Part shown: positions 1 to 32,150 of the stretch, piece after piece | Layout: each line of letters begins with the position of its first letter | How positions within the stretch are numbered: the stretch's first letter is position 1 | Assembly (NCBI GenBank): GCA_003176045.1 | Contig: PSRM01000258.1 | Location: forward strand, 1 to 32,150 | Length of the DNA stretch: 32,150 bases | Source of the DNA: Verrucomicrobiota bacterium | Lineage (GTDB): Bacteria > Verrucomicrobiota > Verrucomicrobiia > Limisphaerales > UBA8199 | Direction: 5' to 3' | Made by a program: the position numbers and the translations under genes | Notes under the pieces: model-generated | Database searches by the model: none | What the model saw: only the letters and a program-made list of their open reading frames with translations | What the model was told of the DNA's origin: nothing

Positions 1-873
1 ATCGTTCCCTCCGAAGTCCTGCTTCGCCCCGGCCAAAGCGTCTCCTTCTCGGCCCGCTCCATAGATGCCAACGGCCTCCCGGTTGAGGACATCAAAGAAA
101 AGCTTAAATGGGCCAGCTTCATTCCTCCAACCGCTCGAGTGAAGTCCACGATGAAGGCTACTTTCAATGCCGAAGGAGTCCTGGTCGCTGACAACGAAAC
201 CAAACCCTCCGCTGGGGCCTTCGAAGCCACTTATGGCGATCTTAAAGGCTACATTCGAGGCCGCGTCCTCGCTTATCTCCCGCTCAAGCAGGATTTCGAA
301 TCCTTCACTCTCACAGAAACCAATTCCGAAGGAACACTATTCGCTTATCCGCCGCTGCCTTGGATCGGCGCCCGATTCAAATTTGAAGTTCGAGATAAAG
401 ACGCTAACAAAGTCCTGGCCAAAACTACCGACAACGGCTTCTTCCGCCGGGCCACGGTCTTCATCGGCGCGCCGACCGCTCGCAACTATACTATCGAAGC
501 CGACGTCATGAGCGATGGCAACCGCCGCAAAATGTCCGAAATCGGCTTGGTAAACCAACGCTATATCATCGTCCTCAAAGGGAACGACCAAAAGCTTGAG
601 ATCAACTCCAACCAGGACCGCCTTCGCGTGGATCAGGATTTCAAATGGCAACCCAAAACCTGGTACCGCCTCAAGGCGCGTGTGGACACAACACCGGACG
701 GCGCCGGCGTTGTTCGCGCCAAAGCCTGGAAGAAGAGCGACCCTGAACCCGACGCCTGGACCCTGGAGGTGCCGCACAAAACCGCCCATCAAAACGGCTC
801 CCCCGGCCTCTTCGGCTTTTCCCCCCAGGATATGGCGGTGTATGTTGATAATATCGAGGTGACGGCGAATTGA
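1..873 (+). CDS. Secreted PQQ/beta-propeller-type protein, C-terminal part only (5' end outside window)
   Basis: The frame is open from the first base and closes with TGA at 871-873, so this is the last 290 codons of a longer gene. The visible GTG at 139 is internal, because the upstream in-frame sequence (IVPSEVLLRPGQSVSF...) is also good coding sequence. The first part looks like an Ig-like segment. The rest resembles the LamG/concanavalin-like C-terminal region found at the end of planctomycete and verrucomicrobial PQQ-binding-like beta-propeller proteins (PLPWIGARFKFEV, ADVMSDGNRRKMSEIG, GSPGLFGFSPQ, YVDNIEVT). The following gene encodes a PQQ beta-propeller protein, which supports this as one member of a secreted pair. 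Substrate and function are unknown. Family assignment comes from recalled motifs, not an alignment. Confidence 0.7.
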   Translation: MVPSEVLLRPGQSVSFSARSIDANGLPVEDIKEKLKWASFIPPTARVKSTMKATFNAEGVLVADNETKPSAGAFEATYGDLKGYIRGRVLAYLPLKQDFESFTLTETNSEGTLFAYPPLPWIGARFKFEVRDKDANKVLAKTTDNGFFRRATVFIGAPTARNYTIEADVMSDGNRRKMSEIGLVNQRYIIVLKGNDQKLEINSNQDRLRVDQDFKWQPKTWYRLKARVDTTPDGAGVVRAKAWKKSDPEPDAWTLEVPHKTAHQNGSPGLFGFSPQDMAVYVDNIEVTAN

Positions 874-889
874 CGGGCAAAAGATTTAA

Positions 890-949
890 CAACAAAGAAA
901 CCAAGGGCACGAAGATGATGAAATCTTTGTTACTTTGTTTCTTTGTTGG
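890..949. repeat. Inverted AACAAAGAAACC / GTTTCTTTGTT repeat
   Basis: The left arm at about 891-902 (AACAAAGAAACC) pairs with GTTTCTTTGTT at about 937-947. It lies 17 bases past the stop of the preceding gene and could act as a weak hairpin terminator. It belongs to the AT-rich dispersed repeat class of this window. Confidence 0.55.
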
Positions 950-978
950 TCACTCTCTATAAAACAGAATTTCTGACA

Positions 979-1067
979 ATGAAGATTAAGATTAAGAGAA
1001 AGATTAAGATTAAGAGATTCCCTCTCTTTGCGCCTTTGCACCTTTGCGCCTTTGCGTTAATGCTTTT
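979..1067 (+). repeat. Two dispersed repeats forming the signal-peptide coding sequence
   Basis: Bases 979-1016 are the reverse complement of the AATCTT/CTTAAT block seen in noncoding DNA at 9135-9166 and 27338-27367. Bases 1024-1063 are the CTTTGCGCCTTTGCG repeat also seen at 17918-17937 and 26787-26807, and inverted at 17811-17830 and 26699-26718. Translated together they give the basic n-region and hydrophobic h-region of the PQQ protein. Confidence 0.8.
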
Positions 1068-2586
1068 GTCCTCCCGCGCCGAAGACTGGCCACAATGGGG
1101 CGGCCGCGCCATGCGCAACATGTATTCCACCGAGAAAGGCCTCCCCGATACCTTCGGCAAGATTGCCTTCAAACCCGGCACCGAAGACGTGGACGCCAAA
1201 GCCGCCAAGAACCTCAAATACGTCGTCAAGCTCGGCTCTCAAAGCTACGGCAACGCCACCGTGGCCGGTGGCAAAATCTTCATCGGCACCAATAACGAAA
1301 ACCCGCGCGACCCCAAGCACGTCGGCGACCGCAGCATCCTGCTTTGCCTGGACGAAAAAACTGGCGAATTCCTGTGGCAACTCGTCGTTCCTAAGCTCGC
1401 CGCCGGCAAGGTTAATGATTGGGAAAATCTGGGCCTTCTTTCCTCACCGACCGTCGAAGGCGACCGCGTCTATCTGGTCACCAGCCGCTGCGAGGTGCTA
1501 TGCCTCAATGCCAATGGGATGAAAAATGGCAACCAAGGGCCCTACAAGGATGAGGCTAAATACTACGTCAAAGACGTCCTGCTCGACCGTGGCAAACCTA
1601 CCGAACACCCGGCCCCGCCCGTGCAACCCGGTCCCAAGGACGCCGATATCATCTGGCGCTATGACATGATTGATGAACTGGGTGTGTATCCACACAATGC
1701 GTCAAATTGTTCTGTGCTCATCGTGGATGACATCATCTATGTCTGCACTTCCAACGGCCAGGACTGGACCCACTCGAACATCCCTTCACCAAACGCGCCC
1801 ACGCTCATTGCATTAAACAAAAAAACCGGCGAGTTCCTCGGCGAAGATGACGCTCACATCAGCCGGCGCATTTTCCACGGCCAATGGAGTTCGCCTTCCC
1901 TTGCTGTCGTAAATGGTCGCAAAGAAATTCTCTTTGGCGGCGGCGACGGCATTTGTTATGCCTTCGATCCCAAGCCGGTCAAGGAAGGTGACGATTTGTT
2001 CCTCAAGACCATCTGGAAATACGATTGCAATCCGCCCGATCGCAAAAAGTTCAAATATCCCGATGCCGAAGGCGCCAGCGAAATCAACTCCACTCCGGTC
2101 TTTTACAAAAACCGCATTTACGTCGCCGTCGGCCAGGACCCGGAACATGGCGAAGGCGTGGGAATTCTTTCCTGCATTGACGCCACCAAAACTGGCGACA
2201 TTACCCAGACGGGCAAGATCTGGTCATTCGACAAAATCCATCGCAGCATTTGCACCGCCTCGATCACGCCCGACGGCCTGCTCTTCATCGGCGATTTCTC
2301 GGGCTACCTCTATTGCCTCGATGCCGACACCGGCAAAGTCCACTGGACCCACGACCTCAAAGCGCACATCTGGGGCTCTACAATGGTCGCCGATGGCAAA
2401 GTGTACATCGGCGATGAAGACGGCGACCTGATGGTCTTCGCCGCCAGCAAAGAAAAGAAGATCCTCAGCGAAACGAACCTGGGCGCCCCCGTCTATTCCA
2501 CTCCCGTAGTTGCCAACGGCGTCCTCTACGTCGCCTCCAACACCCATCTGTTCGCCTTCTCCACGGCCAACACCACCCTTCCGTAG
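979..2586 (+). CDS. Secreted PQQ-binding-like beta-propeller repeat protein
   Basis: The protein has 535 residues from ATG 979. An upstream in-frame TTG at 943 exists, but ATG 979 gives a clean signal peptide: a very basic n-region (KIKIKRKIKIKR), a hydrophobic core, and probable cleavage after SSRA near residue 34, followed by EDWPQWGG, the usual mature start of these proteins. The body holds repeated beta-propeller blades of the form GKIFIGTNN, DRVYLVTS, GKVYIGDEDGDL, GVLYVASN, each followed by ALNKKTGEF or CLDADTGKV type strands. The family is periplasmic or extracellular. Some members are PQQ-dependent dehydrogenases and others are BamB-like scaffolds; no dehydrogenase-specific residues were recognised here. 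The signal-peptide coding sequence is made of two dispersed noncoding repeats (separate entry). The 2587-2776 gap after the gene is repeat DNA. Confidence 0.85.
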   Translation: MKIKIKRKIKIKRFPLFAPLHLCAFALMLLSSRAEDWPQWGGRAMRNMYSTEKGLPDTFGKIAFKPGTEDVDAKAAKNLKYVVKLGSQSYGNATVAGGKIFIGTNNENPRDPKHVGDRSILLCLDEKTGEFLWQLVVPKLAAGKVNDWENLGLLSSPTVEGDRVYLVTSRCEVLCLNANGMKNGNQGPYKDEAKYYVKDVLLDRGKPTEHPAPPVQPGPKDADIIWRYDMIDELGVYPHNASNCSVLIVDDIIYVCTSNGQDWTHSNIPSPNAPTLIALNKKTGEFLGEDDAHISRRIFHGQWSSPSLAVVNGRKEILFGGGDGICYAFDPKPVKEGDDLFLKTIWKYDCNPPDRKKFKYPDAEGASEINSTPVFYKNRIYVAVGQDPEHGEGVGILSCIDATKTGDITQTGKIWSFDKIHRSICTASITPDGLLFIGDFSGYLYCLDADTGKVHWTHDLKAHIWGSTMVADGKVYIGDEDGDLMVFAASKEKKILSETNLGAPVYSTPVVANGVLYVASNTHLFAFSTANTTLP

Positions 2587-2594
2587 TCAGTCCC

Positions 2595-2763
2595 TCTTAA
2601 TCCTAATCTTTCTCTTAGTCTTACTCTGATCGCAGACCACAGACCACAGACCACAAGACCACGGACCACAGACCACTGACCACGGACCACAGGACTACAA
2701 GACCACGGACCACTGACTACGGACTACTGACTACTGACATCCGCGTAATCCGCGTAATCCGCG
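2595..2763. repeat. Tandem repeat tract: AATCTT block, GACCACN heptamers, CCGCGTAAT
   Basis: Bases 2595-2629 are a degenerate copy of the AATCTT block. Bases 2634-2739 hold about 15 units of a heptamer GACCACN/GACTACN with occasional 8-9 base units. Bases 2741-2763 hold the 9-mer CCGCGTAAT twice and a partial third. The tract fills the gap between the PQQ stop and the DUF3311 gene. Confidence 0.9.
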
Positions 2764-2776
2764 GTAAAAATCCACC

Positions 2777-3019
2777 ATGAAAGCCACCTTCCTCACACTC
2801 CTCATCTCCGCCGTCTATCTCGTCCACCAGGACTGCTGGAACTGGAAGATCTCCGACCCGCTCATCTTCGGCTTCCTCCCCATCGGCCTCGCCTACCACG
2901 CCGGCTATTCAATTCTGTGCGCCATCCTCATGGCCATCCTCGTAAAATTTGCCTGGCCCTCCCATCTCGAACGCGCCCAGGACGAACCTCCACCCCAAAA
3001 CCCACCTTCCAATCACTGA
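2777..3019 (+). CDS. DUF3311 small membrane protein, partner of the sodium:solute symporter
   Basis: An 80-residue protein with two hydrophobic segments: residues 4-17 or so, and about 28-57 around PLIFGFLPIGLAYHAGYSI and the following helix. The short central motif DPLIFGFLPIGLAYH is typical of DUF3311. Genes of this family commonly sit directly before a sodium:solute symporter, as here (next gene at 3120), so it is probably a small accessory subunit in the cytoplasmic membrane; its exact role is not established. The C-terminal tail is proline-rich and polar. The gap of 100 bases to the symporter is tandem repeat DNA rather than a tight operon junction. Confidence 0.75.
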   Translation: MKATFLTLLISAVYLVHQDCWNWKISDPLIFGFLPIGLAYHAGYSILCAILMAILVKFAWPSHLERAQDEPPPQNPPSNH

Positions 3020-3029
3020 CTTCCTGTTC

Positions 3030-3097
3030 ATGTAACCATGTAACCATGTAACCATTTAACTTATTTAACCCATTTAACTCATTTAACTCATTTAACC
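3030..3097 (+). repeat. ATGTAACC and CATTTAACT tandem repeats
   Basis: Three units of an 8-mer ATGTAACC (3030-3053) run into five units of a 9-mer ATTTAACNC (3053-3097), ending 23 bases before the symporter start. Related TTTAAC tracts lie before 6191, 6824 and 11214 and at 19196-19242. Confidence 0.9.
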
Positions 3098-3119
3098 TTC
3101 CCCCTTCCCGCATCGCCAC

Positions 3120-4793
3120 ATGATTCCCCTAACGGTTATTTGCTTGTATTTGGTGGCCATCGCCATCATCGGCAGCTTCGCTTTCCGCAGGTCTCAGGCG
3201 AACACCGAGGACTTTTTCCTGGCCAACCGCGGCGTCGGCTCGATGGTTTTCTTCCTGTCTCTTTTCGCCACGAACATGACCGCCTTTGCCATCCTCGGCA
3301 GCTCAGGCCAGGCCTACCGCCAGGGAATCGGCATTTATGGCCTCATGGCATCTTCCTCCTGCTTCCTTATCCCACTAACGATTTTCTTTATCGGCACCCG
3401 CCTCTGGGCCATCGGTAAACGCTTCGGCCACCAAACCCAGGTCGCCTTCTTCCGCGACCGCTGGGAATGTGACGCCATCGGCACACTCATCTTCGTGCTG
3501 ACCGTGGTTATGCTCGTCCCCTACATGATCATCAGCATCATGGGCGGTGGCCGCGTCCTCGCCGACATCAGCAAAGACATGGTTTCTTACCCTCTCGGCT
3601 GTGCCATCGTTGCATTGGTGGTTACAGTGAACGTCTTCTTCGGCGGGATGCGAGGTACTGTCTGGGTGAACATCCTCCAAACCAGCATGTTCCTGATCTT
3701 TGGAGCGATAGCTCTGGCTGTGATTAGCCACAATCTGCCGCTCGGCTTTGGCGAGTACATCCACAAAATCGCGGCGAATCCCAAAACCAAATTCCTTGTT
3801 ACCCGCGAGAGGATGTCCGAAAGCTATTTCTGGAGCTATACCTTCATTCCGCTCTCCTCGATCATGTTCCCGCACATGGCCATCATGTGCTTTGCCGCCC
3901 GCCGCGTCACCGCCTTCAAGCGAACCGTCGTCCTCTACCCACTGGCCATCATGGCAATCTGGCTTCCCTGCATATTCCTCGGCGTCATAGGCGCCTTCCT
4001 CAAGCCCGGCCTTGCGAAACCCGATGGCGTGCTCCTGGTGATGCTAAGCGACTACGCCCCGCCGATTTTGGCCGGCATCCTCGGCGCCGGCATCATCTCC
4101 GCCGTTATGGGCTCCGACACCCACCAAGTCCTTGCCCTCAGCACCATGTTCACCAAAGACCTCTTCGCCCATTACGGCGGCAAAGACAAATATGGCGAAC
4201 GCGGCAGCGTCTATTTCGCTCGTGCGTTTATCCTGATCGTCACGGTCGTCGCCTATATCATCGCGCTCCTCACCCGGGAGACCATTTTCGAGCTAGCCGT
4301 CCGCTTCGCCTTCTCTGGGTTCGCTGCCATGGGCCCCGTCATGATCGCCGCCCTCTTCTGGAAACGCAGCACGAAATACGGCGCGCTTGCTTCCACACTC
4401 TGGGTCGCCGCCTGGCTTGTGCTCACCTGGTACCTTCAAAAAATCTCCGACGTCTCCGCCCCCAAACCCGGCGCCCCTCCGTTCATCATTTTTCCCGAAT
4501 TAGCGAACGTCGGGTTAGGCCACCTCTTCGAGCGCACCTCCGCCAACGTCACCGTCTTCGGCTTCCTCCCCGTCGTCCCGATGGTCCTCGGCTCCGCCGT
4601 CTGTATGATCATTTTCTCCTTGCTCACCCGACCTCCCACTCAGCCAACGATCGAGAAATATTTTTCAAAGCAGACTAGCGAAACTCTTTCAGCCAGGACC
4701 GTTTCGGAGTCCAAAGGGATCGCAGTGGCTTCAAACGAAAGCGCGGGAATGCCGCGCACTCCAAACGCTTCGCGAGGTAGCGGCGCCGTGTGA
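3120..4793 (+). CDS. Sodium:solute symporter (SSS) family transporter
   Basis: A 557-residue polytopic membrane protein with about 13 hydrophobic segments. The N-terminal region (TEDFFLANRGVGSMVFFLSLFA, then FAILGSSGQAYRQGIG) is the classic SSS start, covering TM1-TM2 and the sodium-site region. The central segment GAGIISAVMGSDTHQVLALSTMFTKDL matches the conserved SSS helix with an SD near a sodium site. The substrate cannot be read from sequence; the DUF3311 neighbour suggests a monocarboxylate- or pantothenate-like subgroup. No Shine-Dalgarno precedes ATG 3120. The last 17 or so residues (from SAGMPRTPNASRG) are encoded by a hairpin repeat element, and the TGA stop lies in its loop, so the natural C-terminus was probably altered by repeat insertion. 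Confidence 0.88.
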   Translation: MIPLTVICLYLVAIAIIGSFAFRRSQANTEDFFLANRGVGSMVFFLSLFATNMTAFAILGSSGQAYRQGIGIYGLMASSSCFLIPLTIFFIGTRLWAIGKRFGHQTQVAFFRDRWECDAIGTLIFVLTVVMLVPYMIISIMGGGRVLADISKDMVSYPLGCAIVALVVTVNVFFGGMRGTVWVNILQTSMFLIFGAIALAVISHNLPLGFGEYIHKIAANPKTKFLVTRERMSESYFWSYTFIPLSSIMFPHMAIMCFAARRVTAFKRTVVLYPLAIMAIWLPCIFLGVIGAFLKPGLAKPDGVLLVMLSDYAPPILAGILGAGIISAVMGSDTHQVLALSTMFTKDLFAHYGGKDKYGERGSVYFARAFILIVTVVAYIIALLTRETIFELAVRFAFSGFAAMGPVMIAALFWKRSTKYGALASTLWVAAWLVLTWYLQKISDVSAPKPGAPPFIIFPELANVGLGHLFERTSANVTVFGFLPVVPMVLGSAVCMIIFSLLTRPPTQPTIEKYFSKQTSETLSARTVSESKGIAVASNESAGMPRTPNASRGSGAV

Positions 4794-4835
4794 GTCGCGA
4801 AGCGTTTGGAGTGCGGCGTATCCCGCCGCTTTTCG
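4736..4835. repeat. Inverted pair of TTTGGAGTG-hairpin-CTTT elements
   Basis: A minus-strand copy at 4736-4765 and a plus-strand copy at 4805-4835 face each other. Together they form long arms, 4743-4775 against 4795-4826, with only a few mismatches. Each copy is TTTGGAGTG, a GC hairpin, then CTTT(T)CG. The left copy encodes the symporter C-terminus. The whole unit may also act as a terminator. Confidence 0.9.
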
Positions 4836-4868
4836 TGCGAACGACTCTGATTGATCCCAACTGCAGTG

Positions 4869-4958
4869 ATGACGGACGAACAACTTGTCAAAGTCGTCGC
4901 TGTGGGCTACAAAAAAGGTAGTCGGCTGTTTTTGCACGGCGACCAATTTGAGCTATGA
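4869..4958 (+). CDS. Possible 29-residue ORF translationally coupled to the next gene
   Basis: ATG at 4869 opens a 29-codon frame (MTDEQLVKVVAVGYKKG...) that ends in an ATGA overlap with the next gene's start at 4955. The overlap is typical of coupled genes, and the peptide has normal composition. It could be a leader peptide, a remnant of a longer gene, or chance. No homologue was recognised. Confidence 0.25.
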   Translation: MTDEQLVKVVAVGYKKGSRLFLHGDQFEL

Positions 4959-5209
4959 AGACGATTGAAGTAACGAGACGTTCCAGGCGATTGAGCGAGT
5001 TGCTGGCCAAGGCCCAGCGCGAAAGTCTCATCTTGCGCTCGCCGACAGGGGCAGAATTCATTCTTGCCGAAATCAACGATTTCGACCGTGAAATAGAATT
5101 GCAACGCCACAACCCGGATTTAATGAGATTCCTGGACAGGCGAGGCCGCCAGCTGGCAACTCATTCCGCTGCAGAAATCCGGAAACGTCTCCGGCTCTCC
5201 CCTAGCTGA
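4955..5209 (+). CDS. Orphan antitoxin-like protein (Phd/YefM-type N-terminus)
   Basis: An 84-residue protein. The start, MKTIEVTRRSRRLSELLAKA, followed by ESLILRSPTGAEFILAEIND, resembles the antitoxin fold in which a short strand and helix precede a beta hairpin (compare prevent-host-death family proteins). The second half is helical and charged, as in the toxin-binding tails of such proteins. No toxin gene (PIN, RelE or similar) follows: the next gene starts 80 bases downstream and is an aldehyde dehydrogenase homologue. It may therefore be a solitary antitoxin or a small transcription factor. The assignment is by pattern only. Confidence 0.5.
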   Translation: MKTIEVTRRSRRLSELLAKAQRESLILRSPTGAEFILAEINDFDREIELQRHNPDLMRFLDRRGRQLATHSAAEIRKRLRLSPS

Positions 5210-5289
5210 AAAAGCAATCGGCAATCTCCGACAGATTGCCAAAATAGGGGGTCTTTGCTAGTTTCGTCGCGCCTGTTGAATCGCAACCT

Positions 5290-6162
5290 ATGAGCACCCG
5301 TCTCGACGTTCGCAAAACTTACAAACTTTACATCGGCGGCAACTTCGTCCGCAGCGAGAGCGGACGCTATTTGCCTGCTGTCTCGGCCAGTGGTGACCGC
5401 CTGGACAACATTTGCCATTCAACCCGCAAAGACTTCCGTGACGCGGCCTCCGCAGCCCGAACCGCGTCCTCAGGTTGGGCAAAGAAAACCGCCTACCTGC
5501 GCGGCCAAATTTTGTACCGCGCCGCCGAAATGCTGCAAAACAGGGCAGGGGAGCTCGTAAGGGAGATTGCTCGCTCGACCAGTGTGCCTGAAACTGAGGC
5601 TTCTCAGGAAGTGGATCTCACCATTGATCGCCTCGTCTATTTCGCAGGTTGGACAGATAAATACACCCAGATTTTCGGCAGTGTAAACCCGGTCGCAAGC
5701 TCACATTTCGATTTTACTACCCCCGAACCGACCGGAGTCGTTGTGGTACTCGCACCCGATGAACCATCATTGGTCCCGCTGGTTTCGCTCGTAGCACCTG
5801 TTATTCTAAGCGGCAACGCTGCGATCGTTATTGCCTCAGACAAACACCCTCTCCCCGCAATCACCTTCGCCGAAATCCTCGCCACCAGCGATCTGCCCGG
5901 TGGAGTCGTCAATCTTTTGACCGGAAAGCGCAATGATCTGATCCAGCACATCGCCGGCCATATGGACGTGAACGCAATTGTGGATGCCACCAGCGATGCC
6001 GAAGCCGGCACCAAGTTGCAGTCCGGCACCGCCCAGAACCTTAAGCGCTACGCCCGCCGTTCTCTGAGTTCGGCCGATTGGTCCTCCGAGAAAGCCGAAG
6101 ACCCGTACTGGATCCTGGATACGATCGAATTCAAGACCGCCTGGCACCCGATTGGACTGTGA
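5290..6162 (+). CDS. Short aldehyde dehydrogenase homologue lacking the catalytic region
   Basis: A 290-residue protein with the N-terminal part of an NAD-dependent aldehyde dehydrogenase: YIGGNFVRSESGR at the start, the helical region ending in AGWTDKYTQIFGSVNP, then PTGVVVVLAPDEPSLVPLVSLVAPVILSGNAAIVIAS (Rossmann part) and DLPGGVVNLLTGKR. Full ALDHs are about 480-500 residues. This one stops shortly after the Rossmann domain and has neither the catalytic cysteine nor the following glutamate motif. The DNA after the stop does not continue the family in another frame. It ends in KTAWHPIGL. Short ALDH paralogues paired with a full-length partner are known, but no partner is in this window. It could be a structural or regulatory subunit, or a degraded gene. 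Confidence 0.7.
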   Translation: MSTRLDVRKTYKLYIGGNFVRSESGRYLPAVSASGDRLDNICHSTRKDFRDAASAARTASSGWAKKTAYLRGQILYRAAEMLQNRAGELVREIARSTSVPETEASQEVDLTIDRLVYFAGWTDKYTQIFGSVNPVASSHFDFTTPEPTGVVVVLAPDEPSLVPLVSLVAPVILSGNAAIVIASDKHPLPAITFAEILATSDLPGGVVNLLTGKRNDLIQHIAGHMDVNAIVDATSDAEAGTKLQSGTAQNLKRYARRSLSSADWSSEKAEDPYWILDTIEFKTAWHPIGL

Positions 6163-6167
6163 AAAAG

Positions 6168-6200
6168 GTTAAATGAGTTAAATGAGTTAAATGGTTAAAT
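6168..6200. repeat. TTAAATGAG tandem repeat
   Basis: Three and a half units of the TTTAAC-family repeat in reverse orientation, directly after the ALDH-like stop. The first possible start codon of the next gene (ATG 6191) is part of the repeat. Confidence 0.85.
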
Positions 6201-6688
6201 CGGAAGAAGCAATGGAAGCAAATCAACAATTCAAAACATTTGAGGACTTGGAAACGTACAAAGCGGCTCGTGCTTTCCGCAAAGGTATGTATGCTGTGAG
6301 CAGGCGCTTGCCATCTTTTGAGAAATTTGAGCTGGCAAGCCAGATCCGACGGGCCGCAGTGTCGCTCACCAACAACATCGCCGAAGGCCATGGACGATGG
6401 CACTGGCTCGATCATATAAAGTTCCTTCTTCAGGCACGGGGATCTTTGCAGGAACTTATAGATGATCTGAACACGCGTGAGGACGAATCGTACATCCCCG
6501 CGCCGGAGGTGGCTGAACTCAAACAGCGCGGCTGGCATGTCCTTAGGTTGATCAATGGCTATCTTCGACATCTTCGTGACCGCAAGACGGGAGACTCCTT
6601 TACGCTCCACGACGCACCTACTCCTTATGGAGACACCGATGACGATCTGGAGCCTTGGATTGCAAGTCTCACCTTTGAGCCACGATAG
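6191..6688 (+). CDS. Four-helix bundle protein (23S rRNA intervening-sequence protein family)
   Basis: A 165-residue protein. The core, FEDLETYKAARAF, FELASQIRRAAVSLTNNIAEGHGR and FLLQARGSLQELIDDL, is the signature of the 23S-IVP family (TIGR02436-type). These small proteins form pentameric four-helix bundles. They were first found in insertions within 23S rRNA genes, but many lie elsewhere in genomes; their function is unknown. Here there is no rRNA. The gene sits between two TTTAAC-type repeat tracts. The start may be ATG 6191, inside the repeat, or ATG 6212 (MEANQQFKTFEDLE), which better matches family length. The C-terminal 25 residues after DRKTGDSF are an acidic extension not usual for the family. 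Confidence 0.85.
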   Translation: MVKSEEAMEANQQFKTFEDLETYKAARAFRKGMYAVSRRLPSFEKFELASQIRRAAVSLTNNIAEGHGRWHWLDHIKFLLQARGSLQELIDDLNTREDESYIPAPEVAELKQRGWHVLRLINGYLRHLRDRKTGDSFTLHDAPTPYGDTDDDLEPWIASLTFEPR

Positions 6689-6690
6689 GC

Positions 6691-6812
6691 AATTTAACCA
6701 TTTAACCCTTTTAACCTATTTAACTCTGCTTTTTGATTGCCACTCTCACCTTCGACGTCCGTTGACCATTTAACAATTTAACTCATTTAACTCATTTAAC
6801 TCTTTTAACCCT
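6691..6812. repeat. TTTAAC tandem repeats upstream of mdh
   Basis: Two TTTAAC tracts (6691-6726 and 6767-6812) separated by 40 bases of unique sequence. The second consists of ATTTAACTC units and ends 12 bases before the mdh start codon. No Shine-Dalgarno is present between them. Confidence 0.88.
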
Positions 6813-6823
6813 AACCTCACTAT

Positions 6824-7816
6824 ATGAACGTAGGCCCCCTCAGAGTGGCAGTAACAGGCGCCGCCGGCCAAATCGGCTATGCGCTTCTCTTTCGCATCGC
6901 CTCCGGCGGTATGTTCGGTCCCAAACAGCCGGTCATCCTTCACTTGATCGAAATCGAACCTGCATTGAACGCACTCAATGGCGTCGTGATGGAACTCGAC
7001 GACTGCGCTTTCCCACTTCTAAAAGGCATCGTGCCCACGGCCAATCTCGACGAGGGCTTTCGCGGCGTAAATTGGGCCCTGCTCGTCGGCAGTGTGCCGC
7101 GCAAAGCCGGCATGGAACGCAAGGAACTGCTCGGTATCAACGGCAAAATCTTCATCGGCCAGGGCCAGGCCATCCAGAAGAACGCCTCGCGCGACGTCCG
7201 CGTGCTGGTCGTCGGCAATCCCTGTAACACCAATTGCCTCATCGCCATGAACAATGCCCGCGAAATCCCGCGCGACCGGTTCTTTGCTATGACCCGCCTC
7301 GATGAAAATCGCGCCAAATCGCAACTGGCCCGAAAAGCCGGCGCCGATGTTACAAATGTCAGCAATGTGGCCATCTGGGGCAATCATTCCTCTACCCAGT
7401 ATCCCGACTTCTATAATGCAAAAGTAAACGGCCAACCCGCCACTCAAGTCATCAAGGATGAAAGCTGGCTCAAGGGCGAGTTCATTAGCTCCGTCCAACA
7501 ACGCGGCGCAGCCATCATCAAAGCCCGCGGCGCATCCAGCGCTGCCAGCGCCGCCAATGCCGTAGTGGACACCGTCCGCTCGATACTCGAACCCACGTCA
7601 GGCGGCGATTGGCACAGCGTCGCCCTTTGCTCTGATGGCTCCTATGGCGTCGAGGCAGGCCTCATCAGCTCGTTCCCGGTCCGGAATGTCGGCCAGAAGC
7701 TCGAAGTCGTTCGCGGCGTGCCCGTCAACGAATTCAGCCGCGCCAAAATTGACGCCACCGTAAACGAACTCAAAGAAGAACGCTCTATGGTCGGTGACCT
7801 GCTGCCGAAGGGGTAG
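6824..7816 (+). CDS. mdh: Malate dehydrogenase
   Basis: A 330-residue cytoplasmic NAD(P)-dependent enzyme interconverting malate and oxaloacetate in the TCA cycle. [19 protein letters not shown] at residues 9-27 is the nucleotide-binding loop. [13 protein letters not shown] carries the mobile-loop arginines, [10 protein letters not shown] the cofactor/substrate asparagine, [13 protein letters not shown] the substrate arginine and aspartate, and [13 protein letters not shown] the catalytic histidine. Length and motifs match the cytosolic-type (group 2) malate dehydrogenases. The start ATG 6824 has no Shine-Dalgarno and is preceded by a TTTAAC repeat. An inverted repeat after the stop probably ends the transcript. 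Confidence 0.95.
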
Positions 7817-7828
7817 CGAACGCGAAAC

Positions 7829-7927
7829 CGACAGAAAGATTTGAGGACAGAAAAATTGAAGACAGGAAAATGGGAAGGGAAAATCCCTCTGTCATTATTT
7901 TCCTGTCTTTAATTTTCCTGTCTTAAT
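7829..7927. terminator. Inverted GACAGAAAA/TTTTCCTGTC repeat after mdh
   Basis: GACAGAAA-type units at 7829-7870 (including GAAGACAGGAAAAT) face ATTTTCCTGTCTT units at 7896-7925. The resulting stem would have an AT-rich flank and lies 13 bases past the mdh stop. The same repeat words recur at 15195-15230 and 26718-26778. Terminator function is inferred. Confidence 0.5.
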
Positions 7928-7999
7928 CTGGTTACCGTAATGCGGCTTTAAGCGAATTCCTCGGCTGGCGTTCTGCCCCTACAAGCATTAAGTTGCGCC

Positions 8000-9058
8000 A
8001 TGTTCATCACGGGCCTGGGGACTGCCTCTCCCCCGCAATGCTATTCCCAAAAGGAATGTTGGGACACTCTCCTTAAGTCTAAAAAATTCTACGAGCTGGA
8101 GACCCGCTCGCGCGCCATTCTCAAAAAGGTCCTGACCAGCGATAACGGAATCGCAACTCGTCATCTTGCGCTCGACGATCTTAACGAGGCCTTCGATTTG
8201 ACCCCTGATGCCCTGCACGCTCGATTCGCGAAGTACGCACCCATGCTCGCATCTACAGCCGCAGAGAAAGCCCTCTCAGATGCAGGCGTCCGTCCGGAAG
8301 ACATTGGCGCATTAATCATCAGCACCTGCACTGGCTACTTATGCCCCGGGCTAACCAGCTATGTCAGCGAACGGCTGAAACTCCGTCCAGACGCCACACT
8401 GCTCGACTTGGTCGGCCAAGGCTGCGCCGCTGCCGTTCCCAATCTGCGTACTGCTGAAGCATTGCTGACGGCAGGGAAATGCCATCACGTTCTATCCATC
8501 TGCGTCGAGGTTTGCAGCGCCGCCCTCTTTTTCGACAATGACCCAGGAGTCCTCATCAGCGCATGCCTGTTCGGCGATGGCGCCGGCGCCGCTGTGCTCG
8601 CCAATGAACCGGCGGCAGATCGGCGCATCGAATGGCAAACCAGTGGTTCCTGGCTCGAACCTGCCGACCGCGACCTGCTTCGGTTCGAGCAAAAGGATGG
8701 GATGCTCCGCAACCGCCTGGCCCAACAGGTGCCGATGTTGGCAGCGCGGTATGCCGAGAAAGTCCTTTCCGGGGCACTTGCAAAAGCCGATCTGCCTCGC
8801 TCGCAGGTGGCGGGTTGGGTGTTCCATCCGGGTGGTAGAGATGTCCTGCTCGCTCTGCGCCAGGAACTGGGCCTGAGTGCCACGGACCTCCGCTGGAGCG
8901 AGTCCGTTTTGAGGGAGTACGGCAACCTCAGCAGCGCGTCTCTCTACTTCGTGCTCAAGTCAGCTTTTGCCGATTCCGCGCCAAATGGGCGGTGGTGGAT
9001 GTCTTCGTTTGGAGCCGGATTTAGTTGTCATGGGGCGTTGCTCCAAGTGGAGACGTGA
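8000..9058 (+). CDS. Type III polyketide synthase (chalcone/stilbene synthase family)
   Basis: A 352-residue ketosynthase homologue. The catalytic triad is visible: Cys142 in DLVGQGCAAAVPNLR, His276 in GWVFHPGGRDVL and Asn309 in REYGNLSSASL. LFGDGAGAAVL and the C-terminal SFGAGFSCHGALL (GFGPG-like loop) are also family marks. Such enzymes extend an acyl-CoA starter with malonyl-CoA and cyclise the chain to resorcinols, pyrones or similar lipids; the product here cannot be deduced. The next gene, a flavoprotein of the geranylgeranyl-reductase type, is probably a tailoring enzyme. The TGA stop (9056-9058) lies at the edge of a GTGAAAC heptamer tract. Confidence 0.9.
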   Translation: MFITGLGTASPPQCYSQKECWDTLLKSKKFYELETRSRAILKKVLTSDNGIATRHLALDDLNEAFDLTPDALHARFAKYAPMLASTAAEKALSDAGVRPEDIGALIISTCTGYLCPGLTSYVSERLKLRPDATLLDLVGQGCAAAVPNLRTAEALLTAGKCHHVLSICVEVCSAALFFDNDPGVLISACLFGDGAGAAVLANEPAADRRIEWQTSGSWLEPADRDLLRFEQKDGMLRNRLAQQVPMLAARYAEKVLSGALAKADLPRSQVAGWVFHPGGRDVLLALRQELGLSATDLRWSESVLREYGNLSSASLYFVLKSAFADSAPNGRWWMSSFGAGFSCHGALLQVET

Positions 9059-9197
9059 ACGTGAAACGTGAAACGTGAAACGTGAACGGCAAAGTTAGAT
9101 GGGTTAAACAGGGGCTCGCCCACGGCTCATAATTCTTAATCTTAATCTTTCTCTTAATCTTAATCTGTCCCGTGGATTGCGTGTTGAGTGTTGCGTG
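9054..9197. repeat. GTGAAAC heptamers, AATCTT block and TTGCGTG heptamers
   Basis: GTGAAAC units occupy 9054-9088, an intact AATCTT/CTTAAT block 9130-9168, and three units of TTGCGTG/TTGAGTG 9177-9197. The polyketide synthase stop is in the first tract and the flavoprotein start codon is in the last. Confidence 0.9.
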
Positions 9198-10225
9198 AAA
9201 TAAACATAATCGGCGGTGGGTTGGCAGGCTTGACACTGGGCATTGGCTTGCGCCAGCGGGGCGTCCCAGTCACCGTGTTCGAGTCAGGCCATTACCCACG
9301 ACATCGGGTCTGCGGTGAATTCATCAGCGGCCGCGGCCAGGATGCTTTGGCCCGGCTCGGCTTGCGCGACCTGCTGATCGAGGCTGGCACAGTGCCAGCT
9401 AAAACCGCGATCTTCTTTCTTGGCGACACTGCCTCACCTGTCCGGCCCATCCCCCGACCAGCGCTCTGCATCTCGCGCTTTGTTCTCGACGCTCTCCTCG
9501 CGGGGCGCTTTCGAGAATTGGGCGGCAACCTGTTTGAGCGTCAATCGTGGCGCGAATCTGGTTTGAGCGAAGGCTGTGTGCGCGCCAGCGGACGACGAAT
9601 CCAAGCCCACGAAAACGGCTGGAAATGGTTCGGCCTCAAAATCCACGCTCGCGATGTCCCCCTCACGGCAGACCTCGAGATGCACGGCTCATCCAAGGGT
9701 TATGTCGGGATGTCTCGGCTCCCGGGCGATGAGATCAACATTTGTGGCCTGTTTCGTCGGCCTGCCGCTGGCAGTGAATCCGCGCCGCCCTGGCAGGAAA
9801 TGCTTCGAGGCCAAAAAGACTCAGCGCACCGCCATCGCGTCGAGAACGCCTCTTTCGACCAAGCCTCTTTTTGTTCAGTCGCCGCCCTCCCTCTGCGCCC
9901 GCGCCGCGCTCGCGCCAGTTCTGAATGTTGCATTGGCGATGCGTTGACTATGATTCCGCCTGTCACTGGCAACGGAATGTCCATGGCTTTCGAGTCAGCA
10001 GAGATTGCTGCTGAACCACTCGCTGCCTATAGCCGCAACGAACTCTCCTGGAGCCAGGCTCAGATTCGCATAGCCCGTGATTGCGATGCAGCTTTTGCTC
10101 AACGTCTTGCGTGGGCCAAATGTCTCCAATGGATGATGTTTACGCTACTCGACCGCGGGCGCCTGGCTCACATTGTGTTGTGCTCTGATCTCGTCTGGCG
10201 CTGGATGTTTGCAAAGACTCGATGA
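9188..10225 (+). CDS. FAD-dependent oxidoreductase (geranylgeranyl-reductase-like)
   Basis: A 345-residue flavoprotein. INIIGGGLAGLTLGIGLRQRGVPVTVFE at residues 5-32 is the dinucleotide-binding GxGxxG fold with its terminal acidic residue. YPRHRVCGEFIS is the conserved loop of the geranylgeranyl reductase / tryptophan halogenase-like group, and CIGDALTMIPPVTGNGMSMAFESAEI is the second FAD motif (GD plus PP.tGnG). It lies 129 bases after the type III polyketide synthase, on the same strand, and probably oxidises or reduces its product. An in-frame TGA (9185-9187) directly precedes GTG 9188, so translation must start at GTG 9188 or TTG 9191; there is no ATG. Both candidate codons lie in the TTGCGTG heptamer repeat. 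Confidence 0.85.
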   Translation: MLREINIIGGGLAGLTLGIGLRQRGVPVTVFESGHYPRHRVCGEFISGRGQDALARLGLRDLLIEAGTVPAKTAIFFLGDTASPVRPIPRPALCISRFVLDALLAGRFRELGGNLFERQSWRESGLSEGCVRASGRRIQAHENGWKWFGLKIHARDVPLTADLEMHGSSKGYVGMSRLPGDEINICGLFRRPAAGSESAPPWQEMLRGQKDSAHRHRVENASFDQASFCSVAALPLRPRRARASSECCIGDALTMIPPVTGNGMSMAFESAEIAAEPLAAYSRNELSWSQAQIRIARDCDAAFAQRLAWAKCLQWMMFTLLDRGRLAHIVLCSDLVWRWMFAKTR

Positions 10226-10231
10226 AGCCGG

Positions 10232-10323
10232 AAATTTGGAGTGCGCGGACATGTCCGCGCTTTGGAACTGCGCGACATGTCGCGCAGTCTGAAAGCGGCG
10301 ACATGTCGCCGCACTCCCAAATT
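10232..10323. repeat. Composite palindrome: three ACATGT-centred hairpins inside an outer stem
   Basis: Three perfect palindromes, 10243-10260, 10268-10287 and 10295-10312, all centre on ACATGT but have different flanking stem bases. An outer stem pairs AATTTGGAGTGCG (10233-10245) with CGCACTCCCAAATT (10310-10323). The outer pair are opposed TTTGGAGTG-hairpin-CTTT elements. It fills the flavoprotein-thiE gap. Read as RNA it could fold as a four-way junction. Confidence 0.9.
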
Positions 10324-10345
10324 CAGCGTCAGTGACCGATTGCCT

Positions 10346-11008
10346 ATGAAACCGCTCTCCGATTGCCATCTTTATGCCTTTGTGGATACCGCATACCTGC
10401 ATGGCCGTGCCCCCGAAGACATCGCTCAACAACTTTGTGACGGAGAAGCAGACCTGATCCAACTCCGCGCCAAGCAATCCTCCTTAGAAGAGATTCGCCG
10501 CATGGCGGCGGCCCTCCACCAAATCACCCAACAGGCCAATGTCGGCCTGGTCATCAACGATCATCCCTCCATTGCCCAGGAGGTTGGCGCCGACTTCTGT
10601 CATCTCGGCCAGGAGGATTTTTTTAAAGTAGGGCAGGCGTCCCGCCTGCCCCCCAGTGCCAAAACTGCCTGGGAAGGCGAGACGCCAGGCCTACGTTTCG
10701 GCCTCAGCTCCCACTCACCCGAACAAGCCAGGCGCGCCAAAGAAGCTGGGGCCGCTTATCTCGGCGTAGGCCCGGTGTACGCCACTGCAACCAAACCGCA
10801 AGCCAAGCCCGTTACTCTCGAATACGTCCGTTGGGCTGCTGCAAACGTAACCCCGCCCTGGTTTGCCATTGGTGGTATTACCCTGCAAAATCTCGACGAA
10901 GTCCTGGCCGCTGGCGCCCGCCGCGTCTGTGTAGTCTCGGCCATTCTGAACTCGCAAAATGTTGTTTCCACCTGCCGAGCATTCAAGGAGAGACTACGAG
11001 CAAGGTAA
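10346..11008 (+). CDS. thiE: Thiamine-phosphate synthase
   Basis: A 220-residue TIM-barrel enzyme joining HMP-pyrophosphate and thiazole phosphate to thiamine phosphate. Family marks are DLIQLRAKQ, VGLVINDHPSIAQEVGADFCHLGQED, GVGPVYATATKPQAKP and PWFAIGGITLQNLDEVLAAGARRVCVVSAIL. ATG 10346 is chosen because the open frame upstream to 10241 only translates the hairpin repeat. Between HLGQED and GLSSHSPEQ the normal short helix is replaced by about 23 residues (VGQASRLPPSAK...ETPGLR) encoded by an in-frame inverted-repeat element, so that part of the barrel is altered. No TPP riboswitch was recognised upstream. Confidence 0.9.
   Translation: MKPLSDCHLYAFVDTAYLHGRAPEDIAQQLCDGEADLIQLRAKQSSLEEIRRMAAALHQITQQANVGLVINDHPSIAQEVGADFCHLGQEDFFKVGQASRLPPSAKTAWEGETPGLRFGLSSHSPEQARRAKEAGAAYLGVGPVYATATKPQAKPVTLEYVRWAAANVTPPWFAIGGITLQNLDEVLAAGARRVCVVSAILNSQNVVSTCRAFKERLRAR
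10628..10694. repeat. Inverted-repeat element inserted in frame in thiE
   Basis: GTAGGGCAGGCGTC at the left end pairs imperfectly with GACGCCAGGCCTAC at the right. An inner hairpin, GGCAGGCG-TCC-CGCCTGCC, lies at 10632-10650. The element keeps the thiE reading frame and adds residues with no counterpart in normal ThiE proteins. Confidence 0.8.
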
Positions 11009-11066
11009 CCGGGCTCCGGTCATTATCGGATTTCGGACTTCCGATTTGTTAATTATCGGAGCAAAG

Positions 11067-11136
11067 CGCCGGGTGAGGGCACCCGGCCTACAGGCGCAGT
11101 GCTGTGGACATTTAGGCCGGGTGCCCTCACCCGGCG
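11067..11136. repeat. Perfect 24-base inverted repeat, arms themselves hairpins
   Basis: Bases 11067-11090 and 11113-11136 are exact reverse complements. Each arm also contains its own hairpin (CCGGGTG-AGGG-CACCCGG). It lies downstream of thiE and may end its transcript. No similar sequence was seen elsewhere in the window. Confidence 0.88.
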
Positions 11137-11170
11137 TTACAGATTTCAAGATTGTAAGGACCTCGCCGCC

Positions 11171-11206
11171 TTATTTAACCTTTTAACTCATTTAACTTTT
11201 TAACTA
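11171..11206 (+). repeat. TTTAAC tandem repeat
   Basis: Four TTTAAC units with variable one- to three-base spacers, ending 8 bases before the PfkB kinase start. It occupies the same position and strand as the tracts upstream of mdh and the symporter. Confidence 0.8.
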
Positions 11207-11213
11207 ATACAGA

Positions 11214-12113
11214 ATGAGCGTTCTAATTGTCGGCTCGACCGCCCTGGATTCAATCAAAACACCCAAGGCCGAGAATCCGCGCCTGCTCGGCGGTTCGGCC
11301 AGTCACGCAGCCGTCGCCGCCAGCTTCTTCAGCCCGGTAAAACTCGTCGGAGTAGTTGGAAACGATTTTCCCAAGCCCTACATTCAACTCTACAAACGGC
11401 GCAAGATTGATCTGGAAGGATTGCAAATCTTGCCGGGCAAGACCTTTCATTGGTCGGGGGAATACGAGATCAACATGAACAATCGCCGCACCCTCTTGAC
11501 CGAATTGGGCGTCTTCGAAACCTTCACGCCCACACTTCCCAATTCGCACCAGAGCGCTCCTTTTGTTCTGTTGGCCAATATCGCGCCTTCCCTACAGTCC
11601 CACGTCCTCAGCCAAATGCAGCGCCCCAGGTTTGTCGTGGCTGACACAATGGATCTGTGGCTGAACATCGCTCTGCCCGATCTCCTGCGCCTTATCAAAC
11701 GCCTTGATTGTTTCGTGCTGAATGACAGCGAAGCGCATCAGCTGACGCAAACCGACAACGTTTTCGCCGCGCTCAAACAAATCCACAAACTCGGGCCCAA
11801 GTACGTGATCATCAAAAAAGGTTCCCACGGTTCAATCCTTTCCGGCCCGCGCGGATTTTTCATCTGCCCGGCCTATCCACTGCACAATGTGGTGGACCCG
11901 ACCGGAGCAGGGGACTCATTCGTAGGCGCCATGATTGGCTGCCTGGCAGTTGCCAAAGGCTCAGTCGAGGACAATATCCGGCGTGCCATGGTTTATGGGG
12001 CCGTTGTGGCATCCTTCTGCTGCGAGGGTTTCGGCCTCCAGCGCACTGCCCGGCTTACCCGTGGCCAGATAGAAAAACGAGCGAAGGAGCTGCAGAAGCT
12101 GACTCGGTTTTAG
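11214..12113 (+). CDS. PfkB-family carbohydrate or nucleoside kinase
   Basis: A 299-residue cytoplasmic kinase. The first PfkB region is visible as NPRLLGGSASHAAVAASFFSPVKLVGVVGNDF (residues 22-53) and the second as NVVDPTGAGDSFVGAMIG, with the catalytic Asp in GAGD and the anion hole. YVIIKKGSHGSIL is the ATP-binding strand. The substrate sugar or nucleoside is not evident; the lid region (HWSGEYEINMNNRRT) resembles adenosine/ribokinase-like members. The start ATG 11214 has no Shine-Dalgarno. It converges on cysE across an inverted repeat. Confidence 0.87.
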   Translation: MSVLIVGSTALDSIKTPKAENPRLLGGSASHAAVAASFFSPVKLVGVVGNDFPKPYIQLYKRRKIDLEGLQILPGKTFHWSGEYEINMNNRRTLLTELGVFETFTPTLPNSHQSAPFVLLANIAPSLQSHVLSQMQRPRFVVADTMDLWLNIALPDLLRLIKRLDCFVLNDSEAHQLTQTDNVFAALKQIHKLGPKYVIIKKGSHGSILSGPRGFFICPAYPLHNVVDPTGAGDSFVGAMIGCLAVAKGSVEDNIRRAMVYGAVVASFCCEGFGLQRTARLTRGQIEKRAKELQKLTRF

Positions 12114-12117
12114 GGTT

Positions 12118-12208
12118 GAAACCACGAATGAACACGAATTCACACAAATTCAGAAACCTGGAGGCATCTTGCTTTTATTCGTGTTTATTCGTGTTTATTC
12201 GTGGTTTC
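12118..12208. terminator. Inverted CACGAAT/ATTCGTG repeat between convergent genes
   Basis: GAAACCACGAATGAACACGAAT at 12118-12139 pairs with ATTCGTGTTTATTCGTGGTTTC at 12187-12208. The right side carries two and a half units of GTGTTTATTC. It occupies almost the whole gap between the kinase (+) and cysE (-), so it is a good candidate bidirectional terminator. Confidence 0.6.
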
Positions 12209-12217
12209 ATCAGTCTG

Positions 12218-13177
12218 CTACACCTGAAAATCCGCTACCGGCCGCTGCCGGTCCTTCTTGCTCATCACCTTCACATTCGCCTCTTCCTGGATCACCAGTG
12301 AATGCGGAGGCACGCTCGAGGTCAAAAACACATTTGCGCCAATTGTGCTGCCTTCACCCACCACCGTATCGCCTCCCATGATCGTTGCCCCTGCGTAGAT
12401 CGTTACTCGATCCTCAATCGTCGGATGCCGCTTTTGTCCACGCAGCAGTTGGCCGGCCGCAAGCGACTTTGCTACCAGCCCTACGCCCTGATACATCTTT
12501 ACATGATCGCCGATGATGCTCGTCTCGCCGATAACCGTCCCCGTGCAATGGTCCACGAAGAAATGAGTTCCGATCTGTGCGCCCGGATGCAGATCCATTC
12601 CCGTCCGGCCATGCGCCCATTCCGTCATAATACGAGGGATCAGGGCAATGTTCTTGCGATAGAGTTCGCGGGCCAGCCTTTGCACAGAGATGGCTTCCAT
12701 GAAAGGATAGGCCACGATGACCTCCTCTTTGCTCAGGGCCGCCGGGTCGCCATTGAAGGCCGCCTCAGCATCCGTTTGCAGCAGATCGCGCACTCGCGGA
12801 ATGCTCTCCAGAAACTCCACCGTAAAGGCCCGCGCGATTGGCCGCCGATCCTTCTTTGGCAGTTCAGGGGGTGGATTGTATTCCAGGCTCTTGAAGATCT
12901 CCTCTTCCAGATCTCTCAGAACATCCGCGAGCAGCGACGTTGTTTGAGGCTTGAGTTCTGACGAGTGGATCAGTTTCTCGCTAAAAAAGCCGGGGAACGT
13001 CAGCCGCAGCAGGTCCTCTGTTATCCGCGCAATTGCGGTTTTAGAAGGGAGATTCTTTCCATCCAGATGATTGATTCCCCCCGCTTTCGCGTACGAGGCC
13101 ATCAACATCTCAGCCAACTGATTTACGGTCGCCTGCACGCACGAAGTATCGGTTACATGCAGACGCATGGCAAGCAT
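12218..13177 (-). CDS. cysE: Serine O-acetyltransferase, long (EpsC-like) type
   Basis: A 319-residue enzyme making O-acetylserine from serine and acetyl-CoA for cysteine synthesis. The N-terminal 170 residues are helical and carry the AYPFMEAISVQRLARELY motif. The left-handed beta-helix follows, with GMDLHPGAQIGTHFFVDHCTGTVIGETSIIGDHVKMYQGVGL; the His in VDHCTG is the catalytic residue. The segment KRHPTIEDRVTIYAGATIMGG continues the hexapeptide coils. Length above 300 fits the long bacterial type rather than the 270-residue enterobacterial type. The start is either ATG 13177 or ATG 13168 (MRLHVTD). A composite hairpin element lies directly upstream. Confidence 0.92.
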   Translation of the reverse strand: MLAMRLHVTDTSCVQATVNQLAEMLMASYAKAGGINHLDGKNLPSKTAIARITEDLLRLTFPGFFSEKLIHSSELKPQTTSLLADVLRDLEEEIFKSLEYNPPPELPKKDRRPIARAFTVEFLESIPRVRDLLQTDAEAAFNGDPAALSKEEVIVAYPFMEAISVQRLARELYRKNIALIPRIMTEWAHGRTGMDLHPGAQIGTHFFVDHCTGTVIGETSIIGDHVKMYQGVGLVAKSLAAGQLLRGQKRHPTIEDRVTIYAGATIMGGDTVVGEGSTIGANVFLTSSVPPHSLVIQEEANVKVMSKKDRQRPVADFQV

Positions 13178-13184
13178 CGGAAAA

Positions 13185-13327
13185 CCTGGGAGCGCGGCCT
13201 TTAGGCCGCTTCACGCTCCGAAGCCACCGAGGCGCCGGAGTTACATGGTCCGCTCATTGGCTATGGACGTTGAAGCGGCCTAAAGGCCGCGCTCCAGACC
13301 CGCGGGCAAGATGCCCGCGCTCCCAGG
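13185..13327. repeat. Composite hairpin element, GGAGCGCGG family
   Basis: The outer stem is CCTGGGAGCGC (13185-13195) with GCGCTCCCAGG (13317-13327). An inner pair is GCGGCCTTTAGGCCGCTTCA (about 13195-13214) with its inverse (about 13270-13290). A third hairpin, GCGGGCA-TCT-TGCCCGC on the minus strand, lies at about 13302-13318. The layout matches the composite at 10232-10323 but with different border and stem sequences. It fills the gap between cysE and the GH2 gene. Confidence 0.88.
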
Positions 13328-13330
13328 TCG

Positions 13331-15169
13331 TCACGGCCCGCCAGCCGTTTTCCGGCGCAGGTTCGCCGCCGCGATTTTCTTCAAATCCATTTTCACGATC
13401 TGGCGGTCGTAAGTCATAAGCCCGTTCACCTCGATTTCCACATCGCTGGTCTGTGTGTAAATGGCGGCCGAAAGTCCCTTTGAGGCGACCAGCGGGAAAA
13501 GCTTATCGATCAGATCGAGATAGGCAGAAGTCAGCGCAGCTGAGTTGGTGTAACTGCGGTATCCCCAATTCTTTTCGGCCTGCCAGGTGTGGCCATGCAC
13601 CGGCAAGCCGAGCCCGCCAAATTCGCCCAGCACAATTGCGCGGGCGGTCTCAGGCTCGGGGGCACCAGGGCCGGGATACTTGTGCATGTCCATCACATCT
13701 CCCACATGCCGGTCAGTCCAGCCACTGGTGTTGTCCACAAGACGGGTGGGATCGAGTTTTTTGATCATGTCAACGATGCGCGGCGTATCCCATTGGCCCC
13801 AGCCTTCGTTGTAGGGCACCCACATAACGATGCATGGATGATTGTGCCGGCCTTCAATCAGGGCTTTGAGTTCAGTCTCAAATTCAGAAGCGGATTCCGC
13901 AGACCGTTCGATGTCCGGGTCTTTTGGCCCGATGAACTTGTCGCCGCTGGGCATATCTTGCCAGACCAGCAGGCCGAGTTTGTCGCACCAGTAATACCAG
14001 CGCTCTGGTTCGACCTTTACGTGCTTGCGGGCAAGATTGAATCCAATTTTTTTCGTCATTTCAATGTCGTAGCGAAGCGCCGCGTCGGTCGGCGCCGCGT
14101 ACAAGCCATCAGGCCAAAAACCCTGGTCCAATGGGCCAAATTCAAAATACGGTTGGTTGTTCAGCATCAGCCGCGTAAACCCTTTCACGTCCTTACCGAG
14201 AGAGATTTTTCTCATGCCAAAATAGCTATCCACCTGATCCACGGTGCGCGTGCCGAGCTTGAGTTTGATCACCAGGCCGTAAAGATGAGGATGTTCGGGC
14301 GACCAGAGCTTTGTGTTTTTGACCGGCAAAGTAAGCCTGCCCGGCGCGGTAACCCAGGCGTTATAAATCTCAGCCGGGCCATCGCGAACACTCACTTCTA
14401 TCCGGAAGTCACCCAGTGGCAACGTAGTGTCTGGATGAACAGTGACCGAACCTGCGTCAATGTCGGGAGTGATCTCGATATTCTTGATATAGGCCGCCGC
14501 GACGGGCTCCAGCCACACCGTCTGCCAAATCCCGCTGCTTGAGGTGTACCAGATGCTGTGCGGGTGCCGGACCTGCTTGCCCCTTGGCTGAGTGCCGGCG
14601 TCCATGGGATTGACCGCACTGACGACCAATTCATTCGGCCCGTTTGGCTGGACTGCCTGGCTGATATTAAACGTGAACGCGTCGTATCCGCCGCGATGCC
14701 CCCCGATCTCGTGTCCATTTACCCAGACTTTGCTGTCGAAGTTCACCGCGCCGAAATGCAGCAGGATTTGCCGCCCCAGCCACCCTTTCGGCAACTCAAA
14801 CGCGCGCCGATACCACAGCCGATCATTTTCGGTAACAGGTTTCATCACACCCGATAGGGCCGATTCGACAGGAAACGGCACCAGGATTTGGATGGAAAAA
14901 GTCTCTGGCTTGGAGTCTTTGGCCGTGATGGCAAGGTCCCATAAGCCGTTCAGGTTGAGCCATTCGCTGCGGACCATTTGGGGACGCGGATATTCAGGAT
15001 GCGCTTTTGAAGGAGAAACATCCTTGGTCCATGGCGTCTGCAGCGGACCTTCCGCCGGATGCCACTGTGCGCAGGATTCGCGCCGAACTAGTAGGGTGGC
15101 GAATACGGCAACCGCGCAGAGGAAACGTGATGTGATTTTATGCTTCAGAAGCCGTGATTTGGTTTTCAT
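13331..15169 (-). CDS. Secreted glycoside hydrolase family 2 protein
   Basis: A 612-residue protein. ATG 15169 gives a signal peptide (MKTKSRLLKHK then a hydrophobic stretch, cleavage near SCA|QW). The open frame begins nine codons earlier, but without a better start. Order: jelly-roll sugar-binding domain (LNGLWDLAI, NDRLWYRRAFELP, LHFGAVNFDSKVWVNGHEIGGHRGGYDAF), immunoglobulin-like domain, then a TIM barrel with the acid/base Glu in VMWVPYNEGWGQWD and the nucleophile Glu in IVLGEFGGLG. Activity on beta-galactosides, -glucuronides or -mannosides is possible and cannot be separated here. It is periplasmic or extracellular. The gene precedes cysE and follows ispE on the same strand, with no functional link apparent. 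Confidence 0.9.
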   Translation of the reverse strand: MKTKSRLLKHKITSRFLCAVAVFATLLVRRESCAQWHPAEGPLQTPWTKDVSPSKAHPEYPRPQMVRSEWLNLNGLWDLAITAKDSKPETFSIQILVPFPVESALSGVMKPVTENDRLWYRRAFELPKGWLGRQILLHFGAVNFDSKVWVNGHEIGGHRGGYDAFTFNISQAVQPNGPNELVVSAVNPMDAGTQPRGKQVRHPHSIWYTSSSGIWQTVWLEPVAAAYIKNIEITPDIDAGSVTVHPDTTLPLGDFRIEVSVRDGPAEIYNAWVTAPGRLTLPVKNTKLWSPEHPHLYGLVIKLKLGTRTVDQVDSYFGMRKISLGKDVKGFTRLMLNNQPYFEFGPLDQGFWPDGLYAAPTDAALRYDIEMTKKIGFNLARKHVKVEPERWYYWCDKLGLLVWQDMPSGDKFIGPKDPDIERSAESASEFETELKALIEGRHNHPCIVMWVPYNEGWGQWDTPRIVDMIKKLDPTRLVDNTSGWTDRHVGDVMDMHKYPGPGAPEPETARAIVLGEFGGLGLPVHGHTWQAEKNWGYRSYTNSAALTSAYLDLIDKLFPLVASKGLSAAIYTQTSDVEIEVNGLMTYDRQIVKMDLKKIAAANLRRKTAGGP

Positions 15170-15245
15170 ATTTTTTGCACCTTCGACCGAAAGCAAACTG
15201 ACAGAAAAATTTTGGACAGAAAAATTAAAAAATGATTTTCAGGAT

Positions 15246-16130
15246 TCATGGCTTTGCACTAACCCGTACAATCGATATCCAGTTTCGCTCCCCAAATTTC
15301 CCTTTGAACCTTTCCGCGATTGCCTCCGCACGGTTGGTGTACTCCACCACCGCAAAGGTCGTCGAACCGCTACCAGACATCAACGTTCCAATTGCACCCT
15401 CACTCCTTAAGAACTCCTGGAACAATGCCAGAATTGGGTATTTCTGCAGTGCCGGGGCTTCCAAAGAGTTGTAAAACTCCCCAACAGCCGCCTTTGTGTC
15501 GTTCCCCCGCAGCAAGGAAATGAGGTGTTTTGCCCGTCCCGGTTGGCCGTTGAGGGCGTTAGGGAACTTGGCCAACTGCTTGTAGGCCCACGCGGTCTCA
15601 ATACCAAAGCCCGGATGTATGAGCAAGAAGGCCGCGCCTGCCAGGGCAGGGAAAGGTTCAAGCGGCTCAATCTTCTCACCACGCCCAGTCCCGAGTGCGG
15701 GCTTGTCTTGCAGAAAGAATGGCACGTCAGAACCAAGGGCAGCAGCAAGTTCATGCAACTGTTCGCTCGCCAGCGGTCCGCCAAAAAGCTCGTTCAACCC
15801 GAGCAGAGTGGTTGCCGCGTTGCCACTGCCTCCGCCCAATCCGGCGGCCAGCGGGATCCTTTTCTCGAGCTGAATGAGGACGCCGTCCCGGATTTGCGCC
15901 TTTTCCAGAAACATCGCCGCCGCTCGATAAACCAGGTTGCGCGAGTCGGTCGGCAGTTCGGGATTGCTGCATGTTAGTTCCACGCTACGCCCGGTGCGGG
16001 AAAAGCTCAGAAGATCGCATACCTGCACGGGGTGCAGCACGGTTTCAAGCTCATGAAACCCATCCGCTCGCTTGCCAAGGATGTTCAGCAGCAGGTTGAC
16101 TTTACAAGGTGACAGTTTTTCTAGAGGCAT
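15246..16130 (-). CDS. ispE: 4-diphosphocytidyl-2-C-methyl-D-erythritol kinase
   Basis: A 294-residue GHMP kinase of the MEP isoprenoid pathway. From ATG 16130: KLSPCKVNLLLNILGKRADGFHELETVLHPV (substrate region), IPLAAGLGGGSGNAATTL (ATP loop), LGSDVPFFLQDKPALGTGRGE, and GTLMSGSGSTTFAVV near the C-terminus. Upstream in-frame codons as far as 16193 only translate a hairpin repeat (peptide ADWKSAPRF), so ATG 16130 is the true start. Product isoprenoid units feed quinone and lipid carriers. The gene diverges from the Gfo/Idh/MocA gene; the 275-base region between holds the TTTCCA hairpin cluster. Confidence 0.93.
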   Translation of the reverse strand: MPLEKLSPCKVNLLLNILGKRADGFHELETVLHPVQVCDLLSFSRTGRSVELTCSNPELPTDSRNLVYRAAAMFLEKAQIRDGVLIQLEKRIPLAAGLGGGSGNAATTLLGLNELFGGPLASEQLHELAAALGSDVPFFLQDKPALGTGRGEKIEPLEPFPALAGAAFLLIHPGFGIETAWAYKQLAKFPNALNGQPGRAKHLISLLRGNDTKAAVGEFYNSLEAPALQKYPILALFQEFLRSEGAIGTLMSGSGSTTFAVVEYTNRAEAIAERFKGKFGERNWISIVRVSAKP

Positions 16131-16148
16131 ACAGCCGCGGAAACGTGG

Positions 16149-16275
16149 CGCAGATTTCCAATCTGCTGTATCGCGGATTTCCAATCCGCACACGCGCCGC
16201 CAGTTCGAGCAGCGCCCAAAACTTGCCCGGCCAGCCGACTGGAAGTCGGCGATACAGCAGGTTGGAAACCTGCGC
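16149..16275. repeat. Four TTTCCA-loop hairpins in two opposed pairs
   Basis: Hairpins lie at 16150-16166, 16173-16189, 16234-16250 and 16257-16273. Each is a 5-6 bp stem around TTTCCA or its complement. Within each pair the spacer is TGTATC or its complement. The second pair is the inverse of the first, but the stem bases differ while staying paired. The cluster lies in the divergent ispE / Gfo-Idh region. Confidence 0.9.
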
Positions 16276-16405
16276 TACCTTGGGTGCCTGAGCATCCTGG
16301 ATGGAAACGGCAAATACGTCCTCCAAGGTTGGGAGTTGAATGTAACAATTGCTTATTCGTCTGACTTGTTGCTACTATGATTGCTGCTAAAGCTTAGTCA
16401 ATGCT

Positions 16406-17800
16406 ATGAACTCGCCGCTTGGTACTCCATCCAATCCTTCTGAACAATCTGACTTGGGCTCCCTTGCCGCTCCCGGCACACGCCGCAACTTCATCAAAAA
16501 AGCGGCGACCGCTGCTGCCGCGGTGAGTGCCACCAATATTTTCAAAACACCCGTTTATGGCCAGAGCCAGGCACCGTCACCAGGCCGCGTAATAGGAGCT
16601 AACGACCGCATTGCCGTCGCCTACATCGGCACTGGCAAACAGGGAATGGAGCACGTGAAATTCCAGAAACAATTCTGCCAGGAAAACAATATTGTCCAGG
16701 CGGCGGTTTGTGATCTTTTTCAGAAACATCTGGATAAGTCGAGGGACTACATCGGTTTGAAAGACGCAGACGCTTTTCGCGATCACCGCAAACTGCTCGA
16801 GCGCAAGGATATAGATGCCATCGTAGCCGCTCCGGTGGACAACTGGCATGCGCAGGTGACCATTGACGCCCTCGAAGCGGGCAAACATGTCTTCTGCGAG
16901 AAGCCCATGACTCGCTACCTCGCTGAGGCATTCAAGGTCTATGACACGGTTAAGCGAACCGGAAAAACGTATGTCATTGGCTCCCAAGGGTGCATGGACG
17001 CAAAATGGCACCAGGCGGCCAAGTGGATTAAGGAAGGCAAAATCGGTCCGCTCGTGTGGGGGCAGGGTTCCTATTGCCGCAACCACAAGAGCGAATGGAC
17101 TTTCGATATTGATCCGGACGCCAACGAACAGAATCTCGACTGGAAACGATGGCTCGGGCACGCACCGCAGATTCCTTACAACCCGGAGCACTATTTTTCC
17201 TGGCACAAATTCTATGCCTACAACTCAGGAATTATTGGCAACCTGCTTCCGCACCGCTTTTATCCGATGATGCTGGCAACCGGGAATCCGGAATTTCCAA
17301 GGCGCGTCGTTTGCACAGGCACGCGAAAAGTCTCGACCGACCGGGAGATAAACGACACCACGCATCTGCTTGCCGAATTCCCCAATGGCCTGACGCTCGT
17401 CGTGGCCGGCTCAACGGTCAATGAGCAGGGTTTGCCGGACATCCTGCGCGGCCAGAAGGGCACGCTGCACTTTTCATCCAGCCAGAACAAGGTCGAACTC
17501 AAACCTGAGAGCCTCTTTGTAGATGAAGGCCTCGAAGCCGACCAATTCTCCGACCCACAGCCGCCTGAAAAGATTCCCGTCCTGGAGAAGAACTTCTTCG
17601 ATTGTATCCGCAGCGGTGACACGCCTAAAGCGAACGTCGAGTTGGCAATTCGCGGCCATACCGTTCTGTGCATGGCCGAAATGTCCGAGCGTCTCGGCCT
17701 GGCGCTGTTCTTCGATGAGAAGACCCGGCAAGTCAAGTTGAGCAACGGCAAAGTCGTGCCGCCGCTGACCTACGATAGCGTGGTGCCGCATTTGGCGTAA
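16406..17800 (+). CDS. Tat-exported Gfo/Idh/MocA family oxidoreductase
   Basis: A 464-residue protein. A twin-arginine signal (TRRNFIKKAATAAAAVSA, RR at residues 26-27) predicts export of the folded, cofactor-loaded enzyme. The mature part starts with RIAVAYIGTGKQGMEHVKF (NAD(P)-binding) and carries DIDAIVAAPVDNWHAQVTIDALEAGKHVFCEKPMTRYLAEA, in which EKP is the family motif. The C-terminal alpha/beta domain contains the substrate site. Members oxidise or rearrange sugars and inositols; secreted forms with this architecture are abundant in Planctomycetes and Verrucomicrobia. Its substrate is unknown. A ThuA-domain gene converges on it from the right, a frequent neighbour type for this family, which suggests a shared sugar role. 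Confidence 0.9.
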   Translation: MNSPLGTPSNPSEQSDLGSLAAPGTRRNFIKKAATAAAAVSATNIFKTPVYGQSQAPSPGRVIGANDRIAVAYIGTGKQGMEHVKFQKQFCQENNIVQAAVCDLFQKHLDKSRDYIGLKDADAFRDHRKLLERKDIDAIVAAPVDNWHAQVTIDALEAGKHVFCEKPMTRYLAEAFKVYDTVKRTGKTYVIGSQGCMDAKWHQAAKWIKEGKIGPLVWGQGSYCRNHKSEWTFDIDPDANEQNLDWKRWLGHAPQIPYNPEHYFSWHKFYAYNSGIIGNLLPHRFYPMMLATGNPEFPRRVVCTGTRKVSTDREINDTTHLLAEFPNGLTLVVAGSTVNEQGLPDILRGQKGTLHFSSSQNKVELKPESLFVDEGLEADQFSDPQPPEKIPVLEKNFFDCIRSGDTPKANVELAIRGHTVLCMAEMSERLGLALFFDEKTRQVKLSNGKVVPPLTYDSVVPHLA

Positions 17801-17810
17801 GACCGAAGTT

Positions 17811-17937
17811 TTTAACGCAAAGGCGCAAAGGAAAAAAACTAACCGCTAATGAACGCGAATCGACGCGAATGATTTCCGTGATTCGCGTTCATTCGCGTCT
17901 ATTCGCGGTTGTTTCTGCTCCTTTGCGTCTGCGTTGA
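17811..17937. terminator. Two nested inverted repeats between convergent genes
   Basis: The outer arms are TTAACGCAAAGGCGCAAAGG (17811-17830) with TCCTTTGCGTCTGCGTTGAA (17918-17937). The inner arms start with AACCGCTAATGAACGCGAAT (17840-17859) and end with CATTCGCGTCTATTCGCGGTT (about 17889-17909). It occupies the gap between two converging genes. Outer-arm words recur in the signal peptide at 1024-1063 and at 26699-26807. Confidence 0.6.
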
Positions 17938-17949
17938 ATTCCGCTCTTA

Positions 17950-18978
17950 CTAAGGAAGCGCTAAATCGGCCGGCTTCACGCCCTTCTTGAATTTGTTGTT
18001 CCCAAACCAATTCGGTTTGTATTCGCCTACATAGTTCACGTCTGCTTTCGCAGGGATTTGCTTTTCCGCGCCGAGAGCCCAATAGCAGGCGTTCACAATT
18101 AGTCGCCGGAGGCCTTCATTTTCGAGGTCCACGGCCGCACCTGCGGTGATGGCAAAAATTCTGGAACTTTGTCCGGCATCATCATTGTAGTGCCGCGTCC
18201 AGGCTAGCGGCATGAGTGGGTTGTTTTTTGGACCGGTAACAGGCGGATCGGTCGGCTTCATTCCTGAAAGCACCTCGCCCCAAACCAGCACTGTTGAATC
18301 CTTCGGGAGGTGAACCACTGTGTAAACATCCGTTGGACACCAGATATCAGAGACTCCGCGAAGGATTGGTTTCTTCTCAAATTCCCTGTTAACAATCCCA
18401 TGCGTGCTTTCTTTGCCATGGTCGCCATGATGGCTCACCCAGGTTTCGCCGAGGACCTGCTGACCGAAGCCGCCAGGCCACTCCTTGCTCCGCCAATCCC
18501 AAGTGGCATAAAGGCTCTGCTTGTAGCGCTCATACATGAACGCGTGGGTGCTGGTGCGCAGGGCGACAATCGGTTTCCCGGCATCCACATAATTCACCAA
18601 ATGCGCCATCTGCGAATCGGGCAGCTCGCGGAACCGCAATTGCATCACGCACAGGTCAGCCGAATCGAGCGCCTCCATTCCCGGAATATTGGTCTGGTTC
18701 AGAGGGTCTATCGTCCCATCGGCCGGATTTATAGAGAACAGCACCGTGCAGTTAAATCCGTGCCGCTCCGCCAGGATTTTCGCCAGCATCGGCAGGCCCT
18801 CTTCTGAACGATACTCTTCGTCACCGGCAAGCAACACAATGCGTTTGCCCGCGCCAGGTCCTTTGCCGCCATGGTATTCCACCCAGTCGGCGCAATAAGC
18901 CGGAACAACCAACAGGAATGTAAGGAGACTAACGATGCCAAGCATCCTAAGTGTCTTCATTTGAATCTGAAGATTCAT
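17950..18978 (-). CDS. Secreted ThuA-domain protein
   Basis: A 342-residue protein from ATG 18978. Just upstream of that codon is GGGGAAG, one of the few Shine-Dalgarno-like sequences in the window. ATG 18960 (MKTLRMLG) is an alternative. A signal peptide (hydrophobic LGIVSLLTFLLVVPAYCA, cleavage near CA|DW) leads to a ThuA fold, related to class I glutamine amidotransferases: KRIVLLAGDEEYRSEEGLPMLAKIL, ALDSADLCVMQLRFRELP, VNYVDAGKPIVALRTSTHAF, then GILNREF-like HGIVNREFEKKPILRGV. ThuA was named from a trehalose utilisation locus and has 3-keto-sugar-related roles in some bacteria. Secreted versions are common near Gfo/Idh/MocA genes, as here. Confidence 0.85.
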   Translation of the reverse strand: MNLQIQMKTLRMLGIVSLLTFLLVVPAYCADWVEYHGGKGPGAGKRIVLLAGDEEYRSEEGLPMLAKILAERHGFNCTVLFSINPADGTIDPLNQTNIPGMEALDSADLCVMQLRFRELPDSQMAHLVNYVDAGKPIVALRTSTHAFMYERYKQSLYATWDWRSKEWPGGFGQQVLGETWVSHHGDHGKESTHGIVNREFEKKPILRGVSDIWCPTDVYTVVHLPKDSTVLVWGEVLSGMKPTDPPVTGPKNNPLMPLAWTRHYNDDAGQSSRIFAITAGAAVDLENEGLRRLIVNACYWALGAEKQIPAKADVNYVGEYKPNWFGNNKFKKGVKPADLALP

Positions 18979-19057
18979 AACGCTTCCCCGCAAAACACGC
19001 AACGCGGAATCGTCACGCGAATGCAGTTAGGAGTGTCGGCGCCCTTGGTGGTGCAAG

Positions 19058-19160
19058 CCAAAGCGGCAGAGGACTGCCGCACTCCAAAACCTTCGGTAAT
19101 TCGAGGCGCCCACGAAAGCGCGCCAGCGTCTTGGAGTGCGGCAGTCCTCTGTCGCTTTGG
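19058..19160. repeat. Inverted pair of TTTGGAGTG-hairpin-CTTT elements
   Basis: A minus-strand copy at 19058-19089 faces a plus-strand copy at 19131-19160. The hairpin stems are CGGCAG/CTGCCG and CGGCAG/CTGTCG. Both copies end in CTTTGG. They lie in the gap upstream of the ThuA gene. Confidence 0.9.
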
Positions 19161-19195
19161 CATATTGGCCGAGGGCCGACAGTTTTAACGCAGGC

Positions 19196-19242
19196 CATTT
19201 AACATAATTAACCTATTTAACTCATTTAACTTTTTTAACTCA
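19196..19242. repeat. TTTAAC tandem repeat
   Basis: Five TTTAAC-like units between the ThuA gene start and the end of queD. Here both flanking genes are on the opposite strand to the TTTAAC reading direction. Confidence 0.8.
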
Positions 19243-19287
19243 TTCACCACGTTGCTAGCGATTTTCCCCTGGCTCGGCAATTGTGCA

Positions 19288-19650
19288 TTACTCCCCTCGA
19301 TAAACGCATCTGGCGGTGCAGGTCTCGGCGACAACCACTTCGGTCAATGCCGGCAGGCGCGGCTTGAGCCTGCGCCAAATCCAAATGGCGATGTTCTCGC
19401 TGGTCGGATTTTCGAGACCGGGGATCTCGTTGAGGTAACAATGGTCGAGCTTCTCCCAAATCGGGGTGAACGCTTTGGAAATGTCCGCATAATCCATGAC
19501 CCATCCGAGTTTGGCGTCGCACTCACCGGCGATGACAATCTCGACAACAAAACTGTGGCCATGGAGCCGCCGGCATTTGTGCGACTTGGGCAAATGCGGC
19601 AACAAATGCGCAGCCTCAAACTGGAAACACTTTCTTAATTCAAGTCTCAT
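19288..19650 (-). CDS. queD: 6-carboxy-5,6,7,8-tetrahydropterin synthase (QueD/PTPS family)
   Basis: A 120-residue enzyme converting dihydroneopterin triphosphate to the carboxytetrahydropterin precursor of queuosine and other 7-deazaguanines. The zinc histidines are His15 (FEAAHLL) and His30/His32 (RRLHGHSF); the catalytic Cys26 is in HKCRRLHGH. WVMDYADISKAF, LDHCYLNEIPGLENPTSENIAIWIW and the late VAETCTARCVY are the remaining family motifs. The length is normal. No queC or queE is nearby. ATG 19650 has no Shine-Dalgarno. Confidence 0.92.
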   Translation of the reverse strand: MRLELRKCFQFEAAHLLPHLPKSHKCRRLHGHSFVVEIVIAGECDAKLGWVMDYADISKAFTPIWEKLDHCYLNEIPGLENPTSENIAIWIWRRLKPRLPALTEVVVAETCTARCVYRGE

Positions 19651-19654
19651 TTTT

Positions 19655-19797
19655 AAACCGCTAATCTTCGCTAATAAACGCTAATGGCACTTGGACACGG
19701 AAGGCCGTCACCCACGCAGCCACCTAGTCCATCAAGCCATTAATCCATTCATCCAATATTCCAGTATTCCAACATTCCAGCTTTCCATCATTCCCTC
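19655..19797. repeat. CGCTAAT words and ATTCCAGN 8-mer tandem repeat
   Basis: CGCTAAT-like words occur at 19658-19685. An ATTCCAGT/ATTCCAAC/ATTCCAGC/TTTCCATC series runs from about 19748 to 19797. The stop codon of the LuxC-like gene (19788-19790) is formed within the latter. Confidence 0.8.
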
Positions 19798-21149
19798 TCC
19801 CAATCCGTCCATCTCACCAAATCCCCCAGCGAAGGCCGGCCGTCGTGGCGCCAGGTGAGTGGCGGATTCTGCATTTGGCCCACAGGACAGATTCGAGGAA
19901 CTCCCCAATCGGCCAACTCGCGGGCCAGGTCCGGCGCCTCGTCGTCCGCTGCGGCCAAGCCGACTGTCGAAACCAGGCCTCGTACGCTGTCGGCACTTTG
20001 TAGCGCCTCATTCAGATCTTTTACGCCTTTTACATAAATGAACCGGTGCAGGCAGGAAAGTTGGAATCTCGGGTCCTCCTCGTAGATTACCGTCCACGCC
20101 GTTGAACCCGGGCTGCAAAAGAGTTGCGTGGACGATTCGATTGCGCGGATTTCATAGAAAGAGCGCCGTGACGCAATGGTAGCCGCGACCTCGACCGAAA
20201 TTCGCCCTCTTGGTTCTCTCAGCTCGCGCTGAGCCAATTCCTTGGACATCGCAAGGGCGAATTCCACTGGCGAAAGGTGCCCACCGTTTTCGACGTAAAT
20301 GACGTGAGGTGAAAGGCATCCTAGTTGGTCCCAGGCAACCACGTCTGCTACAGCCCGCTCAACCTGCTTGTGGGCGGCCCGTGCGGAGAGCGCTTTACTG
20401 GAAATGAACGCAAAACTAACTCGATGCCCGTAGCCAAGAAATTTCGTTTTGGGCGGGACTCGCAGCCGAATGGCAGCGAGTGTTTCGTCAGTGCCAGTTG
20501 CTGTCACGCAATCGGCTTCGGCAAACAGCACCTCTTCGAGTTGAGCGCTTCCGCCGGGCCACTCGGCGAGCTCCAGGCAGGCTCCCAGCTTTGGCTCCGT
20601 TTCGTAGAGCGAATGTGCAAAAAGACGCGGCACCAGCGAAGCGCCGCTGGCGCATTTCACGAATTGAGCGGAGCGCACCAACAGTCCGAGAATGATGCTC
20701 GAAAGGGCAGGGGAGGGGAGGCCGCCGGCGGTTATGTGAAACAGGAACTCGGGGCCGACCGCCTTCGACGACCGGCTCCCCTCACGCTCCGGCGTGGTGG
20801 CGCATAATTCATCGAGACGGTCCACGTGCCCTAAATCTTGCTCCAGGAGCGAGTGCAGGTTTTCTTTCGTGAGCTGTTTAAAAAACGAATCCAGGCCCGC
20901 TGCCAGCGTGGCGGCGGAAAAGCCCGTTGCCGCAGGTCCCTGTTCGAGCGCCATGGCGCGGAACGGGAAATTTTCCTTTAGCCAATCTTCCGCCAAGCCA
21001 TCCAGTAAATCCACCAGGCTCCTGGTTGAACGGTCAGCAAGATAGCGCTCGCGATTGTACTTGAGTGTTTGGCACGCCTCGCGGAGCAATGCCGGGCTGA
21101 GTGTCGCATCGGACGGTAAGTCGGCTAAGAAGTAATTCGGAAGATTCAT
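19788..21149 (-). CDS. LuxC-like acyl-CoA / acyl-protein reductase
   Basis: A 453-residue member of the LuxC branch of the aldehyde dehydrogenase superfamily, reducing activated fatty acyl groups to aldehydes with NADPH. The catalytic cysteine is Cys278 in VVAWDQLGCLSPHVIYVENGG, a hallmark of LuxC. FLFHITAGGLPSPALSSIILGLLVRSAQFVKCASGASLVPRLF is the cofactor/acyl site region. LuxC normally works with an acyl-protein synthetase (LuxE); none is in this window, and there are no luxAB genes. Its aldehyde is more likely to serve lipid or polyketide chemistry than light. It lies 6 bases after an unknown small gene, so the two are probably co-transcribed. The TGA stop lies inside an ATTCCA tandem repeat. 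Confidence 0.87.
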   Translation of the reverse strand: MNLPNYFLADLPSDATLSPALLREACQTLKYNRERYLADRSTRSLVDLLDGLAEDWLKENFPFRAMALEQGPAATGFSAATLAAGLDSFFKQLTKENLHSLLEQDLGHVDRLDELCATTPEREGSRSSKAVGPEFLFHITAGGLPSPALSSIILGLLVRSAQFVKCASGASLVPRLFAHSLYETEPKLGACLELAEWPGGSAQLEEVLFAEADCVTATGTDETLAAIRLRVPPKTKFLGYGHRVSFAFISSKALSARAAHKQVERAVADVVAWDQLGCLSPHVIYVENGGHLSPVEFALAMSKELAQRELREPRGRISVEVAATIASRRSFYEIRAIESSTQLFCSPGSTAWTVIYEEDPRFQLSCLHRFIYVKGVKDLNEALQSADSVRGLVSTVGLAAADDEAPDLARELADWGVPRICPVGQMQNPPLTWRHDGRPSLGDLVRWTDWERE

Positions 21150-21155
21150 CCCTAC

Positions 21156-21473
21156 TCAGATAATCCGGATGGGAGAGGCTACAATCCAGATCTCTAGCTG
21201 CCGGAAACGGGACTTCAAAAGTTGTTTAAACGTTCTGAAAAACTCCTCAACTTCTTGAGAATCTACTTCTACGTCAACGACGTACTTTAAAAGCACGTCT
21301 TGATAAGGAATGCCTTCTTGGATCCAGTCGCCTTCGACCGGTTGCGGATTGACGGTGAGCGCGCCAAATCTCCGCAGAAGGTCCTCTTTTGTTTGAAGGA
21401 ACTTTTCGAGTTCGACGTCTTGCCCGTCGTTATACCTTAGAGGCAGCAGGATTTCGTAGCGCGTGGCAGGCAC
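21156..21473 (-). CDS. Conserved hypothetical protein of unknown function (105 residues)
   Basis: Starts at GTG 21473, giving MPATRYEILLPLRYNDGQDVE. The pattern of an N-terminal strand ending in PLRYNDG, then QTKEDLLRRFGALTVNPQPVEGDW, a central strand LLKYVVDVEVD and a C-terminal QLEIWIVASPIRII suggests a small alpha/beta (ferredoxin-like) fold. I recognise the sequence type as a widespread uncharacterised family but know no function. It overlaps the previous gene by 44 bases in another frame and stops 6 bases before the LuxC-like start, which argues for a three-gene operon. Confidence 0.75.
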   Translation of the reverse strand: MPATRYEILLPLRYNDGQDVELEKFLQTKEDLLRRFGALTVNPQPVEGDWIQEGIPYQDVLLKYVVDVEVDSQEVEEFFRTFKQLLKSRFRQLEIWIVASPIRII

Positions 21474-21657
21474 CGTCGAAGCCCTCCTCCGTTAGCACCT
21501 CGTAGGCAATTCCCAATTGATCGAGGATTTTCAGACCCGACTTGGCAAATTCGTAGGTGTTATTGGGAAAACAAAGCACTTTCAACCGCTTCGCAAGTGC
21601 TACGAAACCTTGAGCTTCTTTCGCTCGGTCGGCGAACTTAATCCTAACCATCTGCAT
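21430..21657 (-). CDS. Small hypothetical protein, overlapping the next gene
   Basis: About 75 residues from ATG 21657 (MQMVRIKFADRAKEAQGFVALAKRLKVLCFPNNTYEFAKSG...); the frame remains open to 21699 with less plausible sequence. The layout, a basic strand (MVRIKFAD), helix (AQGFVALAKR), hairpin (LCFPNNTYEF) and helix (LKILDQLGIAYEVL), suggests a compact alpha/beta protein. Its last 44 bases overlap the start of the following gene. Overlap and order look like a fixed two-gene unit, of toxin-antitoxin-like size, although neither protein matches a known toxin or antitoxin that I recognise. Confidence 0.65.
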   Translation of the reverse strand: MQMVRIKFADRAKEAQGFVALAKRLKVLCFPNNTYEFAKSGLKILDQLGIAYEVLTEEGFDGACHALRNPAASKV

Positions 21658-21719
21658 CTTAGCTGGCTTTAGCAAACCACATTTACCCAAAGCTGTCAAA
21701 CCCTCGCCTGCTCATCTGC

Positions 21720-21908
21720 TCATTTTCTCTTAGGAACCCGCACACTAAAACGAACCATGGGCCGCCTGGCTTTCGAGATGAGGCGGCTATGGCTCCTGCG
21801 GCGGCGCCTGCGGAGCCGTGCGCGGGGCGATAGCGCTGCCACGCACGCCACCAGGCCAAGGCCAAGCGCTGCGATGAGAAGAAGAATCAAGGGACCATTG
21901 CCCATCAC
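21720..21908 (-). CDS. Small basic single-pass membrane protein
   Basis: A 62-residue protein: MMGNGP followed by one transmembrane helix (LILLLIAALGLGLVACVAAL), then a strongly basic tail with RARLRRRRRRSHSR and RRPMVRFSVRVPKRK. No homologue was recognised with confidence. The clean helix plus positive tail fits a small inner-membrane protein with a cytoplasmic basic C-terminus. It might also be a coincidental frame in GC-rich DNA (CGN codons). Confidence 0.4.
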   Translation of the reverse strand: MMGNGPLILLLIAALGLGLVACVAALSPRARLRRRRRRSHSRLISKARRPMVRFSVRVPKRK

Positions 21909-21978
21909 GACAATTCTTTAGCTTGAAAGGCTCTGCTGTAAAGCGCAATGGGGCAGCCGCCGATTGCTTCGTTAAATC

Positions 21979-22018
21979 CAAGATAGAAGTTAGAAGATAG
22001 GAGATAGAAGATAAAAGA
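21979..22018 (-). repeat. AGATAGA heptamer tandem repeat
   Basis: About five heptamer units of AGATAGA/AGTTAGA/GGATAGA type, in the gap before the beta-helix/ApbE gene's stop. Confidence 0.8.
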
Positions 22019-22053
22019 ATTCGCCGAAGAGGACGACATGCAGTTGTAATTGT

Positions 22054-25000
22054 TCATTCGTGATTGCTGAGAAGCCGCTTGAACCTTTTTGAAACAAAAG
22101 CTCGAGTTTGTTCACCATCTTTCACCAGGATCATTGCGCCAGTTCCCGGCAACTTCTCAACAAGCGAAAGCGCGCGCTGAGGTCCAAGAACGCACAGGGT
22201 ATTGTCCAGGCCGTCGGTCATGGTGGCGTTCGGGGCGATCACAGTAGCCTGGATGCGATTGGTCAGCCCAAGTCCTGTCTTCGGAGCAATGATGTGGGAA
22301 TAACGCACTCCGCCGATTTCGATGAATTGCTCGGTGTCGCCGGAGGTTGAGATGCCGCAGTTGTGCAGTAAAATCGAACGCACAGCCTTGTCGTCATGCC
22401 TCCCGATGCCGGTGATGTCAACCTTCCATCCCTTTTGCTCAGGTGGCGGGTCGCCGATGGCGATGTCGCCACTGGCCGCCACCAGAGCGCGTCGAATGTC
22501 TCGGCTGTTGAGCACTTTCAAAGCTTGGTCTGCGGCATAACCCTTGCCGATGCCGCCGAGGTCCAGCCGCATGTTCGGGGCAAGCAGAGTCACAGAGCGG
22601 TTTTTCGCATTCAGCCGCAGCTTCTCGTAACCGACTGCTTTGGCTGCAGTCGCAAGCTCGTCTGATGTTGGAAGCACTTTTCGTTTCCTGCCGAACCGCC
22701 ATAAACGCACGTATGGCCCGACAGTCACATCGAACGCGCCCCCGGAAAGGCGGGCGTACTTTTGCGCCTGTTCCAGAGCGTCGAACAAGTCCTCACCCAC
22801 CTGAACCGGCTTCCCCCAGGGTTGATCGCACAAGCGCATCAGCTCGCTGTCGGCACGGTAGTCGCTCATCACATCCTCAAGCGCTGCCACCCGCTGAAAC
22901 GCTGCTTCCGCGGCGGCCTCGGCCTGTGCCTGATTAGTCGTGTAAAGTGTGATTGTGAACAGCGTGCCCATGTGGCCGCTGGTAAATTGGAACCGATGGA
23001 GACGGACCGGCTCTGGGCTCGTGTCAGGTCCAATGTTCCTTAAATCAATCGGCCGAAATCCGATTTGGAAGGCCGGTGATCCAGGTCGCAATTGGAAATC
23101 ATTCTCCTTTTCTGCGGCAAACAGCGGATCCGCGAGGATAGAATTGCGGTCATGCGCTCGCGCCTGCCATTGTTTCCACGTTCCTGCGCCTAAGGGAAAT
23201 GCGCCTGTGTTTGTGCCGGAGCGGGTATCGAAATACAGATTGTGATCCATCTCGAACCTGTCCCCGGACCAATCACCGGCGAGCAGGACGCCGGAATCAA
23301 AGTACACAATATTCGTTTGAAAGCTGAGGCTTCTGTGCGGCTCTGGTCGTGTGTGTTGAAGCTGGTGGTCTCGCGCAAAGGCGAAAATGTTATTCCAGAC
23401 CATATTGGTTTCTCCATAGTGCTGATGAAATCCGCCATGAGTGGTGCGGTACACGATATTATTCTTCGCGAGGATGCCGCTGCTGCCTTCATCGAAATAA
23501 ATCCCCCAGCCACCGTATCGTACACCGGCGATATCGCGCCAAAGATTATGGTCAATGGTGGTTCCGGTCTGCCGCCCCAAAGTGTAGATCCCGCCCATGT
23601 CACTTAGGATCGGTCCATCACCGTCGGACTTCACTCCGATGTGATGCACCTCGTTGTAAGCGATGAGGTTATTGGTTGCCAGCGACGGGCCGTACCCCCA
23701 GGTCCAGCCGACTGAGATACCGGTGTAGAAAAAATCGTGAATCAAATTGTGAACGATGCGATTGGAAGGAGTCTGGCCCAGCCAGATGCCGATCGCGCTT
23801 TGGAACATCTTGCCGCCGTCGGAAATCGAGCAGTCCCGAATCTCGTTTTCGCGCGCTTGTTCGTCGGCCATCTCGCGGATGCGTGTTTCTCCGATTTTGA
23901 TGCCACCGGCTCCGAGATCGGACAACTCGCAACCAAGAATCTGGTCTCGGAAGCAACCGCACCCCAGATCAAGTCCATAGTTGCCCAAGTGAACAAAGTG
24001 ACACTCTTCAAACACGCAATTGCGCGCGCCTTTACCCCAAACCGCACCGGACACACCAATCGCGGCCTGCGCGAAGCCACCGATTTCCGGCTGCGGTTCA
24101 GGAGATATTTCAGGCTTTTCGTTTCCTGTCAAAGGGGTCTCCGGAAGGCTCCACTCGGTATGTGAGAAGGTTAGGCCGCTGAAGCGAAGCCGTTCGATGA
24201 AATTTCCAGACTCGGGCCTACCTTCAAGTCGCAGCACCTGGTCTAAAACCGGCGCGATCGCCTCGATATTGGTGATGCTCTCGCCCGGACGCGGCATGTA
24301 ATAGAGTGACCCTGCGCGATCCAGGCACCATTCGCCCGGCTCATCCAGAAAATCCAAAGCGCCTTCCGCATAGTAGAGGTCGCCTGGCATTAACTCGAAT
24401 ACAGATCGCTTGCTGAAACTGATGATGCGCTCTTTGTCAACCACGCTGACCACCGGCAGGCGCGACTCCACCCAACGCGTCATGGCAACAACGTCTGCAT
24501 TTGTGACCGAAGGCCATGCAAGAAAGTCGCCCTCGCGAAACCGAATTCTCGTGTGGCCCTGGGTCCAATCCGGCGTCTTGTCCGGCAATTCGGCGATGGT
24601 CAGATAGCCGTGATTTGGATGCCGAGCGCGCGTGGCCCGCTTGCCATTGACCCATAGTTCCCGGAAGAACCACTTTCCTGATCGGACTTCCGGAAGCTGG
24701 GCTGTCCAAAATCTTTTGCCTTCAACATGGGCCTCCTTCCATCCCTCGATTCGCCGGCCTCCGCTCAAGACCGGCTGCTCTTGCTCATACGCACTAATTT
24801 TAAGGCCGGAATCTTCCGGTCCAAGCACCAGCGGTTCGGGGAGAAAATATGTGCCATCGCGGATTTGTATTTCTACGGGGCTTGACAGCACCCCGCTGCT
24901 TTTCCGCCTCAACTCTCGAGTCGTCTTGACGGCACGCTCCACTGTGGCCAAAGGTCCGTCGGTTTTTCTGCGATTCGGCGTCACCAAATGGCCAGACCAG

Positions 25001-25194
25001 CCATCGTTTCCATTGGTGGCGACGAAAAACACAGCTCGTGCAGGATTGGCAGCTCGAAGGTTATCTGCCACCCCGGCAGTTATCAGTGCGCCAACCAGGG
25101 ACATTGATGAAACCCCAAGAGGCCATCGAAGCTCGCGGAGCGTTTGGAGTGTCCCGATAGCAATCGGGACCGCTTTCGTTTTTGACAGTACCAT
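22054..25194 (-). CDS. Fusion of a right-handed beta-helix carbohydrate-type domain with an ApbE FMN transferase domain
   Basis: About 1046 residues from ATG 25194; ATG 25104 (MSLVGALITAGVADNLRA) is a rival start with a shorter signal sequence. The open frame upstream to 25347 translates hairpin repeats. N-terminal part (about 30-725): FFVATNGNDGWSGHL, then many coils such as NCVFEECHFVHLGNYGLDLG, NEIRDCSISDGG and NRIVHNLIHDFFYTGISVGWTWGYGP, the pattern of parallel beta-helix glycosidases or lyases (GH141/GH120-like, low certainty). C-terminal part (about 735-1046) is ApbE: GHMGTLFTITLY, GGAFDVTVGPYVRLWRFGR, MRLDLGGIGKGYAADQAL, GISTSGDTEQFIEIGGVRYSHII and TMTDGLDNTLCVLG, which keeps the Mg-ligand Asp and Thr. 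ApbE attaches FMN to Thr or Ser of target proteins outside the cytoplasm. No frameshift lies between the parts. Confidence 0.88.
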   Translation of the reverse strand: MVLSKTKAVPIAIGTLQTLRELRWPLGVSSMSLVGALITAGVADNLRAANPARAVFFVATNGNDGWSGHLVTPNRRKTDGPLATVERAVKTTRELRRKSSGVLSSPVEIQIRDGTYFLPEPLVLGPEDSGLKISAYEQEQPVLSGGRRIEGWKEAHVEGKRFWTAQLPEVRSGKWFFRELWVNGKRATRARHPNHGYLTIAELPDKTPDWTQGHTRIRFREGDFLAWPSVTNADVVAMTRWVESRLPVVSVVDKERIISFSKRSVFELMPGDLYYAEGALDFLDEPGEWCLDRAGSLYYMPRPGESITNIEAIAPVLDQVLRLEGRPESGNFIERLRFSGLTFSHTEWSLPETPLTGNEKPEISPEPQPEIGGFAQAAIGVSGAVWGKGARNCVFEECHFVHLGNYGLDLGCGCFRDQILGCELSDLGAGGIKIGETRIREMADEQARENEIRDCSISDGGKMFQSAIGIWLGQTPSNRIVHNLIHDFFYTGISVGWTWGYGPSLATNNLIAYNEVHHIGVKSDGDGPILSDMGGIYTLGRQTGTTIDHNLWRDIAGVRYGGWGIYFDEGSSGILAKNNIVYRTTHGGFHQHYGETNMVWNNIFAFARDHQLQHTRPEPHRSLSFQTNIVYFDSGVLLAGDWSGDRFEMDHNLYFDTRSGTNTGAFPLGAGTWKQWQARAHDRNSILADPLFAAEKENDFQLRPGSPAFQIGFRPIDLRNIGPDTSPEPVRLHRFQFTSGHMGTLFTITLYTTNQAQAEAAAEAAFQRVAALEDVMSDYRADSELMRLCDQPWGKPVQVGEDLFDALEQAQKYARLSGGAFDVTVGPYVRLWRFGRKRKVLPTSDELATAAKAVGYEKLRLNAKNRSVTLLAPNMRLDLGGIGKGYAADQALKVLNSRDIRRALVAASGDIAIGDPPPEQKGWKVDITGIGRHDDKAVRSILLHNCGISTSGDTEQFIEIGGVRYSHIIAPKTGLGLTNRIQATVIAPNATMTDGLDNTLCVLGPQRALSLVEKLPGTGAMILVKDGEQTRAFVSKRFKRLLSNHE

Positions 25195-25332
25195 CAGGCG
25201 CGAGACCCCGTTTATGAAAAGCGCGGGAATGCCGCGCACTCTCCCGCTGAGCGGGACTGCGCGAGACTCCACGCGTTTGGGATCTTGGCGAAGCTTTTGG
25301 AGTGCGCCCCTGATGCATCGGGGGCGCTTTGG
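25143..25332. repeat. Three TTTGGAGTG-hairpin-CTTT elements in the beta-helix/ApbE leader
   Basis: Plus-strand copies lie at 25143-25178 (stem TCCCGAT/ATCGGGA) and 25296-25332 (stem CGCCCC/GGGGCG around TGATGCATC); a minus-strand copy lies at 25216-25245. The last shares over 20 bases with the copy at 4739-4760. They cover the region before and just inside the 5' end of the beta-helix/ApbE gene and generate its long spurious N-terminal frame. Confidence 0.88.
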
Positions 25333-25333
25333 C

Positions 25334-26623
25334 TCAATCCCCAACATTGTTCGAAATGCTAATGGTGGACTTACTCGGACTTGTGATTCGCACTTTTCCT
25401 TTTATCACATTATCTGTGATCACCGCCCTTCTCACGCTTTCCCCTAACTCGATCTGCGGGTGGTTCTCGCGAAATTCGCACCCGCGCACCAACACCGTTC
25501 CGCTTTCGACCTGCAACGCGTGCCGCCCTTCCCGGTTGCGGTCCCATTGGACGAACGTGCAATCGCCGAAGCCGACCGTTCCCGAACCCGCGAGCTTCGC
25601 GATCTGGTTGCACGGCCCCCAAAAGGCGCAGTTCGAAAAACGCACGCTGCCGGAGTTGCTCGATTCGATTCGAACCATCGTTGGATCCGGTCCATGGAAT
25701 GACACAAACTCCCCATTCGAGATCAATAATCCCATCGGCGCGCAATTCTCCACCACCATCGCGCTGAAGCAATCATCGGCGCCGATTCCCAGGAAATTGC
25801 CGTTGCACAAACCCGCGCGCGTTTGGATGAACTTGTAGCCGATGCCGTATCCAAAACAAAACGTATTGTACACGTATTGCCAATCGCTGCGGCCAAAGAT
25901 GAACGCCTCTCCGTGTTCCTGCTGCCACTTGAACAGTTTGGGCTTCATGCTCCACCAGGGGTTAAAATGGACGTTTTCGATCCGGCCAATGTCGTAAATA
26001 TCATCCACAAAAATGCCGCGCCGCAGTGGCTGGCCCGAAATGTCCCTGATCAAGTGGCGATCATTTTTCCGCGCATCAATGCCGTTATACGAGTTCAATA
26101 GTTCGACCGTCAGCACGGCCGGATTGTGGCCGCGCATCGCGATGGTCCACGGATATTCTTTGGGCTCCTCTGCTGTGTCTTGCTCGGGGTAATAGATCAC
26201 CACGCCTTTGAGCGTGCTATCGCTCTGCAATGAGATAAAGGCCGGCCCATCCTCTTTGCCTCGGCTTTCAGTGGCCAGAAAGGTGGTTCCATTGTCCGTG
26301 GGCTTCGCGGCGCCCGGGTTTCTGATGCCGGGATGTGAGGGTACTGATTCCCAAACGCCTTTGAGCGTTACGCCATTCGGCACGAAGAGATGGCCGGCAA
26401 AAAAGTAGTTTCCTCTCGGCGCATAAACCACGCCACCGCCCTCCCGGCCAGCCGTGTCCAGCGCCTTTTGGAACGCCCCGGTATCATCGCTCTTGCCGTC
26501 GCCTTTGACGCCGAAATCGAGTACGGAGTAGGTGTCAGAATTCGTCGCTGCCGGGAGCCGGGCTGCGCACAGGAGCAAGAACAGGACTGAACTATACGGA
26601 GGTAAGCGGCGTATAAAAGACAT
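25334..26623 (-). CDS. Secreted pectate-lyase-superfamily (beta-helix) protein
   Basis: A 429-residue protein from ATG 26623, which gives a signal peptide (MSFIRRLPPYSSVLFLLLCAARLPA, cleavage near LPA|AT). The frame upstream to 26818 translates noncoding repeats. The mature start YSVLDFGVKGDGKSDDTGAFQKALDTAGREGGGVVYAPRGNYFFAGHLFVPNGVTLKG is the classic start of the pectate-lyase-3 / GH28-like superfamily. Beta-helix coils follow (PAVLTVELLNSYNGIDA, GRIENVHFNPWW, VRFSNCAFWGP, GFGDCTFVQWD, VRGCEFREN). No typical catalytic set was identified. It lies beside another beta-helix gene, suggesting a shared polysaccharide role. Confidence 0.85.
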   Translation of the reverse strand: MSFIRRLPPYSSVLFLLLCAARLPAATNSDTYSVLDFGVKGDGKSDDTGAFQKALDTAGREGGGVVYAPRGNYFFAGHLFVPNGVTLKGVWESVPSHPGIRNPGAAKPTDNGTTFLATESRGKEDGPAFISLQSDSTLKGVVIYYPEQDTAEEPKEYPWTIAMRGHNPAVLTVELLNSYNGIDARKNDRHLIRDISGQPLRRGIFVDDIYDIGRIENVHFNPWWSMKPKLFKWQQEHGEAFIFGRSDWQYVYNTFCFGYGIGYKFIQTRAGLCNGNFLGIGADDCFSAMVVENCAPMGLLISNGEFVSFHGPDPTMVRIESSNSGSVRFSNCAFWGPCNQIAKLAGSGTVGFGDCTFVQWDRNREGRHALQVESGTVLVRGCEFRENHPQIELGESVRRAVITDNVIKGKVRITSPSKSTISISNNVGD

Positions 26624-26635
26624 GGTTGTGGCGGG

Positions 26636-26807
26636 GAAGGGTTCAGGGTTCAGGTTTCGGAATAGCAAATCGCAAATGGCCGAGAGTAGGCGCGGAGCTT
26701 TAATGCAAAGGCGCAAGGCTGACAGGAAAATTGGGGAAAGGAAAATGTTTCTGTCCAAAAATCTTTCTGTCAGTTTCTCCTCGGCTCTTTGCGTCTTTGC
26801 GTTAAAT
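26636..26807. repeat. GGTTCAG repeat and nested inverted repeats between folA and the pectate-lyase-like gene
   Basis: GGTTCAG heptamers lie at 26640-26655. Outer arms TTTAATGCAAAGGCGCAAGG (26699-26718) and CTCTTTGCGTCTTTGCGTTAAA (26786-26807) enclose an inner pair of GACAGGAAAAT/CTTTCTGTCAG type. The folA TAA stop (complement of 26802-26804) is part of the right outer arm. Confidence 0.8.
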
Positions 26808-27281
26808 CCGGGCCGCATAATGCGTCACCTTAAAGTCGGAGTGCTCCGCGATTTCCTCAACCACCTCGAAAGCATCTTCAAATGCCGGAAAAAAGGCATC
26901 GCCTTCCACCACTCGCTTGACGAGGGTGAGATACAAATCGGAACAAAGCGGCAGCGCTTGCTCATAGACCTGCGCGCCGCCGCAGATGAAGATCTGCCGG
27001 CCGGCAAATGCTCCGTTTGCTAAATCAATGTGCTCAAGCCCGGAGATCGTCTGCACTCCGGAAGGTGGCTGGGGAGAGCGAGACAATACTAACGTCGTGC
27101 GTCCAGGCAGCGGCTTTCCGATGGATTCAAATGTTTTTCGACCCATCACCAGCACATGCCCCATGGTCAGTTTCTTGAACCATTTGAAGTCCTCCGGCAA
27201 ATGCCACGGAATTCTGTTTCCCGCCCCGATCACCCGGTTCAGTGACATGGCCGCAACGGCTTTGAAGGGCCTCCCTTGCAT
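26802..27281 (-). CDS. folA: Dihydrofolate reductase
   Basis: A 159-residue enzyme reducing dihydrofolate to tetrahydrofolate with NADPH. FKAVAAMSLNRVIGAGNRIPWHLPEDFKWFKKLT contains the Met20-type loop and the catalytic acidic residue in LPEDF. GHVLVMGRKTFESIGKPLPGRTTLVLSR is the NADPH site, and IFICGGAQVYEQALPL the conserved GG pair. It follows thyA, whose reaction generates dihydrofolate; the pairing is common. The 209-base gap to thyA is repeat DNA. The start ATG 27281 directly follows TGATTTA heptamers and has no Shine-Dalgarno; the stop is in another repeat. Confidence 0.95.
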   Translation of the reverse strand: MQGRPFKAVAAMSLNRVIGAGNRIPWHLPEDFKWFKKLTMGHVLVMGRKTFESIGKPLPGRTTLVLSRSPQPPSGVQTISGLEHIDLANGAFAGRQIFICGGAQVYEQALPLCSDLYLTLVKRVVEGDAFFPAFEDAFEVVEEIAEHSDFKVTHYAARI

Positions 27282-27490
27282 TTATGATTTATGATTTATG
27301 ATTTATGATTTTCCAAGTCAGTCTGAGCCGTCCCTTCTTAATCTTAATCTTTCTCTTAATCTTAATCCCGACTCTGGAGCACCTGATTGTCCGTGCGAAC
27401 ACTGCGAAATTCCGACGATCTCGTAAATCGCAAATTGAAAATCGTAAATCCAAATGAGATTAAGATTAGGGGAAAGATTACAATTAAGAT
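27278..27490. repeat. TGATTTA heptamers and AATCTT blocks in the thyA-folA gap
   Basis: Four units of TGATTTA lie at about 27283-27312, a near-intact AATCTT block at 27338-27367, related AAATCG words at 27421-27450, and an inverted AATCTT block at 27454-27490. The whole 209-base gap between thyA and folA is made of these repeats plus one short unique stretch (27370-27420). Confidence 0.85.
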
Positions 27491-28285
27491 TCAGACGGCT
27501 ATCGGCGCTTTGATTGCCGCGTGAGGCTCGTAGCCGGTTAGCGCAAAATCCTCGTAATCGAACTGATGAATGTCCTTCACTTCCGGATTTAATTTCATCC
27601 GCGGCAAAGGACGAGGTTCGCGCGTGAGCTGCAACCGTGCCTGCTCCTCGTGATTGCGATAGAGATGAAGATCCCCGAACGTGTGAATGAATTCGCCCGG
27701 ATTCAAATCGCATACCTGCGCAACCATCATCGTTAACAAGGCGTACGATGCGATGTTGAAAGGGACACCCAGGAATACGTCGGCACTCCTCTGGTAAAGC
27801 TGGCAACTCAACTCACCGTCCTGAACGTAAAATTGGAACAGAGCGTGGCATGGCGGCAAGGCCATCTGATCAAGCTCACCCGGGTTCCAGGCCGAGACGA
27901 TGAGGCGTCGGCTGGAGGGATTGCTACGGATTTGGGAAATAACCTCGTCAATTTGATTGATCGAGCGTCCCTCTGGTGCACGCCAGTCGCACCATTGCGC
28001 GCCGTAAATGCGGCCCAGGCTCCCTTCCGCATCGGCCCATTCATCCCAAATCGTTACGCCATGCTCGTTGAGGTAGCGCACGTTTGTGTCGCCCCTTAAG
28101 AACCAAAGCAATTCATAAATAATGGATTTGAGATGGAGCTTCTTGGTCGTGAGCAACGGGAAGCCATCTGCCAGCCGGAACCGCGTCTGAGCGCCGAAAA
28201 CCGAATACACGCCTGTGCCGGTGCGGTCCGGCCTTGCTTTGCCGTCTTCGAGGACCGTTCGGAGAAGTTGAAGGTATTGGGTCAT
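27491..28285 (-). CDS. thyA: Thymidylate synthase
   Basis: A 264-residue enzyme, exactly the length of the Escherichia coli protein, methylating dUMP to dTMP with methylene-tetrahydrofolate. [17 protein letters not shown] is the phosphate-binding arginine loop, [12 protein letters not shown] the folate region, [15 protein letters not shown] carries the catalytic Cys146, [25 protein letters not shown] the dUMP site, and [14 protein letters not shown] the late motif. The C-terminal PIAV is intact. ATG 28285 has no Shine-Dalgarno. Upstream is repeat DNA; downstream is folA on the same strand. Confidence 0.97.
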
Positions 28286-28296
28286 TCGTTAGCTTG

Positions 28297-28455
28297 TGTT
28301 ACGTGTCAGGTATCAAGTGTCAGGTTCTATGTGCCGGGACATCTTTCTTAATCCTAATCTTTCTCCTGGTCTTAATCCAAGCAGGGAAAGGTGAAACGTA
28401 AAACGTGAAACGCAAACGCGATGCTGGATGCTGGATACTAGATACTGGATGCCGG
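28297..28455. repeat. Mixed tandem repeats upstream of thyA
   Basis: GTGTCAGGTATCA words lie at 28298-28325, a degenerate AATCTT block at 28345-28378, GTGAAAC-type heptamers at 28388-28412, and GGATGCT/GGATACT heptamers at 28419-28450. The last run into the 3' end of the glycosidase/glycosyltransferase gene and help encode its final residues. Confidence 0.85.
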
Positions 28456-31400
28456 AAGCTGTTTTCCGCGACCCTCAATGACTTCGGATTTTGGAAGTTG
28501 GACCGTGGACTGTGGAGTCTGGACTTCGGGCTTCGGACTTCGGGTTTCGGGCTTGGGAGCTTGAACTTCCTCTGCGCGCACCTTGACCAATCCCGTCTGT
28601 TTGGCCAACTCATCCAGAAATACGGCGAGAACCGATTGTAAAGCCCTGCCCTGATGATGCAAAAACCAGGCAAAGAGAGGTAGTGATATTAATAACAACC
28701 ATGGCCATGCGTGGTGGGCGGAAAGCAGGCCCAGCAGAAGCAATTCCGTTGCGCACGCCGTTCCGAAAGAGACTTTCGCTCGCAGCGACCAACCCGGCTT
28801 AAGTCGGCAGTGCAGAAATTTTCCTTTGCCGGGGTGTTCTTCCACGACCGTGGTGATTTGGACCTTGCTCCAGCGTGCATCAAAAATCTCCACGTCATAA
28901 TCGCTCCAGCTATCGGATCGGTTCGGCCATCCTTTTTCATCCAACCGTCGCAGCATCTCTGTTACAAAAGCCAGTCGGTCAAAGGAGGGCAGGGCTGCCG
29001 CCTCCGTATGGGCAGGACTCCCAGGACTTCCGCGGACAAGGCTGTCCGCGCTCCTTTGGGTCTGCCACCAATACGCCAATTCTCTAAGCGAGCCTGGTGC
29101 CGATCTAAGTGCCATGGAATCCAAATTCTGCTGCGGCGCAACTACGGCCCGCGGCAACAGCAGCCTGCTCTTGTAACGCGCATATCCTCGAACAATCGGC
29201 TGCAAGAAAAACAGCAGCGCGATCAATGCCCGCGACCAGCGCCGCGTCTGCCGCCTGGGCAAAGCGGCCTGGGCGCCCGCCGCGGCGCAGACGCTGGCGG
29301 GCAACAGAGTGCCGAAAATGGCCAGCGGCAAAAGATTCTGGAAGATGGCGGCAAGAACCCAAAGCGGCAGAGTGACAAAAAGATGGTACTCGATCGCGGT
29401 GCAAAGCATCAGCGAGGGCGCAGGTTCCGCCGCATAAAGAGATTGGAACCCGGCGCTGGCGAACAGACCTCGGTAAATCACTGAAGGCCGAAGCAGAAGT
29501 CCAAATTTTGCCGTAGTGTAAATGCGGCCTTTCCACATGCTGCCTCCGAGAGAATTGAAATACTCGGGGTGTTTACGCACCAATAACGCTTCCGCCTCCC
29601 CGTAGCCCTCTTGTTGGCGCAGATACTCGGCTACGGTTGAACGGCGGTAATGCCAGACGAAGCCGGCCGGACTGAACCCAATCTTCCATCCGGCCTGCTG
29701 CAAGCGCCAACAGATGTCCACGTCGTCGCCCGCGCGCTGAAAAGCCGGATCGAACCCTCCAATCTCGACCAGCGCCCATTTGTAAAAAGCCATATTGCAT
29801 CCTGGAATATGCTCTGCCTGCCGGTCTGTAAGCATCACATGCGCAGGCCCGCCAGGCGAAGCCATCACCGCCGCGGCGACCGGCGAATCTTCTGGCGGCA
29901 ACAGGTTGGGCCCGCCGATGCCCACAAATTCACCGCCCAACAAATCGCTCACCAGGTAATAGAGCCAATCCTCATCCGCCCGGCAGTCCGAGTCGGCGAA
30001 CGCCACAATTTCGCCCGTGGCAGCGCCAATGCCGGTATTGCGCGCCGCTGATAGCCCGAGATTCCTCGAGTGCCTAAAGTAACGGACCTTTGGCCGTTGA
30101 TAGGCGATTTGAGGCGAAGTATCCGTCGAGCCATCATCCACCAGGATAATCTCATAATCCGGATAATTCAGGCGCTCCAGCGATTCCAGGCACGCCGCCA
30201 GTGTCCGTTCGCCATTGTAATTGGCCACGATGACCGAGACCTTAGGAAGGCGACCATTGACCACTGTTTTATGACCACTGACCACTGACCACTGACCACT
30301 GACCTCCGCCCTCTGCTCCTCGACCGTGGACTGTGGACTGTGGACTTTGGGCGCTTTTTTCTGACTACTGACCACGGACCACTGACCACTGACCTTGGAT
30401 TCACCTTCGGCGTCCTGGACTTTGGACTTTGGACTTTGGTCTTTGGACTTAATTTCAAAATACGGCGCCGCCTCGAACTTTTCCCGCACCGCCCAAAATG
30501 ATTCCTTCGCTTTCCGGGCTCGCGTGACCAACCCCATCTGCCAATCCAAGACTTCGGCCCCCCCACGCCACCACTCATCCGTGTAGCTGAATACCACCGC
30601 GCCCGCCAGGCCGGCTCGAAACGCCTGCTCAATTTGCCACCCAAGCATCTCGCATTTCTTTTCCTCTCCTTCCCGCAACGAATCTATCCCGACCTCGCCT
30701 AACAGCAGCGGCTTGCCCGGCGCTTGCATTTGCAGACGCGCCAGGTAGTTACTGAAAGCCGTTTTCTGGTGCAGATAAACATTGAAGCAGACGAAATCCA
30801 CGCCCTGCGGCCGCAGGAACTCCGTGGTTGGAAAATTTGTGAAGGTGCAGAGACATTCCGGATCGGCCTGCTTCGCCTCCACTACCAGCTCATCAATGAA
30901 ATCCGCCACTCGCCTCGCCCCACTCCACCGCACGATATCCGCTGGGAGCTCATTGGCTACACTGTACGCGAATACCGCAGGATGCCGTCCACACGTGACC
31001 ACTGCGTTGCGGACCGCCTCCCGCGCGCCTGCCCGGCCCGTGGCTGAATCCAAAAAACAGAGATGCTCATTCCACGGGATGCCGACGAACACCTTCAAAT
31101 CTTGCTCAGCCGCCAAATCCAGAAACCATTTCTCCGGCACCTGATAAACCCTGAGGACATTTGCCCCCAACTCCTTTATTTGCGCAAAATCTTTGGCTGT
31201 CTGGTCCGGTGAAGCAAACCCCGCCTGCATGTCCGCAGTCCGTAGTCCGTAGTCCGTAGTCTGTGGTCTGTAGTCCGTAGTCTGTGGTCTGTGGTCCGTG
31301 GTCTGTAGTCTGTGGTCCTCCGGCTTTGGACCTTGGACTTTGGACTTTGGACTTTCCTCCGGCTTTGGACTTTGGACCTTGGACTTTGGACTCCCCCCGT

Positions 31401-31533
31401 GGTCGGTGGTCTGTGGTGCGTGGTCTGGCCGAAAGGGCCCATACGCCACGCCTTTGACGTAGAATTTCTTCTCGCCCAAACGAAAAAATTTGCCGTCCAC
31501 GCTCACGCGCAGACGGGGGGATGCCACTGCCAT
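28438..31533 (-). CDS. Fusion: glycosidase-like TIM barrel plus family 2 glycosyltransferase with membrane helices
   Basis: 1031 residues from ATG 31533; the frame continues to 31710 with repeat-like sequence. N-terminal glycosidase-like domain: FFRLGEKKFYVKGVAYGPFRP, DFAQIKELGANVLRVYQVPEKW, Glu195 in VFAYSVANELPADI and Glu280 in GKPLLLGEVGIDS, the acid/base and nucleophile positions of GH2/GH5-type barrels. Residue 431 starts a GT2 domain: PKVSVIVANYNGERTLAACL, ILVDDGSTD, ARNTGIGAATGEIVAFADSDC, GCNMAFYKWAL, AGDDVDICWRLQQAGW. Hydrophobic segments follow (LFVTLPLWVLAAIF, ALIALLFFLQPIV, LLLLGLLSAHHAWPWLLLISLPLFAWFL), placing it in the membrane, likely in polysaccharide assembly. Repeat-encoded inserts occupy residues 37-102 and 362-430 and the C-terminal 44 residues. 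Confidence 0.88.
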   Translation of the reverse strand: MAVASPRLRVSVDGKFFRLGEKKFYVKGVAYGPFRPDHAPQTTDHGGSPKSKVQSPKPEESPKSKVQGPKPEDHRLQTTDHRPQTTDYRPQTTDYGLRTADMQAGFASPDQTAKDFAQIKELGANVLRVYQVPEKWFLDLAAEQDLKVFVGIPWNEHLCFLDSATGRAGAREAVRNAVVTCGRHPAVFAYSVANELPADIVRWSGARRVADFIDELVVEAKQADPECLCTFTNFPTTEFLRPQGVDFVCFNVYLHQKTAFSNYLARLQMQAPGKPLLLGEVGIDSLREGEEKKCEMLGWQIEQAFRAGLAGAVVFSYTDEWWRGGAEVLDWQMGLVTRARKAKESFWAVREKFEAAPYFEIKSKDQSPKSKVQDAEGESKVSGQWSVVSSQKKAPKVHSPQSTVEEQRAEVSGQWSVVSGHKTVVNGRLPKVSVIVANYNGERTLAACLESLERLNYPDYEIILVDDGSTDTSPQIAYQRPKVRYFRHSRNLGLSAARNTGIGAATGEIVAFADSDCRADEDWLYYLVSDLLGGEFVGIGGPNLLPPEDSPVAAAVMASPGGPAHVMLTDRQAEHIPGCNMAFYKWALVEIGGFDPAFQRAGDDVDICWRLQQAGWKIGFSPAGFVWHYRRSTVAEYLRQQEGYGEAEALLVRKHPEYFNSLGGSMWKGRIYTTAKFGLLLRPSVIYRGLFASAGFQSLYAAEPAPSLMLCTAIEYHLFVTLPLWVLAAIFQNLLPLAIFGTLLPASVCAAAGAQAALPRRQTRRWSRALIALLFFLQPIVRGYARYKSRLLLPRAVVAPQQNLDSMALRSAPGSLRELAYWWQTQRSADSLVRGSPGSPAHTEAAALPSFDRLAFVTEMLRRLDEKGWPNRSDSWSDYDVEIFDARWSKVQITTVVEEHPGKGKFLHCRLKPGWSLRAKVSFGTACATELLLLGLLSAHHAWPWLLLISLPLFAWFLHHQGRALQSVLAVFLDELAKQTGLVKVRAEEVQAPKPETRSPKPEVQTPQSTVQLPKSEVIEGRGKQLPASSI
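29012..29060 (-). repeat. GGAGCGCGG-family hairpin inside the fusion gene
   Basis: The hairpin CGCGGAC-AAGGCT-GTCCGCG at 29031-29050, with GGAGCGCGG read on the minus strand, matches the border of the element at 13185-13327. It is translated in frame (SADSLVRGSPGSPAHTE), after the membrane part of the glycosyltransferase. Confidence 0.75.
30244..30450 (-). repeat. Heptamer tandem repeat encoding the linker between the glycosidase and GT2 domains
   Basis: GACCACT, GGACTGT and GGACTTT heptamers (plus-strand reading) are translated on the minus strand as SGQWSVVS, QSPKSKVQ and HSPQSTV segments. The repeat words match noncoding tracts at 2634-2739. Domain sequence stops at KFEAAPYFEI and resumes at LPKVSVIVANYNG. 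Confidence 0.88.
31228..31425 (-). repeat. Heptamer tandem repeat inserted in the glycosidase-like domain
   Basis: About a dozen GTCYGTR heptamers (31228-31315) and GGACTTT heptamers (31320-31395) lie between the first strand of the barrel (VKGVAYGPF) and DFAQIKELG. They translate into seven-residue repeats such as TTDHRPQ, TTDYRPQ and PKSKVQ. Confidence 0.9.
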
Positions 31534-32150
31534 AGAAATTGGACGTGAAGCGCGGTGGGTATCATCAGTCGAAGATGAGCAAAAGCGTGAATTAGTCTCA
31601 ATTAGTGTCAATAGCGAGGGTTCAGGGTTCAGGATTCGGGCCGTGGTCACAAGTCCAGAACATTGGGAGAGGAATTTCGAGTCCGACAAAGTGCAGGACG
31701 AAGTTCGCACGAATTCAAGATGGATTTTCGGAAGAGTTGCAACCGCGGCGTCCTGATTTCTGCTGCTGCGGTATGGTGGGAGGGGGGCGCATGAATTTGA
31801 GCTTGGGGCGAGTGCATGCGTCTGCTTTAGGCTGAGTTAGACTGAGTTAGTCTGTAGTTACAATGCGGGGAATCGTGCTTTGCTGAACCGGAGGGGTAGG
31901 GCAAAGCTTGAGGCAAAGTGAAAGACATAGTGGAAGACGAAGTTTTAGGGGGAGGGGGTCAAGCGTGGGAAGCGCCTATGGGTGCCAATAGCCGCCAATG
32001 AGTGGAGTTGAAGTTTCGTAAAAGTGGAGGGGCTGAGGCGAGTATTGGAATTGGAATTCAAGGAGTCAAGGTTCTCTGCATGGCAAGGGTAAGGGGCCCC
32101 GCCTTCGCTCCGCTAAAGGAGCGGCGGGCGACGTGAAAGCCGAAACGGCC
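31534..32150. other. 617-base region with no convincing gene
   Basis: No reading frame here looks coding on either strand. It holds GGTTCAG heptamers (31616-31636), a CTGAGTTAGA 10-mer repeat (31828-31858), a G/A-rich stretch (about 31890-32060), and a CGCTCC-GCTAAA-GGAGCG hairpin near 32106-32123. It is the upstream region of the glycosidase/glycosyltransferase gene; no promoter could be assigned with confidence. Confidence 0.6.

Follow-up and report, generated by a model that had tools for sequence, protein, structure and literature searches.

The Sec signal peptide of a PQQ-like beta-propeller protein in the genome of an uncultured Verrucomicrobiota bacterium has probably been replaced by dispersed repeats that usually lie between genes. 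The gene is located in the window (the whole 32,150-nt stretch of DNA that was analysed), in an open frame at 943–2586 with an ATG at 979. Its 535-residue product matched PF13360 with E = 8e-22 and 78.4 bits, against a curated cut-off of 27.6. Residues 1–34 (979–1080) read MKIKIKRKIKIKRFPLFAPLHLCAFALMLLSSRA, after which the mature part begins with EDWPQWGG. The features of the locus and the copies of its two repeats elsewhere in the window are as follows.

883–960, no strand assigned: repeat-like inverted block ACAAAGAAACCAAGG / CTTTGTTTCTTTGTTGG, recognised from the sequence, with a period of 8 at 925–947
979–981, plus strand: candidate start ATG without a clear Shine-Dalgarno sequence
982–1017, plus strand: basic n-region KIKIKRKIKIKR, two perfect copies of AAGATTAAGATTAAGAGA (period 18, 100% match)
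1018–1023, plus strand: linker TTCCCT (FP), non-repeat by sequence
1024–1061, plus strand: hydrophobic h-region, a CTTTGCGC array (repeat match) encoding LFAPLHLCAFAL and part of M28
1060–1080, plus strand: c-region MLLSSRA with a signal peptidase I-like S-R-A site; the first two bases are repeat and the remainder unique DNA
1081–2586, plus strand: mature PQQ-like beta-propeller starting EDWPQWGG, assigned from PF13360 and orthologues
9134–9166, minus strand: noncoding copy of the AAGATT block, exact reverse-complement match
27336–27367, minus strand: noncoding copy of the AAGATT block, exact reverse-complement match
17809–17831, minus strand: noncoding copy of the CTTTGCGC repeat (repeat match)
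26785–26808, plus strand: copy of the CTTTGCGC repeat, in which minus-strand TTTAAC holds the stop codon of a reductase-like gene (26802–27281)

The two copies of the 18-mer AAGATTAAGATTAAGAGA encode codons 2–13 (KIKIKRKIKIKR), giving a net charge of +8 ahead of the hydrophobic core if translation starts at 979. The CTTTGCGC array at 1024–1061, which ends in TTAA, supplies most, not all, of that core. A preliminary description of this DNA had presented the signal as made of two repeats, which holds for the n-region and most of the core but not for the FP linker or for MLLSSRA, and the latter is all that is left of the signal when the repeats are taken away. Signal quality was scored by a simple home-made rule (10-residue hydropathy, charge and a small-residue cleavage site) rather than by a trained predictor; on this scale the 10-residue Kyte–Doolittle mean of the core was 2.52, 62nd among 83 orthologues (median 2.26) and in the normal range. 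S-R-A precedes E35, with small residues at −3 and −1 and at the same cleavage position as in the orthologues. We infer that the gene is translated from 979 and that its product is exported by the Sec pathway and cleaved at A34/E35. The open frame also holds a TTG at 943, a possible start for a longer product, and the coding score becomes strong no earlier than about codon 38. The inverted block at 883–960 belongs to a repeat-rich gap behind the upstream gene, whose stop is at 873.

The match between the n-region codons and the AAGATT block, proposed in the preliminary description, is borne out by exact reverse complements of positions 983–1015 at 9134–9166 (33/33) and of 984–1015 at 27336–27367 (32/32). 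The core was likewise said to be a repeat found between genes; its repeat identity stands, but the copy at 26785–26808 overlaps the stop of the reductase-like gene. Across the whole genome (7.74 Mb, 372 contigs; reversed patterns as controls), the 32-mer of the AAGATT block had 151 matches at ≤3 mismatches, 45 of them exact, and CTTTGCGCCTTTGCGTTA had 230 at ≤2 mismatches, 55 of them exact. Since both reversed controls gave 0, the repeat identity is far beyond chance. Most copies of both families are noncoding. Only one of the 55 AAGATT copies examined, that of the window gene, clearly acts as an n-region, and two of 30 exact CTTTGCGC copies form a signal core. Repeats covered about 11.6% of noncoding versus 1% of coding bases (first mask, with N runs still counted). 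The CTTTGCGC words translate to LCAFAPLR in all forward frames, and one frame of the AAGATT word gives KIKIKR, another RLRLRE. Neither array in 982–1061 is an inverted-repeat unit, as MITE-type terminal inverted repeats would require. The cyanobacterial STRR sequences are also mostly intergenic, with tandem repeat words of 7–9 bp scattered through the genome, but the words found here are different and occur in a Verrucomicrobiota genome; to our knowledge, STRR sequences are not known as signal-peptide donors.

The closest named records to the window protein are from Verrucomicrobiota MAGs (Limisphaerales, Pedosphaera). The mature start (E/Q)DW-Q-WGG, in fuller form (E/Q)DWPQWGG, is conserved among the 83 orthologues, and nearly all of them carry an ordinary signal peptide directly before it. 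In G010, for example, the repeat-free signal MKQVVAALLVALTSSA is followed by QDWPQWGG and starts a few bases past the stop of the upstream gene. The signals at this place in G010, G004 and nearly all other orthologues are unrelated to that of the window gene. Because ordinary signals end at the same cut site, export is ancestral and the signal itself changed in this genome. The comparison thus supports a putative replacement of an export signal, one of two possibilities raised in the preliminary description, and speaks against the other, the birth of one, as the protein was already exported and only its signal was rebuilt. A search for repeat-free orthologues with the same N-terminal residues, which would have argued against repeat capture, came out negative; their signals are unrelated, and the species that have LCAFAL in common also have the repeat DNA in common.

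Two readings of the start codon would change this picture. Translation might begin inside the second repeat, at the TTG at 1036, so that only the core is translated and the KIKIKR block is an untranslated leader. The AAGATT repeat is indeed mostly located in gaps, frequently in frame with an ATG further downstream (L033, L011), and the ATG at 979 lacks a clear Shine-Dalgarno sequence. Nevertheless, we consider this start improbable: it yields MHLCAFALMLLSSRA, which retains the repeat-made core and loses every basic residue ahead of it, unlike the orthologues; an ATG could be assigned to 81 of the 83 orthologue signals (by a rule that favours ATG); and the frame is ATG-led and open across both repeats. 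Still less probable, and in our view very unlikely, is that the signal was lost, the repeats are noncoding upstream DNA and a cytoplasmic protein starts at 1060 or later. Repeats fill gaps throughout the genome, and open frames through them arise by chance; however, repeat-built LCAFAL cores, equally far from the mature start, persist in two other species, the c-region retains a good cleavage motif, and similar replacements are found in other exported genes of the genome. The sole downstream ATG, at 1060, would leave MLLSSRA, which is too short for export.

An alternative that keeps the start at 979 is insertion, in which the repeats entered an existing signal whose original start and core were lost later. 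This has counterparts elsewhere, as the repeat in VER1 (L071) lies inside the signal with a native-looking segment, AIAAGCITLSANA, behind it, and in a DUF2950 protein (L272) a repeat stands between an ortholog-like start and a native-looking core. For the window gene it seems unlikely, though less so than either change of start, as the DNA upstream of its repeats shows no recognisable trace of an older n-region or core. VER1 and L272 resemble insertions, and the window gene a replacement.

In the replacement that we favour, the CTTTGCGC array would have become attached directly ahead of the old cleavage region, providing the hydrophobic core, and the AAGATT array upstream of it would have provided the start-proximal lysines and arginines in this lineage. 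Recombination or insertion is the presumed route by which the repeats arrived, with slippage, recombination between copies and insertion as candidate processes. Since charge, hydrophobicity and a small-residue cleavage site are all that a signal peptide requires, low-complexity DNA can serve if one of its words reads basic (KIKIKR) and another hydrophobic (LCAFAPL).

Repeat-built cores also occur in G007 and G008, two members of one sister genus, as LLCAFALLPLSTRA and LAAFALMPLSTHA, with the same spacing from the mature start as in the window protein. The h-region DNA is collinear with that of the window in both; the repeat part matches at 24/33 in G008 and 20/33 in G007, the c-region at 19/27 and 20/27, respectively. 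Upstream, the two signals consist of different repeats, namely TTACATGAG-type words, to which G007 adds a GCGTTTGGAGTGCG-type hairpin. Each lineage has its own basic region. In a fourth species (VER1), a nearly complete inverted-repeat copy of the CTTTGCG element is located inside the signal, and in a fifth (L110) the n-region MIKIKIMNGV is an independent one of AAGATT type. The gene trees placed the window gene outside a group that includes the clean genes of G004 and G010 as well as the repeat-bearing ones of G007 and G008, and a single clade of the repeat-bearing orthologues (the window gene, G007 and G008) was rejected (p-AU 0.009). Both a single gain of the repeat core with later losses and two to three gains are possible. 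The repeat is rare in the sister genus, with 8 copies in G007 and 10 in G008 versus 162 here (≤1 mismatch), and the sole exact copy in G007 is the one in the signal peptide. A search among the sister-genus copies for further signal peptides failed, most of them having no coding frame.

The same process has probably affected other exported genes of this genome through other repeat families. We surveyed 1.82 Mb (about 24% of the genome), with 1215 genes called by a hexamer score and repeated 14-mers masked, for signal peptides overlapping masked repeats. Many of the 65 automatic hits were weak (TTG/GTG starts, poor cores) and were left uncounted, and a strict search for repeats entering coding frames gave few cases. 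The convincing cases mostly use repeat words other than those of the window. One, L182, uses the same CTTTGCGC repeat: it is a 1016-aa protein that starts with MFRLFLAPLLLCAFALSSSA, followed by Q. The 490-aa secreted protein L239 has a core of TTTGGTG words, and its orthologues, at 83–86% identity, have ordinary signals such as MKPSRSFAFPFLASLVLAAAVPSYA. The Gfo/Idh protein L260 also has a TTTGGTG-word signal, where its orthologues have short ordinary ones. In the HlyD-type lipoprotein L269, the 50-residue lipoprotein signal is one long hairpin (−76.6 kcal/mol over 180 nt), and the orthologues have ordinary lipoprotein signals. In L272, TGGTCAG words are inserted between the start region and the core of the signal. 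Further cases are L185, L187 and the 1243-aa L217, whose n-region KRKIKLKKKSW is a degenerate AAGATT copy. For three same-genome cases beyond the window gene, close orthologues have ordinary signals. Ready-made repeats thus appear to have been swapped in as export signals in this genome, and about 10 strong cases in a quarter of it suggest, by extrapolation, dozens genome-wide. Separately, when the L269 hairpin element was part of a protein query, there were 132 matches in this genome versus 7–22 in relatives; some of the 132 are ordinary HlyD homologues, and an expanded family of the hairpin element is suggested.

Repeat words made up 0.8–2.1% of the first 90 nt of genes versus 0.1–0.25% of gene bodies, so repeats enter coding sequence at gene starts. 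An initial test showed repeats to be enriched in signal-peptide genes (OR 2.9, p = 0.001), and with noncoding-only words and ATG-only starts the frequencies were 6.5% versus 2.8% (OR 2.4, nominal p = 0.044). After repeat-made cores were removed, the enrichment in signal-peptide genes was not significant (OR 1.5, p = 0.46), because such cores help to produce the signal-peptide call. For this reason we make no claim that exported genes are targeted by repeats; an enrichment specific to them is suggested but not proven. More simply, repeats may drift into the starts of all kinds of genes and persist where they are usable as, or within, a signal peptide.

The complement of a strand that encodes a hydrophobic stretch tends to be polar or basic (xTx versus xAx codons), which allows an inverted repeat to code for an n-region and, behind it, an h-region. 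L269 is the clearest case of this, with L260 and L071 less clean. The repeat copies in L269 and L071 are hairpin-like, unlike the window arrays. It is conceivable, although we put it forward tentatively and rate it below an even chance, that dispersed simple and inverted repeats provide this lineage with a permanent stock of signal peptides, the n- and h-regions of dozens of exported proteins being built from at least five repeat families, with inverted repeats predisposed to the role.

Precedents for repeats entering proteins exist. In Yersinia, the predicted signal peptide of YPO1552 is formed in part by the RU-2/YPAL repeat, and the signals of YPO1552 homologues are unrelated (Delihas 2007, PMC2759123; PMC2229807). 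Both there and in the window gene, signal DNA comes from a dispersed repeat family located mostly outside genes, and homologues have unrelated signals. However, the Yersinia element is MITE-like and 168 bp long, and the putative exported protein that contains it has 144 aa. Here the signals of long conserved exported proteins are rebuilt from short simple repeats belonging to several families, and the n- and h-regions of the window signal come from two different repeats. The Rickettsia palindromic elements (RPE; Ogata 2000) are, according to a passage in PMC2229807, palindromes of 105–146 bp inserted in-frame in conserved genes for various proteins, where they are tolerated and neutral or slightly harmful; judged by that passage, they differ from the present repeats, which supply a functional part of the protein. 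Among Enterobacterales orthologues, signals change by gain or loss of the N-terminal region or by point mutation (PMC5952966). The new N-termini there were not traced to repeats (a text search of that article for "repeat" returned nothing), and here, unlike in that gain and loss, export was kept and the signal replaced. A Schistosoma gene family has a common dispersed signal sequence linked to repeats (PMC3434034). Our literature searches on verrucomicrobial repeats with signal peptides found nothing relevant. Relative to YPO1552/RU-2 and RPE, the new aspects are the involvement of several simple-repeat families and long conserved proteins, the occurrence of several cases in one genome, and the construction of one signal from two unrelated repeats.

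Signal peptides diverge so quickly that the origin of a new or replacement targeting signal can seldom be traced. In the present case the donor repeats can still be recognised and the mature parts of the proteins are conserved, which reveals the source, the joint and the direction of the change. Should the pattern extend across the genome, repeats that are mostly noncoding act as a reservoir of sequence coding for protein targeting, and in repeat-rich genomes export signals will be misplaced by gene callers that shorten or lengthen N-termini.

Repeats also meet genes at other kinds of junction. In the window, a GTTAAATGA repeat array at 6167–6200 supplies the ATG of a 23S rRNA-intervening-sequence-family protein (6191–6688, PF05635), and at 4733–4793 the C-terminus GMPRTPNASRGSGAV of a sodium:solute symporter is encoded by a REP-like hairpin element, AAAGCGCGGGAATGCCGCGCACTCCAAACGCTTCGCGA. 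Elsewhere in the genome, an AAGATT copy at L025 (G000:C178, near 33131) reads IKIKRKIKIK into a glutamate-synthase-like N-terminus, GLYDPQFEHDACGVGF; there is no obvious ATG between the two, and this may be a non-secreted N-terminal extension. At L213, L222 and L232, a REP-like palindrome, GGACANGAATGTCCGCGCTCC, gives the ATG followed by Ser-Ala-Leu-Arg, and through this palindrome several unrelated exported or pilin-like proteins begin with MSALR.

Follow-up and report, generated by a model that had tools for sequence, protein, structure and literature searches.

The gene described here encodes a conserved and probably active enzyme, a fusion of a glycosidase barrel with a GT2 glycosyltransferase domain (GH-GT2), that appears to have been invaded in frame by short repeats dispersed through, and tolerated by, its genome. 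We give this reading a probability of about 0.8. The gene lies in a 32,150-nucleotide stretch of DNA from a Verrucomicrobiota bacterium (PSRM01000258.1), called the window below; the features of the gene and its neighbors are collected in Table 1. The minus-strand frame is open over 28438-31710, further upstream than the chosen ATG, but this ATG lines up with the start positions of the orthologues. The catalytic residues and motif positions are given in the numbering of P0001, which begins 59 residues before the chosen ATG.

Table 1. Features of the GH-GT2 gene and its neighbors, in window coordinates.
Feature	Position	Strand	Remarks
GH-GT2 membrane fusion CDS	28438..31533	(-)	1031 aa; ATG 31531-31533, stop TAG 28438-28440
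Clan-A (beta/alpha)8 glycosidase barrel, split by insert 1	30451..31509	(-)	Profile and fold matches
N253-E254, predicted acid/base of barrel (P0001)	30949..30954	(-)	Orthologue conservation; aligned to 'NE' of LaGH157
E339, predicted nucleophile of barrel (P0001)	30694..30696	(-)	Invariant in orthologues
GT2 glycosyltransferase domain	29611..30252	(-)	D525-D526-G527, D573-x-D575, GDD 661-663 (P0001)
Predicted membrane helices after GT2	29302..29397	(-)	Model and hydrophobicity
C-terminal hydrophobic segment	28687..28743	(-)	Hydrophobicity
Insert 1, composite heptamer tract (AAAGTCC, ACAGACC/ACGGACT type words)	31219..31419	(-)	First barrel loop; about 64-67 residues
Insert 2, composite heptamer tracts (AAAGTCC, AGTGGTC, ACAGTCC words)	30253..30447	(-)	65 residues, barrel-GT2 junction
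Insert 3, 72 nt (24 residues) with palindromic repeat GGAGCGCGGACAGCCTTGTCCGCG	28987..29058	(-)	No orthologue counterpart (97)
Palindromic repeat core GCGCGGACAGCCTTGTCCGCG, hairpin-forming	29031..29051	(-)	Within insert 3
C-terminal tail, heptamer-derived, 44 residues, disordered	28441..28572	(-)	Variable in all orthologues
thyA (thymidylate synthase), conserved neighbor	27491..28285	(-)	Pfam; near orthologue at 25/80 loci
Dihydrofolate reductase, second neighbor	26802..27281	(-)	Pfam; near orthologue at 12/80 loci

The original prediction of a GH-GT2 membrane fusion in one protein proves real on the evidence of Pfam, of barrel profile and fold, and of hydrophobic segments. The GT2 domain matches Pfam PF00535 over residues 492-595 of P0001 (E = 2.7e-32; 112.5 bits against a cut-off of 23.3), and its DDG, DxD (D573/D575), and GDD base motifs are conserved among the orthologues. 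The domain thus has both marks of GT2 membership, a GT-A fold with DDG and DxD and a PF00535 score above the cut-off. The best curated model for it is MftF, the mycofactocin glycosyltransferase (TIGR03965), but the score of 182 bits falls below that family's cut-off of 280, and no mycofactocin context has been seen around the window gene.

The barrel has no Pfam match above the cut-off. In a search with a profile built from 33 orthologous barrels, LaGH157 (9fz9) leads with E = 6.8e-18, followed by GH2 enzymes with E = 1.4e-15, and comparison of the fold of an orthologue model gives Z scores of 31.9 to GH157 and 30.9 to GH2. The GH157 endo-beta-1,3-glucanases (LaGH157, 9fz9/9g4n) are therefore the best match in both sequence and fold, although identity is below 20% and the fold agrees nearly as closely with the GH2 beta-glucuronidases. 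Solved GH157 (LaGH157) is also not fused to a GT2 domain. That the barrel holds both catalytic glutamates, as originally predicted, is borne out by the orthologue alignment, in which E254 is invariant and N253 nearly so, and E339 aligns with the LaGH157 glutamate mutated in entry 9g4n (E224A). Both glutamates expected of a GH157 enzyme are thus present, aligned, and invariant among the orthologues.

Three weakly hydrophobic segments are located C-terminal to GT2. A hydrophobicity scan of the protein found no such segment before the barrel or between the barrel and GT2, and the barrel is without a signal peptide. Because the membrane segments come only after GT2, the barrel, like GT2, probably faces the cytoplasm. 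This arrangement can be compared with the GH17-GT2 'Orphan'/NdvB cyclic beta-glucan synthases of pseudomonads, in which the GH17 barrel is periplasmic and lies behind a membrane region (PMC10237404). Both kinds of protein combine an N-terminal clan-A barrel with GT2 in one membrane protein, but here a GH157/GH2-like and probably cytoplasmic barrel stands directly before an MftF-like GT2, with neither a Pfam GH17 match nor an intervening hydrophobic segment.

Tentatively, and at a little short of even odds, GT2 would extend a glycan at the cytoplasmic face of the membrane, the barrel on the same side would cleave or transfer a beta-linked chain, and the inserts would be disordered, non-catalytic loops. 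The extended glycan may be membrane-linked or diffusible and might, as originally suggested, also be the one on which the barrel acts. A serious if somewhat doubtful alternative is that the barrel is non-hydrolytic, acting either as a transglycosylase or as a module that binds glycan and holds the acceptor in place for GT2. Hydrolysis on GT2's own side of the membrane would undo the work of that domain; cyclisation or transfer, not degradation, is the presumed role of the known GH17-GT2 proteins (PMC10237404); and the barrel has a weak Pfam match to the GH72 glucanosyltransferases, with GAS2 among its profile matches. Yet every residue expected of a clan-A retaining hydrolase is conserved, and hydrolysis and transfer are inseparable by sequence.

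Judged by its distribution, the fusion is a conserved, ordinary verrucomicrobial protein. Protein searches returned strong matches (E below 1e-80) in 48 of 57 relatives' genomes, the fusion was found at 80 loci from public genomes, nearly all Verrucomicrobia, and the orthologue alignment comprises 97 distinct sequences, mostly of 840-930 aa and again nearly all from Verrucomicrobia. The adjacency of thyA and dihydrofolate reductase matches that at other loci, which identifies the window gene as the positional orthologue. Differences to one orthologue (L009) at codon positions 1, 2, and 3 are 0.26, 0.18, and 0.54, and among the positions conserved in at least 97% of orthologues the window protein differs at one. 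Since the codon-position pattern fits purifying selection and the conserved positions are kept bar one, the enzyme looks functional, and the window copy is probably active. No published paper on a GH-GT2 fusion of this kind was found in the open literature; the family is a widespread, uncharacterised verrucomicrobial enzyme that merits assay.

Against this conserved background, three regions of the window protein (P0001 ~98-164, 422-486, and 885-908) have next to no counterpart in the alignment of 97 orthologues. Identity at lag 7 is 0.72 in insert 1, 0.66 in insert 2, and 0.58 in the C-terminal tail, compared to 0.25-0.26 in the flanking domains, and the heptamer arrays are also detected by TRF. 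These two measures agree with the original placement of heptamer tracts inside the barrel, at the domain junction, and in the last 44 residues; the finer assignment of insert 1 to a barrel loop and of insert 2 to the junction holds as well. The stop codon of the gene itself sits within a further heptamer tract. The tracts are composite, and their repetition is imperfect; without a mismatch it extends no further than 4.7 copies, of TGACCAC (33 bp).

Inserts 1 and 2 are hydrophilic (GRAVY -1.73 and -0.98), and insert 1 is proline-rich. In AlphaFold models, the mean confidence (pLDDT) is 81.5 for the window protein and 85.8 for an insert-free orthologue, and the fold is common to both. Values below 50 are seen at model residues 39-102 (insert 1), 370-421 (insert 2), and most of the tail after residue 997, with residues 842-845, within insert 3, also under 50. 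In these models, the heptamer inserts and the tail appear as disorder added to an unchanged fold.

The expectation that the inserts are specific to this genome is upheld by the alignment (0 of 97 orthologues), which likewise contains no orthologue with the same inserts in non-repeat sequence. The other outcome named beforehand as refuting, an assembly error across the tracts, did not come to light in the draft sequence. An ancestral origin of the inserts in the GH-GT2 family has been rejected on the same count. Since the orthologues of G009, G010, and G012 are without inserts, the sites in the GH-GT2 gene were probably filled after the split from these genomes, and loss in all three appears less likely.

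The same repeats sit inside many unrelated genes, and the inserts therefore belong to the genome and not to the gene; in this respect the original view of them as a property of the enzyme does not hold. The draft assembly is fragmented into 372 contigs, with a completeness of 86% (7.7 Mb used for scaling), and the genome-wide figures rest on 1.38 Mb of sequence and on pattern counts. Period-7 tracts occur at ~180 per Mb. In 0.97 Mb of other contigs, 207 such tracts were counted, and apart from multiples of 7 no period gave more than 40. A pattern of three TTTGGAC units, with up to 2 mismatches allowed, matches 540 places in the genome, and its reversed control matches 13. Blind sampling of 40 contig starts (0.57 Mb) yielded 102 tracts, of which 27 lie within ORFs, where ORFs were called with a simple purpose-built dicodon model and not with a published gene finder. 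With an overall coding fraction of 0.85, the tracts are depleted from coding regions but are far from absent. About one ORF in eighteen (20 of 355) in the blind sample has an internal tract, and extrapolation of these purpose-built gene calls to 7.7 Mb gives ~370 internal tracts. Overall, the share of tracts within ORFs is roughly one quarter to one third, tens of different words are used, and the frame continues through the tracts in 80 sampled ORFs.

The repeat load is genome-wide and is not tied to sugar enzymes. A Pfam survey of tract-bearing proteins includes RecG, UvrA2-like, RecO, MiaB-like, UbiE, DHODH, and Lnt proteins, as well as a 2-oxoacid dehydrogenase acyltransferase, GH77, an aminotransferase III, and an exosortase; the candidate idea that heptamers mark glycan genes has been rejected on this evidence. 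The only RecG found in the genome carries inserts at ~236-246, 423-458, and 583-618 that its relatives lack or nearly lack, and the insert at 583-618 is a dispersed repeat with matches on several other contigs. The spread of the tracts bears on the proposal that the GH-GT2 protein has come to make use of its inserts, perhaps as flexible spacers freeing the two catalytic domains or as a binding region. Their hydrophilic character, the proline-rich insert 1, and their siting in a loop and a junction would suit such a role, but these sites are empty in every orthologue, including those of the sister genus, which has heptamers of its own, and equivalent inserts occur in unrelated proteins, so that recruitment appears very improbable.

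The history of the tracts can be followed in part among relatives. Among 55 genomes searched, this one (380 places) and G012 (42) stand alone in having many copies of the three-unit TTTGGAC pattern, with 1 mismatch allowed. TTTGGAC triplets are absent from G009, which belongs with G012 to a sister genus, but its period-7 tracts, built from other words, number 116 per Mb, and TTTGGAC has therefore been rejected as a marker of the whole phenomenon. Samples of G003, G006, and G008 contain no period-7 tracts. One gene could be aligned end to end between G012 and G009, and here five AAAGTCC-like units in G012 correspond to CCGAAGG-like units of equal total length in G009. No clean empty site was found between these two genomes, the sole tract in a fully aligned gene being present in both, and because the tract is in both with different words, no insertion junction can be read. 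The equal length and changed word indicate that tracts can stay in place while their words change together. Slippage or local copying, together with homogenisation, would best account for this persistence with word turnover.

The claim, made in the original prediction, that the linkers are expandable is not supported. No copy-number variation has been seen, the tract of the sister genus kept its length while its word changed, and the tracts are mostly imperfect. The corresponding alternative treats the tracts as an adaptation of the enzyme, either expandable linkers or a phase-variation switch, in which unit changes shift the frame and three-unit changes tune the length. Insert 2 is suitably placed at the domain junction, one array is perfect over 33 bp, and gain or loss of one or two units would reach a stop within 3-40 codons. 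However, the tracts are for the most part composite as well as imperfect, the same tracts lie in housekeeping genes where switching makes little sense, the sole clean within-genus comparison showed no change in length, and insert 3 is not a tandem repeat, which together make a linker or switch very improbable. Least probable of all is that the inserts result from wrong assembly or mark a decaying gene, since, although the draft is fragmented and incomplete, repeats are hard to assemble, and the gene is close to a contig end, the frame is intact across three inserts with the conserved residues kept, tracts are read through in the 80 sampled ORFs, similar tracts lie within genes of two other drafts from the sister genus, and the codon-position pattern is consistent with selection.

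Returning to invasion by dispersed and tolerated repeats, the direction in which the tracts are read offers some evidence of selection. Of the classifiable tracts inside genes, 1 of 109 contains a stop in the sense direction; for tracts lying between genes that point the same way, the figure is 58 of 136 (Fisher p = 5e-17), a contrast that is partly due to the definition of an ORF. The word AAAGTCC is stop-free both ways, and inside genes 22 of its tracts lie in sense and none in antisense, whereas the split beside genes is 6:11 (p = 7e-6). The sense orientation encodes KVQSPKS and the other orientation GLWTLDF, and in G012 the AAAGTCC-type tracts in genes are likewise in sense. When all words are pooled, tracts inside genes do not favor the hydrophilic reading significantly more than tracts beside genes do (p = 0.09). 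Orientation bias as a general proof of selection at the peptide level is weakened by this comparison with intergenic tracts, and only AAAGTCC is clear.

A repeat whose unit length is not divisible by three would ordinarily be expected to disappear from coding sequence. Since 7 is coprime to 3, a heptamer tract lacking stops can be read through in each of the three frames, and the predicted reading of such heptamers as seven-residue repeats is supported. Tracts would arise and lengthen via replication slippage or a similar process, and a tract would survive in a gene if its total length fits the frame and its peptide is hydrophilic enough to loop out. Later, the words within one tract may drift together while the tract keeps its place. 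More broadly, and with more doubt than confidence, an ongoing process in one Limisphaerales clade might write and rewrite heptamer tracts at many sites, so that hundreds of proteins, including core DNA-repair enzymes, would keep receiving hydrophilic, disordered insertions in frame, with the word turning over by concerted change and the site being kept. The genome offers a natural experiment in how much disordered insertion a bacterial proteome tolerates and where in its folds, and it also bears on how tandem repeats turn into protein sequence. Annotation, structure prediction, and assembly of such genomes will meet spurious 'linkers' and call for caution.

Heptamer repeats as such are known, while their scale inside core genes looks new. 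Heptanucleotide STRRs have been described in Calothrix, as GGGGA(C/T)T in Nostoc, and as GGGAATC in Xanthomonas, and heptamers of this type are enriched in non-coding DNA and scarcer than expected in coding regions (PMC4692102). Like the tracts described here, they consist of tandem units in few copies, with variable words, dispersed genome-wide in high number; the difference is that here the fraction within ORFs reaches a quarter to a third, in frame, with core genes included. No description of heptamer tracts within many core genes, or of heptamers in Verrucomicrobia, was found in the open literature searched. The Rickettsia palindromic elements are a repeat family inserted in frame into unrelated genes (PMC10969869) and resemble the present case in that dispersed repeats appear as extra in-frame peptides. 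They are, however, ~150 bp long with a conserved peptide, whereas the heptamer tracts lack a defined element and a set length, and the palindrome found here is ~25 bp.

This palindrome belongs to insert 3, which was absent from the original list of tracts. Its core of ~25 bp is found singly or as inverted pairs, and GCGCGGACAGCCTTGTCCGCG has ~316 genome copies at up to 3 mismatches, compared to 2 for the reversed control pattern. In being a short, high-copy palindrome in single copies and inverted pairs, in a genome where Y1_Tnp genes are present, it resembles REP/REPIN sequences with RAYT. REP tags elsewhere are GTAG/CGTC (PMC3733652), whereas the palindrome here has a GGAG head and is often within ORFs. 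A candidate tie to a transposase is the proximity of one copy, since one of the five Y1_Tnp matches in the genome has a palindrome copy ~350 bp away, a distance that chance could give. Among the copies sampled, 24 of 56 lie inside ORFs.

In two pairs of loci from one genus (L227 and L245, L243 and L253), the same gene keeps its heptamer tract at the same position and length while the word differs. CAGGTTT units, which serve as the reversed control for the heptamer pattern, occur at 100 places in the genome of a relative (G024), and thus the heptamer words differ in other lineages. A UvrA2-like protein at locus L167 (4708-8574) contains five separate heptamer tracts; among its orthologues from other genomes, some likewise exceed the others in length.

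Dispersed repeats other than heptamers also lie in frame within genes. The REP-like palindrome (GGAGCGCGGACAGCCTTGTCCGCG) in the GH-GT2 fusion gene is one case; among 56 sampled copies of the palindrome, 24 are ORF-internal. At locus L278 (contig C240 of the source genome, G000), a copy is located ~350 bp from a Y1_Tnp (RAYT-like) gene, a possible mobiliser of the palindrome. An insert in the RecG gene at L128 is a second dispersed repeat, likewise in frame (peptide ERGHSCPQQ...DKNVR).

Nine-base repeats recur in the window, mostly between genes; their period would preserve the reading frame. The GH141/ApbE ORF is an unusual pairing, which may be a true fusion or a frame artefact.

Repeats and ORF of the window
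Feature	Position	Strand	Remark
Dense GACCACA/GACTACT heptamer array	2633-2738		Directly downstream of ORF 943-2586
Nine-base repeats, TCATTTAAC type	3028-3096, 6168-6200, 6692-6724, 6767-6809, 19197-19244	both orientations	
ORF, 1097 aa	22054-25347	-	Single ORF; GH141/beta-helix region and full ApbE domain
Insert with REP-like palindrome	28987-29058	-	Insert of 24 residues
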